Of a stretch of DNA of 64,000 bases, positions 1 through 64,000 are shown in pieces; the first letter of the stretch is position 1; each line of letters opens with the position of its first letter. Location: assembly GCA_028289585.1 (NCBI GenBank), contig JANQPI010000020.1, positions 1 to 64,000 of the forward strand, written 5' to 3'. This DNA comes from Candidatus Zixiibacteriota bacterium. Lineage in GTDB: Bacteria; Zixibacteria; MSB-5A5; GN15; FEB-12. Below the pieces are notes generated by a model, which saw nothing but the letters and a program-made list of their open reading frames with translations, made no database searches and was not told where the DNA came from. The position numbers and the translations under genes were made by a program.

Positions 1-1
1 C

Positions 2-1801
2 GTCGCGCAGTTCGCTTCCTTCGATTCGGCCAACTTCACCTTTAGTGTGACTGGCATCGAGGAAGGTCATGCCGACTTCACAATCGGTATCTTCCATGAC
101 GATCACGCCGATTACCTCTCCCCTGACATGGAAATCCACGTCGAGGAGGAGCATGCTGAGGCTGAAGGTCTCCGTATTGTCGACGCCATGGGTGACACCC
201 TCGTCTGGGTCGATGGCCTGACTGTTACCGGTGAGATCGAAGTCTCCCATGAGGACACGACCGATCTACTCACGGTCTGGTTCCTGACCGCGACCGACTC
301 CCTCTTCCAGCCGGATGAGCCAATGGAGTTCCCGATGGTTGGTAGTATTCTTGATGTCCTAACGGCTGATTTCGCCTCGTTCGATTCAACGGGCTACACG
401 TTCTCCGTCGTTGGTGTCGAGGAAGGCATCACATCCACGACGATTGGCATCTTCCATGACGATCACGTTGACTACCTGAGTCCGGCGATTGAGATTCATG
501 TTGAAGAGCATGCTGAGGCCGAAGGTCTCCGCATTGTCGACGCCATGGGTGACACCCTCGTCTGGGTCGATGGTCTGACGGTCACCGGTGAGATCGAGGT
601 TGAACACGAAGAGACGACTGACCTCCTGACCGTCTGGTTCAAGTCGGCGACTGGCTCACTCTTCCAGCCGGATGATCCGTCCGAATTCTGGATGGTCGGT
701 ACGATCGCCGATACGACTGTGGCGAAGTTTGCTTCCTTCGATTCGACTAACTACACGTTCTCAGTTGTTGGTGTCGAAGAAGGGCAAGCCGACTTCACGA
801 TCGCAATCTTCCATGACAACCATGCCGACTACACCTCTCCTGGCATGGAGACTCACGTCGAGGAAGAGCATGCTGAGGCCGAAGGTCTCCGTATTGTTGA
901 CGCCATGGGTGACACCCTCGTCTGGGTCGATGGTCTGACCGTCACCGGTGAGATCGAAGTTGATCACGAAGAAACGACCGACCTCCTGACCGTCTGGTTC
1001 GTCACCGCGACCGATTCGCTCTTCCAGCCGGATGATCCGGCCGCGTACTGGATGATCGGTACGATCGCCGATACGACCGTCGCGCAGTTCGCTTCCTTCG
1101 ATTCGGCCAACTACACCTTTAGTGTCCTCGGCGTCGAAGAAGGCCACGCTGACTTCACGCTCGGTATCTTCCATGATGACCATGCCGACTACACCTCTCC
1201 GAACATGGAAATTCACGTTGAGGAAGAGCATGCCGAGGCCGAAGGTCTCCGTCTGGTCCACGCAGGCGACACGCTCGTTTACGTCAACGGCCTGACGATT
1301 ACCGGTAGCGTTGACGTTGGCCCGGGCCAGACACTTTCTGGAATCGAGGTTTGGTTCGTGAGCCCAACCGACTCGCTCTTCCGGCCGGGTGAGCCGGATG
1401 AGTTCTGGATGATCGGTGCCTCAAACGACACGACCACCGCGACGCTCAGCGCACTCGACTCGGCATTGTACACGATCGATGTTACCGGCGTCGCGGCTGG
1501 TAATGGCGACATTTGGCTGGGCATCTTCCATAATGACCATGCCGATTACACGTCGCCGGCCATCCCGGTCGCTGTGTCCGCTGACTGCTGTGTTGGTAGC
1601 CGCGGCGACTTCAACTGTGATGGCAACGTCGGACTGCCCGACCTTTCGAGAATGATCGACTATCTGTTGATCTCGTTTGCGCCCCTCTGTTGTGAGACTG
1701 CTGCAGATCTGAATGACGATGGTGGCATTGGGCTTCCGGATCTGTCGTTGTTGATCGACCACCTCTTCATCACGTTCACACCGCTCATTCCTTGTAATTG
1801 A
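2..1801 (+). CDS. Secreted tandem-repeat protein with His/Asp/Glu-rich ~120-aa repeats and C-terminal dockerin type I-like domain (5' end truncated by window)
   Basis: Frame is open to the window edge (VAQFASFDSANFTFSV precedes the listed GTG at 47). Repeats of FHDDHADYxSPxMEIHVEEEHAEAEGLRIVDAMGDTLVWVDGLTVTGEIEV. C-term DFNCDGNVGLPDLSRMIDYLL...DLNDDGGIGLPDLSLLIDHLF is dockerin-like. Confidence 0.85.
   Translation, partial: VAQFASFDSANFTFSVTGIEEGHADFTIGIFHDDHADYLSPDMEIHVEEEHAEAEGLRIVDAMGDTLVWVDGLTVTGEIEVSHEDTTDLLTVWFLTATDSLFQPDEPMEFPMVGSILDVLTADFASFDSTGYTFSVVGVEEGITSTTIGIFHDDHVDYLSPAIEIHVEEHAEAEGLRIVDAMGDTLVWVDGLTVTGEIEVEHEETTDLLTVWFKSATGSLFQPDDPSEFWMVGTIADTTVAKFASFDSTNYTFSVVGVEEGQADFTIAIFHDNHADYTSPGMETHVEEEHAEAEGLRIVDAMGDTLVWVDGLTVTGEIEVDHEETTDLLTVWFVTATDSLFQPDDPAAYWMIGTIADTTVAQFASFDSANYTFSVLGVEEGHADFTLGIFHDDHADYTSPNMEIHVEEEHAEAEGLRLVHAGDTLVYVNGLTITGSVDVGPGQTLSGIEVWFVSPTDSLFRPGEPDEFWMIGASNDTTTATLSALDSALYTIDVTGVAAGNGDIWLGIFHNDHADYTSPAIPVAVSADCCVGSRGDFNCDGNVGLPDLSRMIDYLLISFAPLCCETAADLNDDGGIGLPDLSLLIDHLFITFTPLIPCN
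164..1523 (+). repeat. In-gene tandem repeat, period 357-360 bp (~4 units)
   Basis: gaaggtctccg(t/c)(a/c)t... recurs at 164, 521, 881 and 1241; spacing 357, 360, 360 nt, the shorter unit lacking one Glu codon. Confidence 0.9.
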
Positions 1802-1820
1802 GCGTAGCTGATTGAGGTAA

Positions 1821-3824
1821 GTGACAAACATGTCTTCAACACGCTTTCACAGCGTTCTCTTCAGCACGGTGGTCGGGATTTTAATCCCGGCCACCATCTT
1901 TCTCGCCAGCTGCTCAACGGAGAACCCGGTGAGTCCGGAGACCGACTGTACTCATGTTGATGGTGAGGGACTCCTCGTGGCGTCGTCCGGTGGGACGGTC
2001 ATGGCGAGCCAGTGGTTACTCAATGTCGATGGCGGGCTGACAACTATCGCTGGCGAGGAATCCGATCGACTGACCGTTCGGTTCCTCGATCCCGACAGCA
2101 ATGCGGCACTGTTCGTCGACAACTGCACCGACCACTCGCTCCGCTGGACTGGATTGGATACCTCGATTGCGCGGATCGAGTTGTGGCCGGGCGGCGGCAA
2201 GTACGATGTGACTGTGCGGGGTGTTGCCCCGGGCTCCACGTCGGTACGTTTCCTCGCCTGGCACGCCGGTGACCACGCTGATTTCACCTCGCAACCAATT
2301 TCGATTGTTGTCGAAGGTGGTCTGGGAACCGATACAGCGAACGGACTACGCATTGTTGATGGCACCGAGACACTTGTCGAGGTCTGGGGCGATGCGGCGA
2401 CCGGAGTCGTGAGCGACTCGCTGCGTCTTGCTCCCAACGTTACGACATCCCGACTTCAGGTCGTTTGGCTGAATAGCGATTCGTTACCGATCGTTCAGCC
2501 GTTGAGTTCGCTATCGGCGAGTATCGCGGATCCGACAGTTGCCCAGGTCGTCGACGTGTCAACCACGGGGCTACAGCTCGCCGGGGTTAACCCGGGAGTA
2601 ACGACCCTTTCGCTGCTGTTGGGCACCTACCCAGCACCACTGATTCCAATCGCTGTTCGCGAACCGGTAGCGAGTGGTGTTGTCGTCTACGATGACGGAC
2701 TTCCCGTCACGACTGTCTGGCAGGGCGCCGCCGATAACGCGATGACGCTGCCCGATGGCTGGACCAACTATGGTCTGAGTATTGAATTTCTTGGTGCCGA
2801 TTCGTTGCCGCTGCCATCCTTGTCCGGCTACACTGTTGACGTTGCACCGAGTAATAGCTCGCAACTGATAGTGTCACCAGACGGAGACACCTGGACAATT
2901 ACCGCCCGACAGATGGGCACAACAGATATTCTCGTCCGTCTCCTCGATGGTTCGACCGAGGTATTCACAGCGACCGTCCCGGTCGACGTTGCTGCTCACC
3001 AGCCGTGGCCGTCGCCAGTCGCGTCGGTTGGCCGCAACGACAACATGATGGCGAGCTGGAACTATGATCCCGTCCGTGCTCCGAATGAGGCGATCGGGAC
3101 AATCGTCGCCGAAATGGGAACAACGCTGAGCAACCTGACTGTCATCTGGCACGATTCGATCGACGTAGCTCTTGGCCTTGGTCTCGACACACTCCAGCCG
3201 CTTGACTCTCGCTACCAGGCATCGTGGGAGTTGTCTAACCCCAGCCTGGCGAGTCTTGATTCCGTGGACAAATGGACACGGGACCTTGTTCCGCTGCAAA
3301 CCGGGAACGGTACGTTGACGGTCCGACTTCAGTTTGACGGCAGCGACGAAATTGTTGCCGGCCCCTTCCGACTGATCGTTCGTGACACCCATCTGCCAGG
3401 CAGTGATACCGCGAGCGGAATTATCACCTATTCCGGCGCGTGGATGGCGGTTGTTAACGGCGATTCACTTCTGACTGACGGCACGTATTGCGCGAAGACG
3501 CTGAATGGCGGATTCGCCAGTAGCGCGGTGCCACTCCGCCCCGGGGTGCTGTCGGCCCTGTACAAGTACTGGCTTCCGAACCCGAGTGATAGTTGTGTGC
3601 GCGACGATTCTTGGTCGACAAATCGCTATGAACTTATCTTCGATTTCACAGACCCTGGAATCGCCAATACGCTCTATCACCCAATTCACTGGGGCGAGCG
3701 ACAGATCTTCCATCTGCTCGGACTGAACCCTGGTACGACGTCGGTGAAGATTCACTTCGTTGATAAGCAGTTGAATGTGGTTACGTTCACTACACCGCTT
3801 ATCCCGGTCGAAGTGATTCCGTGA
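1821..3824 (+). CDS. Lipoprotein with domains related to the upstream repeat protein (HADF-S-type motif)
   Basis: Signal/lipobox IFLASCS; AWHAGDHADFTSQPISIVVEGG and GLRIVDGTETLVEV resemble repeats of the upstream protein. Start could be the ATG at 1830. Confidence 0.75.
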   Translation: MTNMSSTRFHSVLFSTVVGILIPATIFLASCSTENPVSPETDCTHVDGEGLLVASSGGTVMASQWLLNVDGGLTTIAGEESDRLTVRFLDPDSNAALFVDNCTDHSLRWTGLDTSIARIELWPGGGKYDVTVRGVAPGSTSVRFLAWHAGDHADFTSQPISIVVEGGLGTDTANGLRIVDGTETLVEVWGDAATGVVSDSLRLAPNVTTSRLQVVWLNSDSLPIVQPLSSLSASIADPTVAQVVDVSTTGLQLAGVNPGVTTLSLLLGTYPAPLIPIAVREPVASGVVVYDDGLPVTTVWQGAADNAMTLPDGWTNYGLSIEFLGADSLPLPSLSGYTVDVAPSNSSQLIVSPDGDTWTITARQMGTTDILVRLLDGSTEVFTATVPVDVAAHQPWPSPVASVGRNDNMMASWNYDPVRAPNEAIGTIVAEMGTTLSNLTVIWHDSIDVALGLGLDTLQPLDSRYQASWELSNPSLASLDSVDKWTRDLVPLQTGNGTLTVRLQFDGSDEIVAGPFRLIVRDTHLPGSDTASGIITYSGAWMAVVNGDSLLTDGTYCAKTLNGGFASSAVPLRPGVLSALYKYWLPNPSDSCVRDDSWSTNRYELIFDFTDPGIANTLYHPIHWGERQIFHLLGLNPGTTSVKIHFVDKQLNVVTFTTPLIPVEVIP

Positions 3825-6034
3825 GGAGAAACTCACTGATTCGTATTCGTTCGTTACTGTTCGGAATACTCTTGCTGGCGTCAGCTACGGTCTCAACCGT
3901 AGCGGCGCCAGATCTTATGGTCCGAGTGATTGATGCCCGCACGGGCAATCCAATTGTCCAGGCTTCTGTGGCAGTCATTGGAACGTCAGCGGGCGGTATG
4001 AGCGACACCATGGGTGTTGTGATCCTGTCGCACGATCAGTTCCCCTATCGCGTGCAGATTTCACACGTTGCGTATCAGACTGCCACCATGACGATCGAGT
4101 CGTGGGAGGACACGGTCGTTGAACTCGTCCCCCGCTATCGGGAACTGGGCACGATTCAGGTGATCGGTGAGGCGGATGTAGTCAACGACGTCACCGATCG
4201 CTCGGTGCTGCTCGACGAGGAGTCACTCGTCCGCGCCTTGGCCCCCACGATCGCACAATCACTCGCCAACGAACCGGGCGTTCGGCAACGGAGCATGGGT
4301 CCCGCACCGGCCCGACCCGTGCTTCGCGGTTTGGATGGCCACCGCTTGCCGGTGTTGGCCGATGGCCAAGCGACGGGTGATCTGTCGGCAACGTCGTCGG
4401 ACCACGCAGTCGCTATTGAACCGCTCACGGCCGAAAAGATTGAAGTCGTCCGCGGGCCGGCCAGCCTGTTGTTCGGCAGTGCGACCCTTGGCGGAGCGGT
4501 CAACGTCCGCACCACTGCCCTTCCGCAACCAACCGAGCAGCCCCTCGCGGGTGCGATGACCGTGAGCAGTAACAGCGGGACGAACGGACTCGCCGGACAT
4601 GGTGACCTGACCGTAAGTACCGGACCGCTGGCGGTTCGTGTAACCGGTTATGATCGCTCGAACGACGACTTGCGCGGGCCCGACTCGACTCTGCCTAATT
4701 CGTGGATGCGGTCCGACGGTTGGTCGCTCGCGGGAGCGTTGACACAAAATGCCCTCAATCTGACGGGTGGCTACGCTGCGTATACCAGCAGCTACGCAAT
4801 CCCCGGCGGTTTCCTGGGCGGCCACGAAAACGGCGTCCGGATCAATCTCTGGCGAAAGTCGTGGCAGGGAGAACTCGACTGGCGGACGAGTAACGAGTTA
4901 CTTAGCCGTGTACGAGTGCGTCTATCTCAGCATCGCTTCTTCCAGCGGGAAGATGAAAGCTCGGGCGTGTGTGGCGTCTCGTTCGGGACGGTGACGTATA
5001 ACGGCAGCGCTATGGCCGATGTGAATGTCATCGGCTCGCGACCATTGGTCGCCGGGCTGCTCGTTCAATACCGCGATTACGCTCAGGGGTGTTTGGCGTT
5101 TTCGCCGCCGACCGAAGAGATCGGCATCGCTGGCGTTCTCTTGCAGCGGTTTAATCTCTCGCCTCGTCTGATGGCGACAGCTGCGGGTCGTGTCGACTGG
5201 TTTGATGTCGACGTCAACCCCATTGACCGCACCCGCAACAAAGCTGGCGATCTTGTCGATCGGCAGTTCTCGGGTTTTTCCGGCGGTCTCGAATTGCGCT
5301 GGCGGTTGACCTCGGCGGTGACACTCGAATCCGAGCTGATGCGCGCCTGGCGTGCGCCCGCAACGGAGGAGCTCTTCTCCGATGGCCCCCATCTGGCCGC
5401 ATACTCGTACGAAGTCGGTAACAGCACGCTCAGCGCTGAAGCCGGATGGGGCATTGATTTTGGCACAACGATCACGACTGGTCCGGCGACGTTTCGTGCG
5501 AACGGCTTCTACAACCGGTATGACCGGTATCTCTTCCCAAGCAATACAGGTGAGGTCGAAGTCGGACCCGGATCAGGCGGATTCCTTCCCCGGTATCAGT
5601 ACATTGAACGCCCGACCGAATTTGTAGGCGGTGAACTTTCGGCGACCGCTCGTTTTGGTCGGTGGGTGATGGCATCAGATGTTAGCCTGACTCAGGGTAC
5701 GCTGACCGATAGCCGCGAACCGCTACCGTTCATCTCTCCGGTGAGCGGACAGATTGAGTTCGGATATCATCGTAAGCGCTGGCAGGTCGATACTCGGACA
5801 CGGTGGGCGTCGAGCCAAACGCGCACTGGTGCTTTCGAGTCCGCAACGGCGGGATATGCCGTTGTCGATCTCTCGGCCGCTATCTCGACCGAGCTACTGC
5901 ACCGTGACATGATCATCAGTGTGGAGGTTCGGAATCTCTTTGATGCGGAGTATCGTGATCATCTGTCACGCATTCGTTCGGTCTTCCCGGAGCCGGGACG
6001 GAGCGCCGGCGCCACGATCCGCTACCAGCTCTAG
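3821..6034 (+). CDS. TonB-dependent receptor, ZnuD-like, with N-terminal carboxypeptidase-regulatory-like domain
   Basis: Plug motif LRGLDGHRLPVLADGQATGDLSATSSDHAVAIEPLTAEKIEVVRGPASLLFGSATLGGAVNVRT; C-term beta-barrel end VRNLFDAEYRDHLSRIRSVFPEPGRSAGATIRYQL. GTG start overlaps the upstream stop. Confidence 0.9.
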   Translation: MRRNSLIRIRSLLFGILLLASATVSTVAAPDLMVRVIDARTGNPIVQASVAVIGTSAGGMSDTMGVVILSHDQFPYRVQISHVAYQTATMTIESWEDTVVELVPRYRELGTIQVIGEADVVNDVTDRSVLLDEESLVRALAPTIAQSLANEPGVRQRSMGPAPARPVLRGLDGHRLPVLADGQATGDLSATSSDHAVAIEPLTAEKIEVVRGPASLLFGSATLGGAVNVRTTALPQPTEQPLAGAMTVSSNSGTNGLAGHGDLTVSTGPLAVRVTGYDRSNDDLRGPDSTLPNSWMRSDGWSLAGALTQNALNLTGGYAAYTSSYAIPGGFLGGHENGVRINLWRKSWQGELDWRTSNELLSRVRVRLSQHRFFQREDESSGVCGVSFGTVTYNGSAMADVNVIGSRPLVAGLLVQYRDYAQGCLAFSPPTEEIGIAGVLLQRFNLSPRLMATAAGRVDWFDVDVNPIDRTRNKAGDLVDRQFSGFSGGLELRWRLTSAVTLESELMRAWRAPATEELFSDGPHLAAYSYEVGNSTLSAEAGWGIDFGTTITTGPATFRANGFYNRYDRYLFPSNTGEVEVGPGSGGFLPRYQYIERPTEFVGGELSATARFGRWVMASDVSLTQGTLTDSREPLPFISPVSGQIEFGYHRKRWQVDTRTRWASSQTRTGAFESATAGYAVVDLSAAISTELLHRDMIISVEVRNLFDAEYRDHLSRIRSVFPEPGRSAGATIRYQL

Positions 6035-6069
6035 GCGGCTTTACCGCGCCCTCTTCTCATCCGATTGGA

Positions 6070-8253
6070 TTAACCACTCGACGGCCTGGTTGAAAGCGAG
6101 TCCGCAGTTTGCCCCGCGGCGACAAGTCCCTCAAGCATTCGACTCTGGACCTTGTGTATGCCAATGTATTGATATTCCCAAATGAGATAGCCGTCGTGGA
6201 CAAGACGCATTGAAGGCAGGCCACCACACTCAAAGAAGTTAGATGCACGGCCGTTGTCTTTATAGGTAGGGAACGGGAACCTGTTCTCGGCAAGGTACTT
6301 TGGAACAGCATCCATTGATGCCGTTCCCGTTATCCGTGTGACCGCGACGATCTCCAGACCTTCAGAGTTGTAATTCGGATAGATGTTGCGAAGGCGCTTC
6401 AAGGCGATATGGGACCATGGACACCATGTTTCAAACCAGATGAAGAGCTGAGCCGGCAACCTATCAAAATCATCGTCACCCTGGAACGTGTAGACGAATC
6501 CGATATCCTCAGGGATAGCCCGATATCCATAGAGTGCCTTGGCCGAATCGAGGTCGCCCTTGGTTATGTACAGCATTGCCATCATGCTCCGGGATCGTCT
6601 AGAAGTAAAACTATGCTCACCATGGGTATCCAGGGATCGATCATAGGCATTGCGAATGAGTGGTGCAGCTTCATCGATTCGTCCGATGTCGAGGAGCACC
6701 CAGGCAAGGTTGAGTTGCTTGACAATAGTCTCCGCAGAATCGGCTCCAAGAACTCGTTGATACGTCTCAAATGCGTCCAACGCATACGAGTGGGCATCAT
6801 CAATGCGTCGACGCGTACTGATCGCTGCTGCAACGCTACTCTTGGCATCGGCTATCTCAAGCTCATTCGAACCATCGCTACGCTTCTGAATGGCATCGAG
6901 GATTGCCTTCTCATTCTCAATCAGGTCATTTGTAGCTCCGAGCATTTGATAAGCGTAGGACAGTTCTTCCCGAGCCGCGATTGTCTCATCGGCTAGTTCG
7001 CCCAGGCTCTTAGTGCGGAGGCGCACAGCTGCTTCGTGTTCCCGGCGCCCTAACTCGGCTGCGCCGATCGACTTGTACGCGTGACCAATCGCCAGACGTA
7101 GATCCGCCTCACCCTCAGGATTGTCGGGAAACGATCCGTCGAGTCTCTCGGTCGTCTGATTCAACATCTCAAGAACCGAGATCGTATCGCCGCATCCCCA
7201 CGGAATGACCTCGGTATAGACGCTCGTTAGAAAGTCGTGACTCTCTTGAATCTGAGCGAGTGATTTCCGCGTCTCGGCTGCCGACTGCTTGGCACGAAAG
7301 AAGAACACCGCAAAGGCAATGGCGACAACCATCAGACTGAGCATCCCAACTCCGGCGATCACGGACACTCCGCGCGACTTTGGTCCTTCGTCGGAGTTGT
7401 TAGCAGACGTAGCAATCCACGATAATTCGTCGGTCAGATCGCGCGCCGTCTGCCAGCGTTTGTCGGGCTCTTTATCAAGACACTTGTGAATGAGCCGATC
7501 AAGTGACGGCGGCGAGGTCGGTGTCGCGGCTGTTATCGGCTCCGGAATCTCTTTCATGATCGAGCCGATGAGGCTCGCCTTGCTTGTTCCCGTGAATGGC
7601 CGAGCACCGGTCATCATCTCGTAAAGACACGCCCCCATGGCGAAAATGTCGCTCCGCTCGTCAGCCTCACGACCTTCTAGTTGCTCAGGTGACATGTATT
7701 GCAGCGTCCCAACGATCTGACCACGGCTAGTGACCGGTGTTGACGCGGTGTCATCATGCATGCCGGTTACCGTTTCGGCCGCAAACTTAGCTAACCCAAA
7801 GTCGAGGAGTTTGGCACCGGATTCCGTCAGGTAGACGTTACTTGGTTTGAGGTCGCGATGGATTAGGCCACGACGGTGCGCGGAGGCAAGTGCCTCGCCA
7901 ATCTGCTGACCAATCGTAAGTGCCTCCGCAAGGCCCATCTTGCCTCGACGAAGTCGAGCCTCAAGCGTTTCTCCCTCGAGGAACTCAAGGACGAGGTAGT
8001 CGATGCCGTCCGTTTGCCCAATGTCATGCAATGTGCAGATGTTGGGGTGATTGAGACTGGAAAGCGTCTTCGCTTCCCGCTCAAATCGTGCTCGCATCCC
8101 CTCCTGGAGCGACGCATGGGAGGGCATGATCTTGATTGCCACGGTGCGGTTGAGACGAGTATCGGTCGCACGATAGACCTCGCCCATACCACCGCTCCCA
8201 GCGGGGGCTTCGATCACATAGGGGCCTAGCTGCTGACCTGCAGACAGATGCAT
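6070..8253 (-). CDS. Ser/Thr protein kinase - TM - TPR - thioredoxin/TlpA-like fusion
   Basis: GSGGMGEVYRATDTRLNRTVAIKI, HRDLKPSN, DFGLAKF, APE-like segment; TM GVGMLSLMVVAIAFAVFFF; helical repeats; C-term AQLFIWFETWCPWSHIALKRLRNIY. RBS agggagaa upstream. Confidence 0.9.
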   Translation of the reverse strand: MHLSAGQQLGPYVIEAPAGSGGMGEVYRATDTRLNRTVAIKIMPSHASLQEGMRARFEREAKTLSSLNHPNICTLHDIGQTDGIDYLVLEFLEGETLEARLRRGKMGLAEALTIGQQIGEALASAHRRGLIHRDLKPSNVYLTESGAKLLDFGLAKFAAETVTGMHDDTASTPVTSRGQIVGTLQYMSPEQLEGREADERSDIFAMGACLYEMMTGARPFTGTSKASLIGSIMKEIPEPITAATPTSPPSLDRLIHKCLDKEPDKRWQTARDLTDELSWIATSANNSDEGPKSRGVSVIAGVGMLSLMVVAIAFAVFFFRAKQSAAETRKSLAQIQESHDFLTSVYTEVIPWGCGDTISVLEMLNQTTERLDGSFPDNPEGEADLRLAIGHAYKSIGAAELGRREHEAAVRLRTKSLGELADETIAAREELSYAYQMLGATNDLIENEKAILDAIQKRSDGSNELEIADAKSSVAAAISTRRRIDDAHSYALDAFETYQRVLGADSAETIVKQLNLAWVLLDIGRIDEAAPLIRNAYDRSLDTHGEHSFTSRRSRSMMAMLYITKGDLDSAKALYGYRAIPEDIGFVYTFQGDDDFDRLPAQLFIWFETWCPWSHIALKRLRNIYPNYNSEGLEIVAVTRITGTASMDAVPKYLAENRFPFPTYKDNGRASNFFECGGLPSMRLVHDGYLIWEYQYIGIHKVQSRMLEGLVAAGQTADSLSTRPSSG

Positions 8254-8662
8254 CTGTTCTCCCTATCAACAATGTCTCGTTAGATGGCAACGAGGCCTAG
8301 TGATTGGCCAATGTGCCGAATGTGCCGTTCGAAGTTCTTCCAAACGGGCACTTCAAGGTACATGATCTGACATCAATACGTAAGACCAAAGAATCGGTTG
8401 GAAGATTCGTTCCCTCCCGCCGGTGGCATGGGGCGATGGGAATGCCATCGGTGCCACGACAACTCATCGCCTCCCAATAGTTTAGCGAAACGAAACGGTT
8501 GCCCCTAAGGCGACCGCCCGAGGCCAACTCGAATCCGCTTGACAACATATCGAGGTCGGATTCTCTCTACGATGCATGCACTTGGGTGACTACCACCGGA
8601 TGACCGCGCTAAGAATCTCAGCGTGAGCCGGACGCCCAAAATCGAACGGGAGACGCCAGAAC

Positions 8663-9874
8663 ATGTCGAATGAGCACTTAGTCGTTACCATCGTCGGTGG
8701 GGGCGCCAGCGCCCACGTGATTATCCCTTTGCTTTCCCATGCCGGTCACACGGTGCAGCTGCTCACACGCCGCCCCGAGGAGTGGTCGAACGAGATCGAG
8801 CTCCAACAACAGTCGATCGACGAAGAGGTTGAACGCACGGTTACCGGCAAACTGAGTCTGGCAACCGATGATCCCGCTCAGGCGATTCCGCAGAGCGATG
8901 CGGTTATTCTCTGCATGCCGGTCTGTAGTTATCGCTCCGCGCTGCGGCGTATCGCGCCGCACCTACGGCGAGACCGCGAGGTAGCCGTCGGTACGATCTA
9001 CGGCCAGGCGGGATTCAACTGGATGACCGGCGAGATCGAAAAGGAGCAATCACTCGACAACATCACAACATTCGCAGTCGGCCTTATTCCCTGGATTTGT
9101 CGGGTGCGCGAGTATGGCAAGCTCGGTGTCACCTATGGGTGCAAAGTCGTGAACCTGGCTGCGGTCTCCCCTCGTGATCGGTTCGCCGACCTGAACACCA
9201 GGCTACTTGGCGCCATCTGCGAAAAGTGGTTCGATAAGGGCGCGTTTATTCAGGCCGACAGCTTCCTGTCGCTTACCCTCTCGGTCGATAACCAACTGAT
9301 CCACCCCTCCCGCTGCTACGGTCTGTACAAGCGCTACGGCGGCAGATGGACGACTCGCGAAGAGATTCCATACTTCTATCGCGACTTCGACGATCTCTCT
9401 GCCGACCTGATGCGTGATCTCGACGCTGACTACGACAAAGTGCGCAACGGCATTCGGTCCCGCTTCCCGAACCGCGAGTTTCCCCACATGCTCGACTACC
9501 TCGGGTCCGAACGACTCTCGTATCAGAGCACGAATACCGATATTCGCGAATCGTTTACGACGTCGAAAACGCTTGGCGCGATCAAGCCACCAACCAAGCA
9601 GATTGAGAGTGGCGAGTTCGTGATCGACACCGATCATCGGTTCTTTACCGACGATGTCTCCTACGGTGTCTGTATTGCCAAGTGGATGGCACAGGAGATG
9701 AATCTGACGGTTCCGACGATCGACGCGATCATCGAGTGGGTCCAGGATATCCGCGGTGAGACATACCTTGTCGACGGCGTGTTGCAGGTCGAGAACGAAA
9801 GTCTGGCTGGCGATTTGCGTTCGGGAATTCCTCCGGTCTACGGGATACGGACGCTTGAGGGAGTCGTCGACTGA
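8663..9874 (+). CDS. NAD/NADP octopine/opine dehydrogenase family protein
   Basis: N-term VTIVGGGASAHVIIPLLSHAGHTVQLLTRR Rossmann motif; DNQLIHPSRCYGLY and C-term helical domain pattern of the opine DH family. Confidence 0.75.
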   Translation: MSNEHLVVTIVGGGASAHVIIPLLSHAGHTVQLLTRRPEEWSNEIELQQQSIDEEVERTVTGKLSLATDDPAQAIPQSDAVILCMPVCSYRSALRRIAPHLRRDREVAVGTIYGQAGFNWMTGEIEKEQSLDNITTFAVGLIPWICRVREYGKLGVTYGCKVVNLAAVSPRDRFADLNTRLLGAICEKWFDKGAFIQADSFLSLTLSVDNQLIHPSRCYGLYKRYGGRWTTREEIPYFYRDFDDLSADLMRDLDADYDKVRNGIRSRFPNREFPHMLDYLGSERLSYQSTNTDIRESFTTSKTLGAIKPPTKQIESGEFVIDTDHRFFTDDVSYGVCIAKWMAQEMNLTVPTIDAIIEWVQDIRGETYLVDGVLQVENESLAGDLRSGIPPVYGIRTLEGVVD

Positions 9875-9895
9875 GTCGGTTGCTGCCAACCCCGA

Positions 9896-10390
9896 CTACA
9901 CCCGTAGCAGCAGCACGAGAATGGCCACACCGGTCACGATGGCAACAATCGACCGGATAACGTTCCATCGGTTCCAGGTCGATTCAAAGCGAAGTCGAAG
10001 CTCACTCAGTTCATCAATCGACAAGGTGTCAAGATCTCGTCGCTGCAATTCGTTATTCAGCGGCACGTTGATGCGCACCGTTGGAACCATGACCCCAAAC
10101 AGATAAAGAACTCCGACTGCAATAAGTACGACGCGCTCCATTCCGTTAAGGGCAAACAGACCTAGCCCGACCGCAAGAAGGAGCAGACCAATCGACCCAA
10201 GCCACACGAACATGAAAACCGGGTGGTTGTTCTGAATCACTCGGTCCATCACTTTGAAAGCGTGGAGGAAGCCGCGATCGTCCATCGAGGCTATCCCCGG
10301 CATTACAACGATAGCAAACGTTAGCACGATTCCCGCTACAAGAAGTACCAACACCCCTGACGACAACAACGCGAATTCAAACAGATCCAT
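9896..10390 (-). CDS. DUF1772 family membrane protein
   Basis: Four TM segments; VVMPGIASMDDRGFLHAFKVMDRVIQNNHP...NVPLNNELQ pattern. Confidence 0.7.
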   Translation of the reverse strand: MDLFEFALLSSGVLVLLVAGIVLTFAIVVMPGIASMDDRGFLHAFKVMDRVIQNNHPVFMFVWLGSIGLLLLAVGLGLFALNGMERVVLIAVGVLYLFGVMVPTVRINVPLNNELQRRDLDTLSIDELSELRLRFESTWNRWNVIRSIVAIVTGVAILVLLLRV

Positions 10391-10405
10391 TATTCGCTTT
10401 CTCCA

Positions 10406-10807
10406 TCAGACAGCTCTGATTTGTGTCACACGAAGCAGCATCCAGAGACACAGCCCGCCAACCGCTAGCTCAATACCGGTCGAAGCAATCAAGCTCATTG
10501 CCGGCATACCATCGAGAGCGAAACTCGCCACCCGTGCCAACCCGTAGGACAGAAAAACTAAGGCTGAAAGGCCGAGTGCCTGGCGGCGAAGCACCGGCCG
10601 AAACGCGGCAAGTATGATCACAATTCCGCAGGCCAGTAGCAGTCCGCCACTGGCCCTGATTTCAGACAGCAGACTCGGTTCATTGCTAAGGATCGTTCCG
10701 TTGGATTCATAAAATCCGTGTGGAAAGAACAGGATTCCCACACCGATCACCAGAAGAATGAGTCCCGAGATGGCCAACAACGCCGTCGTCGTTTTTCCCG
10801 TCATCAC
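10406..10807 (-). CDS. DUF4345 family membrane protein
   Basis: Small 4-TM protein with SNEPSLLSEIRASGGLLLACGIVI; overlaps the downstream-neighbour operon genes. Confidence 0.6.
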   Translation of the reverse strand: MMTGKTTTALLAISGLILLVIGVGILFFPHGFYESNGTILSNEPSLLSEIRASGGLLLACGIVIILAAFRPVLRRQALGLSALVFLSYGLARVASFALDGMPAMSLIASTGIELAVGGLCLWMLLRVTQIRAV

Positions 10808-11667
10808 CCCACATCCTTCCAGCTGCCAGTACGAACCGCATCGCGCGCGTAGTCAGCAAAGTCCTTCGGCGGGCGCCCAAGGGCACGCTGGACGCCGTCG
10901 GTAACGTACGCATTGCGTCCGTCGAGCACGGTGGCAAAGAGATAGTCCATCAGCCAGACGACGTCTTTTGGTACCTGCGCTTCAGCCAGCCCATCTAGGA
11001 AATCGGCATGGGGGACATCAACATACTCGATCTCACTGCCGATCGCATTGGACAGATCACTTGCGATATCTGCAAACGACATCAGGCGCGGTCCGGTTAC
11101 TTCGTAGACTTCTGCCTCATGACCCAATTCCGTAAGAGCCGCGACAACGACCGCAGCGATATCGTCGACGTCGATCCACGGCTCCTGTCGCTCCCCACCC
11201 GGGAGCGTAATGCGGCGCGACACGACCATGTCGGCAAACGCCCCCTCGGAGAAGTTCTGGTTGAACCAGCCGGCTCGGACAACTGTCCACGTCAGGCCGC
11301 TCGACATGACTATCTGCTCGCATGCCTGAGCCTCAGTTTCGCCGCGACCAGAGATAAGCACCAACCGCTGAACGCCGTGCGATTTGGCACGCTCAACGAA
11401 CGCCTGAATGCTATCGGTCGCGCCGGGTACGGCTAGATCCGGCGCATAGTTCACATAGACATCGGTTACGCCGTCAAGACAGGCGTCCCACGTCTGTTCC
11501 CGATTCCACTCAAACGGAGGATTGGCACTCCGCGAGCCTAGACGTGTCGCAATACCCTTCTCTCGGAGGGAGGCGGCAACTCGCCGACCGGTTTTACCGG
11601 TCGCTCCGAGGACGAGCACGAGCTGGTTGCTCGATCCGCTGGCATCGCTACCATAAGACTTAGACAT
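10804..11667 (-). CDS. NmrA-like NAD(P)-binding protein (SDR superfamily)
   Basis: LVLVLGATGKTGRRVAASLREKG; SGLTWTVVRAGWFNQNFSE. Confidence 0.85.
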   Translation of the reverse strand: MSKSYGSDASGSSNQLVLVLGATGKTGRRVAASLREKGIATRLGSRSANPPFEWNREQTWDACLDGVTDVYVNYAPDLAVPGATDSIQAFVERAKSHGVQRLVLISGRGETEAQACEQIVMSSGLTWTVVRAGWFNQNFSEGAFADMVVSRRITLPGGERQEPWIDVDDIAAVVVAALTELGHEAEVYEVTGPRLMSFADIASDLSNAIGSEIEYVDVPHADFLDGLAEAQVPKDVVWLMDYLFATVLDGRNAYVTDGVQRALGRPPKDFADYARDAVRTGSWKDVG

Positions 11668-11865
11668 TGTTGTTTCCTCTCATCAGTTAGTTAGATGTGG
11701 ATCGCAGGTCCGCGATTCGCCGTGAAGATAGGGTTCGATCGGGTGGATTTCTTGACGCTAGCCGCCAGAGTTCTTACCGTTCGCGTCAGATTCAGCACCT
11801 GTACAGACGTCGTCCACCATCGTAAGCAACGTCATCGTCGACATCGTCCAAACCGATAGCTGTCA

Positions 11866-12885
11866 ATGGGCCAAATCACATCGCTCTTTGTTCATAAGGT
11901 CGTGAATGTCGCAACAGCGGCGAATCCGGAAGACACAACCCGGCGACACGATCTGTTTACCTCAGTTGGCATCGATCCCGAAGCTCCGGTAGATCCCAAA
12001 ATCAGGGTTCTTGATTCCGACTACTATAATTTGTGCGAGCGGGTCGCGCGTGAAGATGACGATGGCGTGACGCTTCCGTTGCGCGTCGGTTCGTCGATGC
12101 GCTGTGATGATTATGGAGCCTTTGGCCTGGCGTGGAAGACGGCGATTGACCTGCGACGTTCATATGAACGGGCGGTGCGTTACGGACTGGTGCTCACCAG
12201 TGTATCGGCCTACGAAGTCCGAAATGAGGATGATAAGCACTTCATTCTACTCCACCGCGAAGGTGAACGCCGGTTGGGGATGCGCCTGTCAAACGAGCAG
12301 AGCATTGTTGCAGTTACTCAGATTAGTCGGGAAGTCAGCCAGCAGGACTTCAATCCGGAAGTGGTCTACTTCAAGCATAACATTCCTGGCGATCTCTCAT
12401 CCCACGAGGAGTTTTTCGGCTGCCCGGTGATCTGCAATGCCGATCGCGACGCCATTCAGGTGTCATCGAAATCACTAGCTGCTCCCAACAAGCTTGCCGA
12501 TTCGGCGATCTCTCAGTTCTTTGACGCTCATCTGGATCAGGAGATAACGGAATTCGCCAGCGATATTGATATGACGTTGCGGATGAGAACTGACATTGCG
12601 CAATCACTTAGTGACGGTGTTCCGACGCTGACTGAGATCGCCAACCGGTTCTCTATGAGTGCGCGGACGTTGCAACGACGCTTAGCCGATCAAGGATTGA
12701 CCTTCCAAATGCTCGTCGATGAATCTCGACGCGATCTGGCGAAACGACTACTGACACGAACCGACTATACGCTAAGCGAAATCGCCTTCCTGACCGGCTT
12801 CTCGGAACAGAGCGCGTTCAATCGCGCGTTCAAACGATGGGCGGGTTCGTCACCCCGTTCGTTCCGGCTTCAAGCCCGACCGTAG
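11866..12885 (+). CDS. AraC family transcriptional regulator
   Basis: C-term double HTH PTLTEIANRFSMSARTLQRRLADQGLTF...LSEIAFLTGFSEQSAFNRAFKRWAGSSPRSFR. Confidence 0.92.
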   Translation: MGQITSLFVHKVVNVATAANPEDTTRRHDLFTSVGIDPEAPVDPKIRVLDSDYYNLCERVAREDDDGVTLPLRVGSSMRCDDYGAFGLAWKTAIDLRRSYERAVRYGLVLTSVSAYEVRNEDDKHFILLHREGERRLGMRLSNEQSIVAVTQISREVSQQDFNPEVVYFKHNIPGDLSSHEEFFGCPVICNADRDAIQVSSKSLAAPNKLADSAISQFFDAHLDQEITEFASDIDMTLRMRTDIAQSLSDGVPTLTEIANRFSMSARTLQRRLADQGLTFQMLVDESRRDLAKRLLTRTDYTLSEIAFLTGFSEQSAFNRAFKRWAGSSPRSFRLQARP

Positions 12886-12932
12886 TTTTCTCAACGCTAA
12901 TCGAGAGAAAGTCAGCGCGACGACAAGGTGTG

Positions 12933-15900
12933 TTAGTTTCCGGCTGTGACCTGTCGTTCGGACATTGGCTCCTGATAGCTCCACCCTTTGGGCAGACGGA
13001 CACCAAAGAATAGAGAGTAAAGGACCGGAACAACGCCAAGCGTCAGGAGTGTCGCGAACGCCAGGCCGAAGATCATGGCGACGGCCATTGGCCAGAACAT
13101 CGGTGAGTCACCCCACCACAAGGGAAAGAGTCCGGCAATCGTTGATCCGTTTGAAAGGTAGATTGGACGCAATCGCTGGAGGCAGGCCTGCACGATCGCG
13201 GTCGGTCCGTCGAAGCCGTTCTCATCCTGCTCAACTTTGATTCGATCAAGAAGGACGATGGCATTGTTGATCACAACGCCGGCAAGGGCAATAACGCCGA
13301 GCAGCGTCATGAAGCCCATGTACAGATCGGAAACAAGCAGCCCGATTGTTACCCCAATCATGCCGAGAGGAATCGTGAGGAGAATAATGAGCGGTTTGCG
13401 GAACGAATTGAACTGCCAGACAAGCAGCAGAACGATTGCAAAGAGTGCGAACGGCAACTTCGCCCCAATCGATTCCTGAGCCTCGACCGACGATTCGATC
13501 TCGCCACCGTACTCCCACAAGTAACCGATTGGCCAATCAACCATCTCCGATTCCAACCATGGCGTCAGCCAGGCGTTCACATCGGTAGGTACAACGCCTT
13601 CAGCGACGTCTGCGGAGATCGTGATCGTTTTCAGACGATCTCGTCGAATCATCTCCGATGGCTGCCAGACAAGTTCGACATCGGCAACCTGCTTGAGTGG
13701 CACATTGCGGCCAGTCGCCTGAGCGTACACGTTCATGCTCTCGATCTTACCGACGTCAGTACGATCAGCAGCAACCGATCGGAGAACGACGGGAATAACC
13801 TTGTCACCTTCGCGATACTCGGTAGTCGTGATGCCCGAGAGGACTGTCTGCAACGAAACCGCTATATCCTGGTTGGATACACCAGCCCGCTTCGCGCGCG
13901 CCTCGTCGATATTCACCACCAGCTTCTTTGTCTGCGCTCCCCAGTCGTTTCGGATGTTTCGAGTTCCCGGATGCTCGGCGAGGCGGGCTTCGAGCTTCGC
14001 TGCGATCTCATAGAGTCGCTCAAGGTCCTTGCCGGAGAGTCGGACCTGGATGGGGGCCGCAACGGGAGGTCCGAGCGCCAGTGGCTTGATATCGGGTGTA
14101 ACGCCGGGATGGTTCCGAGCAACCCACTGTTCAAGATGTGCCACCACCGAATCGGCGTACGGACGAGAAGACGTCGTCGCAATCAGAATAACGTATTTCC
14201 GATCGGGGCGGCCGGGATTGTAGGTCAGAACGAAGCGTGGGGCACTTGTACCCACAAATGTTCCCCAGTGAGTGACTCCTTCCCGTACTTCGCTGCGTGA
14301 TAACGAATCACGAATAAACGCATCGACCTCCGCCGCAAAACGATCGGTATAGTCGAGTTTGGTTCCCGGTGCGAGGTCAAACTCGGCAGTAATGATCGGG
14401 ACTTCGGATGGCGGGAAAAAAGCGCTGGGGACAAACCCCAACCCCCACATCGCACCGAAAAAGACGAGCAGTGTAGTGGCAATCGTAACGAGTCGCCGGC
14501 GCAGCATAAACGTCAGAATACGCGCATAGGTGCGATACGTTCTCCCACCAAACTGCTTGGTAGTCGTTGCTGGCTTCACCTTGATCAGGAGGACACACAG
14601 CATTGGTGTCACCGTCAACGACAGGATCCATGATGAGAGCAGAGCAATAGAGACAACCTGGAAGAGCGGAGCGGTATACTCCCCGGTGTTCGATTCGGCA
14701 AGATAGATCGGTAAGAAGGCGGCAATCGTTGTTAACGAGCCGGTCAGGAGAGGAATCGCCAGCTCCCGAGCCGACGCTACAGCAGCCTCAACCCGGTCCA
14801 TCCCGGATTGGATACGGACCAGAATGTACTCCGCCATGACGATGGCATTGTCGACGAGAAGTCCGAGTGCGATGATAAGAGCGGCCAGCGAGATCTGATT
14901 GATCCCGATGCCAAAGAATGCCATCAAGGCAAGCGACATCGCGATGCACGCGGGGATAAATGCAGACACGATCAATCCCGTGCGGATCCCCAGTGCGATC
15001 AGGATCATGATCATGACGATGCCAACCGCCTGACCAAGCGACGAAGTGAAGTTGCGCACCTTCTTGTTCACAACATCGGGTTGGAATGTCAGAAAATCGA
15101 GATCAATGCCGATCGGATACTGCTGTTGCAACCGCGCTACCGCTGCCCGCACCTGTTCACCGAGATTGATAATGTTGCCCCCCTCCCGTAGCGAGATGCC
15201 GAGGGCAAGTGCCCGCTGTCCATTGTAGCGTAAGAGTTCGCTGGGGGGATCGACGTAGCCGCGGGTGACAGTGGCAATATCGGATAAGTAAACAAGATCA
15301 CTGCTGCCGGGGAGAGAAATGACTGTCTGTCGAAGATCGTCAACCGACTCAAAATTGCCCGAAGGCTCAAGAACAATACGCTCCCGTAACGTTTCAACAG
15401 CGCCGCCAGGATTAATGATGTTGCGGGCTTCCAGAAGCTGCCGCAGCTGCATTGTCGAAATGCCGAGTTCGGCAAGCCGGGCATTATTGTACTCAACAAA
15501 GATACGTTCTTCCTGGGCTCCGTTGATCTCTACCTTGGCCGCATCGGGGAGCCGGAGGAGATCGTCGCGAACATCATCGGCAACATCGCGAAGCTCCGCG
15601 TAGCTCAGACCGTCACCGGTAATTGTGACAATGATGCCGAACACATCACCAAATTCATCATTGACAGTCGGGCCGATGATGCCCTCAGGCAAGTCGGGTG
15701 CAACTCGTTCGACCTTGCGTCGAAGATTGTCCCAGATTGGTCGCATCTCTTTGTAGCTCTGGTCGACATTAACGAAGATCAGAGATACGCCAGTCGCCGA
15801 TTGAGACGTTACGAAATCAAGTTCGGGTATTTCCTGAATGGCCTTCTCAAGCTTATCCGTGACCAACAACTCAACACGTTCGGGAGAAGCACCAGGGAAA

Positions 15901-16049
15901 AGCGTTTGCACAGTGGCGGTACGGATGATAAAACCCGGATCTTCCGCACGCGGCAGCGAGAAGTACGCCATAACGCCCGCGGCAAAAACCACGAACAGTA
16001 AGGCGAACGTCAGACGGTTCTGCGATATGGCAAATCGAGTGATGCTCAT
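12933..16049 (-). CDS. RND efflux transporter permease (AcrB/MdtB family)
   Basis: 1038 aa; ISQNRLTFALLFVVFAAGVMAYFSLPRAEDPGF; GLLVDNAIVMAEYI; GVVINNAIVLLDRI. Confidence 0.95.
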   Translation of the reverse strand: MSITRFAISQNRLTFALLFVVFAAGVMAYFSLPRAEDPGFIIRTATVQTLFPGASPERVELLVTDKLEKAIQEIPELDFVTSQSATGVSLIFVNVDQSYKEMRPIWDNLRRKVERVAPDLPEGIIGPTVNDEFGDVFGIIVTITGDGLSYAELRDVADDVRDDLLRLPDAAKVEINGAQEERIFVEYNNARLAELGISTMQLRQLLEARNIINPGGAVETLRERIVLEPSGNFESVDDLRQTVISLPGSSDLVYLSDIATVTRGYVDPPSELLRYNGQRALALGISLREGGNIINLGEQVRAAVARLQQQYPIGIDLDFLTFQPDVVNKKVRNFTSSLGQAVGIVMIMILIALGIRTGLIVSAFIPACIAMSLALMAFFGIGINQISLAALIIALGLLVDNAIVMAEYILVRIQSGMDRVEAAVASARELAIPLLTGSLTTIAAFLPIYLAESNTGEYTAPLFQVVSIALLSSWILSLTVTPMLCVLLIKVKPATTTKQFGGRTYRTYARILTFMLRRRLVTIATTLLVFFGAMWGLGFVPSAFFPPSEVPIITAEFDLAPGTKLDYTDRFAAEVDAFIRDSLSRSEVREGVTHWGTFVGTSAPRFVLTYNPGRPDRKYVILIATTSSRPYADSVVAHLEQWVARNHPGVTPDIKPLALGPPVAAPIQVRLSGKDLERLYEIAAKLEARLAEHPGTRNIRNDWGAQTKKLVVNIDEARAKRAGVSNQDIAVSLQTVLSGITTTEYREGDKVIPVVLRSVAADRTDVGKIESMNVYAQATGRNVPLKQVADVELVWQPSEMIRRDRLKTITISADVAEGVVPTDVNAWLTPWLESEMVDWPIGYLWEYGGEIESSVEAQESIGAKLPFALFAIVLLLVWQFNSFRKPLIILLTIPLGMIGVTIGLLVSDLYMGFMTLLGVIALAGVVINNAIVLLDRIKVEQDENGFDGPTAIVQACLQRLRPIYLSNGSTIAGLFPLWWGDSPMFWPMAVAMIFGLAFATLLTLGVVPVLYSLFFGVRLPKGWSYQEPMSERQVTAGN

Positions 16050-17212
16050 TGACTGGCTGATCCGCCCGGGCTGAATCGCACCCGTTGGCTATCCACCAGT
16101 CGGTGGACCCCGACAGTAACCAGATAGTCGCCGTCGATCAGTCCCCGACGGACTTCGAGCCCATCACTACGCAACTCACCAATGCTCACAGGCCGTCGAA
16201 CAACGACGCCGACATTGTCCGCCGAATCGAACGGCATCACGACGAACACAAACCGGCCAGAGCGATCCTGACCGACCGCGTGGGCCGGCACAAGAAAACT
16301 ACCACTGCTTTCCTGTTGAGCAAACGTGAACGCTACCTCGGCGGCCATTCCAGGACGGATGTCACTCACGGTATTGGTCAGCTGTACGGTTGCTGGAAAC
16401 GTTGTCGCCATACCGCTACTCGCGACCGCTACCTCGATCACCCGTGCTGTAAACTCTCGATCGCCAAGGGCGTCGAACGTTACCGTGGCCGGATCACCCT
16501 CGCGAATCCCCCCAATGAGTGCCTCAGGAACCGCGATATCAACTTCGATGGCATCGCCTGACGTAAGGACCGCAATCGGCTCCCCCGCTCGCGTGTTTTC
16601 GTTTACCTCTGCAGGTACGGCGGTAATCGCACCCGCGACCGGCGCTCGCAACGAGCAGTAGGTTACCTGAAGCTCAGCGATCTCTAATCGCTTGTCGGCA
16701 GCGGCGAGCTGGGCGCTGGCTGATTCAGATGCAGCGCGTGCCGCATCGAGATCTTGCTTAGATGCGTTGCGCGTTTCATAGAGTCCGCGAACGCGCTCAT
16801 AGTCGGCGTTTGCTCGCCGTTGCTGAGCCTCGGCCTGCGACAACGCGGCGGCCGCCTCCTGGACAACGAGTTGCAGGTTTTGCGGATCGAGCGTGGCAAT
16901 CAATTGATTGGCAGCTACGGTATCACCACGAGCAACCTTGATATCGGAGATCGTGCCGCCGACCTTGAAACTCAACTCGGCCTGCATCGATGCCTCAGCG
17001 ACACCAACAAACGTGCGAGTACGTTCACCACCCGATTGAAAGACTTGTTCAAACTGTACCGGTCGTAACACCGCGGGCGCATCGACCTCATCGGAGCCGC
17101 AGCCTGCAAAAGTAACGGTCAGAACGAAAACTCCGATCGCCCCGATAAGGGAACTACCGTGTCTGCAAATAGCTACGGTGCGGTTGGTGTATCTTTCCCA
17201 CAACCCTGTCAC
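16046..17212 (-). CDS. RND efflux periplasmic adaptor (membrane fusion protein), lipoprotein
   Basis: Lipobox TFAGC; AELSFKVGGTISDIKVARGDTVAANQLIATLD; overlaps the RND gene by 4 nt. Confidence 0.92.
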   Translation of the reverse strand: MTGLWERYTNRTVAICRHGSSLIGAIGVFVLTVTFAGCGSDEVDAPAVLRPVQFEQVFQSGGERTRTFVGVAEASMQAELSFKVGGTISDIKVARGDTVAANQLIATLDPQNLQLVVQEAAAALSQAEAQQRRANADYERVRGLYETRNASKQDLDAARAASESASAQLAAADKRLEIAELQVTYCSLRAPVAGAITAVPAEVNENTRAGEPIAVLTSGDAIEVDIAVPEALIGGIREGDPATVTFDALGDREFTARVIEVAVASSGMATTFPATVQLTNTVSDIRPGMAAEVAFTFAQQESSGSFLVPAHAVGQDRSGRFVFVVMPFDSADNVGVVVRRPVSIGELRSDGLEVRRGLIDGDYLVTVGVHRLVDSQRVRFSPGGSASQ

Positions 17213-17226
17213 GCTTACTCCATTTC

Positions 17227-19647
17227 TTAGTCGCTGCCTTCGGTGTCAGCAAAGGCATCGAGCCGATCGAGAAGTCGGTCCTGAGATTCTGGTGATTCCA
17301 GTCGATAGAACCATCCGAGAGCCCGTTGGACCGAGACCATATCAAGCAGGAAATCGTAAACGGCATTGGCAGCAGCCTCATCGGCAATGCGAGCTGCATT
17401 TTGTGCATCAATAAGGTCGACGATCGTCGCCGCCCCGCGCGAATACGCATCGGCAACGAGCGCATACGAATCATCGGCCGCCTGAGCTGCCAGCTGCGAC
17501 TGCCGAATACCGGCATACGAAGCTCCTGCGAGGTGCATTGCAGATCGGACACGCTCAGCGACTCGTTCGCTCGTCGCCTGATGAGTCAATTCGAGACGTG
17601 TTGCTTCATGACGAAGCCGTGCGCGGGAGGCGAGACGTTCACCACCATTGAACAGCGGCAATGTCGCCTGAAGTCCGATTTGCCAATTGTTGTCGTCGGG
17701 AGTAGAGATCTCAGTGCCGGGGGGCAGAAGTCCTTCCAATCCACCGGAACCTCCGGCGCTGTTTGCACCCGACCGATCGATCACACGGCTGAATTCGACA
17801 TTGAGACCGACCTGCGGCAGCCAGAATGATCGTCCCACCGACGACCGCTGACGCTCCTGAACCTGAATCGCAGACGTCAGCGCAACGAGCTCGGGTGCAC
17901 GCTGTCGTGCTTCGTTGTCGAGAAATGCTCGGAGACGCCGAAAGCGATCCGGATTGTCGAGATACGGAAGGAAGCGCTCGTTGCCGATCAGGAGCTCCGG
18001 ATCTGAAAGGTCGAATTCAATCGGCAGGAACGACTGTTCGACGGGGCGGTTAAGAATTCGATTGAGAGCAATTTCGGCAACATTGCGTACGGCGTTCGCC
18101 TCAATCGCCTCGCGCCGATCCGTTGCCAATTCCGATTCCCAACGCAGAACTTCGGCCGCGCGAGCCGTTCCCAAAGCTTCCCGTACGCGGGCAAGATCAA
18201 GGTTAGCTCGCGTTCGCGCCACGTTACCGCGAGCGATTCGTTCCACCGTTCTCGCTCGCAGCAAACCCAGGTATGCGCTTGCTGCCTCAGCAATGAGATC
18301 CAGCTCAACAGTCCGTTCATCAGCTACGGCGATAGCCCGCTGCAATCGCGCAATATCGAGTGATGCGTAGATCGGTTCGGCGAAGATGACCTGGTTCAAA
18401 TTGACGGACCCAAGAGTCGTCTGCTCGGCCTGGGTCGATCCGAATGCCGTCGCACGATCCTCATCAATCCAGACAGACTGCGCCGATACCGACAGCTGTG
18501 GCCATAGTGAGCTTCGTACTTCGTCAACCGAGCGCGATCGGGCATCGCGATTGGCCCGCGCAACTTTCAAATCGAGATTGGTAGACAGCGCCTCTCGAAG
18601 AACATCGGTGTACGACACTACACGCGAGATTTCGGTCCGCTGTTGGTTGATCAGTTCGGCGTCGGTTAGGATAGCCCACGACGGAAACACGCCTAATGAT
18701 CGAGCGGTCTCCATATTGATCAGGAGTTCTTCATCAAACGCAATCGCCACCGGAATCTGGGCGGCATCGTCGCCAAGAAGGATCCGTTGAATGACAATAG
18801 CGGTACGTCGAGCAATTAGCTGCAAATACCCCTTCGCGGCATAGCCCGCAAGCACGCCGCGAGGAACATCAATATCGGCGAGAACGGAGAAACTTGGTAG
18901 CTGCTGAGCGATGAGCGAATCAATGAGGTTAGCGAAGTCATCATCTGATAACTGTAAGAGCGGCGCCAGGTAAACGGCGTCAACATCGTCGGGGATTTGA
19001 CTCAGCGCCTCCCGGTAGTTCGCCGCGACAGGCACAACGGACAGTTGGACCGATTGCTCGGCCAGTTCGGCACGCATCCGGGTTTCCAGTCCCGGAATTG
19101 CCTGAAGAAACGCCTCGTTGCCAATGAGACAGAGATGTGAGAACGGCACAATTTCAGCCAGCCGCTTGATTTCCTCAGGCAGGCGCCAGGGAGAGGCGAC
19201 ATACACCAGATTCGATCGTCCAGATCGGCCATCTGCATACGGCACACTCTGCATTACCGGGTCGATCACAAACGGTGCGACGATCGGTTTCGGAGGGGAT
19301 TCGATAAGCGCTGCGACCTGCGATGCAATCACACCCAAGGTGATCACCAAATCCACGTCGGGATCAGCAAGCTGCGATGCAACCGCACTTCGTATTGACG
19401 ATGAATCCCAGGAACCCGTGCGACGCTTGGACTCCGGGAAGCGGGCGTCGAACTCGGTTCCCAGCAGATCACGGATTTCTGTTTCGAATAGCGTGCGGAC
19501 AGAATCGTTGAGGAACCACTCACCGTCGATAACAAAACCGATCGTGATGTCGGAAGATCCGGCGTCTTGTGAATGAACAGCAGGGGCCAGTGTCAACACC
19601 AGCGTGATAAGGCTAACGAATAGTCGTTGGACCTGTCGTCCCGTCAT
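17227..19647 (-). CDS. Fusion of ABC substrate-binding-like domain (PF04392-like) with TolC outer-membrane efflux protein
   Basis: Start moved to the ATG at 19647 (MTGRQVQRLFVSLITLVLTLAPAVHSQ signal peptide). N-half LVITLGVIASQVAALIESPPKPIVAPFVIDP...GVLAGYAAKGYLQLIARRTAIVIQRILLGDDAAQIPVAIAFDEELLINMETARSLGVFP; C-half TolC coiled-coil repeats (AYLGLLRARTVERIARGNVARTRANLDLARVRE, ATLPLFNGGERLASRARLRHEATRLE). Confidence 0.85.
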   Translation of the reverse strand: MTGRQVQRLFVSLITLVLTLAPAVHSQDAGSSDITIGFVIDGEWFLNDSVRTLFETEIRDLLGTEFDARFPESKRRTGSWDSSSIRSAVASQLADPDVDLVITLGVIASQVAALIESPPKPIVAPFVIDPVMQSVPYADGRSGRSNLVYVASPWRLPEEIKRLAEIVPFSHLCLIGNEAFLQAIPGLETRMRAELAEQSVQLSVVPVAANYREALSQIPDDVDAVYLAPLLQLSDDDFANLIDSLIAQQLPSFSVLADIDVPRGVLAGYAAKGYLQLIARRTAIVIQRILLGDDAAQIPVAIAFDEELLINMETARSLGVFPSWAILTDAELINQQRTEISRVVSYTDVLREALSTNLDLKVARANRDARSRSVDEVRSSLWPQLSVSAQSVWIDEDRATAFGSTQAEQTTLGSVNLNQVIFAEPIYASLDIARLQRAIAVADERTVELDLIAEAASAYLGLLRARTVERIARGNVARTRANLDLARVREALGTARAAEVLRWESELATDRREAIEANAVRNVAEIALNRILNRPVEQSFLPIEFDLSDPELLIGNERFLPYLDNPDRFRRLRAFLDNEARQRAPELVALTSAIQVQERQRSSVGRSFWLPQVGLNVEFSRVIDRSGANSAGGSGGLEGLLPPGTEISTPDDNNWQIGLQATLPLFNGGERLASRARLRHEATRLELTHQATSERVAERVRSAMHLAGASYAGIRQSQLAAQAADDSYALVADAYSRGAATIVDLIDAQNAARIADEAAANAVYDFLLDMVSVQRALGWFYRLESPESQDRLLDRLDAFADTEGSD

Positions 19648-20062
19648 CGTGATGGCTGATCTCCTTCCCGCTGCCCCCGAACTGCCGCCCCTTCGCAACG
19701 GCGAGAGGTTAGGCGATGGGTACGAACAAGTCAACAGAGCAGGTCTCTTGATAGATGAGACGGGCTTCTTCCGTGTGTTAAGAAGAACGTGGCCATGTAT
19801 CAGCCGATAGGCGACAGCGCAAGCACTTGATCGTGGAACGGAGTAGAATAGCAGGCAGGCTCCCGTTCCGGACGCTGTCAGCACTAAAAGACTGTAATGC
19901 GAACTCTTGCAGCAACTTAGACGTCACCTACCGGGCCTAACAGGAGGGACGGGAGACCGCTTTTGACAAATCGAGTAAATCAGTTATCGTCTGTCAGCAA
20001 ATCGCTGATACCCGTTCGCACAAGAGCGCGTGTCCAGAACACCAACGTATAGAGATCATCGC

Positions 20063-23000
20063 ATGCGTACTGCTTCTCCCTCTGTTGCTGGCTTATTGGG
20101 TCTGCTCATGATTCTTCCACTCCTCGGCCAAGCCCAGACCCCAGATCCCACTCCAGACTACGAGGTCATTCCGCTCTACACAAATGACACTTCAATTGTC
20201 GGCAGTGGCTTTCGATCCGAGCAGGGACCGCGTCTAAACAATCTGAATCAGGTGATGATTCGTTATCCCAACCCTACGAATACGGACGACGATTCCCTTC
20301 GCATTGTCATCATTTCGGGAGATTCGTCGTGGCAGCCGGTCATCAACTTCGCACCAGGCGTTGACAAAGAGTTCGGCATTCAGTTTGGACTTGGATTCAA
20401 TGATTCCGGTCAGGTAACTGGGTGGCAGACCTGGGCAGACAGCGCGTTCAATACATTCTATGAGGCATTCGTCGCCGATCGAAACGGGTATACGGTCCTA
20501 TCCCATCCTGATCCGACATTCTTTGTCGAGACATATGACATCAACAACAACGGCGATGTTGTTGGCCGCGCAACACTGACACAAGATGAGTTCTTCAATT
20601 CCACAGGTGGTCTCGTCGTCTGGGAGAGTGGTGGTCGAACATCGTACACGCAGGCGCGAGCTTTTATCATTGACACAGCGGGTGCATTTTATCGCACGAT
20701 CGATGTCGATCGCGTAAGTGACTGGGATGAATTGCTGATCAACAACGCCGGGCAGGTCGCCGGCAACATGTATGTGCGACCCGACCCGAATTTCGGCTTT
20801 GGCCAAGACCGCGGCTTTACTCTGAATATCGATCCATTCACCATTCCGTCGCAGATTCCCCTCTTCCCCGAAGCGGGCGTGCACTACGCAGTTGACCTGT
20901 CAAACAACGGCCTCGTTGTCGGCCGTGGCTTCTACGATGTCGATACGTCGGCCGGTATCAATCTGGAGAGCCAGGCGTTTATCTATGACGGCGACTCGAT
21001 CCGCAACATCCATCCCGCTGATAACTTCTTCAATAGCAACTCGGGTGCATATGCAGTCAACGCTCGCGGTGAGGCACTACTGTTTGGTAATGAAACATAT
21101 ATCTACACGATAGCATCAGACACGACGAGGGCTCTTCGGGATCTGAATCTGATCTGGGAGAATGATACGACATATCTCGATCAATTCGGTAATCCGCTTC
21201 AGCCGTTTATCAATACCGCGTTCGACATCAATGACAACGGTGTCATTCTGAGTTTCGTCAACAATCCACTCGATCCGATCAACTTCAACAACACGCTCTG
21301 TCTCCTGGTGCCGGTGCAGGATGCGATCGTCATCAACTCGACCGGTGACCTGCCGGATGAGAACCCCGGTGATGGTAAGTGTTCGACCGGGCAGACGATT
21401 GCGGGCGGCGACGATGAGTGCACGTGCCGGGCGGCAATCGAGGAGTCAAATGTGCGCGCCGGACTCGACATTCTTGAATTCAACATCCAGGGAACGAGCC
21501 TTGAGATTCCGATTACGGCGGCGAATCCTCTACCACCGATAACTGACAGTGTGGAATGGGATTGGGCCTCGCAGCCGGGAGATGAGATTCCGATCCTCGT
21601 CGGCCCGGGGCTGATCGAGCTCGCGCCCGGCCAATCACCGCCAACCGCCTCATCGGCGATGGCGAGTGCGAACGATCCGGTGGCGGCTCTGACGCTTAAG
21701 AAGTGGATGGACATCGAGAACGTGCGAATAGCGGGTTTCGACGGTCATGGCATTCTTGTCGACAGCTCTGAGTTCACGTTTATCAAAGGCGCCGAGCTAT
21801 GGTCGATTCAGGGCAACGCGGTGTACGTTCGATCTGCTCGAGATGGTACGAGCGAGGATCAGGGATTTTTCCAGATCTCAGACAGTTGGATCGGCGTTGA
21901 ACGCAAAGTTGCAGACCGAGCATCCTCATTCACCGGCAAAGTGAACATCGGCGGACACGGGGTATTCGTCGACTCAACATTTAACGGAAACGTCTCTTTC
22001 TCAGCACAGAACAACGTGATTGTTGGGACGACGCTCGATGGCATCCACGTCAACGGTGTTTCCTCAGACACGATCCCGATACGAGTAAACGGCTGCAAGA
22101 TCGGTATCGTGGATGATGGTTCAAACGGAGTAACACCGCGACCTCAGGCCCCGATCAGTGGCCACGGCGTATTCCTTCGAAATGTCAGCGCTGTTATCGG
22201 CACTGCTGCATTCAACATGATTGGCACAACAGTGAAATCGGGAATCTACATCGAATCGGGAGATTCGCTTCTTATTGAGAACAACCAAATCGGGATGCCA
22301 TTACCTGGCGACACGGTTGCTCCTGCGGTGGACGGCATCACAGCCGCCGGCAAAATCTCTGACCTGTATATCCGCGACAACACAGTTCGCCATTGTGGTC
22401 GGTTCGGGGTTGGTCTCGTTCGATCCGACACATTCGTCGGTTCGCAGGGGATCGATACGGTGTTTATCGGCGGAAATTCGATTGGTACAGATGGTATCCA
22501 GCAGTCTTTTAATGACAGCTGTGGAATCTACCTGGGATTAACAGCAGCGATTGTCTACGTCGGATCCAAGGAGGATGGAAATACGATTGTCGCCGGTCCC
22601 GGACAGAGCTGCTTGACAATCGACGGTGCCGGCCTTGTCACCGTGCGCGGAAATCGGATCGGTATACGAACTGATCTAGCCGCTCCACTTGGTCAACAGC
22701 TGGCCGGAATCACCTTCCGTGGCGGCGTGGCGACGTTGATCGGCAACCGACCGGGTGTTACAACCGATGAAGGCAACATCATTGGCGGATGTTTCTATGG
22801 TATTCTCTTGGAAGAGGACGAATTCAATAACGGTATTCGCATTATGGGTAACGCGATCGGCACGAGCCTCGATGGAACGCAGAACCTGGGCAACTGGATT
22901 GGAATCGAGGTACGAATCGATGAAGCGGACATCGGCGGATCGAAAGCCGATACGCTTGGCAATCTCTTCAAGTTCAACAGCGATCATGCGATCGTCATAA

Positions 23001-26000
23001 ACGAGGCCAGCGAAACGGGCATCATCGGCAATACGTTCATACTTAATGGTGAGCCCACCCTCAATGTGCCCGGACAATCGGCAATTGAGATCAATGGCAG
23101 CGACAACTTCGTTGGTTCATTCTTCGACGCATCCGATTCCGGAAACAGCTTCATTGACAATCGCTCCACTGGCGTAACTGTCGTCGGCGGGGAAAACAAC
23201 TTAATCGCCGGCAACATCTTCAAAGACAACCTCGGTATGGCGATCGACTTAAGCGCCGACGGTGTCACTGAGAACGACGGATCGGATGCGGATACCGGTC
23301 CGAATGGACTTCTCAACTATGCGATCATTGATTCCGTAGTGATTATTGATGATACGGCGACTCAAGTCTGGTTGAAGTATCAGGGGCTGCCCAATACAAG
23401 ATTTGCTTACGACTTCTATCGATCTGTCACTCCAGACAGTACCACGTATGGTGAGGGCGAAGAACTTTACGACTTCGGAGAATTCACCACTAACAGCAAC
23501 GGGTTCTATTTTCAGACATACACCTTTCCGGGAGCGGACCTCTTTGGTGATTCCGCCTTCCTCAGTGTGCTCGTCCACAACTACGAGGATCCCGGCGATA
23601 TACGACCGACGGAGACATCTGAATTCTCCAAGGTCTGGCCGGCGAAGATCATCCGCCTTGTCGATGGCCGCAATGTGTTCCTGAACGAGATGGAGTTCAA
23701 AGTCGCGAAACCAAGCTACAACAGTGGCACGAGAGAGTTTGACCAGAACAAGGTAAAGGACCTTACCACCGATGTCTTCGCGCGGCTGCTCTTCTCCGAT
23801 GTTCAGATGCCGGAGGGAGATTCGATCTCGGTTCGCAAGCGAATGGAACCGGCGATACGGGCGGAGATATCGAATCTGCGATTCGATGAGACCGGTAAGC
23901 CGCACTATGACACGATCGACAACAAGATCTACCAGACGATCGAGCTGACGCACTCGCTGTTCGATATTGACCTGTCGATCTCAACGGAGTGGGAGCCAGC
24001 TCCCGAGTACTACGTATCGCTTCAAGACTATGCTCGTGCGCTGTCGAACTTGCTCTTTGACGTAACCGACGGACAGGTCAAGCTGGATACGGTAAAAATC
24101 TATACTGATCGCGATATGTGGGAGGAAGCCGATGTTCACGTTCTGGCGACTAACAATGTCCGACCGTCAGTCATCGCCTTACGATATATCAGCGGCGGCC
24201 TGAGGGTCGTTGAATCGGTTAAGCTACCTCGGATGTATGCGGGTACGGTTGACTCAACGGTCGAGGCCTCAGTACAGCCGACATGGACCGTCAAGACACC
24301 TGACTTCTTGCAGCGAAGCCTGGGTCCGATTTTGACTCGCAAGTTCAAGCTCGCCAGAGAGCACACGTTTGGAGTCGCGTTCTTCGATGAGCGATGCAAT
24401 CGGCTGAAGTTCTACGGTATTCTCGATCGTGAGACACCGGTCCGCAATGACCCTCGCGCTTCTGAACTCGCCAACGACGAAGATTACCGAATCGATGATT
24501 GCCGCAATACGTGGCACTACGTTCTCTACGATGAATCGCCTTGGCGAACGCTCGAGAGCCAACTCGAGAAGGTCTACAACGGTATCCAGACGACCGTGAT
24601 TCGACCGGGCGAACGGACATTCTCCGGCGGCGAATTCCGGCTCGTCGGCCCCAATGACAATGGCGGCTTTCTCGGTGATCCGTTTGACGGCTCGACAATG
24701 GATATCGACGTCGGAAAGGACGTCGTTTTCCCGTTCCCGCCGTTGGCCAGCCGTCTGGAGCGTGACTTCTTGGTACGACTGTCCGACCCATCCAACCCCG
24801 GCGAGGTCCAGTCCGGCGTCGAGATCACACTGAAGAGCATTGGATATCCCGATCGGCTACAGGGAGTAACGTCCTCTGATTCTCGGATTCGGGTTCTCGG
24901 CGTACCAAACCTGAATGCGACTCTTCGAGCAGATAAGACTGGTCTCAAGTTTACCGAGTTACCGTCATCGAGCGGTGCTGCGTCGATAGCGGATACGCTT
25001 GTTACACGCGACTGGTTGTCGGGAGAACTGGAGATAAACGCCAGTAACTTCAATGAGGATAGCCTCGATTTACCGCTCGCCAGACTAACCCCGGAACTCC
25101 GTCAGCTCTTCCCGATGACGCTCTCGACTACCGATGCCGAGCTAACAGCGGAACCATCACGTACCCTGGCCATGACCCCGGCGTTTGAACAACGTGACGA
25201 CAACGGGACCAACACCGCACTTTCACCAGCGCAGGCCGGTGACGATTACAGCGTTACCCTGACACTCAGTGCTGATTCGTCGCAAAGCGGCACGATCGTT
25301 CAAACGATTACGAACGACTCCGGTACATGGGCGGTTCCGGTTGACTATCAGATCGCGATACTTCCGCCGTCGGGTACGGCGGCCAGTTTAGAACTCGACG
25401 GAGCCTTGATGACTATCGATACGGGAACGTCAGTGGAGCGACTGCTGTTAGCCGCTACGGCGTTTCCGCCACCTGCGACGGACGAAGGGAACAAGACACT
25501 CGCTGGCAAGGCGTTCTCAATCGCGTCGTATCCGGCATCATCGCACAGCGCTGGTTCCTCGTTGCTTCTGCCGATCGACTCAGCCGACGTACCACTGACC
25601 GTCTCGCTCGCCGACGATCTCGACCGGGCCACCGTAGCGATTTGGGACGAGGGAGTGCAGGGCTGGCGACAGTTACCATCAATCGTCGACTCCGCCTTCA
25701 TGACGGTGACCGCGTTGCTTGAGGGAGACGGTGTCTATGCCCTCGTCTTCGGTGATGTCGTGACCGATGTGGGTGATGATGACGGCGAGGGACTGCTGCC
25801 GAACACGTTCGCCCTGGATCAGAACTACCCGAACCCGTTCAACCCAACGACGACGATCTCATTTACGTTGCCGCAATCCGGCGATGCGACCCTGACCGTC
25901 TACAACCTCCTTGGGCAGCAGGTAGCAACCCTGGTGAGCGGGAAGCTTCCGGCTGGCGAACATACGGTAACGTGGAATGGTCAAGACGCGAAAGGAAACG

Positions 26001-26080
26001 CTGTTGCTTCCGGCGTATACTTCTACCGACTAGTCGCCGATGAAAACGTCCGGACGCGGAAGATGATGCTGGTCAAGTAG
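20063..26080 (+). CDS. Giant secreted protein: HAF-type repeats, CSLREA-like segment, parallel beta-helix region, FlgD-like/T9SS type A C-terminal sorting domain
   Basis: Signal peptide MRTASPSVAGLLGLLMILPLLGQAQT; LGFNDSGQVTGW; INSTGDLPDENPGDGKCSTGQTIAGGDDECTCRAAIEESN; C-term LDQNYPNPFNPTTTISFTLPQSGDATLTVYNLLGQQVATLVSGKLPAGEHTVTWNGQDAKGNAVASGVYFYRLVADENVRTRKMMLVK. Confidence 0.88.
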   Translation: MRTASPSVAGLLGLLMILPLLGQAQTPDPTPDYEVIPLYTNDTSIVGSGFRSEQGPRLNNLNQVMIRYPNPTNTDDDSLRIVIISGDSSWQPVINFAPGVDKEFGIQFGLGFNDSGQVTGWQTWADSAFNTFYEAFVADRNGYTVLSHPDPTFFVETYDINNNGDVVGRATLTQDEFFNSTGGLVVWESGGRTSYTQARAFIIDTAGAFYRTIDVDRVSDWDELLINNAGQVAGNMYVRPDPNFGFGQDRGFTLNIDPFTIPSQIPLFPEAGVHYAVDLSNNGLVVGRGFYDVDTSAGINLESQAFIYDGDSIRNIHPADNFFNSNSGAYAVNARGEALLFGNETYIYTIASDTTRALRDLNLIWENDTTYLDQFGNPLQPFINTAFDINDNGVILSFVNNPLDPINFNNTLCLLVPVQDAIVINSTGDLPDENPGDGKCSTGQTIAGGDDECTCRAAIEESNVRAGLDILEFNIQGTSLEIPITAANPLPPITDSVEWDWASQPGDEIPILVGPGLIELAPGQSPPTASSAMASANDPVAALTLKKWMDIENVRIAGFDGHGILVDSSEFTFIKGAELWSIQGNAVYVRSARDGTSEDQGFFQISDSWIGVERKVADRASSFTGKVNIGGHGVFVDSTFNGNVSFSAQNNVIVGTTLDGIHVNGVSSDTIPIRVNGCKIGIVDDGSNGVTPRPQAPISGHGVFLRNVSAVIGTAAFNMIGTTVKSGIYIESGDSLLIENNQIGMPLPGDTVAPAVDGITAAGKISDLYIRDNTVRHCGRFGVGLVRSDTFVGSQGIDTVFIGGNSIGTDGIQQSFNDSCGIYLGLTAAIVYVGSKEDGNTIVAGPGQSCLTIDGAGLVTVRGNRIGIRTDLAAPLGQQLAGITFRGGVATLIGNRPGVTTDEGNIIGGCFYGILLEEDEFNNGIRIMGNAIGTSLDGTQNLGNWIGIEVRIDEADIGGSKADTLGNLFKFNSDHAIVINEASETGIIGNTFILNGEPTLNVPGQSAIEINGSDNFVGSFFDASDSGNSFIDNRSTGVTVVGGENNLIAGNIFKDNLGMAIDLSADGVTENDGSDADTGPNGLLNYAIIDSVVIIDDTATQVWLKYQGLPNTRFAYDFYRSVTPDSTTYGEGEELYDFGEFTTNSNGFYFQTYTFPGADLFGDSAFLSVLVHNYEDPGDIRPTETSEFSKVWPAKIIRLVDGRNVFLNEMEFKVAKPSYNSGTREFDQNKVKDLTTDVFARLLFSDVQMPEGDSISVRKRMEPAIRAEISNLRFDETGKPHYDTIDNKIYQTIELTHSLFDIDLSISTEWEPAPEYYVSLQDYARALSNLLFDVTDGQVKLDTVKIYTDRDMWEEADVHVLATNNVRPSVIALRYISGGLRVVESVKLPRMYAGTVDSTVEASVQPTWTVKTPDFLQRSLGPILTRKFKLAREHTFGVAFFDERCNRLKFYGILDRETPVRNDPRASELANDEDYRIDDCRNTWHYVLYDESPWRTLESQLEKVYNGIQTTVIRPGERTFSGGEFRLVGPNDNGGFLGDPFDGSTMDIDVGKDVVFPFPPLASRLERDFLVRLSDPSNPGEVQSGVEITLKSIGYPDRLQGVTSSDSRIRVLGVPNLNATLRADKTGLKFTELPSSSGAASIADTLVTRDWLSGELEINASNFNEDSLDLPLARLTPELRQLFPMTLSTTDAELTAEPSRTLAMTPAFEQRDDNGTNTALSPAQAGDDYSVTLTLSADSSQSGTIVQTITNDSGTWAVPVDYQIAILPPSGTAASLELDGALMTIDTGTSVERLLLAATAFPPPATDEGNKTLAGKAFSIASYPASSHSAGSSLLLPIDSADVPLTVSLADDLDRATVAIWDEGVQGWRQLPSIVDSAFMTVTALLEGDGVYALVFGDVVTDVGDDDGEGLLPNTFALDQNYPNPFNPTTTISFTLPQSGDATLTVYNLLGQQVATLVSGKLPAGEHTVTWNGQDAKGNAVASGVYFYRLVADENVRTRKMMLVK

Positions 26081-26157
26081 AGCAGGCGGAGGTCGGGAGA
26101 TGCAACCGACTATCTCCACGCCGTCCGCCATGAAACAAACAGATCGTCACACGGTAT

Positions 26158-28722
26158 CTAGTCGTCAACACACTGCGGACGCGAAATATTGAAGAACTCC
26201 GCTCGGAACGTGATGCTCACGGTGACGTACTCGAACTCAGGTGGTTCTGTCGGAGTTAGACGACTTATCACTCCGTTGACAGAACCTTGTACGAAGTCGG
26301 CAAACTCACCTTCCGGATACACGGTCCGCTCATACGCTTCGAGTACAAGGGTTGGCGCGACGACGGTTGTATCGAACATCGCCCAATCGGTCGAGTCATT
26401 GATGATCACGGCAAGGGCATCCAGAGGATACACCCCCGGCTCGGTGGCATCGTAGCAAACGAATGACACCCACGGAAGACCCTGATTGCTATCAGGCCAC
26501 ATATTGACCCACAGACCGCCCAGACTCTGAGCCGTAGCCCAACCACCGGAAAGATCAAGCGTCGCCGCACCCGATACGTCGGCTGTCCATGCACAGGCAC
26601 ACTGATTGACAGATACATACGAATACGCTCTGCGCGAGCCATTGACGACAGCTTCGATCGTCGCGGTTCCGACGGTGCTGTCGTTGGTAGGCGCACGATA
26701 GTTCGCAGTTGTACCTCCAGACTCACTCAATGTGCCAAAATCGGGAGGATCGAGTGACCAGCGGACCGAGTCGATCTCTCCGTTGAGAAGTGACACCACA
26801 AAGTCCTGGTTTTCACCGGGCTTGAGGCAGATAGACGGCGGATCGATAAACGCCTGACCTATCCCCGTGTAGGTGATGAATACCGAGTCGCCCCGAGCCT
26901 CTTGGCTGCCATTACGCAATCCACCTGTCGACGTACTGAATGCACTGACAACACCCGGCGGGTCCCACGGCGCCACCGGAGTCTTCACCTTGACCATCTC
27001 ATCGGTGTACTCAAGAATCGAACCGTTGGAGTACGAGAAGATCATTCCTTTGTCTTCGGCATTTTCAACACGCACCGAGAATGTGATGTCTTCTAGTGTA
27101 TCAGCCTCAGCCTGGAACGGATCGAGGAAGACCTCAATCTCCTTCGTTTCGATGAGCTGCGAGATGCCCGTCGACTGCTCCCCCATCGCCTCATTTGTTT
27201 CAATACGCAGATTCGCCTGTCCCAGTGCGGCCGGTTCGTAGGTTCGATTCGTTTCGTCAACTGTCGCGCTCCCCGAGAGGACGGTGACATCTGAGTACGC
27301 ATCGTCGGCACAGTTGATGTTGGACCAGATATTGGCACAGATATCGATGATGCCGTCATTACCACCAAGCTGGTTAACCGCCTGGCCGGTTGCCATCCCC
27401 TTGGCCGCGCCACCCAGCGTCTGGTCGAGATTGTCGATGTACTCATCCATTGAGGGAGGACGTCCACCCGTTTGACCAAACGCTCCCCGCGCGCCAAGAG
27501 CATTGAGGACTGTTTCGACGATAAACTTGTCGAGTGAGTATCCTCGACTGGTGGCTGTCACATTGAACTCGGTCCACGTCCCCGGCTGAGTGAAGTCTTC
27601 GGGAAACGCTAACTCGGAGGGATTCCAGGTGGTCGCGTTGTCCTCAAATGCCGACGGATAGAGATTCAGACGTGCTTCGGCAATGGTCGCATCAATCCAG
27701 ATACCAGTACCGACTACTGTCGATACGGTACCACCACCCGGCACGAGACTCAGGAGCAGGAGAGAGTTGGCAGCGATGTCTCCCTGGAGCTTTTCCCGGG
27801 CGCTTCGCTTGGCAACCTCGAGTTGCGTTTGCGTCCGCATCGCCTCGGCCAGTGAAGCACAGTCGGTAATGCCCAGATCTGGTGCGGAGATACAGATCTG
27901 ACCGTTCGCGCTAACCAAGCCACCGACTCGCTGCATACGTTCGAGAGTCGGCAGTTGGGTCGGCGTTTCGATCGTATCGATTGCCGCCGTATAGTCAGTG
28001 AGGTAGTCGCGATAACCCATCCTGGCGACCAACCGGTCGAGGAGATCCATATCGGCAGTTGCCCCACTCAACGCTGGCGCAGTGCCATCAAGCTGACGCC
28101 TCAAGTTGTTTGGATTCCCAGGATTTGCAAGCGCATCGTAGCCAACGAAGGCTGGGAGGAGCGCCAACGGTACCTGTGTTGCCGGCAGCGCCGCTAACTC
28201 TCTTCGGCTCGTTCCCAAGAGGCGAAGTTGTTGATCAAAGAGCGTATCGAGGAGATCAGTCACGGCTGCAAACTCGCCCGGTGCGGGCGGTAATGAATCG
28301 ATTGTCAGTGTGATCGGATTACTCAATACCGAGCTGTCATCGGTGAAGTATACCTCGACGGTGCCGCCATTGATGAGGTCGGCCGGATTGAATGGCATCA
28401 TGAAGAATGTGCCAGTATCAGTCACAATGATCATGGTGAAGCCAGAGTCACTCGTAGCAGCAACGAAATCCGAGCGATGGCGACCGTCGCTCGGTGCTGG
28501 GCTTCCAACCGGTTTCACAACCCCATAGACATTTTCGTTGCCCGCAGGAAGTCCGCTGACCTCGATCCAGCCCGACGGCCCCGCTTGAGTAACAACCGGC
28601 GTTACAGTTACGGTGTCAACACCGGTACCGCCGCCGGGATCCGTGGGGCTGTCGTCGGATGAGCAGGCAATGAGAAGCAGCAAAGCAAGGGTGACTGCGC
28701 CAAGCCGGAAAAAAGTGGTCAT
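26158..28722 (-). CDS. Hypothetical lipoprotein (854 aa)
   Basis: Signal/lipobox ALLLLIACSSDDSPTDPGGG; no confident catalytic domain. Confidence 0.75.
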   Translation of the reverse strand: MTTFFRLGAVTLALLLLIACSSDDSPTDPGGGTGVDTVTVTPVVTQAGPSGWIEVSGLPAGNENVYGVVKPVGSPAPSDGRHRSDFVAATSDSGFTMIIVTDTGTFFMMPFNPADLINGGTVEVYFTDDSSVLSNPITLTIDSLPPAPGEFAAVTDLLDTLFDQQLRLLGTSRRELAALPATQVPLALLPAFVGYDALANPGNPNNLRRQLDGTAPALSGATADMDLLDRLVARMGYRDYLTDYTAAIDTIETPTQLPTLERMQRVGGLVSANGQICISAPDLGITDCASLAEAMRTQTQLEVAKRSAREKLQGDIAANSLLLLSLVPGGGTVSTVVGTGIWIDATIAEARLNLYPSAFEDNATTWNPSELAFPEDFTQPGTWTEFNVTATSRGYSLDKFIVETVLNALGARGAFGQTGGRPPSMDEYIDNLDQTLGGAAKGMATGQAVNQLGGNDGIIDICANIWSNINCADDAYSDVTVLSGSATVDETNRTYEPAALGQANLRIETNEAMGEQSTGISQLIETKEIEVFLDPFQAEADTLEDITFSVRVENAEDKGMIFSYSNGSILEYTDEMVKVKTPVAPWDPPGVVSAFSTSTGGLRNGSQEARGDSVFITYTGIGQAFIDPPSICLKPGENQDFVVSLLNGEIDSVRWSLDPPDFGTLSESGGTTANYRAPTNDSTVGTATIEAVVNGSRRAYSYVSVNQCACAWTADVSGAATLDLSGGWATAQSLGGLWVNMWPDSNQGLPWVSFVCYDATEPGVYPLDALAVIINDSTDWAMFDTTVVAPTLVLEAYERTVYPEGEFADFVQGSVNGVISRLTPTEPPEFEYVTVSITFRAEFFNISRPQCVDD

Positions 28723-28858
28723 AGCGTTTTCCTATGTAACGAGCGACGATGCGCTGGGCAATATAGACAGTTTTGGTAATGTTACAAGCGACTGAAGAGT
28801 CTGGCGGGTGGTCAGCCGATGGAACCAATCGGCCAGGACAAGCATTGCTCCCCCGGTT

Positions 28859-28895
28859 GGACGTTACTCGAGCTTTCGAGAAGCTCGTAACGTCC
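28859..28895. terminator. Strong hairpin downstream of the S9A peptidase gene (possible terminator)
   Basis: ggacgttactcgagctttcgagaagctcgtaacgtcc: ~16-bp near-perfect inverted repeat; no clear T tract. Confidence 0.45.
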
Positions 28896-29029
28896 CCCCT
28901 GACAGCAGCTTAACTCATGTGTCGACGACTGCACGGTACCGACTGTCCATGTGGAGCGAGCACCTCAAGCCATTTTTCGTGGTCGTCGTGGAGGCCGGGC
29001 TCGGCGACAGCAGAATCCTGTGCGTTGAA

Positions 29030-31147
29030 CTAGTTGGAAGCGATTCGCTCGCCACCGATTGCATCGATAATAATCGAGTACATGAATGCGATCTCATCGA
29101 TAAAGGCGTATCGCCCGCTCGCACCACCATGACCGGCACCCATGTTGATCGAGAGGAGGATCTGGGCATCGTTGGTCACCGAATCGCGCGCCCGGGCAGT
29201 AAACTTGGCCGCCTCCCAGTACTGAACGCGCGGATCGTTCCATCCGGCCATTATCAGCATGTTCGGCATCGGACCAGCACCGAGGTTATCGTACGGCGAG
29301 TACGAAAGCATATACTCGAAGAACTTCTGCTCATTCGGATTGCCCCACTCGACATACTCAAGCTCGGTCAGCGGAATCGTCGCGTCGAGCATCGTATTCA
29401 TCAGATCAACGAACGGGACATCAAGCGTCACAATGCCGAACAGGTCGGGCCGTTCGGCAGCCGCGTACCCGGTGACCAGTCCACCGGCCGATCCACCATA
29501 GGCGGAGACTTTCTCCGGCGAGGTGTAGCCCTCGGCAATCAGATGCTCGACACAGGCGAAGAAATCAGTAAATGTGTTTCGCTTGTTCATCAGTTTGCCG
29601 TTGAGATACCACTGCCGCCCCATGTCCGATCCGCCGCGAATGCCCGCACGGGCGACAAGCACACCGTAGTCCATTACAACCGTGCGGGATCGCGAGAACG
29701 AGGGCTCGGTCGGAATGCCGTAGGCACCGTAGCCAGAGATATGCAGGGGGTTGTTGCCGCGCGGATCGACATTTTTGTGGTAGGAAAGCGTAATTGGGAT
29801 CCTGGAGCCGTCATCGGCGGTCGCCCAGAGCAATTCCAGACGGTAATTCGCCGGATCGTAGTTCGGTACCGGGTCCTGCTTCTTCAGGGTCATGTCACCG
29901 GTCGACATGTTGTAGTCGTAGATCGAACGCGGCGTAATCGGGTTCTCGTAGCTGAAACGCAGCAGGTCGGTGTTGTATTCAGCATTGTCTTCCAGCCCAA
30001 AGCGGTGGATCACATCCATCAGCTCGATCGGCTTCATCTCCAAACCGTCATACGACGAGATGAACGCGTTGGCAAAGCCACCTGTTCGGCCAGTGACAAC
30101 GAGGTGATTGACGAAGCAGAGAATGTCGGTGTAGTAAATCTCCTTCGACTCGGCGATCAGTTCAGTCCAATTGGCACGCGATGGGTCAGACAGAGGCGCG
30201 GTAACAATGCGGAAGTTGATCGCGTTGTCGTTGGTTACGATGTAGAACGTACCGTTGTGGTGGTCAACCGAGTATTCAAGCCCGGCCTGCATCGGTTCGA
30301 TGAGACGGAACTTGGCGTTCGGGTCATCGGCCGCTGCAAAGTAGACCTGGGACGCATCGTAGTTTCCGGCGCCGATAAAGATGATTTTGTCATCCCGGCT
30401 GCGTGACACACCGGACCAGATCTGGCCATCAGGTTCATGATAGACCATCTCCGCATCGGATTGGTCAGTGCCAAGCGTGTAGCGCCAGACCTTGTCAGGT
30501 CGCCGGGTCGAGTCGTACGTTTCGTAGTAGATCAGATCGTTCGTCGCAAAGAGCGCGTCGGAGACATTCTCGATCCGATCGCTGTATGTCTCACCGGTCG
30601 TCAGATTTTTAACATACGCGGTGTAGATTTCGCCACCACTCGTGTCGGCGGTATAGATCAGTCGCGTATGATCGGGCGAAAGAGAACGTCCGCCGAGCCG
30701 GTAGTATTCGTACCCTTCGGCAAGCTCGTTGATATCGAGAATGATCTCCTCATCGGCATCCATCGATCCGGCACGGCGGCAATAGAGCGGATACTCCTGG
30801 CCGGCGACATTGCGAGAGTAGTAGTAATAACCACCGTGGAAAACCGGGACCGATTCGTCGTCCTCTTTGAGCCGCGCGACCATCTGGTCGTAGAGGCTCG
30901 ACTTGAGCCCTCCTAGCCGCTCGGTCTGTGCGGCGGTGTAGGCATTCTCCGCCTCGACATAGGCTCGTACGCCCGGGTTTTCTTTCTCACGCAGCCAGCG
31001 GTAGTCGTCGGGGAGCATCGCGCCAAACGGTAGCGTATCGACTGTTCGGACGGCCGTCGCCTCGGGCGGAGCGTCAACCCGCGGCGTGGTGGCACAGGCG
31101 AGGACAATGAGTGGCACAAAAAGAACGAAGCGAGTATCCAAACGCAT
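29030..31147 (-). CDS. S9A family prolyl oligopeptidase / oligopeptidase B-like, exported lipoprotein
   Basis: MRLDTRFVLFVPLIVLACATT lipobox; PDDYRWLREKENPGVRAYVEAEN; SAYGGSAGGLVTGYAAAERPDLFG catalytic Ser; GAGHGGASGRY catalytic His. Confidence 0.93.
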   Translation of the reverse strand: MRLDTRFVLFVPLIVLACATTPRVDAPPEATAVRTVDTLPFGAMLPDDYRWLREKENPGVRAYVEAENAYTAAQTERLGGLKSSLYDQMVARLKEDDESVPVFHGGYYYYSRNVAGQEYPLYCRRAGSMDADEEIILDINELAEGYEYYRLGGRSLSPDHTRLIYTADTSGGEIYTAYVKNLTTGETYSDRIENVSDALFATNDLIYYETYDSTRRPDKVWRYTLGTDQSDAEMVYHEPDGQIWSGVSRSRDDKIIFIGAGNYDASQVYFAAADDPNAKFRLIEPMQAGLEYSVDHHNGTFYIVTNDNAINFRIVTAPLSDPSRANWTELIAESKEIYYTDILCFVNHLVVTGRTGGFANAFISSYDGLEMKPIELMDVIHRFGLEDNAEYNTDLLRFSYENPITPRSIYDYNMSTGDMTLKKQDPVPNYDPANYRLELLWATADDGSRIPITLSYHKNVDPRGNNPLHISGYGAYGIPTEPSFSRSRTVVMDYGVLVARAGIRGGSDMGRQWYLNGKLMNKRNTFTDFFACVEHLIAEGYTSPEKVSAYGGSAGGLVTGYAAAERPDLFGIVTLDVPFVDLMNTMLDATIPLTELEYVEWGNPNEQKFFEYMLSYSPYDNLGAGPMPNMLIMAGWNDPRVQYWEAAKFTARARDSVTNDAQILLSINMGAGHGGASGRYAFIDEIAFMYSIIIDAIGGERIASN

Positions 31148-31202
31148 GCTGGTATCCTCTAGTCGTTGTGGCGATCTGTGATTAGGTACGTGAGTATCGA
31201 AA

Positions 31203-31226
31203 AGCGGTTGCGCAATTGCAACCGCT
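31203..31226. promoter_or_regulatory. Inverted repeat upstream of the S9A peptidase
   Basis: agcggttgc gcaatt gcaaccgct: perfect 9-bp arms about 55 nt upstream of the start codon. Confidence 0.4.
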
Positions 31227-31540
31227 CCAGATTGCTGTTCGCCGACGATCTTGATCAGCACCCGCTCGGGTGGCGGCTATCGAATTCGCCGGAGAAAATC
31301 TGCTCCCACGATTCGAAATCGAGGCAACCATTTGTGATCGCTACTGTCACCTCGTGATCCATGCCTGGCAGAATGGCCGAATCGACCCGGCGCCGAAAAC
31401 TGGTCGTTCATGAAGGTCTGGTCGACGGTACCACACTGTTGTCGATGCATACCGAGCTCGAGAATGCCACCCGTAGGCAGAAGACAGCGCCTGACTGAAA
31501 TCGGGACGGAGTCGGGAAGGTATAGCTTGGCAACAATTAG

Positions 31541-31613
31541 CTCCCCCGGTTGGACTCGAACCAACGACCCGCTGATTAACAGTCAGCTGCTCTACCAACT
31601 GAGCTACAGGGGA
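31541..31613 (-). tRNA. tRNA-Asn (GTT)
   Basis: Reverse complement TCCCCTGTAGCTCAGTTGGTAGAGCAGCTGACTGTTAATCAGCGGGTCGTTGGTTCGAGTCCAACCGGGGGAG folds as a cloverleaf; anticodon loop CTGTTAA; discriminator G. Confidence 0.95.
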
Positions 31614-31780
31614 GTGTCACAAAAGGCAGATTCGTCGAAAATAACCCTCCCACCCAACCTGTCAACACGCTTTTTGGCGGCCCGCCCCGAGTCCCCTCAA
31701 CCCGATCTTCGGCGAAACCTCACCCTCCAAAAATCCGTAAGGCGACTACATCGTGTACCATTAGCGAAGGAACGAGCTCT

Positions 31781-32767
31781 ATGGGTAAGAGACAATTTTG
31801 GGGCGGGGGTCTGGTCGCACTCCTGGCTATTGGCCTGCTGGCGATCGACGCTCCGGCGAACCGCCATGGACATCGTGCCTGGCTGGGCGTCACAACTTCC
31901 ACGATTGACCGGCATCTCGTCGATCGCCTCGACCTGACCGTCGATTACGGCGCGATTATCGACCGGATCGAGGAAACGTCGCCGGCCGAGGAGGCCGGTC
32001 TCCGGCGAGACGACATCATTATTGCGTTCAACGGAGCCAAAGTCTGGGATGCCCATGATCTGCAGGATATGGTCCGCGATTCAGATGTTGGCGATGAGGT
32101 CGACCTGACTTTTGTACGGGATGGTGACGAGCAGATGACCACGGTCCGTCTCGAACGCCAACCGCGTTCCGAACGAAATCAGCTGTTCCCTGAGTTCGAT
32201 CTGGACCTGAGCGGGATTGGGAAGATCGATTTGCAGATGGACGAACTTCGGCGCCGAGAAATGGAATACGATCGGAACGCGCAGATCATCATTGATGAAC
32301 TCGGCAATCGTGCTCATGTCGGTTGGATGAGAAGTGCCTCGGCCTATCTGGGCGTTCGGTTCGTTTCACTGACCCGGCAGCTCGGCGAGTACTTTGGCGT
32401 CGAGCGAGGAGCCGGCGTTCTGGTCACGGAGGTTGAACGAGGATCGCCGGCTGATGAGGCTGGAATCAAGGCCGGAGATGTGATCACCGGTATTGATGAG
32501 GAACGTATTCGCGACGGCGAAATCTTCGTTGAAGTTATGCGGGAGTACCGCGAGGACGACGAGATCACCCTGACAATCATACGGGACAAGCAGGAACTGA
32601 CCCTTGAGGCAACCCTCGAAGAGGTTCGCTCGCGGAGTCGAGTTCGCTCGTTCGGCGCGATCGCCCCCTCCGCACCGGCCCTTGTTGAGGTCCCGTCACC
32701 GCCGGCAGTGCCGGCGGCCCCGGAGGTCCATCGCCTCATCGAGAGGGTCTCTCCTCCATCTGACTGA
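31781..32767 (+). CDS. PDZ-domain protein (two PDZ domains), exported
   Basis: SPAEEAGLRRDDIIIAFNGAKVWDAHDLQDMV and SPADEAGIKAGDVITGIDEERIRDGEIFVEVMR. Confidence 0.88.
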   Translation: MGKRQFWGGGLVALLAIGLLAIDAPANRHGHRAWLGVTTSTIDRHLVDRLDLTVDYGAIIDRIEETSPAEEAGLRRDDIIIAFNGAKVWDAHDLQDMVRDSDVGDEVDLTFVRDGDEQMTTVRLERQPRSERNQLFPEFDLDLSGIGKIDLQMDELRRREMEYDRNAQIIIDELGNRAHVGWMRSASAYLGVRFVSLTRQLGEYFGVERGAGVLVTEVERGSPADEAGIKAGDVITGIDEERIRDGEIFVEVMREYREDDEITLTIIRDKQELTLEATLEEVRSRSRVRSFGAIAPSAPALVEVPSPPAVPAAPEVHRLIERVSPPSD

Positions 32768-32794
32768 GCCTCAAAGAGAATTCCGTACCTGCAC

Positions 32795-32822
32795 ACGGCC
32801 CGCTCTTGAGCGGGCCGTTGCT
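32795..32822 (+). terminator. Intergenic hairpin between the PDZ gene and hprK
   Basis: acggcccgctcttgagcgggccgt perfect stem, followed by a weak T-rich stretch (tgcttgttgctc). Confidence 0.6.
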
Positions 32823-32861
32823 TGTTGCTCTCGACTGGCCAATCCCGGTATACTCGGTCGT

Positions 32862-33833
32862 ATGGCGTTGCTGATAGTCGAAGAATTCCTCAATGCTCGC
32901 CGCAACGAGCTCGAGTTGGCCGCTCTCACGGCCAGCAACACCGGCTTTCGTAAGGAGATCGAGGTCGCCGAAATCCACCGGCCAGGACTCGCACTCACCG
33001 GGTTTTTCGACCGCTTCCCGAACCGCCGACTCCAGATTCTTGGCGAAACCGAGGTCACCTACATGTCGACCCTGACCGATTCCCGGTTGGTCGATATCGC
33101 CGAGCGGCTCTTTGCGACCGGCATTCCGGTCGTTTTGATAGCGAAAGGGATCACGCCACCCCTTCCCTTTATCGAGGCCGCGCAGCGCGCCAACACTGCT
33201 GTACTTTCATCTCGATTGACGACAGCTGACCTGAGTAGCCGTCTCACCGCCTACCTTGATCACCGCTTTGCCCCGACGACCAACGTCCACGGCACGCTGG
33301 TTGATGTTTATGGTGTCGGACTGCTCTACACCGGTCGCTCCGGAATCGGTAAATCGGAGGTCGCGCTTGACCTGGTCGAACGCGGTCACCGGCTCGTAGC
33401 CGACGACGTGGTCAAGATCACTCGGGTTGCCCCGGATGTCCTGATGGGCTCCGGCTCGGAACTCCTTGGCCACCACATGGAGATCCGCGGCGTGGGCATC
33501 ATCGATATCGAAGAGCTGTTCGGCATCCGCGCAATCCGTCTGCAAAAGCGTATCGAGGTTGAGGTCCACCTCGCCTATTGGGAGGAAACGCAGGACTACG
33601 AACGGCTGGGTCTCGACGATTCGTTGACAACGATTCTCGGCTGCAAGATCCCGATCCTAACCGTACCGATTTCCCCCGGCAAGAATATCACGGTCATTTC
33701 GGAAGTCATCGCGATGAACCATATGTTGAAGGTATATGGCGAAAATTCGGCCGTGGAATTCTCCAAGAAACTGTCCCAAAGGCTCACGCGACAGAACATG
33801 ACCAAGGATTACCTCGAGGCCGACTTCGAGTAG
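32862..33833 (+). CDS. hprK: HPr kinase/phosphorylase
   Basis: Walker A GRSGIGKSEVALDLVERGH; signature EIRGVGIIDIEELFGIRAIR. Start placed at the ATG at 32862 rather than ORF start 32604. Confidence 0.92.
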   Translation: MALLIVEEFLNARRNELELAALTASNTGFRKEIEVAEIHRPGLALTGFFDRFPNRRLQILGETEVTYMSTLTDSRLVDIAERLFATGIPVVLIAKGITPPLPFIEAAQRANTAVLSSRLTTADLSSRLTAYLDHRFAPTTNVHGTLVDVYGVGLLYTGRSGIGKSEVALDLVERGHRLVADDVVKITRVAPDVLMGSGSELLGHHMEIRGVGIIDIEELFGIRAIRLQKRIEVEVHLAYWEETQDYERLGLDDSLTTILGCKIPILTVPISPGKNITVISEVIAMNHMLKVYGENSAVEFSKKLSQRLTRQNMTKDYLEADFE

Positions 33834-33957
33834 AGATCACTTGGCCTCCCCCTATGATTCCGCTATGTTCTCGGCTTGCCGGGAGGGCCGCACTGCGGGA
33901 ACCCGGCACTTTTCTGACCGTAGAACTGATCGACAATGATGGAGGTTACCCAGTCCC

Positions 33958-35673
33958 ATGTCGGCTAAGATGACCGGACACGTTATCGCACTGCTTGCAC
34001 TCTGCCTTGCGACAATCGGTTGCTCCGGACGCGAGAGTGATGTCATTGCTCGCGTAGGCAATTACGAAATTACCGCCCTGGAAATGGATGATATGCTCAC
34101 GCGCGTCAGCTTCCCGGACGCGACGTTTGATGACGAACTCACATACAAGCGAGCCAAACTGGACACCATGATCAACCAGCGTCTGTTGATCCTGGGAGCA
34201 TACGAACATGGGATTGACCGCGACCAGGAAATCGCTCGGGTCGTGCTGGCGAATCAGCAGCAGTTCCTGCTCGATGTGCTCTTCCTGCGAGAGATTGCCG
34301 ACAAGGTGACCGTTACCGAATCGGAGATTCGCGAATTCTACGACAATCTCGAGTTTGTTCACCGCGCCTCACAGATCGTACTCAAGACGGAGGCCGATGC
34401 CCAAGCGATGGTTGATCGATTGATCGCCGGTGAGAACTTCGAGCAACTTGCCTACGAATACTCGATCGATCCAGCCGCCCGTCGTACCCGGGGTGACATT
34501 GGTTACTTCGAGTACGATGCCGCTATTCCGGCACTGGCAAGTGCGGTCGTGCAAATGGAAGTCGGAGAAATCTCTCCGCCGATCGAGACTCGACTTGGCT
34601 GGCATGTCGTCCGACTTGACGATCGCGAAGAGAACAGCAACCGCGGTGAATATGACAAGGTCAAACGGCAACTCTACCAACGCCTACAGAGCACCAAGAT
34701 CGGTCAACGCACCGAAGAGTACTTCACGGAACTTCAGGGGCGGTATCAACTCACGGTCGACACCAATACGGTCAATTACCTTATGCACAAGCGCGCGCGG
34801 ATCTATCCTCCGCAGGTGCTGGCAGGAATGTCCAAAGGCGATTTCGATCTTACACAACTCGATCGCAACGAACGTGAACTTCCACTTGTGACGTGGGGTG
34901 CGGGACAACTGACTGTTGGTTCTTACTTCGAGCGCATCGCCGACCATCCGGTTCGAGCCCGTCCGGACCTTGATGATTACGAAGCACTCGAGTCGTTTGC
35001 TTTTCAGATCGTACAGACTGACATCCTCGCCTATGAGGCATCGGTCGCAGGGTTACAGGATGACCCAATCTATACTCGTAAGCTGCGGTTGTTCCGCGAG
35101 CTTAATATGGCAGCGGTCATGCGTAACGACACGATTCCCGCGAGCCTGGATATGGTCATCCCTGACTCAATGGTTCGAGCCTACTATCAAGAGAACATCG
35201 AGCGGTTCACCGAACCCGCACGCATCCGCGTTTATGAAATCCATGTATCTGATGAGATGCTCGCGCGTCGACTTCGTCGCGAAATCAAATCGATTGAGCA
35301 ATTCCGCGAGAAAGCGGTTGAATATACCGAACGTCCATCCTACCGGAACACCAATGGTGATCTTGGCTTCATCGAGCGTGAATGGCTCCCCGAGCTGTTT
35401 GATGCGGCCTGGAATACACCGAGCGGACAACTGATGGGACCGGTGGTCGTTGAGGGTAAGTACTCGATCTGCTGGGTGGGTGAACGTCAAGGACCGACAG
35501 TGATTGATTACCTCGATGTCAAACGGAACATAGTGCCGATGATGGTCGAAGAGAAGCGGCAGGAAGGTGTCGATATCTGGCTTCAGCAGCGCAAGCAGTC
35601 TACGGCGATTGAAGTATTCGATGACGCACTCGAACGCGCAATCCGCGAGCGCCGGGACAACATGATCGCATGA
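33958..35673 (+). CDS. Parvulin-type peptidylprolyl isomerase, lipoprotein (PpiC/SurA family)
   Basis: Lipobox ATIGCSG; RASQIVLKTEADAQAMVDRLIAGENFEQLAYEYSIDPAARRTRGDIGYFEYDA. Confidence 0.88.
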   Translation: MSAKMTGHVIALLALCLATIGCSGRESDVIARVGNYEITALEMDDMLTRVSFPDATFDDELTYKRAKLDTMINQRLLILGAYEHGIDRDQEIARVVLANQQQFLLDVLFLREIADKVTVTESEIREFYDNLEFVHRASQIVLKTEADAQAMVDRLIAGENFEQLAYEYSIDPAARRTRGDIGYFEYDAAIPALASAVVQMEVGEISPPIETRLGWHVVRLDDREENSNRGEYDKVKRQLYQRLQSTKIGQRTEEYFTELQGRYQLTVDTNTVNYLMHKRARIYPPQVLAGMSKGDFDLTQLDRNERELPLVTWGAGQLTVGSYFERIADHPVRARPDLDDYEALESFAFQIVQTDILAYEASVAGLQDDPIYTRKLRLFRELNMAAVMRNDTIPASLDMVIPDSMVRAYYQENIERFTEPARIRVYEIHVSDEMLARRLRREIKSIEQFREKAVEYTERPSYRNTNGDLGFIEREWLPELFDAAWNTPSGQLMGPVVVEGKYSICWVGERQGPTVIDYLDVKRNIVPMMVEEKRQEGVDIWLQQRKQSTAIEVFDDALERAIRERRDNMIA

Positions 35674-37010
35674 ACATACGGATTCATAGCTTACAACTCG
35701 TAGCGGCAGGATTTGTCACCTGTGCTATCGCTGTACTATTGCCAGAGGACGGTAATGCCCAAACGCGCTCCGAGTCAGGCCGGGATGTTATCGACCGCAT
35801 CGTCTGTGTCGTCGGACCGGATGTGATCACGGCTTCGGAACTGGCCGGACAAATGCAACTGGTAGCGCTCCAAACCGGCCGGCGACCGCGTACCGAGGCC
35901 GAAGTCATGGCCTTCCAGAACGAGATCCTCGAACAGATGATCGCGGATAAGCTCTTCCTGTTTGAAGCTCGCAAAGACACAACGATTGTGCTGCGGCCGG
36001 ATGAGGTCGACCAGGCGCTCGATGACCAGCTGGCGAGCCTCTCCCAGCGCTACGGATCGAACGAGGCATTCGTCGAAGCACTGGCTGCCGAAGGCCTCAC
36101 GCTGCGTGATCTTAGACGTCAGTACCGGGACGAAATCGAGAACCGCCTCCTGCGTCAACGCCTGATCCAAAACAAACTGTTCGATGTCGCCGTTTCACGG
36201 TTTGAGGTGGAGCGGTTCTACGACGTCTTCCAGGACTCCATTCCGGAGCAGCCGGAAGCACTGCGTCTCGCACATATCCTTCTTGAGGTTACTCCCGCAC
36301 AGGTGGTCGAAGACTCCGTTCGGGAAGCCGCCGCAGGCCTGCGTGAACGCGTCTTGCAAGGCGCTGACTTCGCATCGCTCGCCGTGCAGTTTTCTCAGGG
36401 ACCTTCGGCGCCCGGTGGTGGTGATCTCGGGTTTATTGCACGTGATGACGTCGTACCCGAGTTTGGACGAGCGGCTTTCAATTTGCAGCCGGGTGACATC
36501 TCCGGAGTCGTGCGCACACAATTCGGCTATCATATTATCAAGGCGGAGGATCGGCAGGGGGACCGCCTGCGCGTACGGCACATTTTACTGGAAGTCTTTC
36601 CATCGGCCGAGGACACCGCGCAAACGCTCTCACTTGCCGATTCTCTCCTGACTGAAGCGCGCGGCGATGGTGATTTTGGCGAACTCGCCAAAATCTTCAG
36701 CACGGACAATGAAACACGCGCGACCGGTGGAGAACTTGGTTGGTTTGCACTGAACGAACTCCCGGGGGAGTTTGCCGACTACCTCACCGGCTACACCGAT
36801 CCGGGTGAGATTCGCGGACCGGTCCCCTCTCCGTTCGGGTACCATATCTTCAATCTCCTCGAGTACCAGCCGCCCAAGTCGCTGACGATCGCAGACGATT
36901 ATGATCAGGTGCGCGAGTTGGCTCGACAGCAGAAGACCGGTCGGATTGTCGATGAGTTGATTGCGGAGCTGAAGTCTAAAACGTACATCGAGTACCGCCT
37001 CGAAGGCTAA
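35670..37010 (+). CDS. SurA-like peptidylprolyl isomerase with two parvulin domains
   Basis: LRLAHILLEVTPAQ...FSQGPSAPGGGDLGFI...FGYHIIKAEDRQGDRLRVRHILLEVFPSAED...GGELGWF; 4-nt overlap with the preceding gene. Confidence 0.92.
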   Translation: MNIRIHSLQLVAAGFVTCAIAVLLPEDGNAQTRSESGRDVIDRIVCVVGPDVITASELAGQMQLVALQTGRRPRTEAEVMAFQNEILEQMIADKLFLFEARKDTTIVLRPDEVDQALDDQLASLSQRYGSNEAFVEALAAEGLTLRDLRRQYRDEIENRLLRQRLIQNKLFDVAVSRFEVERFYDVFQDSIPEQPEALRLAHILLEVTPAQVVEDSVREAAAGLRERVLQGADFASLAVQFSQGPSAPGGGDLGFIARDDVVPEFGRAAFNLQPGDISGVVRTQFGYHIIKAEDRQGDRLRVRHILLEVFPSAEDTAQTLSLADSLLTEARGDGDFGELAKIFSTDNETRATGGELGWFALNELPGEFADYLTGYTDPGEIRGPVPSPFGYHIFNLLEYQPPKSLTIADDYDQVRELARQQKTGRIVDELIAELKSKTYIEYRLEG

Positions 37011-37255
37011 TGCGGCTCGACGATTTCCTATCCACGGTCGGAGTGATCAAGCGCCGCACAATCGCCAAGCAACTGGCCGACAGCGGCCTCATTGAGGTCA
37101 ACGGCTCCCGTGCCAAACCAAGCTACCAGATCAAAGCGAACGACATTGTGAGTATCCGTGGTTCCAAACCTCAAGTCGTTGAGGTCCTTGATCTTCCCCG
37201 CGGATCAGTGCCCCGCGCCGAGCGCGAGCGCTTCATCCGTGAGATTCCCCGATAA
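37010..37255 (+). CDS. S4 domain RNA-binding protein (Hsp15/RqcH-associated-like)
   Basis: MRLDDFLSTVGVIKRRTIAKQLADSGLIEVNGSRAKPSYQIKANDIVSI. Confidence 0.88.
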   Translation: MRLDDFLSTVGVIKRRTIAKQLADSGLIEVNGSRAKPSYQIKANDIVSIRGSKPQVVEVLDLPRGSVPRAERERFIREIPR

Positions 37256-37383
37256 CCCCGGTTGAGACCATCCTGACCGCACTCTATATTGAGACGTGAA
37301 CCTGTCTCGCCAACGACCGGTTTACAACTATATACAACACTGCATGCGGCTGATGACGCCGACCGAACCTAGCCCAACAGGAA

Positions 37384-38880
37384 ATGCTACCCATGGCCGT
37401 TACGACCGATATCACCACTACCCGCCCCGCCACCATCGGTGAGCTCAAGGCATCCGGGTGGGCCAGTCGTCCCGTGAAGCTCGAAATGCGCGAAAATCTC
37501 ATCCGGCGTATTCAGAGCGGCGAATCACTCTTCCCGGGCATTGTCGGGTTCGAGCAGACCGTTGTGCCGCAACTGGTCAATGCGATTCTCTCGCAACACC
37601 ACTTCATTCTCCTCGGCCTTCGTGGCCAGGCTAAAACCCGAATCATCCGGCAACTGGTGACGCTTCTCGACGAGTGGCAACCAAGCCTCGACGATACCTA
37701 TCTGAACGAGGATCCGCTCGCTCCGATCTCCCCTAAGGGAAAGAGACACGTTGCCGCAATGGCTGACGATACACCGATCGTGTGGCGCCACCGCTCGGAA
37801 CGCTTTCACGAAAAGCTGGCGACACCCGACGTTTCGATTGCCGACCTGATCGGTGATATCGATCCGATCAAAGCCGCCCGCGAAAAACTCGATATCTCCA
37901 ATGAAGATGTCATCCACTGGGGTATTATCCCCCGCACCAATCGCGGTATTTTTGCAATCAACGAACTGCCCGATTTGCAACCGCGTATCCAGGTCGGTCT
38001 GTTGAATATCCTTGAGGAATCAGACATTCAGGTTCGTGGCTTTCCGCTGCGGGTACCGATGGATATCTGCATGGTCTTCTCGGCCAATCCGGAAGACTAC
38101 ACCAACCGCGGCAATATCATCACACCGCTCAAAGATCGCATTGACTCGCAGATCATTACGCACTACCCGCGGACCCGGGACGAGGCGAAAGCGATCACGC
38201 AGCAGGAAATTCACAACAAATCTGAAGCACCCGTCGAACTGATGCGGGACATTATCGAAGAGGTATCGGTCCAGGCGCGCTCATCAGAGTTTGTCGATCA
38301 GAATTCAGGCGTTTCGGCGCGCATGTCGATTTCGGCGTATGAGAACTTCCTCTCCAACGTTGAACAGCGGAAAATCCGTCTCGGTGAACCGGACTACTAC
38401 CCGCGTATCTGTGATGTTTACGCGATTGTTCCATCACTCACCGGTAAGATCGAGTTGGTGTATGAGGGCGAACAGGAAGGACCGATTCTCGTCGCCAGGA
38501 CACTGATCGGCAAGGCGATCGACGCTATCTTCGCCGAACATTTCCCTGTTCCGCGCAAAGGCAAGCCCGACCCGGACAAACCGGAACAAGAGAATCCTTA
38601 CGAGGCAGTGACTGACTTCTTCTCCGGAGGACGGCAGTTAACGATTAGCGACGAAATGTCTCATGACGATTACCGGCAAACACTTTACAGCCTTCCCGGA
38701 TTGTCGGCGATTGTCGAGCGGTACTGGCCGACCGACGACGAACGGGAGCTACTATTGCGCATGGAATTGGTCCTCGAAGGACTCTTCCATAATAATGTGA
38801 TCGCCCGTGCTGACGACGACATGGCCGTTACCTACGGCGATCTCTTCAGCGACATGCTCAAAGGAATGGGCGGCGAGTGA
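37384..38880 (+). CDS. MoxR/magnesium-chelatase I-like AAA+ ATPase
   Basis: ILLGLRGQAKTRIIRQLV; GIFAINELPDLQPRIQVGLLNILEESDIQVRGFPLRVPMDICMVFSANPEDYTNRG. Confidence 0.88.
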   Translation: MLPMAVTTDITTTRPATIGELKASGWASRPVKLEMRENLIRRIQSGESLFPGIVGFEQTVVPQLVNAILSQHHFILLGLRGQAKTRIIRQLVTLLDEWQPSLDDTYLNEDPLAPISPKGKRHVAAMADDTPIVWRHRSERFHEKLATPDVSIADLIGDIDPIKAAREKLDISNEDVIHWGIIPRTNRGIFAINELPDLQPRIQVGLLNILEESDIQVRGFPLRVPMDICMVFSANPEDYTNRGNIITPLKDRIDSQIITHYPRTRDEAKAITQQEIHNKSEAPVELMRDIIEEVSVQARSSEFVDQNSGVSARMSISAYENFLSNVEQRKIRLGEPDYYPRICDVYAIVPSLTGKIELVYEGEQEGPILVARTLIGKAIDAIFAEHFPVPRKGKPDPDKPEQENPYEAVTDFFSGGRQLTISDEMSHDDYRQTLYSLPGLSAIVERYWPTDDERELLLRMELVLEGLFHNNVIARADDDMAVTYGDLFSDMLKGMGGE

Positions 38881-39980
38881 AGTTTACCTACTTCGAGTGG
38901 AATGAGGATATGGCCCAGCGCCTCAAGGCGCTGGCTGACCTCATGTCGATTTACAACTATCTCCTGATGCGCATGGATGGTGATGTCGAGGAGACGCTTC
39001 GCCTCATGGAACGGCTGCAGGCGCAGGGGATTCTCGACGAAAAGTACGACCTCGACGAGTTCAAGGAGCAGCTCAAGAAGCAGAACCTGATTCAGGAGGG
39101 GAAGTCGGGGCTCTCTCTCGCTCCCAAGGGTGAACGTTCGCTTCGTCAATCGGCATTCGACGCGATCTTCAACAAGCTGCGCGTTGGTGGTAAAGGTGAC
39201 CACCGTGTTCCGCGCGAGGGCGGTACGTCCGAAGAGCCACTCCCCGAACGGCGACCGTACGAGTTTGGAGACAACCCTCGCCACATCGACTACACCGCGT
39301 CGATCTTCAACGCCATCCAGCGCGACGCCACGCTCGGATTCGATCTGACCGAACAGGACCTTGAAGTCTATGAGACGGAAAAGTCAACGTCGTGTGCGAC
39401 GGTCCTGATGATCGACATCTCGCACTCGATGATTCTCTACGGCGAGGATCGGATCACGCCGGCCAAGCAGGTCGCGATGGCGTTCACTGAGTTGATTCTC
39501 ACGCGCTTCCCCAAAGATCATCTCTCGGTGATCACGTTCGGCGATTGGGCGGAGGAGATACCAATCAAGCAGTTGCCGTATCTCGCCGTCGGACCGTATC
39601 ACACGAATACCCAGGCTGGGCTGCGATTGGCGCGGCAGATTTTGCTGACCAAGAAGCATGTGAACAAACAGATCTTCATGATTACCGACGGGAAACCGTC
39701 GATGATCAACCGACCCAACGGGTCGATTTACAAAAACCCAGTCGGGCTCGATCCGCGCATTGTCAATCGGACGTTAGATGAGGCGGTCATCTGCCGTAAG
39801 AAGCGGATGCCGATTACGACGTTTATGGTGACCGATGATCCGTATCTCCAACAGTTCGTCGCGCGTTTGACCGAGTTGAACAAAGGGCGCGCGTATTTCT
39901 CTTCCGTCGACAATCTTGGCCAGTTTGTCTTGTGGGATTTCGTCTCGCATCGGAAGCGCAAAGGCAAAGGGCACGGATAA
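38877..39980 (+). CDS. VWA domain protein (ChlD-like partner of upstream AAA+)
   Basis: MIDISHSM MIDAS motif; MFMITDG-like IFMITDGKPS; 4-nt overlap with the AAA+ gene. Confidence 0.87.
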   Translation: MKFTYFEWNEDMAQRLKALADLMSIYNYLLMRMDGDVEETLRLMERLQAQGILDEKYDLDEFKEQLKKQNLIQEGKSGLSLAPKGERSLRQSAFDAIFNKLRVGGKGDHRVPREGGTSEEPLPERRPYEFGDNPRHIDYTASIFNAIQRDATLGFDLTEQDLEVYETEKSTSCATVLMIDISHSMILYGEDRITPAKQVAMAFTELILTRFPKDHLSVITFGDWAEEIPIKQLPYLAVGPYHTNTQAGLRLARQILLTKKHVNKQIFMITDGKPSMINRPNGSIYKNPVGLDPRIVNRTLDEAVICRKKRMPITTFMVTDDPYLQQFVARLTELNKGRAYFSSVDNLGQFVLWDFVSHRKRKGKGHG

Positions 39981-39999
39981 CCCCCCGCTTCGTTTTTTC

Positions 40000-40026
40000 G
40001 TCATCCCCGCGTAGGCGGGGATCCAG
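40000..40026. repeat. REP-like palindromic repeat, copy 1
   Basis: gtcatccccgcgtaggcggggatccag; ccccgc/gcgggg stem. Confidence 0.8.
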
Positions 40027-40066
40027 GTTCGTCTTTACCGACGACTAAATATGAACTCAAGAACGG

Positions 40067-40084
40067 GCAGGTGAGGACACCTGC
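40067..40084. repeat. GCAGGTG-AGGA-CACCTGC palindrome, copy 1
   Basis: Perfect 7-bp arms; same element at 40199-40215 and 41050-41069. Confidence 0.8.
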
Positions 40085-40098
40085 CGCGCACGGGAGCC

Positions 40099-40125
40099 GT
40101 CATCCCCGCGCAGGCGGGGATCCAG
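40099..40125. repeat. REP-like palindromic repeat, copy 2
   Basis: gtcatccccgcgcaggcggggatccag; one mismatch from copy 1. Confidence 0.8.
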
Positions 40126-40238
40126 TCTTGTCTTCGCCGGTAACCGTCACTAGATTTAAAAGCGGGTAGACTGGTATATCTGCTGCAGTCGTGGGCGGAA
40201 GGTGTCCTCACCTGCCGCTTCTTTGCTAGGGAGCGATC

Positions 40239-40790
40239 ATGAACGGCCAAGCTTACCTCGACGAAATGAAAGACCGCTATCAAAGCTACCAGTCAATGGC
40301 CGAGAAAACACTCACACAGCTGTCCGACGATGACTTCTTCCGGCAACCCACCCCACACGACAATAGCATCGCGATCACAGTCAAGCACCTCGCCGGTAAC
40401 TCCCGCTCCCGCTGGCGTAACTTCCTGACTGAGGACGGCGAGAAACCGGACCGCAACCGCGACACGGAATTCGAGCTGAGCGAAAGCGATACGCGCGAAT
40501 CGATCATGGCAGCGTGGAGGGCAAGCTGGGAGATTATCGAATCCGAACTCGGTGCCTTGACCGAGGCCGATCTCGATCGGACCGTGACGATCCGTGGCGA
40601 GCCACATCTCGTCGTACAAGCGCTGGGACGGAATCTGACGCATCTCGCGTATCACGTTGGCCAGATCGTCTGGCTCGCCCGGCATCTCCTCGGCGACAAG
40701 TGGCAGACGCTCTCGATCCCCAAGGGCTCATCGCAGGCACAAAATGACCGCTACGCCGACAAGTTCGGCGACTGGCAGAAGTCCAAGTAG
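40239..40790 (+). CDS. DUF1572/DinB-superfamily protein
   Basis: ITVKHLAGNSRSRWRNFLTEDGEKPDRNRDTEFE; LTHLAYHVGQIVWLARHLLGDKWQTLSIPKG. Confidence 0.88.
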   Translation: MNGQAYLDEMKDRYQSYQSMAEKTLTQLSDDDFFRQPTPHDNSIAITVKHLAGNSRSRWRNFLTEDGEKPDRNRDTEFELSESDTRESIMAAWRASWEIIESELGALTEADLDRTVTIRGEPHLVVQALGRNLTHLAYHVGQIVWLARHLLGDKWQTLSIPKGSSQAQNDRYADKFGDWQKSK

Positions 40791-40851
40791 CTGAAACATT
40801 CCCGCACCTCAGCCGTTTAACCGACTCCGGGCATGGGCTCGGCCTTGTGTA

Positions 40852-41069
40852 ATCGGCTCTGTAAGCCGATATTACGGGTTACCGACCCACGATTGGGTCG
40901 ACTGCTCTTTGACAACTGAGATGGCTAAGCCATCTCTCGCGCTCCGTTGTCCAACGGAGCCCCTAGTTTGCGTGCGCTCCGGCTGTGCCGGTGGGCGGCG
41001 GGCATCGCCCGCTTCACTGCCACGACAGAAGTCAGCTGTGCCGGTGGGCGGCAGGTGTCCTCACCTGCC
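40852..41069. repeat. Cluster of six consecutive perfect small hairpins upstream of ssrA, with an 18-bp direct repeat
   Basis: atcggct/agccgat, cgaccca/tgggtcg, gagatggc/gccatctc, gctccgttg/caacggagc, gcgggc/gcccgc, ggcaggtg/cacctgcc; gctgtgccggtgggcggc at 40982 and 41035. Confidence 0.75.
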
Positions 41070-41097
41070 CCAAGCCTACGTGAACGTCACGAGTGAC

Positions 41098-41449
41098 GGG
41101 GGTGACCAGGTTTCGACGGGTGTAGTGGGAGGTTGCTGGCGTGCCGGGGATGTCTGGAGCCCCGTTACCAATCCGGGCACACTAGTAATTGGCAACAATT
41201 ACGCCCTCGCGGCCTAACTAAGGTCCGCGCGCGAGCTGTTTTCGTAGTCTCTCCGGGACAGACCTCGCGCCATAAGAGAGACTCGGTCGGTGCGACGCCG
41301 TTAAGCGCCGCTTAAACAGTAACGGCTGGATCGTCGATAGGCCTGTTAGTCGGCTTGTCGACGGTCGAGATGAAGTAGACTAACTACGCACGTAGAGGGC
41401 AGCTCGCCGGTACATTCGGACGGGGGTTCGATTCCCCCCACCTCCACCA
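41098..41449 (+). ncRNA. ssrA: Transfer-messenger RNA (tmRNA), proteolysis tag ending ...GNNYALAA
   Basis: 5' gggggtgaccaggtttcgacggg; tag reading frame ggcaacaattacgccctcgcggcctaa (GNNYALAA*; resume codon not certain); 3' ggttcgattccccccacctccacca; gggggtg pairs with cacctcc. Confidence 0.96.
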
Positions 41450-41566
41450 AATCTCATACCACCAGTGATCCTGGTGGATACAAATCATAAAGGGTGTCGG
41501 ATGATTGTTCAGGGTGATATAGCTTCCGCTCGGGACTATTGGAAACGTGGTCAATAGGAGACCAAC

Positions 41567-41725
41567 ATGAACAAGGTGCTGCTGATTATCCTGGCCATCC
41601 TGCTGCCTCCGGTTGCGGTTCTGCTAAAAGATGGCGTTGGCAAGAGTCTCTTGATCTCTGTGCTGCTCACGATCTTCTTCTTTATACCCGGCGTCATCCA
41701 CGCCCTCTGGGTCGTCACGAAGTAG
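41567..41725 (+). CDS. YqaE/Pmp3 family small membrane protein (52 aa, below the ORF-track cutoff)
   Basis: MNKVLLIILAILLPPVAVLLKDGVGKSLLISVLLTIFFFIPGVIHALWVVTK*; aggag RBS 6 nt upstream. Confidence 0.88.
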   Translation: MNKVLLIILAILLPPVAVLLKDGVGKSLLISVLLTIFFFIPGVIHALWVVTK

Positions 41726-41830
41726 ACACACGCATACATCAGCTAGACGGGTCAACCGAACCGCTATGCAACGCATTCGGCCTCCATCAGTCCAGACCGA
41801 GTACAACTACTACATCCTGGCGTGATTACC

Positions 41831-41931
41831 GTTAGTCGGCTTGGCAGCGGTCGAGAACAAGTAGACTACGCACGTAGAGGATAACTCGTCGGTACATTCG
41901 GACGGGGGGGCGATTCCCCTCACCTCCACCA
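41831..41931 (+). pseudogene. Degenerate duplicate of the ssrA 3' end (copy 2)
   Basis: gttagtcggcttggcagcggtcgagaacaagtagactacgcacgtagagg...cggtacattcggacgggggggcgattcccctcacctccacca aligns with 41345-41449. Confidence 0.92.
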
Positions 41932-42150
41932 AATTTTGCTTCACTCGTCGCAAGCAGGAGATCCGACTGAACTGTCCTCTTGCCTTCAGATTACTTTCTG
42001 ATACGCCGTAGCTAACAGCGTGCTTTTCGCGGGCGCTACTGTTTCCTAATGTATCATGGTGACAACGATACTTCATTCCGTTGAACCGAACACGCACCTG
42101 GACGATCACAGACGTCGACGAGAACCCAGGATCATCTGAAGGCTGTCTAC

Positions 42151-43005
42151 ATGAATTTGTTATCACTTGTCGATCTGAACAGAGGCCAGCTGGAGAGCAT
42201 CTTTGATCTGGCAGACGAACTTTGCGAAAGAAAACAAACAGATCTGCTCAAAGATAAGTTGGTCGTGTTGATGTTTCCCAATTCAAGCGTACGAACGATC
42301 GTCAGTTTTAAAAGGGGCGTTCAACTTCTGGGTGGCGACACAATATCACTCACCACGGACGTCCTTGAGAGAAGAGAAGCACTTGTCGACCTGGCTGGCT
42401 ACCTCGACAACTGGGTGGATATGGTAATAGTCAGGTATGGAGCCTTTGAGACTGTTAGGGAGTTATCCACGTACGCTGGTTTTCCTGTGGTGAACGCAAT
42501 GACAGCAATGAATCATCCCTGTGAAATCATTGCTGATCTGTATTCGCTCAGGAAACTGCGCAGAGATTACACTGACCTGAAGTATGTTTTTGTAGGGCCC
42601 GAGAACAATGTATGCAACTCCTGGATAAACGCCGCCAGGCTGTTGCATCTGGATTTGACACAAGTTTGCCTTCCTGAATACAAAAGTCACCTGATCTCAG
42701 ACGAAGACGATTCTGTAAAATTTGCCACTGACTTAAAAGAATCAATTGCTCAGGCTGATATCATTCTCATTGACTCACTTCCCGACGAATTGAGATGCAA
42801 ACAGTACTATGACAAGTACCAGATCACTTCGGAACTGCTGGCCACGGCCAATGAGAACGCCTTGTTAAATCCCTGTCCACCATTCTATCGTGATGAAGAA
42901 ATCTCAGCAGAGCTGATTGACTCCAGGTACTTCGTTGGATATGAGTTCAAGCACAATCTGCTATCCGTTCAGCAAGCGATTATGGCATTTTGTTTTCGTA
43001 ACTAA
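42151..43005 (+). CDS. Divergent aspartate/ornithine carbamoyltransferase family protein
   Basis: FPNSSVRTIVSFKRGVQLLGG (STRT-like), MNHPCEIIADLYSLRK (HPCQ-like), DSLPDE, NPCPPFYRDEEIS replacing HCLP. Confidence 0.8.
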   Translation: MNLLSLVDLNRGQLESIFDLADELCERKQTDLLKDKLVVLMFPNSSVRTIVSFKRGVQLLGGDTISLTTDVLERREALVDLAGYLDNWVDMVIVRYGAFETVRELSTYAGFPVVNAMTAMNHPCEIIADLYSLRKLRRDYTDLKYVFVGPENNVCNSWINAARLLHLDLTQVCLPEYKSHLISDEDDSVKFATDLKESIAQADIILIDSLPDELRCKQYYDKYQITSELLATANENALLNPCPPFYRDEEISAELIDSRYFVGYEFKHNLLSVQQAIMAFCFRN

Positions 43006-43222
43006 GTGATTTATCGCCGTACCGGAGTGGCTTTGCAGGGACACTCGGTGCTAACAGCTTTGTACAGCGTGAAATCAATACGATTACGGCCATGCAGTAT
43101 AGTGGCTGCAACATCCCAGCAAACATGTCGGTCGATTCATGATATGAGATTTTCTCTCTGAGCTGGTTTGGCCGGTGGGTAGCCATTCGTAGACAGGAGA
43201 TGGACTGTCGCAGGAGTGTGAT

Positions 43223-44161
43223 ATGAATCGTATGGTTGCAACGACTTCAGTATTGTCTTTGGCATTCGCGTTCCTGGTTCTTGGTTCCGTATCGGCTCTA
43301 GGACAGAACGACGATGAGTATTGGTTCAAGAGAGTACTCGTAACGAACGACGATGGCATCAACGAGCCACGTATCTTGAAGCTGGGGATCGCATTCTCGG
43401 CTGTGGCGAAGACCTACATTGTTGCCTCAACCGAAGATCGAAGCGGATCTTCGAACTACACTATGTTGGGCAAGAGAACCCGATCGCTGTTTGTGACCAG
43501 AGAGTATGATTCTGATAGCTTGACAGCATACGCAGTCTCCGGATATCCAGCCGACTGTGTTGCTTTTGGTATCAAGGGCCTACTGAAAGAGACACCGCCA
43601 GACCTTGTAATCTCTGGAATAAACGGCGGTCCCAATCTCGGGACAGACGGCTGGTTTGTCTCCGGTACAATCGGCGCAGCCAGAACAGCAGCATTCTTCG
43701 GTATACCGGCAATCGCGGTTTCGGGACTGGACAGTGACGACAAGAACATGGTTGACGCTTTGACGGCGTGGGTCATAGAACTTGCCAAGACTCGAGTCGT
43801 TCAAGACTTGAAGCCGGGTGAGTACTTGAACGTCAATGTACCGCGGGTGAAGCCATCTGAGATTCGAGGAGTCAAGGTTGCGCGCCTCGCACCTTCGAAC
43901 CACGAGATCAGCTTCGAGCGTGTGTTTCGTGAGTTGGATGATGATGGCATCGAGAGCGAAGAAGTGTGGCTGATCGAGAGGACGCCTACAACCACTATGG
44001 ATCCAGCCGGCACCGATATCTCCGCATTTCATCAGAACTTTATCACAATTGTTCCGATGCGGATTGGTGAAAGCAAAGAGCAACCGGAAGAGCGTATTGG
44101 CCTGAACGACAACACGATTCCTGAGTGGAGACCGACTCGAAATCCCGACACTGAGCAATAG
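43223..44161 (+). CDS. Exported SurE-family 5'/3'-nucleotidase
   Basis: Signal peptide then VLVTNDDGINEPRI...STEDRSGSSNYTM...VSGYPADCVAFGIKGLL...PDLVISGINGGPNLGTDGWFVSGTIGAARTAAFFGIPAIAVS. Confidence 0.9.
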   Translation: MNRMVATTSVLSLAFAFLVLGSVSALGQNDDEYWFKRVLVTNDDGINEPRILKLGIAFSAVAKTYIVASTEDRSGSSNYTMLGKRTRSLFVTREYDSDSLTAYAVSGYPADCVAFGIKGLLKETPPDLVISGINGGPNLGTDGWFVSGTIGAARTAAFFGIPAIAVSGLDSDDKNMVDALTAWVIELAKTRVVQDLKPGEYLNVNVPRVKPSEIRGVKVARLAPSNHEISFERVFRELDDDGIESEEVWLIERTPTTTMDPAGTDISAFHQNFITIVPMRIGESKEQPEERIGLNDNTIPEWRPTRNPDTEQ

Positions 44162-44240
44162 ACCGATGCTGGGTCGGCGTTAAGCGAACGCTGTTTAGCC
44201 TCAACACAGCGAGGGTCCCTTTTAGCGCAACGCGAGTGTA

Positions 44241-44267
44241 GCGTTCGATTGACCCCACCTTCACCAA
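44241..44267 (+). pseudogene. Degenerate ssrA 3'-terminal fragment (copy 3)
   Basis: gttcgattgaccccaccttcaccaa against ssrA gttcgattccccccacctccaccaa (22/25 identical). Confidence 0.65.
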
Positions 44268-44699
44268 CCATAAAAATTGATTGGCAATCATTATACACAA
44301 TGGATTGTTACTGACGTTAACAGACATTTTCATGCATCGTACTGCCTGTCAAAGGTTTACAAAATTCTTGCAATCGACTCTTCCGTCCTTCATCAAGAGA
44401 CACGTTTTCATATCAGCACCATGACCCAACAACAAACGGTAAAATCTGCAGGGTTACACACTCGCTGATTCGGTTAGTGACTTTGAGATTCAAACGATCA
44501 GGAGATCTTCCTACTCCCGCATGCGTGACTTCTCACTCACAGTCAAAGCGAAGTCAACGTCTTTGCTGGATAGTCGATCGCGCAATGAAAAACGGATTGG
44601 TTCATTTACGCAGAGGTTTGTATACTGCTCGTGTTAAAAGGACTGAACGATAGAACGCTGACCTAACATCGCCATCATTATCATGCGGGGGAAGAATCA

Positions 44700-46037
44700 A
44701 TGACTCTTGAGATGGCCCTTTTACTCGTGGTCTTGGCACTAAGTGCTGGCATCTCATCAACGAAGTACCTACTCCAAAAAAATCCTAAACAAAAAAAGAC
44801 ATATCGGACTCTAACAGGTCTGATTCTACTGGCACTACTGGCAGCAGTGCTGCAGTCAGTAATCTTCAGCAGACTTCTCACAATCATTGAACTGCTTAAA
44901 TACGTAAGCGATGGACTCCACAACTATCTGGGGATTTCAATCTGGATCAACAGGGCGGTGATTGTTGCAACGCTGATTCCTCTACTCATTGCAGCAAAAC
45001 ATACTTTCTCCTCGAACCGAACCAAGCGCACCGTTGGATACGGACTTATCGTAGGGTATATCTGCATCTATTTTACGCTCATGCATTTTGCGACAAAGGA
45101 TCTACTGTTTACGCATGACAGCGGAGAAGCTCAGAAATGGGTATCGATAACCGCAGATGGTGAGGTCAGAGTGTACAACTCCCCCGGTTATGATGTATTC
45201 TCAGGAACCATTCTTAAAAAAATGACACCTGAATTGGCTCAACAAATAAGGTTCTTACAACAAAATGACATGACTGATTTTGATATCAGCAACGCCTACT
45301 TTCATCCTATCACGGGTGACACACTTAAGTGGTACTCCATTGATGATGGTGGCTCAATACTAATACATGATCATGCAGGATTCGACACCCAAACCGGCCA
45401 GCAGCTTAAATCGGTTACGCTTGATATTCTTGGACAACTCAAACAGCAGGAGAAGGCAAAACAAGTTCGTTTCGAAGTCGTACGTGACTCCCTTGCCAGA
45501 ACACTGGCTGAGTCTGAAAAAGAGCAACAACTTCGACAATTGAGAAAAAGATACATAGTAGCAGGTAATTCTTGTGCAGAAACGGTATCGCGAATCGCAC
45601 TATCGGTCGTAAACGAAGGCACCAATGCTCAGTGGATTGGTGTAGACCGCTTTACACAGGGAATTCTCATACAGAACCTGAAAAACGATGATTGTGATAT
45701 CATTACCGATCTCTTTAAGAGACCATTCTTTGATGATGGAAAAATGGCGCAGCTAATCAGAGGCAATGGTGAAGTGCTATCGCAATTGAATTTAGAAAAA
45801 ATTGCGGATGTTTTCGTAGCAATAGAAATTGAGAAAGCAATATCTGAGCCATCGCAACTTCAAGGGACAAAAACATGTCAGATAAAAATGAATGTCCATA
45901 CCTTTGACCACAACGGAAGACAGATTTCTCACACAGTTTTGACCTGCTCTGGTCTCGGTTTTACTGAACTGAGTGCACATGAAAAAGCAGTGGAAAAGGC
46001 CGCATCACAGCTTAGGGACGTGCTGATCAAACACTGA
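44700..46037 (+). CDS. Hypothetical membrane protein with internal two-fold repeat
   Basis: N-term TM helices; low-GC codon usage; repeat KWVSITADGEVRVYNSPGYDVFSGTILKKMT / KWYSIDDGGSILIHDHAGFDTQTGQQLKSVT. Confidence 0.75.
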   Translation: MTLEMALLLVVLALSAGISSTKYLLQKNPKQKKTYRTLTGLILLALLAAVLQSVIFSRLLTIIELLKYVSDGLHNYLGISIWINRAVIVATLIPLLIAAKHTFSSNRTKRTVGYGLIVGYICIYFTLMHFATKDLLFTHDSGEAQKWVSITADGEVRVYNSPGYDVFSGTILKKMTPELAQQIRFLQQNDMTDFDISNAYFHPITGDTLKWYSIDDGGSILIHDHAGFDTQTGQQLKSVTLDILGQLKQQEKAKQVRFEVVRDSLARTLAESEKEQQLRQLRKRYIVAGNSCAETVSRIALSVVNEGTNAQWIGVDRFTQGILIQNLKNDDCDIITDLFKRPFFDDGKMAQLIRGNGEVLSQLNLEKIADVFVAIEIEKAISEPSQLQGTKTCQIKMNVHTFDHNGRQISHTVLTCSGLGFTELSAHEKAVEKAASQLRDVLIKH

Positions 46038-46115
46038 CTTGAGTTCATGATGAATGTCTTGGAAAGGTGAACGATCTTTGCGTCAGAGTCAAGATCGAGA
46101 CAAGAGGGAAAACAA

Positions 46116-47237
46116 ATGAAACACCGCATTGGCTCAGCGTTAAACGTACTACTGATACTACTCTTATTGCAAACATCTGCCAATTCTGAACCTCTTAGCA
46201 AAACTTCTAGTGATACAACGGTTGTGTCAACTGGTCAAATTCTTCAACAAACGGTTACAACTCTGGCAAGCGAAATACGCTCAAGCATTTCTGACAGAAA
46301 GTTTACACGCCTGGCAGTAATGCCCTTTACATCGTTACGTGGTGAAGAGAATGACCTCGGCCTCTATATCTCCGATAGGCTCACAAGTGAACTCAGCGTT
46401 AGTGGAGATAATCTACAGCTGGTTGAGCGATCTCAGATTAATCAGGCGTTATCGGAAATGCGATTAGGTGAAACGGGGCTTCTTAGTGAAGAGACAATAC
46501 AGAAGACGGGGCAGGCTCTGGGAGCTGACGCTGTAATCATCGGTACGATTGTAGAGCTTGGCACTGAAGTTGATATCAATTTGAGAATGTTTTCTGTTTC
46601 TACGTTGAAAATCTTGGGAATGGCAAGTCAGCTGATCGAAAAAGACGAAGTTATCGAATCACTTCTTCAATTATCGATACCCCCAAGTGGCAACGTCATA
46701 GATTCTGAATCAACAAGTAACAACACAAACGCTGACAGCATCTTTTTCTACGAAGACTTCACGGGAATTGAAGAAGGATTAATCCCAGATCAATGGATCG
46801 GTGGAAGTACATTGGCAGTGAAGTCAAGTGACTTGAATAGAAGAACAAATGTGTTGGCAAATTTCAAGAAAGGTAATCACAATGTTACGGTTCCCGACAT
46901 TCCGTTTCCGGACAATTGGCGATTTGACATAGAGTTCTTCTATACTACCGACAGATATTTCTTCAATCCTTTCGTGCTAAAAATAGGTGACGTAAAAGCG
47001 AGTTTCTATAGGCACCAATCTTTTTTAAATGATATCAATGCTCATAAACCTGCGCCGAAAGGCAATCAGATCAATCTGGTGTCAGTAGTGAAATCGGGAT
47101 CTGTCATAAAGCTCTTTGTCAATACAGAGAGGATAAAGATGATTAGAATGGAGAGCTTTGAATCACCTACAGGTTTGAGCATATCCTACACGGGAGATTT
47201 CAGTGTCTTTCGTCTCAAAGGAACAAAGTTGCCATAG
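46116..47237 (+). CDS. FlgO/CsgG-like domain protein with C-terminal LamG/jelly-roll-like domain
   Basis: FTRLAVMPFTSLRGEENDLGLYISDRLTSELSVSGDNLQLVERSQINQALSEMRLGETGLLSEETIQKTGQALGADAVIIGTIVELG; C-term YEDFTGIEEGLIPDQW... Confidence 0.78.
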   Translation: MKHRIGSALNVLLILLLLQTSANSEPLSKTSSDTTVVSTGQILQQTVTTLASEIRSSISDRKFTRLAVMPFTSLRGEENDLGLYISDRLTSELSVSGDNLQLVERSQINQALSEMRLGETGLLSEETIQKTGQALGADAVIIGTIVELGTEVDINLRMFSVSTLKILGMASQLIEKDEVIESLLQLSIPPSGNVIDSESTSNNTNADSIFFYEDFTGIEEGLIPDQWIGGSTLAVKSSDLNRRTNVLANFKKGNHNVTVPDIPFPDNWRFDIEFFYTTDRYFFNPFVLKIGDVKASFYRHQSFLNDINAHKPAPKGNQINLVSVVKSGSVIKLFVNTERIKMIRMESFESPTGLSISYTGDFSVFRLKGTKLP

Positions 47238-47364
47238 AGCAGAATTCTACACTGTTGAATAGTGTTCTTTCTTATCTTGATCAGATTACAGAGATGTGTG
47301 CAGTGATTGATGCTTATACAGTTACCATGGTTACTTGCTTCGCAGTCAGCGCGAGGACAATGAT

Positions 47365-48204
47365 ATGTTTGAAGAACTCCGCAAACTGGATGTGCGACCA
47401 GCACCTTTCTCTGTCTATACCGCACAACAGTTATGGGATGACGATCACATCTCTCGCCAGATGCTGGCGATGCACCTGGATCCCGACGTTGAACCAGCGT
47501 CGCGACGGTCAGCCTTCATCGATACCTCTGTCGAATGGATAGTTCGACACTTTGATGTCGGTCCGGGAACGCGAATCGCGGATTTCGGTTGTGGTCCCGG
47601 CCTGTACACGACGCCATTTGCCCAGCGAGGTGCCGAAGTTACTGGCATCGATTGGTCGCGACGGTCGATTGCCCATGCTCGCAAGACAGCTGAGCGGAGC
47701 AGATTGAAGATTGACTACACCCTCACCAATTACCTGACGTATGAGAGCGACAAGCGCTTCGATCTGGCTACGTTAATCTACTGTGACTACTGCGCCCTGA
47801 GCCCGACCCAGCGCCAGCACTTCCTGCACGTCATCCGGCAGCACCTTGCTCCCGGAGGGCGACTATTGTTTGACGTGTTCTCACAGACTGCGTTTGCCTC
47901 CCATCAGGAGACAGCAACATTCGGACTCAACTTCATGAACCACTTCTGGTCCAAGTATGAATACATCGGCTTCCAGCGCACGTGGCGCTACGAGGCCGAA
48001 TCCGTTGCCCTCGATTTGTACGCAATCGTCACCGAGGAACAGGTTCGGCTTATCTACAACTGGCTGCAGTATTTTTCTCTCGAGAGCATTAGAAGCGAGT
48101 TAATGGAAAACGGCTTTACAGTCGTCGAACAGTTCGCCGACGTTACCGGACAAGACTATACTTCCGAAGCCACGGAGATTGCGATCGTGGCCGAGGCCAA
48201 CTAG
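47365..48204 (+). CDS. SAM-dependent methyltransferase
   Basis: GTRIADFGCGPGLYTTPFAQRGAEVTGIDWSRRSIAHAR; start placed at MFEELRK. Confidence 0.9.
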   Translation: MFEELRKLDVRPAPFSVYTAQQLWDDDHISRQMLAMHLDPDVEPASRRSAFIDTSVEWIVRHFDVGPGTRIADFGCGPGLYTTPFAQRGAEVTGIDWSRRSIAHARKTAERSRLKIDYTLTNYLTYESDKRFDLATLIYCDYCALSPTQRQHFLHVIRQHLAPGGRLLFDVFSQTAFASHQETATFGLNFMNHFWSKYEYIGFQRTWRYEAESVALDLYAIVTEEQVRLIYNWLQYFSLESIRSELMENGFTVVEQFADVTGQDYTSEATEIAIVAEAN

Positions 48205-48272
48205 AAGAAATATAGGCGCTTTCTGAAGAAATGACTAACATGAAACTCGACGTATAGAGCGGCAGGATCAAA

Positions 48273-48674
48273 GTGAAGATAGTATCACTGGTTTTCTCTT
48301 ACTTGCTCGTCCTCGGTGCAGTTGTGATGAGTGCATGGGGCATCTTGGGTTTTTTTGAGTACTTCACCGGCACAACTCTGCTCATCCCACTTCAGAATCC
48401 TGAGTTTCCGTCAGGAACTCAATTCCTGCATTGGCTCCTTATCACAGCAGCCGGCGTCACATTTCTAGCAGGGTACTTCTTGAGATGGAAACTTCTACCG
48501 TTCGCTATGCTCGTGATCTATGCGATGCTAGCTACTCTGTGTGCTGTCCAGACCTTTGATTTCATAACTGAAGGATGGGGTGTTGGTGACTTTGCACGTG
48601 AAGTCGCTTGGTACATCATTATCACAACCTACCTGTTCAAATCCCAACGTATGCGAGAACGGTTGAATAGGTGA
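48273..48674 (+). CDS. Hypothetical integral membrane protein (133 aa)
   Basis: Four hydrophobic segments, plausible start; no recognised family. Confidence 0.65.
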   Translation: MKIVSLVFSYLLVLGAVVMSAWGILGFFEYFTGTTLLIPLQNPEFPSGTQFLHWLLITAAGVTFLAGYFLRWKLLPFAMLVIYAMLATLCAVQTFDFITEGWGVGDFAREVAWYIIITTYLFKSQRMRERLNR

Positions 48675-48768
48675 GTCTCTAATGTCGATTACATTTGCCG
48701 GTGAAACCTCATCCACTGGCTTGCGATAGACGTGACCACAACTGGGGGCTCAGTACTTTCACTCTCGG

Positions 48769-50193
48769 CTATCTGAGATTGCTAAGCTTAAATCGCTCCG
48801 GATACTCCGTTGTGGATAACCAGATGTGCAGGTCGTTATCTGCACCCGGTAGATATGTCAGCACAAGATTCCGAAAGCGCTGATCTGACAGTCGATCGTA
48901 ATCGAACAGTGCTCGCTCAAACGCAGCGTACGTGTCGGCGCCCATTTTCACCCGCAGGTAGTTGAACAAGAGTGAGGTGCGGTCGGTCAGAATAAATCTG
49001 TCCTTATACGTTCCGATCTCATCGAACCCGATTTGATCGAGACACTTCTCCGGTGGCAGTTTCCGTCCATATCGGTCAAGCCCAGTGGTGCGTTTTGAGA
49101 GGTATGATTCCTCCAGGGCGTCTAGTTTGCTCCGGAGCCACGCCTCTCCCAAAATGTCAGCAAGTACCAGGTCGTCAAAGTAACTGGGGAACCCCTCGAT
49201 CACGAATGCTGCAAGCGGGTCGGAGTGATCTATCGGAACGTGCACATAAGAATGAGCTATCTCGTGAGCCAATGTGAACATCGAATAGGGATTGTGGCCA
49301 AACTCTCTCCACAGGCTGCTGGAGATCCCCGTAACGTTCGCCGAAGAGATGTCACCAAACTCTGGCATCTCCATGATGAACGCCTGCTGTGGGAGTCTGC
49401 CTCTTATGAGGCGTTCATCGCAGCGGTTGTGAAACGATTCAGCGAAGTCCCGTATCGCAGCGGCCCGGTCACGGGATGCTGAGTCCGGCAAATGGTAGAC
49501 CGAAAGCCACCCCTCACTCAGGACCTCCCAACGCTGCGCCGTGCATTGGACAGCCATAATGTCGATACCATACGCTGACCAGATCGAAACCGCATGGCCG
49601 TTGACCAAGCGCTCCGTCTCCTTGGTTCCGACAAAAACGCATCGATAATCAGATGGCACACGCAAGCTTACGCGGGAGAAGTCTACGCGTTGAGAGGACG
49701 ATCGGTCTTGTAGAAAAATGGGAAACCACAATGAGTATCCGTATGATCGTAAAAGAACACCATCAGAGTCGATGCGCATGTAGTCCGATGGCGATCGTGC
49801 CGCGGATCGGTTGAAGAGTCCGCTGTAGAATACGTCCATGGCCAAACTGTCATCAGTGCCAGCGTGTACGAACTCAATCTGGTTAGCTATCATCGAATAG
49901 CTGTAGTGGTAAAAGACCTTTCGCGTCGAAGCCTCAACTATCACACCTGATTGCTTAATCGAATCGACACTAATCTCTCCATGGAGATAGAATCGGATCG
50001 TATCGCCAACCGAAAGAGGTTCTGCAAACGTGACACGAGCCATTCCCGAGAGACGTCGTTGCTCCGGTTCGAACGTGATATCCAATTCGTAGTTAGTCGC
50101 CTTGGGTAACTGATTGGCGACCACGCCTGGCGAAACTAGTCCCGCACAGACAAAAAAGGCCACCAGCAGCGTCGGTGTCGTCACGAGCCTCAC
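48769..50193 (-). CDS. Divergent M1-like (gluzincin) metallopeptidase, exported
   Basis: Signal peptide; HEIAH-SYVHVPIDHSDPLAAFVI-E gives HExxH-X18-E. Confidence 0.8.
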   Translation of the reverse strand: MRLVTTPTLLVAFFVCAGLVSPGVVANQLPKATNYELDITFEPEQRRLSGMARVTFAEPLSVGDTIRFYLHGEISVDSIKQSGVIVEASTRKVFYHYSYSMIANQIEFVHAGTDDSLAMDVFYSGLFNRSAARSPSDYMRIDSDGVLLRSYGYSLWFPIFLQDRSSSQRVDFSRVSLRVPSDYRCVFVGTKETERLVNGHAVSIWSAYGIDIMAVQCTAQRWEVLSEGWLSVYHLPDSASRDRAAAIRDFAESFHNRCDERLIRGRLPQQAFIMEMPEFGDISSANVTGISSSLWREFGHNPYSMFTLAHEIAHSYVHVPIDHSDPLAAFVIEGFPSYFDDLVLADILGEAWLRSKLDALEESYLSKRTTGLDRYGRKLPPEKCLDQIGFDEIGTYKDRFILTDRTSLLFNYLRVKMGADTYAAFERALFDYDRLSDQRFRNLVLTYLPGADNDLHIWLSTTEYPERFKLSNLR

Positions 50194-50389
50194 TCCAGTA
50201 CTAACATGTCGTTCTTATCCGTAGTAGACGAACCGGACTTGGAGCGGGTTGCGGTTTTTTCGTGAACGGTAAAAGCTCGCGAATGATCGCTCTCGCACGG
50301 CAGTGGCGGTAATCAGATTTCGACAGGGACTGCTGGCTAACGCATGAGGAGCCAGATTGCAACTCCCCCCACCAAACCGCTAGCAAAGC

Positions 50390-51427
50390 CTAGCGACCAC
50401 CCTTAGCTGTATACCAATCACGGACCGCCGCATGAATCTCCGACCAGCCGTCGACACGCTCGCCCGTGTCTTTCGTGTAGACGAAATTGTGATCTCCACC
50501 CTCCACGATCAGAAGATCAGCGTCCTTACCTATCGAGAGGAGGTGAGCGTAAGCCATCGTTGCCGTCTCGACGGCGACGACCGGATCGGCCTCGCCCTGT
50601 GCGATAAAAATGCTCGCTTCGGTGTTTGATAGTTGCTCGATCGTTGACGTCTGCAGGAACGTCGCCCAGCGACGGTAGGGGTGGCCGAAGAAAAGCTGTT
50701 CGCTGTTCTCGGAGTTGCGAAGGATCTCTTGCCACCGGTCCATAACGTACCCCTCCCGCTCACTCGAAACGTCAGAAACATGAGCGAAGAACGTGCCCCG
50801 ATTAGCGAGCACAAGCAGGTCGTACAACTGGCTCGGCCCACCCCCGGCGAGTACCGCAACATGACTAATCATCGGGTAGTCGGCCGCGAGCTTAGCGGCA
50901 ACAAGGCCGCCCTCGGAATGTCCGATGACTAACACACCGCTATCTTTGACCCCCGGCAGACTCAGTGCCGCGACGATCGCCGCATGAATCGCCTCACACC
51001 ACCGCTCCAGCGTGTGCTCGTGTCGAAACTCTTGATAGTCCGAAGATGACAGCCCCGAGTCTCCCGGAGTCATCAGATAGTCGACGCCGGGTTTTTCGAC
51101 GATCAGGATCCGGGCGGTTTGACGGAAGACGTCATTGACCGTACTGTGCCCATTGCTGCCAACTATCCGCTCACCTCGTCGTTGAAAATGAGAGTTTCCA
51201 CCCGAGCCGTGGACATAGACAACCAGTGGCAGGACACGGTCATCGCTGCCCGTTTCGGATAGGTAGAATCGGATCGACCGACCAAGAGTATCGATTGTCG
51301 TGTAGGGAAGCCATGGCTGTCGAGCGATTGTCCCGACCGGACCGACCGGTTCATACGTTTGCTGGGCTGGAGCGGACTGCAGCATCAGAAGCGTTCCGGC
51401 AGCGACGATTAAGGATCTGATCAGCAT
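50390..51427 (-). CDS. Exported alpha/beta hydrolase
   Basis: Signal MLIRSLIVAAGTLLMLQSAPAQ; VVYVHGSGGNSHFQRRG; VIGHSEGGLVAAKLA; GGDHNF. Confidence 0.88.
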   Translation of the reverse strand: MLIRSLIVAAGTLLMLQSAPAQQTYEPVGPVGTIARQPWLPYTTIDTLGRSIRFYLSETGSDDRVLPLVVYVHGSGGNSHFQRRGERIVGSNGHSTVNDVFRQTARILIVEKPGVDYLMTPGDSGLSSSDYQEFRHEHTLERWCEAIHAAIVAALSLPGVKDSGVLVIGHSEGGLVAAKLAADYPMISHVAVLAGGGPSQLYDLLVLANRGTFFAHVSDVSSEREGYVMDRWQEILRNSENSEQLFFGHPYRRWATFLQTSTIEQLSNTEASIFIAQGEADPVVAVETATMAYAHLLSIGKDADLLIVEGGDHNFVYTKDTGERVDGWSEIHAAVRDWYTAKGGR

Positions 51428-51536
51428 GATATTCAGTACGGTTGTTCCTGCCGAAAGGATGCACGGGCACTCATAATTGCGGGCAGGTAACATGCTCGGA
51501 GAGGCGCACCAATGGAAGCGAGAGACTGTCTACCGA

Positions 51537-52001
51537 TTAGCGGCAGTTGGGGCAGAGGCCGGTCACCTCGAAGCGATGCTCGAGATTCGTAAAGCCACGT
51601 TTTGCCAGCGACTTCGCAAGATCTGCAAACAGGCATTGGGACAGCGGTTCAACTTCCTGACAGTTCTTGCATTTGAAGAAATGTGCATGCTCGCATGAAT
51701 CATCCGGACGCTCACTTCGCCACCCGTAGCGCGCCGCTTCACCGTAGAACTCACTCCGAGCGACGAGTCCGAGCCGCTCGAAAAGCGTGAGCGTACGATA
51801 GACCGAGGTCAGGTCACACGCGACGAGTTCTTGATTCTGAATCTGTTGATGGATCTCCTCGGGCGTGATCCAGAGGCTGTTATGAGCAATTAACGCACGC
51901 GCAACCGCCAGGCGCGACTTGGTCACCCGGTGATGATGCTCCGAGAGCGCCTTCTTGGCTCGCTCTAACTGTGACGGTTGTGAGCTAGGCTTCGTGGCCA
52001 C
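51537..52001 (-). CDS. Fur family transcriptional regulator (Zur-like)
   Basis: RVTKSRLAVARALIAHNSLWITPEEIHQQIQ...LTSVYRTLTLFERLGLV...CEHAHFFKCKNCQEVEPL...LCPNC. Confidence 0.9.
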   Translation of the reverse strand: MATKPSSQPSQLERAKKALSEHHHRVTKSRLAVARALIAHNSLWITPEEIHQQIQNQELVACDLTSVYRTLTLFERLGLVARSEFYGEAARYGWRSERPDDSCEHAHFFKCKNCQEVEPLSQCLFADLAKSLAKRGFTNLEHRFEVTGLCPNCR

Positions 52002-52509
52002 AGACCTCCCCTTTCCGGAAGCAGGTGCATGATCTGAGGTTGAAGATGTGCGCCGTAATCAAGAGCAGACCACCCGTGATCGAGAGATACATTGGCGATA
52101 GGCCGAACAGACCGGCTTGGACATGGGCCTGTGAGGCACACCCCGGTCCAGACTCGCCAGTTACGAAGGCATCGACAATTGCCTCACCTCCGCACGCCGG
52201 TCCGCACCCCCCGGTAACAAATGCCTCGACATAGAACCCGTAGCCAAGGACCGCGATTCCGGCGATGCCGAGCACCAGCGGTAACACGGACTTGTGCATA
52301 CGGTAGTGCCGCAGGATCGTCACCAGGAAAATGCTGACGACGAATACTAAGAGTACGCCATGCACCCAGGGTGACTGAAACTGCTCCCCCAAGGCGGGCA
52401 GAAACGCCAGCAAAATCGGTGTCGCCAGGCAGTGGACGGCACACAAAGCCGACAGAAAGATCCCCACATAGTCATACCGACCGCTACTCTGTACCTGTGT
52501 CGCTGCCAT
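51985..52509 (-). CDS. MerC domain membrane protein
   Basis: GIFLSALCAVHCLATPILLAFLPALG; overlaps the downstream Fur gene; RBS aaggagg. Confidence 0.85.
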   Translation of the reverse strand: MAATQVQSSGRYDYVGIFLSALCAVHCLATPILLAFLPALGEQFQSPWVHGVLLVFVVSIFLVTILRHYRMHKSVLPLVLGIAGIAVLGYGFYVEAFVTGGCGPACGGEAIVDAFVTGESGPGCASQAHVQAGLFGLSPMYLSITGGLLLITAHIFNLRSCTCFRKGEVCGHEA

Positions 52510-52551
52510 AGTCCTCCTTGTCAGGCAGGCAAGAATAGGGGCCGACAGCTC

Positions 52552-52574
52552 TTATTGCAAATAGTTTGCAATAA
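52552..52574. promoter_or_regulatory. Perfect palindromic operator upstream of merC-fur (putative Fur/Zur box)
   Basis: TTATTGCAAA-TAG-TTTGCAATAA, 10-3-10 perfect inverted repeat, 43 nt upstream of the merC start. Confidence 0.75.
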
Positions 52575-52666
52575 AATGTGAGACCGGCTAATGGAGTTGA
52601 ACCATTAGCCCCGATGGCATGACCAGAAGCGTTCGTAATCGAAAGAATTGATTCCCGTTGCCAATA

Positions 52667-52692
52667 AGTAACGAAAACGTTACCGTTACTTA
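52667..52692. promoter_or_regulatory. Compound inverted repeat (putative TetR operator)
   Basis: aagtaacg aaaa cgttac cgttactt: gtaacg-N4-cgttac and aagtaacg-N10-cgttactt, 31 nt upstream of the gene at 52723. Confidence 0.6.
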
Positions 52693-52722
52693 CACGAGTA
52701 CTGCTAAACCCCGGAGACTCCC

Positions 52723-53625
52723 ATGTCCCGACCCCGACTGCTTCAACTCTTCCTGGTTGCCAACGCTCTCTTCTCGATGCTCAGTGGTATCGTCTTAATC
52801 GTCATGCCCGATCGAATCGCCACGCTGCTCGGACTGCCGTCATTCGGATTCTTCGCACCGATCGGTATTGGCCTCATAGGCTGGGCATTGGTGGTCGGCT
52901 GGCAGGCGATGGTCCAGCGAAAGCTGAGCCTCGCTGTTCTGCTGATTAGTTTTGGCGATTTCGCTTGGGTTATTGGGAGTGCGATTCTTCTGATCGGTTG
53001 GGGTGACGCGCTGTCGTCAACCGGGTCGGTCGTCATTAGCTCCATTGCTATCCTCGTCGGGCTCTTCGGTGCCGGTCAACTGCTTGGAATTCGCGAGTAC
53101 CACCGCGAGGTCGATCCAACCCTGGAAACATCCTGGCGACATCAGGTATCGGTGGTTGTCGATGCATCGCCGAGCGTTCTCTGGTCTACGATACAAGATC
53201 TCAAGTCGATCGCGTCCTACTCGCCGGGTCTGGCCTCAAGCACGGTGGATCGACCGGTGCAGCCGGGAGCAGTTCGGACCTGCCATGACACTTCTGGTCG
53301 CATGTGGCAGGAAGAGTGCACGTCGATAACATCGTCAGATCGAGAACTGACGATGCGGTTCCGATCTGAACGAGACGATTGGCCGTTTCCGGTTAGCAAG
53401 ATGGTCGGGGGATGGAACGTCGATGCGGTTGGCGACGGTTCGTGCGTGACCGTCTGGTGGTCGCTCGATCCTCAGCCATCATGGGCTGGGATTATCCTGG
53501 TGCCACTTCTCGCGGCCAGCCAGGACAGGGCCATCAAGGGCGTGATCTCGCGTATGGCAGGTGAGTCGACGAAAGCTCGTTCCATCCGTAGGAAACAACG
53601 GGCACGATTGGTGGCGTGGTGCTAG
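52723..53625 (+). CDS. Membrane protein fused to SRPBCC (polyketide cyclase-like) domain
   Basis: N-term four TM helices; C-half VVVDASPSVLWSTIQDLKSIASYSPGLASSTV... Confidence 0.75.
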   Translation: MSRPRLLQLFLVANALFSMLSGIVLIVMPDRIATLLGLPSFGFFAPIGIGLIGWALVVGWQAMVQRKLSLAVLLISFGDFAWVIGSAILLIGWGDALSSTGSVVISSIAILVGLFGAGQLLGIREYHREVDPTLETSWRHQVSVVVDASPSVLWSTIQDLKSIASYSPGLASSTVDRPVQPGAVRTCHDTSGRMWQEECTSITSSDRELTMRFRSERDDWPFPVSKMVGGWNVDAVGDGSCVTVWWSLDPQPSWAGIILVPLLAASQDRAIKGVISRMAGESTKARSIRRKQRARLVAWC

Positions 53626-54245
53626 CTGTGAGTGAGTCAGCTACGAACGTCATCAGCGCATCGCAGACAAAACTAACCGATACGAAGCGGGCATTACTCG
53701 AAGCTGCGGCGATCGAATTCGCCGAACATGGCTACGACGGTGTGCGTATGGAGCACGTAGCCAAACGCGCCGGATACAACAAGTCACTCGTCTATCGTTA
53801 CTTCAGTGACAAGCGTGGTCTCTTCACTGCGATGCTTCGTACGGTCTTTGAGAAGCGTGTGACTCTACTTAACAGCCTACCGGATTCGTTGGATGATTTG
53901 CTGGTCTATTGGACGCGGGCTCAACGGAGTGATCCGCACTTTCTCAGATTGATCGTTCGGGAAGCACTTCAGGACGACGGCAAAGCTCCGGTCGAAGCCG
54001 AGACAAGACGCGCCTACTACCAACAGCAGATCGAGATCCTCGATGACCTCCAAGCCAAAGAAGAGGTCGATCCGGATTTCGATCCACAGATGCTCTTCTT
54101 AGCTCTGCTGGCGATATCGGTAGTACCGACCATACTGCCCCAGATCACCCGTCTGGTGACCGGCCTAGACAGCACGAGCCAAAAATTCACCAAGGACTGG
54201 GAGGCGTTCCAACGGCTTCTGGCACACCGCTTGGCGCCATCGTGA
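53616..54245 (+). CDS. TetR family transcriptional regulator
   Basis: DTKRALLEAAAIEFAEHGYDGVRMEHVAKRAGYNKSLVYRYFSDKRGLFTAML. Confidence 0.93.
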   Translation: MVLAVSESATNVISASQTKLTDTKRALLEAAAIEFAEHGYDGVRMEHVAKRAGYNKSLVYRYFSDKRGLFTAMLRTVFEKRVTLLNSLPDSLDDLLVYWTRAQRSDPHFLRLIVREALQDDGKAPVEAETRRAYYQQQIEILDDLQAKEEVDPDFDPQMLFLALLAISVVPTILPQITRLVTGLDSTSQKFTKDWEAFQRLLAHRLAPS

Positions 54246-54330
54246 TGACGGTACCGCGCTGGATACGGTTCCTCAAGAAGATCGGCCTGCCCGACTAGCT
54301 GCAAGCATTCCGGGATGTAGGGAATGTCGT

Positions 54331-56244
54331 TTACCTCTCGTGGTAGCCGTCGGCGAAGTCTTCGCGGATTGACTCGGCATCCCATCCGGAGTCCCCTTGC
54401 TGGTCCTCGGAAAGGTCGGCCAGCATGACCTGTTCGAGATTGTCTATTCGCTGGCGCGCCGCGGAGAAGTACGCTTGGTCATCCCCCCAGCTTTCAGCCA
54501 GCACACGCATTGTGCGTTCGTCCCCTTGCAGAAACTTCTTGGCGGCACGATGAACCTGGTGGCCCCGCAACCCGAGAACGCATAGCAGATCACTTCCCGC
54601 ACGCAATGCGGTATCAGCATTTTCGCGATAGACGTAGTCGACACCGGCTTTAACCAGATCGAACGCCTCGAACCAGCCATCGGCCCGGGCGAAGATCTTG
54701 AGATGCGGGAAATGTTTGCGTGCCAACTCAACCAACTCCATCGTCCGGCCTTCTCCACCGACGGCGATCACCAGCATCCTGGCCTCCGCAGCACCGGCGG
54801 CATGCAGGAGTTCGGACCGGCGGGCGTCGCCGTAATACGCCTTTAGTCCAAGGCGACGAAGAAAGTCGATATGCTCCGAGTTATTCTCGAGCACCGTTGG
54901 GCGGACACCATTGGCCCGCAGGAAGCGAACAACCGTGCCACCAAAATCGCCGAATCCGGCGACAATGACCGCACTCTGGTGATCAATCTGATCGGCTGCG
55001 CGGTTATCGGCCTCGCACGTACCAAAGCGCGGCTGGACCAGCCGTTCGTTGATGATCATGAGAATTGGTGTCAGCGCCATGCTGATTGCGGTGGCGGCAA
55101 TGATTGGCGCGGCGACTTCGATTGTCATCACTCCCGCCTGTAGAGCAAACGACACGAGGACGAATGCAAACTCGCCACCCTGGGCCAGAGCGAAGGTGAA
55201 CAAAAGATTCTGGTCGAGCTTCATGCCAAAGACGCGTCCGAGCAGAAACAGCACGAGCATTTTGACTGCAATGAGTCCTACAACAATCAGTGCAATGTTG
55301 ATCGGTTCAGCTGCGATCAGTGCGAAGTCGATCGACGCACCGACGGCGATGAAGAATACGCCCAGGAGCAGGCCCTTGAAGGGATCGATATCGCTTTCCA
55401 ACTCGTGGCGATATTCACTGTTAGCCAGAACAACACCAGCGACAAACGTACCAAGCGCCGGACTCAAGCCAACCTTAGTCATGAGAACAGCGATACCAAT
55501 AACCAACATCAGCGCGGCAGCAGTGAACGCCTCCCGCATGCGCGAGGACGCAACGAAGCGAAAGAACGGGCGAGCTAACACCTGACCACCAACAATAACG
55601 ATCGCGATCGCTCCCAGAACGGCCAGCGCCTCTGCCCATCCCGGCAGGGCAAGACTCTGGAGCCAGGTCTCACTGTGCGAGCCACCATCGGCGGCAACAT
55701 TGCCGCCATGGAGAGCACCATCACGGACGGCGAGCAACGGAAAGAGCGCGAGCATCGGAATGACGGCGATATCCTGCATGAGCAAGACAGCAAATGAGGA
55801 CTGCCCCCCCTCCGTCTTCATTAGCCCTTTCTCCCGCAGCGTCTGCAAAACGATCGCGGTAGACGATAGCGCGAGGGTCAGCCCGATTGCCAGAGCGGTT
55901 TGCCATGGTAGACCGACAATGAGTCCGATGCCGGCAATGACAACGGCCGATAGCACAACCTGGGCCCCACCCAAGCCGAGGACCGGAACACGCATCTCCC
56001 ACAGCCGGCGAGGTTGTAGCTCCAGACCGACGAGAAAGAGCATCATGACGACACCAAACTCGGCGAAGTGCATGACATCCTCTCCCTCGGAACCAACTAA
56101 GCCGAGCACATACGGCCCAATCAGAATTCCGGCACCGAGGTACCCAAGTACAGATCCAAGACCAAGCCGCTTGGCCAGCGGAACAGCAATCGCCGCGGCG
56201 GCAAGATAGAGCAACGCTTGAATGAACAGTGATTCGCCGTGCAT
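54331..56244 (-). CDS. kefC: CPA2 cation/proton antiporter, KefC-like with TrkA-N domain
   Basis: LGYLGAGILIGPYVLGLVG; ALSSTAIVLQTLREKGLM; VAGFGDFGGTVVRFLRANGVRPTVLENN. Confidence 0.88.
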   Translation of the reverse strand: MHGESLFIQALLYLAAAAIAVPLAKRLGLGSVLGYLGAGILIGPYVLGLVGSEGEDVMHFAEFGVVMMLFLVGLELQPRRLWEMRVPVLGLGGAQVVLSAVVIAGIGLIVGLPWQTALAIGLTLALSSTAIVLQTLREKGLMKTEGGQSSFAVLLMQDIAVIPMLALFPLLAVRDGALHGGNVAADGGSHSETWLQSLALPGWAEALAVLGAIAIVIVGGQVLARPFFRFVASSRMREAFTAAALMLVIGIAVLMTKVGLSPALGTFVAGVVLANSEYRHELESDIDPFKGLLLGVFFIAVGASIDFALIAAEPINIALIVVGLIAVKMLVLFLLGRVFGMKLDQNLLFTFALAQGGEFAFVLVSFALQAGVMTIEVAAPIIAATAISMALTPILMIINERLVQPRFGTCEADNRAADQIDHQSAVIVAGFGDFGGTVVRFLRANGVRPTVLENNSEHIDFLRRLGLKAYYGDARRSELLHAAGAAEARMLVIAVGGEGRTMELVELARKHFPHLKIFARADGWFEAFDLVKAGVDYVYRENADTALRAGSDLLCVLGLRGHQVHRAAKKFLQGDERTMRVLAESWGDDQAYFSAARQRIDNLEQVMLADLSEDQQGDSGWDAESIREDFADGYHER

Positions 56245-56895
56245 CTACCGGATCTCCCCTCTGATGACATCATTGAGATCTTGATTGATAAACGATCGGT
56301 CTCGAGCCGCTGCCTTTTCGAGGTCGACCTGATCGTCGCGAAGCGCGATCACCAGCCGGTGATAATCTGAGGTGTGAACAGCCAATACGTCGGTCGGAAT
56401 GCGAAGAGTTGCATGAGCAACGAACGGAGCCAAGAATGTCATACCGCACAGGTGAGCTGTTTGCTCTATCGGAGCGAGAAGTTGACGAACCGTATGGCGG
56501 TTGTAACCATCGGGATGGTAGGCCGACTCTTTGCCTCCTGTTGACACAACCGAGAGCAGTGTCTTACCACGCAGAGCATTTCCGGTACTTCCGTATGCCC
56601 AACCATGCTCCAGGACGAGATCCTGCCACTCCTTGAGGATAGACGGGGTCGAGTACCAATAGAACGGATGCTGAAAAATCACGACATCGTGCGTCTCCAG
56701 CAACTCCTGCTCAGCTCGAACATCGATACAGAGATCAGGATATGCCTCGTACAGGTCGTGAAACGTTACGCCCGGAATTTGATCCAGGCCATCGATCAGC
56801 TTGCTGTTGACACGCGACTTTTGGAGGGCGGGGTGTGCGAACAACACCAGTACGGGGCGCCTTGGCTGATCGCTCGGTGACTGCATCTGATTCAT
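56245..56895 (-). CDS. kefF: NAD(P)H oxidoreductase, KefF-like ancillary protein
   Basis: VLFAHPALQKSRVNSKLIDGLDQIPGVTFHDLYEAYPD; HPFYWYSTPSILKEWQDLVLEHGWAYG. Confidence 0.88.
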   Translation of the reverse strand: MNQMQSPSDQPRRPVLVLFAHPALQKSRVNSKLIDGLDQIPGVTFHDLYEAYPDLCIDVRAEQELLETHDVVIFQHPFYWYSTPSILKEWQDLVLEHGWAYGSTGNALRGKTLLSVVSTGGKESAYHPDGYNRHTVRQLLAPIEQTAHLCGMTFLAPFVAHATLRIPTDVLAVHTSDYHRLVIALRDDQVDLEKAAARDRSFINQDLNDVIRGEIR

Positions 56896-57127
56896 ATCTA
56901 CGTTCTCTCTAGTGCGCTTCGTGTAAAATGGTGTCGGTCATAGGGCCTGTAATGCCGGCCTACGCGGGCGCGCGAAAACGATATGTACGGATCAGCTTCT
57001 TTTTGGCAAGACCGGTTTTTGACCCAGGCTAGACAAGGGACACATCGGCTCGGCTGTTGAACATTGATGATGACAAAAGTGCGGCAGCGAACTGCAGCGA
57101 GCAGAGCTGCTTTAGGCAAACATGGAA

Positions 57128-57153
57128 ACGGGCGAGCAGAACTGCTCGCCCGT
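57128..57153 (-). terminator. Hairpin downstream of the small Cys-rich gene
   Basis: acgggcgagcag aa ctgctcgcccgt, perfect 12-bp arms, ~30 nt past the stop of the minus-strand gene. Confidence 0.7.
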
Positions 57154-57182
57154 GCGAAACCTTAATTGGGTCGATTAGCCGA

Positions 57183-57377
57183 CTAGGCCATCGCGTGGGC
57201 GGCCGGACGCTTCACGAGCTCGTGACCGCAGCAAATCAGCGCACAGTTCTCTTTCGTGCCGCAGCACTCGTCAACCGGCTCACCGGAATCCCGACACTCT
57301 TTGATAATCTTCAACTGCAGACCGCAGTCCGGGCATTCATACACGTCGTTCAGTAACAGGTCGTGACAATTCGACAT
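57183..57377 (-). CDS. Small Cys-rich metal-binding protein
   Basis: MSNCHDLLLNDVYECPDCGLQLKIIKECRDSGEPVDECCGTKENCALICCGHELVKR; strong SD gaaggagacc; start moved to 57377. Confidence 0.8.
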   Translation of the reverse strand: MSNCHDLLLNDVYECPDCGLQLKIIKECRDSGEPVDECCGTKENCALICCGHELVKRPAAHAMA

Positions 57378-57526
57378 CCTGGTCTCCTTCCTCAGTCGTG
57401 TAGCCCCTGACGTTAGAGGCACAATATACGTACTCTGGCCTGTATGCGAGTAGAAAAAAGAATGACGATACTCGTGCTGGCGAAGGCTGAGGCGAAACCG
57501 TATTTTATCGCTTAGGAGGGCAAATC

Positions 57527-57739
57527 ATGGCCGATTCAAGTGATTGCGCCAGTTGTGGATTCCGAGCAAAGTACGATGCCAACCCGACGAGCGTGTTGGG
57601 ACGATTCTGGCGGTGGCATGCAAACTGGTGCCCCGGATGGAAAGACTACATGCTGTCGCTTCCGGATGATGAGCGTCGCGACATAGCACACCGTTACGGG
57701 ATGAAGAAGTTCGACGACCAGACTGAAGACCGCCGGTAA
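57527..57739 (+). CDS. Small CxxC protein (70 aa), conserved-looking hypothetical
   Basis: MADSSDCASCGFRAKYDANPTSVLGRFWRWHANWCPGWKDYM; SD ttaggaggg. Confidence 0.75.
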   Translation: MADSSDCASCGFRAKYDANPTSVLGRFWRWHANWCPGWKDYMLSLPDDERRDIAHRYGMKKFDDQTEDRR

Positions 57740-58057
57740 GATACCAACCCGCCAGTAGCGATCACCTCCCTTGGTCAGGTTCACGTCGAGAAAAACGAGA
57801 GAGAAGGCCGCGACACTCGCAATTGGCGATGTCGATCTCCTGCTCTGACTACCGGCCGCAAGATCCGTTCTCCTACAAGCTCGACGGGAAAACGTCGAGA
57901 GCAACTCGGTCAGTGTTTCATCCCGAAACGGCCTCAAGAAGTCACCAAAGAGCGACTCCTCAAGCTTGGGCGAGGAATCGGGTATAAGAAAACGGCAGGA
58001 TGGTGCGTTTTTAGAAAGAGATAGCCCGCTCGTACAATTGGTACCTATCTACTCTGC

Positions 58058-58501
58058 ATGAACGACATCCGACTGACCGATTCGATCCCGCCGATCGCAG
58101 AGGCTTACTCCTTGTTTGAAAGTACCGGATGGAACAAGACGTACCGGATTCCCCCCGACATTTTCGAGACAGCGATCGAGCAGAGTTGGAGGACAACGTT
58201 TGCGCACCGCGGCAGTAAGCTCGTTGGCATGGGACGCATTGTTTCTGACGGGGCATTGTATGCTGTCCTGTTCGACATAATCGTCGATCCCCATTGTCAG
58301 CGAGCCGGTGTCGGTTCTCAGATTGTGCGGCATCTCCTCAACCACTGCCACACTGCCGGCATACGGGACATCCTTCTGTTCAGCGCCAAGGGAACGGAAG
58401 ACTACTACCGACGCTTCGGTTTTGTCCCACGACCGGCCGATGCACCGGGGATGATACTACGAGTGACAAGCGGAAACCGGGCTGTTTCGTCTCCCTCCTG
58501 A
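58058..58501 (+). CDS. GNAT family N-acetyltransferase
   Basis: LYAVLFDIIVDPHCQRAGVGSQIVRHLLNHCHTAGIRDILLFSAKGTEDYYRRFGF. Confidence 0.9.
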   Translation: MNDIRLTDSIPPIAEAYSLFESTGWNKTYRIPPDIFETAIEQSWRTTFAHRGSKLVGMGRIVSDGALYAVLFDIIVDPHCQRAGVGSQIVRHLLNHCHTAGIRDILLFSAKGTEDYYRRFGFVPRPADAPGMILRVTSGNRAVSSPS

Positions 58502-58538
58502 CGGAACTCAGAGTTAACCGGGCAGCCAGGTGGTATCC

Positions 58539-59303
58539 ATGGAAGTTGACTACCGTTCACAGGATCCCTTTCCCAGCAAACTCGATTGGGGACCGCCGGG
58601 CACACTGCGGGCAGCCCATCGCCGTGACATTATCGTCGTCGTTGACGTGCTTAGTTTTTCGACGACCACGATCCGGGCTACGTCACGCGGTGCGATTATC
58701 TACCCTTGTGCGAAATCTGATTCACCACAGCAGCTCGCCCACGAAGTGAAAGCCGAACTCGCCGTATCCCGTCGGGACTACCCAGAGAATGGTCGCTACT
58801 CCCTCTCTCCAACGTCGTTTGACAAGATTGCCCCGGGGACAAGAGTCGTACTTCCCTCGCTGAACGGCGCAACCTGTAGTCGATGTGCCGATGACGCCGC
58901 CGCCATACTTGTTGGAGCAATCACCAATGCGTCGGCAGTCGCCGATGAAGCGTTGAGACAACAGGAAGCAACCGGCCGTTCAGTCACCGTGATCGCCTGC
59001 GGTGAACGCGAGGAAGCACTCGGCACGAACGGCGACTTACGGATGGCAATTGAGGACTACCTGGGCGCCGGGGCGATTCTCACACACCTCGGCCCCGATA
59101 AATCACCTGAAGCACGATTATGTGAAACGGCCTATCAGAATTGTCGAACAGATCTTGCTGAACTCATCTGGGATTCGACGAGTGGCCGCGAGTTGCGGCA
59201 GCTTGGATACGGACGTGACGTCGAGATAGCCACGGCTCTCGATTCTGAAATCTCTGTCCCGCAAATGGTACGGGGAGCGTTTACGGCCAGGCTTGGGCAA
59301 TAG
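58539..59303 (+). CDS. comB: 2-phosphosulfolactate phosphatase (ComB) family
   Basis: IIVVVDVLSFSTTTIRATSRGAIIYPC...VLPSLNGATCS...GERE...EDYLGAGAI. Confidence 0.85.
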   Translation: MEVDYRSQDPFPSKLDWGPPGTLRAAHRRDIIVVVDVLSFSTTTIRATSRGAIIYPCAKSDSPQQLAHEVKAELAVSRRDYPENGRYSLSPTSFDKIAPGTRVVLPSLNGATCSRCADDAAAILVGAITNASAVADEALRQQEATGRSVTVIACGEREEALGTNGDLRMAIEDYLGAGAILTHLGPDKSPEARLCETAYQNCRTDLAELIWDSTSGRELRQLGYGRDVEIATALDSEISVPQMVRGAFTARLGQ

Positions 59304-59491
59304 CAGCGAACCAGCTACGGTTGCTCTGAACCGATCATCGACCAACAGATCCCCTTCGCACAGGCATCTGATGATTTCCGATTTGCCGCGGCGGTCGCCG
59401 GATTTGGCGTGATCCTTCGTGATACCGAGTTTCAAGGTGACGCTACGCTCGGAAATACAATAAATAATTATTGAAAAACACCGATTATACA

Positions 59492-59519
59492 TTGACAAAC
59501 GATAAATTTCTCATACTAT
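59492..59519 (+). promoter_or_regulatory. Sigma-70-like promoter upstream of the DUF2975/HTH operon
   Basis: TTGACA-N16-TACTAT in an AT-rich stretch, 32 nt before the start at 59551. Confidence 0.6.
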
Positions 59520-59550
59520 CATCCTTACTGTAGAGACCGGGAGACTGCTC

Positions 59551-60015
59551 ATGCAGCATGGCTCAACGCTGCTTCTCAAAATCGTCGTTTCTGTCATCGG
59601 ACTGGCTGTCCTCGCCCTCTGCCTGCTCCTGCTCTGGGTAGCCACCGAGACTGTAAGTATCGATGACTATCTGACCGTACTGATCGGAATGTACACGGCC
59701 GCCCCCCCGTTCTTTTTCGCGGTCTATCAGACACTGCTGCTGCTGTCGCTGATCGATCGCGGCCAGGCATTCTCAGATCGTTCGGTTAGGGCGCTGAGAA
59801 TGATTAAGTTCTGCGGACTGGTGATTGCCACAATCTATGCACTGACATTTCCTTTCATCATTCAGGTTGCGGAGCGGGATGATGCCCCAGGCGCCGTTGC
59901 TATCGGCGCGATCATCATCCTGGCGTCCGCGGCCATCGCAACGCTGGCGGCTGTCCTGGAGCGGTTGCTGCGCGAGGCATTGGCGATGAAGGCCGAGAAC
60001 GAGCTAACGGTCTAG
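59551..60015 (+). CDS. DUF2975 family membrane protein
   Basis: Four TM segments; PFFFAVYQTLLLLSLIDRGQAFSDRSVRALRMIKFCGLV. Confidence 0.83.
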   Translation: MQHGSTLLLKIVVSVIGLAVLALCLLLLWVATETVSIDDYLTVLIGMYTAAPPFFFAVYQTLLLLSLIDRGQAFSDRSVRALRMIKFCGLVIATIYALTFPFIIQVAERDDAPGAVAIGAIIILASAAIATLAAVLERLLREALAMKAENELTV

Positions 60016-60024
60016 GCAGCCACA

Positions 60025-60237
60025 ATGGCAATCATTGTTAACATTGATGTCATGCTGGCGAAGCGGAAGATGAGCGTTACCGAACTCGCAGAACGGGTCG
60101 GGATCACGATGGCTAACATATCAATTCTCAAGAACGGCAAGGCTCGAGCAATCCGCCTGTCGACTTTGGAAGCGATCTGTCGAGCGCTCGACTGTCAACC
60201 GGGGGATATTCTGGAATACGCGGAGGAGAAATCATGA
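60025..60237 (+). CDS. XRE/YozG-like helix-turn-helix regulator
   Basis: MAIIVNIDVMLAKRKMSVTELAERVGITMANISILKNGKARAIRLSTLEAICRALDCQPGDILEY. Confidence 0.93.
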   Translation: MAIIVNIDVMLAKRKMSVTELAERVGITMANISILKNGKARAIRLSTLEAICRALDCQPGDILEYAEEKS

Positions 60238-60530
60238 CATTACGCAAGACAAGTCTTGTCTGGATAGCGATGGGGACAACAGGACTCCTCTCCATCCCCC
60301 TACTCCTAATGGCCACGACCAACGCAGTTAACTGGAAAGTCGGTGACTTTCTGATAGGCGGAGCCATTCTGTTCTCTGCAGGTATCCTGTTTGACATCAT
60401 GCTTCAGTCGATACGACGATTGAGTCACCGCATTGTTATCGGCCTGCTCATCGTCGCTGTGACTGCACTGATTTGGGCAGAACTGGCTGTCGGACTCATT
60501 GAGAATCTGCTTACGGGATCGCTTCGCTAA
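60234..60530 (+). CDS. Small hypothetical membrane protein
   Basis: Overlaps the HTH gene by 4 nt; three hydrophobic helices. Confidence 0.7.
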   Translation: MTLRKTSLVWIAMGTTGLLSIPLLLMATTNAVNWKVGDFLIGGAILFSAGILFDIMLQSIRRLSHRIVIGLLIVAVTALIWAELAVGLIENLLTGSLR

Positions 60531-60569
60531 TGAATCGTGAGAGATCATTACCTGAGGAAGGCGGGCAGT

Positions 60570-61004
60570 ATGGCCCATAACCTGATAACTGATCGTCTGA
60601 AAGTGTCATTTCAGCTCTATGACGATCTCATCCAGTTTCTCCCGGAGGACTTCCTGACCCAACGACTGGGGGATTTGCCGTCGAATGAAATAGGTCATCA
60701 ATTATGGTGTGTCGTTGGGGCCCGGGCGAGCTATCTCGATGCCCTTAAAGCAGGATCATGGCAAGGGTTCCGGTGTCCGTTGGCGGCCGACGATACCGGC
60801 GTGATCGATGCCGTTCAGCGGGCGCTGACATCGACCGCAGAAGATCTCGTCAGCTACTTAACCAGTAGCACAGGGTACCCGGAGAGTCTTGCGGTTGAGT
60901 TGCTCGAACATGAAGTACAGCACCATGGTCAGTTGATTCGGTATCTGTACGGTCTCAAACTAGGGGTGCCACGGTCCTGGAAACTGCGCTACAATCTCGA
61001 TTAG
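60570..61004 (+). CDS. DinB-superfamily protein
   Basis: LSNEIGHQLWCVVGARASYLDALKAG-like (LPSNEIGHQLWCVVGARASYL) and LLEHEVQHHGQLIRYLYGLKLGVPRSW. Confidence 0.82.
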   Translation: MAHNLITDRLKVSFQLYDDLIQFLPEDFLTQRLGDLPSNEIGHQLWCVVGARASYLDALKAGSWQGFRCPLAADDTGVIDAVQRALTSTAEDLVSYLTSSTGYPESLAVELLEHEVQHHGQLIRYLYGLKLGVPRSWKLRYNLD

Positions 61005-61036
61005 GACTCTGTCGACGCTAACGTCGCGGCACCAGC

Positions 61037-63370
61037 TCAGTTGTTTGGTGTCACCTGGAACGTAAGATCGACACTCGCCCACGCCGTATCCGGGATATCC
61101 AGCACATCGGTCACCGCATTTGCTCTCAACTCCAAGTCGATGCCAAACTTTCCGACTTGGGATGGTGGTATGGCGACATTGGGAAATGACTGCTGAACGT
61201 CACCAGACCCAAGATCGAACGTGTCATCGAAAATGCGGACGATCAGTGATACCTCGGCAAAGCCAAGCGCTGACGATGACGTCTCAGACGTCATTGATAC
61301 CGTGACGTTCACGCTCTGGGTGTTCGACGGGAACGCCAGCACTGTCCCTTCGCCAACGTTAGCAGACCCGACGGCGAGGGCCGGATTAAAGTAAAGCTCA
61401 GCCAATGCGACACCAGGGCCATTCGAAATGGCCTGAAGAAACACACCGCTTACCGTAATCTGGTATCCTGTAAACACAGCCGAATCAGCTTGTGGATCTC
61501 CAACGATCGATGGTATCGATTCGAAATCGCCGACCAGTGCCACCGAACGCAGGCCAACGTCAGCGACAAATGACGTGGAGTCGAACTCAAGTGCGTACTG
61601 AAAAGGCACGTTGAAGTTCTCGCCGAATCCGAAATCTTCGTCGGTGTCGAATCCGGGTCCCCCGAAACCGATTGGCGAGCCCTCAGCAAACCACGATCCC
61701 AAGGTCTCGTGATCGCCCGAGTAGATAGTACTCTCTTGTTCACCAACATTTGCGGTGATGGTGAACAAGTCGAACTCGAAGTCGAACCCGAGGAAATCAT
61801 CGCACATACCGTCACGACGCACGACAAAGGTCACGACCTCTGGTGGCTGTAACCCGAGTTCGTTGAGGACTCCGGCTATGTCGATCGTATAGTCATCCTC
61901 AAGAAGAATGCCATTCGACGACATCAGCGTATCGATCGGCTGGCCATCGGCGCGAATAACAAGCCGATCCGGAAACGGTGGCGTGTCCCAGCAGCGAATC
62001 GCGCGAATCAGACCATTGAGAATGATCTGTCCGTCAGCATCCACATTGACGGAGATACTGTTGTCGACGCTGTAGTCGAGAATGTCCTGATCCAGGATGT
62101 GGCTTTCCGACGTGTCACCAGCTGCCGTTGTCACGACGACATCGAGACGCGAGGCACAGTACTGGAGGTCCCGCTGCAGGTCTTCGAGATCGAAGTCAAG
62201 AATCGTCGGAAGCTCGTCTCCGATCTTGTGGTCCATCAGCGCTCCCGCCATCGCAAGATCAGCGATATAGCCGTGCTCGCCATTGGGTCCGAAGCCGGCT
62301 CGGTACGCTTTGTCGCGGAACAGGTCCATAAGCGGAACGACGACCTCATTCAGGATCAACTCGACGGCGTCGGCCAACGCAAAGCTTCCAGCGAGGCTGG
62401 AGACTTCAAAGACTGCTTTCAGCTCGAGCCAGAGGTCATCCCACGTTTCGAACTGCAGAACAAACTCCGGGTCGCCAAAGTCGTCCAGCTTCTTCTGGAT
62501 GTATGCCTCAAAGACCGGTGTGATGTCGGCTTCGAAGTCATCGGGCGATCCGCAATCAGCACCGAATTCGAACTTCAGTGCCTGTGCGGCAACAACGCGG
62601 TCAAGTTTCGCCTTCACCTCCGCCGCACCCGACGGTGGCGGGTCTTGTGACAGGTCGTCAAGGGCCAGGCCGTACTCCGCACAGGCCGCCGTCTGGATCG
62701 CTGCCTCGATCGCGGCAGCATCGGGAGCCTGCTCCGGGCAGTCGGTCGACAGGGTCGCAAACTCATTGAGGATCTGGGTCACGAGTTCCGCAATGTTTGC
62801 CCCACCCGATTGAACAAGTGCGATCTTCGCGTTAAGCGACTGAACCAGGTCGCTACAGTCAAGATTTCCCGCCGTCAGAATTCCCGCGTTCACTACCGCG
62901 GCCGCGCTGACCGGGCTGGCACCCGTAGCGAAGCCGAGGAAACTCGTCGACGCCGACAGCGTCCTGCTCCCGGGGTCATAGTCGCTGTCGAGTATGGTGC
63001 CATCGAGAGCCAGCACCGGCGTCGAACCGACCACGAGACCTGATGGGAGGGCCAGGGTGAGAGTCGCCGATTCGTTCAGAAACTGCGTCGGTGACAGCTG
63101 AAACCGGAGCAATTCGCTCGAATCGGCTGCGAGTTCACGTAGCTCGAATAGCAGGGAATCGACAATCGCGCCGGATGGTATCGTCAGGCGAAGCTGCGCC
63201 CCCGATGGTGTTGACAGGACAACCTCACCGCCTGTCCCGGAAATGACTGCCGATGCGGCTCTATCACCGCCGTTGTCGCTGCTTACCGGATCATCGCCGC
63301 AGGCGAATGCAATAAGGATAACCGCACTCAGTCCCAGGAGAAGAGACCGTGATCGAACCGATCTAACCAT
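61037..63370 (-). CDS. Hypothetical lipoprotein (777 aa), N-terminal ZU5-like segment
   Basis: Lipobox LIAFACGDD; SGTGGEVVLSTPSGAQLRLTIPSGAIVDSLLFELRE. Confidence 0.75.
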   Translation of the reverse strand: MVRSVRSRSLLLGLSAVILIAFACGDDPVSSDNGGDRAASAVISGTGGEVVLSTPSGAQLRLTIPSGAIVDSLLFELRELAADSSELLRFQLSPTQFLNESATLTLALPSGLVVGSTPVLALDGTILDSDYDPGSRTLSASTSFLGFATGASPVSAAAVVNAGILTAGNLDCSDLVQSLNAKIALVQSGGANIAELVTQILNEFATLSTDCPEQAPDAAAIEAAIQTAACAEYGLALDDLSQDPPPSGAAEVKAKLDRVVAAQALKFEFGADCGSPDDFEADITPVFEAYIQKKLDDFGDPEFVLQFETWDDLWLELKAVFEVSSLAGSFALADAVELILNEVVVPLMDLFRDKAYRAGFGPNGEHGYIADLAMAGALMDHKIGDELPTILDFDLEDLQRDLQYCASRLDVVVTTAAGDTSESHILDQDILDYSVDNSISVNVDADGQIILNGLIRAIRCWDTPPFPDRLVIRADGQPIDTLMSSNGILLEDDYTIDIAGVLNELGLQPPEVVTFVVRRDGMCDDFLGFDFEFDLFTITANVGEQESTIYSGDHETLGSWFAEGSPIGFGGPGFDTDEDFGFGENFNVPFQYALEFDSTSFVADVGLRSVALVGDFESIPSIVGDPQADSAVFTGYQITVSGVFLQAISNGPGVALAELYFNPALAVGSANVGEGTVLAFPSNTQSVNVTVSMTSETSSSALGFAEVSLIVRIFDDTFDLGSGDVQQSFPNVAIPPSQVGKFGIDLELRANAVTDVLDIPDTAWASVDLTFQVTPNN

Positions 63371-63445
63371 TCGTTTCTGATCTCACTTCGGATGTGGTAG
63401 TTTGTCGGGGTCGGCTCTATATAGTGCCGAAGTCAGATTTGGTCA

Positions 63446-63994
63446 ATGCCAAGCAGCGACTCCGGGCGAGGGGAGTTGCCTAAGGAGACAGCTGTGTACA
63501 CACCTGATTCGCTTTTCGACATGAACCGACGGACTCACGTTAGCTTCGCCAAGATCATCGACCACTGCCGCCAGCTGTCGCACGAGCAACTCATAACAGC
63601 GATTGATGGCTTTGGCTATCCAAGCGTCCAGCTGCAGCTTCACCACACAATTGCGGCGCAGAAATACTGGCTCGGAGTGATAGAGGGGCGGATGGACGTC
63701 GATGACGATCCGGCGACAGATGTCACAATCGATGACCTGTCAGGTTACCGATCCCAAGTTGCTGCTTCCGTTGATGCGTACCTGCAATCGGCATCCTCAG
63801 AGGAACTTGTTTCCGAACGGCTAATGATCACCTGGGGTGGCCGCGAACGAGCGCTCACTCCGGTGCACCTTATTGTCCGCCCGCTGATGCATTACTTTCA
63901 CCACCAGGGTCAAGTAGCCGCCATGTGTCGTATCCTCGGAATGCCGGTACCACCGGGCATGGACTACCCACTCGGGGCAGAACCTATCAGCTAG
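63446..63994 (+). CDS. DinB-superfamily protein
   Basis: LHHTIAAQKYWLGVIEGRM; LIVRPLMHYFHHQGQVAAMCRILGMPVPPGMDYPL. Actual start may be the GTG near 63494. Confidence 0.85.
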   Translation: MPSSDSGRGELPKETAVYTPDSLFDMNRRTHVSFAKIIDHCRQLSHEQLITAIDGFGYPSVQLQLHHTIAAQKYWLGVIEGRMDVDDDPATDVTIDDLSGYRSQVAASVDAYLQSASSEELVSERLMITWGGRERALTPVHLIVRPLMHYFHHQGQVAAMCRILGMPVPPGMDYPLGAEPIS

Positions 63995-64000
63995 CTAATC

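Follow-up and report, generated by a model that had tools for sequence, protein, structure and literature searches.

The locus examined here raises the question of why the 3' end of ssrA, the tmRNA gene, is repeated downstream of the intact gene, and how the protein genes between the repeats came to lie there. The DNA analysed, hereafter the window, is a stretch of 64,000 nucleotides on contig C21 of a Candidatus Zixiibacteriota genome. ARAGORN and Rfam agree on a single intact tmRNA gene in the window, ending at 41449 as in the first-pass annotation, encoding its own CCA and the tag GNNYALAA. A search with the 21-nt ssrA 3' end (CGATTCCCCCCACCTCCACCA) found it at 41429, at 41911 (one mismatch) and at 44246 (three mismatches), all on the plus strand, with 0 matches expected from sequence shuffles, so that the in-line direct copies claimed at the outset do exist. 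The features of the locus are as follows.

41098-41449, plus strand: ssrA (tmRNA), probable insertion target and present proximal end of the array (ARAGORN; Rfam RF00023, 185.4 bits).
41450-41830, plus strand: unit 1, 381 bp, from ssrA to copy 2 (alignment coordinates).
41567-41725, plus strand: cargo of unit 1, a 52-aa Pmp3/YqaE-type membrane protein (Pfam PF01679, 2.5e-20).
41831-41931, plus strand: copy 2, a long degenerate ssrA copy (class C end; alignment, E=6.7e-27).
41932-44193, plus strand: unit 2, from copy 2 to the class-A end (GC 46-51%, against 55-60% left of ssrA).
42151-43005, plus strand: cargo of unit 2, a divergent aspartate/ornithine-carbamoyltransferase-family protein (Pfam PF02729 and PF00185).
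43223-44161, plus strand: cargo of unit 2, a SurE-family protein with an N-terminal signal-like extension (Pfam PF01975, 1.5e-46).
44194-44245, plus strand: degenerate class-A arm (P-arm of an attR), clearest at 44213-44239 (arm-only matrix; model R1).
44246-44266, plus strand: copy 3, a displaced ssrA 3' tail with 3 mismatches in 21 (21-nt tail search).
44267-47500, no strand: continued low GC (42-46%); two genes, 44700-46037 and 46116-47237 (composition only).

Copy 2, annotated as a degenerate copy of about 100 nt, proved to be 101 nt long and aligned to ssrA positions 248-352 (the last 105 nt) with 85% identity counting gaps and 88% over the 101 aligned bases; its T-loop is damaged, and it has a 4-nt deletion. 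Copy 3 had been placed at 44241-44267, borders that are close to those of the tail itself, 44246-44266. The Pmp3, carbamoyltransferase and SurE genes lie between the copies as claimed, according to open reading frames and Pfam. The locus thus has an intact target gene at one end and a displaced 3' fragment of the same orientation at the other, the arrangement of an island integrated at a tDNA or tmRNA gene.

Displaced ssrA 3' ends of relatives are preceded by a conserved arm with the consensus ACGGTCACAATTTGGTCACAATAGGGTGTAAGTCCTTGTGCCACAACGCGAGTAT, then GGGGTTCGATTCCCCCCACCTCCA, and class A is described by the pattern GGTCACAAT-N2-GGTCACAAT...TAAGTCCTTGTGCCACAACGCGAGT. A 27-nt arm matrix was prepared from 43 distinct sequences of relatives, leaving out the window sequence and the ssrA tail. 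Scanning of both strands of the 64 kb gave 44213-44239 as the top position, in exact register with the tail of copy 3. Model R1, with 78 positions covering arm plus tail and also built without the window, had its top match in the whole 3.15-Mb genome at 44196-44261 (E=1.1e-5 within the window). Chance is ruled out both for the copies and for the arm of copy 3. Because the arm matches in register, copy 3 can be read as a recognisable attR and not as a mere decayed 21-nt tail; judged by these matches, it is a true element end.

A search for the class-A arm at copy 2 found none. Long copies akin to copy 2 occur about 0.3-0.4 kb behind ssrA, after another tiny gene, in G012 and G034, and that of G034 tracks the ssrA of its own host (97% over 88 nt). 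This type of end therefore recurs, although it is less well explained than the class-A end. Copies 2 and 3 are different end types, long copy and class A, and need not share one system; copy 2, having no class-A arm, could stem from another integrase or from simple duplication.

The cargo has the distribution of foreign genes. The Pmp3 gene is the sole occurrence among the 55 genomes of the window's family, the carbamoyltransferase is 35% identical to the genome's other copy, and the SurE protein is 30% identical to the other SurE of the genome. Homologues of the carbamoyltransferase and SurE more than about 38% identical were absent from the 55 family genomes (mostly about 30-35%), and no relative of the window SurE was found in viral contigs. 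All three cargo genes thus look foreign on sequence comparison. GC content is 54-60% left of ssrA and drops to 42-51% on the right side as far as about 47.5 kb, and the foreign region may extend beyond copy 3, past the interval of the original finding; on composition, 44267-47500 may be an older insertion that has lost a recognisable end. Encoded in that stretch are a CsgG/FlgO-like protein and a protein of 445 aa with a single occurrence in the genome. Contig C21 contains neither a tyrosine nor a serine recombinase, and hence there is none within the window units, in agreement with the initial description of units lacking an integrase. The integrases elsewhere in the source genome adjoin tRNA-Met and tRNA-Ser.

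BLAST detected arm-plus-tail ends about 100 times (a count of listed rows) in 32 of the 55 family genomes, the displaced ends behind the arms being ssrA or tRNA 3' ends. Across the phylum, the arm was found in 51 of 133 genomes and 37 of 85 genera. In two genomes from different families, the arm runs for 69 nt without a difference, as against 74% identity of the ssrA bodies; horizontal movement is the best explanation for this, and constraint on a binding site may contribute. Exact matches in GTDB were mostly from Candidatus Zixiibacteriota, Zixibacteria or GN15, the outliers being one KSB1 MAG, one Bacteroidetes MAG and two contigs of one other bacterium, for which binning errors are possible. 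The class-A pattern had no exact match in IMG/VR, leaving a phage origin of class-A ends unsupported. A second conserved end, class B, has AAACCAAATAAAAACTGGAG upstream and was seen at L046:8840-8952 and at L053:10920-11027 and 19370-19476, as well as in G066, G033, G028, G065 and G034; since it precedes the same ssrA tail as class A, at least two end families use ssrA.

Behind the ssrA genes of relatives, class-A ends form many arrays that are fresher than the one in the window. In G009, four displaced ends, every one with a full arm, follow ssrA within 12 kb; two to five class-A ends lie behind ssrA in G007, G016, G039, G019 and G078, and one in others. The maximum is five in-line ends behind one ssrA, always in the orientation of ssrA. 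Median spacing is 2.7 kb (62 class-A intervals), and the units are mostly 1-5 kb long with mostly one to three genes; these loci were picked for having hits, so that the figures describe arrays and not genomes and are no unbiased census. A recognisable tyrosine recombinase was present in one of 73 intervals, other end types being counted too, namely a 35-kb interval in G078 that includes an earlier tail of another type. Among 117 cargo proteins scanned were 13 serine beta-lactamase-fold enzymes, 5 APH phosphotransferases, TPR proteins, kinases and methyltransferases. Some cargo recurs: a DUF4185 protein in the arrays of G009, G012 and G034, and a DUF6880 protein in G008, G013 and L067, with a class B end closing it in G013. 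Some class-A ends lie just about 0.2-0.3 kb from ssrA, and the intervals, which have no open reading frame of 90 aa, resemble empty units (L057:13090-13274, minus strand; L067:2988-3261). In G016 (L045:1221-3889, minus strand), the present ssrA ends in CACCTCCA with no CCA, and a CCA with a terminator-like hairpin lies 2.66 kb downstream, at the displaced end.

Comparison of related ssrA loci, as proposed in the first-pass annotation, revealed that congeners keep the left flank and differ on the right. In genus g4 (G003, G031, G076), genes left of ssrA are syntenic with 73-94% identity, and the right side has no common orthologue; genus g30 (G029, G066) shows synteny on the left at 65-70% and has nothing in common on the right. 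In genus g13 (G012, G034), identity is about 93% in the left flank and 90% in a gene beyond the array, and the 5 versus 10 kb between them hold partly different genes. Identical content across relatives, named in advance as the pattern that would count against an active array, was looked for and not found, in line with the single Pmp3 and the low identity of the carbamoyltransferase and SurE homologues. Of 32 genomes, 9 have a MAG contig that stops within the 250 nt after ssrA, compared with 0.58 expected from contig numbers, one of the nine stops falling inside ssrA; such breaks fit a junction that is repeated or strain-variable. All array evidence comes from assemblies, in which no excised form or empty site was seen, and MAG assemblies can misjoin repeats. 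The window's genus was represented among the genomes searched by one species, the window's own; direct synteny of the window with other genera was rejected, no flank being shared.

The architecture of the ends is informative about the type of recombination. The motif [CG]TTAC[AG] occurs within 60 nt after 15 of 56 displaced tails, compared with 22 of 642 control windows. Together with the paired GGTCACAAT repeats and a TAAG..TTGTG element, which lie on the opposite side, it resembles a tyrosine-integrase attP, with arms placed around a T-loop core. The arm is also used at tRNA genes: in G009, it precedes a tRNA-Leu tail behind tRNA-Leu, and in G112 it marks one end of a decayed tRNA-Gln element, with a broken tyrosine integrase at the opposite end. 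A tyrosine integrase lies directly upstream of tRNA-Leu in six genomes (L143:6760-7784, L140, L141 and L180-L182), with GGTCACAA/GGACAC-type repeats following the gene 3' ends or lying in them. All this links the arm to tyrosine integration without naming the enzyme of the ssrA units. As a helper for the ssrA units the tRNA-Leu-side integrase was rejected: its att repeats resemble class A, yet it occurs in only 5 of the 55 family genomes and is absent from the arm-rich ones. Two further candidates were discarded. The arm could not be traced to short C-terminal integrase fragments, which are followed by a different sequence, and tRNA-Lys failed as a class-A target in G007 because it does not match the displaced tails there. 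No recombinase co-occurring with the arms was identified.

We consider it likely that the arrays arose when small elements with no integrase of their own, mobilised in trans by a tyrosine integrase, inserted in succession at the ssrA T-loop. Such elements would enter the T-loop region one after another, giving a tandem array. Each would bring an attP whose 3' half rebuilds a working ssrA end beside the incoming cargo; the former ssrA 3' end would be pushed outward, to be preceded from then on by the conserved arm of the element. The recombinase acting on the units in trans would likely be a tyrosine integrase of the type found beside tRNA genes elsewhere in these genomes. Against this mechanism stands the fact that no integrase acting on class-A ends was identified, the tRNA-Leu-side enzyme being missing from the very genomes richest in arms.

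Applied to the window, unit 2 (carbamoyltransferase and SurE, class-A end) is probably the earlier arrival, newer insertions being expected closer to ssrA, and unit 1 (Pmp3, long ssrA-like end) would have followed. Copies 2 and 3 look like displaced att ends and are most simply read as the traces of two successive insertions at ssrA, so that this part of the initial proposal is supported. Both ends would have decayed after insertion, making present mobility unlikely, and the window array is probably old and inert. The idea of an active array here was consequently not borne out, nor was that of a cassette system with its own recombinase, and "cassette array" describes the appearance of the window only. 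For the phylum, a wider arrangement is conceivable, and we hold it tentatively at best: a cassette system on ssrA and some tRNA genes, with one- to three-gene units, attP-like arm ends, a shared tyrosine integrase in trans and ssrA as the leading end, functionally parallel to integrons.

An unlikely alternative is that integrase-bearing islands or prophages at ssrA lost the integrase and most of their genes by deletion while their ends remained with a few genes, as CIMEs, no unit ever having moved without its own integrase. This is an accepted general route to tandem islands (PMC5704250), and it would account for the decayed ends of the window; islands with an integrase directly behind ssrA exist (G078, G067, G031, G028), and the tRNA-Gln element of G112 combines a decaying integrase with a class-A end. 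The rule among relatives, however, is near-perfect ends (arm identity up to 100%) around intact single genes with no integrase remnant, which would be odd for an integrase disappearing through slow decay. The integrase-bearing part in G078 is moreover closed by a tail with other repeats (TTGTGCCA) and not by a class-A arm, and its ssrA integrase was rejected as the class-A enzyme on that ground.

We give a rather low probability to a dedicated integron-like system, in which a resident recombinase would act on class-A ends as cassette sites and ssrA would be the fixed leading end. Consistent with it are the single conserved site of each unit, the gene number of mostly one to three, the lack of an integrase in the units and the recurrence of cargo families in which beta-lactamase-fold, phosphotransferase and methyltransferase genes are frequent. 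The site, by contrast, has the look of a double-stranded attP, arm repeats and T-loop core included, and not of an attC, target use is confined to ssrA and a few tRNA ends, and no recombinase co-occurring with the arms was identified. Finally, an old tandem duplication of the 3' part of ssrA, with divergence and unrelated genes falling between the copies, is highly improbable: the 101 nt of ssrA in copy 2 exceed a typical att core and similar long copies exist in G012 and G034, but copy 3 has a recombination arm absent from ssrA, which contradicts duplication for that copy, the cargo is foreign, and long copies of other genera follow their own host's ssrA and hence are not one inherited duplication.

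The arrays were also compared with described systems. Tandem ssrA islands are already known in Dehalococcoides, with repeated 3' ends and a motif upstream of each repeat; some have no integration genes, and a serine recombinase is used, its module DsiB/DsiA being carried on 16 islands (PMC3146451). The Zixibacteria arrays vary this known theme. Their ends have arm repeats of the tyrosine-integrase type and not a serine recombinase module, serine recombinases (PF00239) being present in 12 genomes with all matches outside the arrays. Their units are mostly 1-5 kb and almost never contain a recombinase, whereas the ends are almost identical across genera, and the arm is reused at other tRNA genes; these traits set them apart. 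CIMEs are decay products of ICEs or IMEs beside a functional element, for which tandem accretion is accepted (PMC5704250). Like them, the units have accumulated one behind another at a tRNA-type gene's 3' end, keep attL and attR and have no integration or transfer genes, transfer genes being judged from Pfam matches of the window cargo; unlike them, the integrase-less units follow one another in long rows whose ends are nearly identical, with no adjoining resident functional element.

CALINs consist of small gene units in arrays, each unit having one recombination site, with no integrase nearby and possible mobilisation in trans (PMC11389934). The Zixibacteria units share all of this with CALINs and integron cassettes, and they differ in that the site is a tRNA or tmRNA 3' end with direct-repeat arms, by inspection unlike attC, and in having no linked IntI-type integrase. 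Tycheposons likewise sit at tRNA genes as small elements with cargo and leave partial repeats of the tRNA behind, but they are reported to carry tyrosine recombinases, which the Zixibacteria units do not, and class-A ends are unmatched in viral contigs. They are a named family of phage satellites (PMC11389934). A literature search of partial coverage found no paper on such arrays in Zixibacteria.

One short sequence thus defines an apparently undescribed class of recombination ends, present in over a third of the sampled Zixibacteria genomes, and the class-A arm provides a simple handle for mapping variable gene arrays in this group. If the units do move in trans, single genes would be shuffled behind an essential RNA gene with no classic integron. 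Insertion would replace the ssrA 3' end itself, at times removing the encoded CCA and terminator, and this replacement offers a testable link between mobile elements and ribosome rescue.

Two further observations concern the tails and their positions. A recurrent insertion of about 25 nt, GGGGTT[TACTTCGCTGCGCTCAGCATCTGCGA]CGATTCCCC, occupies the same T-loop place of displaced tails in several genomes (L104:1116-5066, the ends in L107 and L108, and the long copies in L042 and L043). In the one-contig genome G066, locus L107 (G066:C1:1686001-1706000) contains six class-A ends, several with ssrA-type tails, about 0.83 Mb from ssrA.
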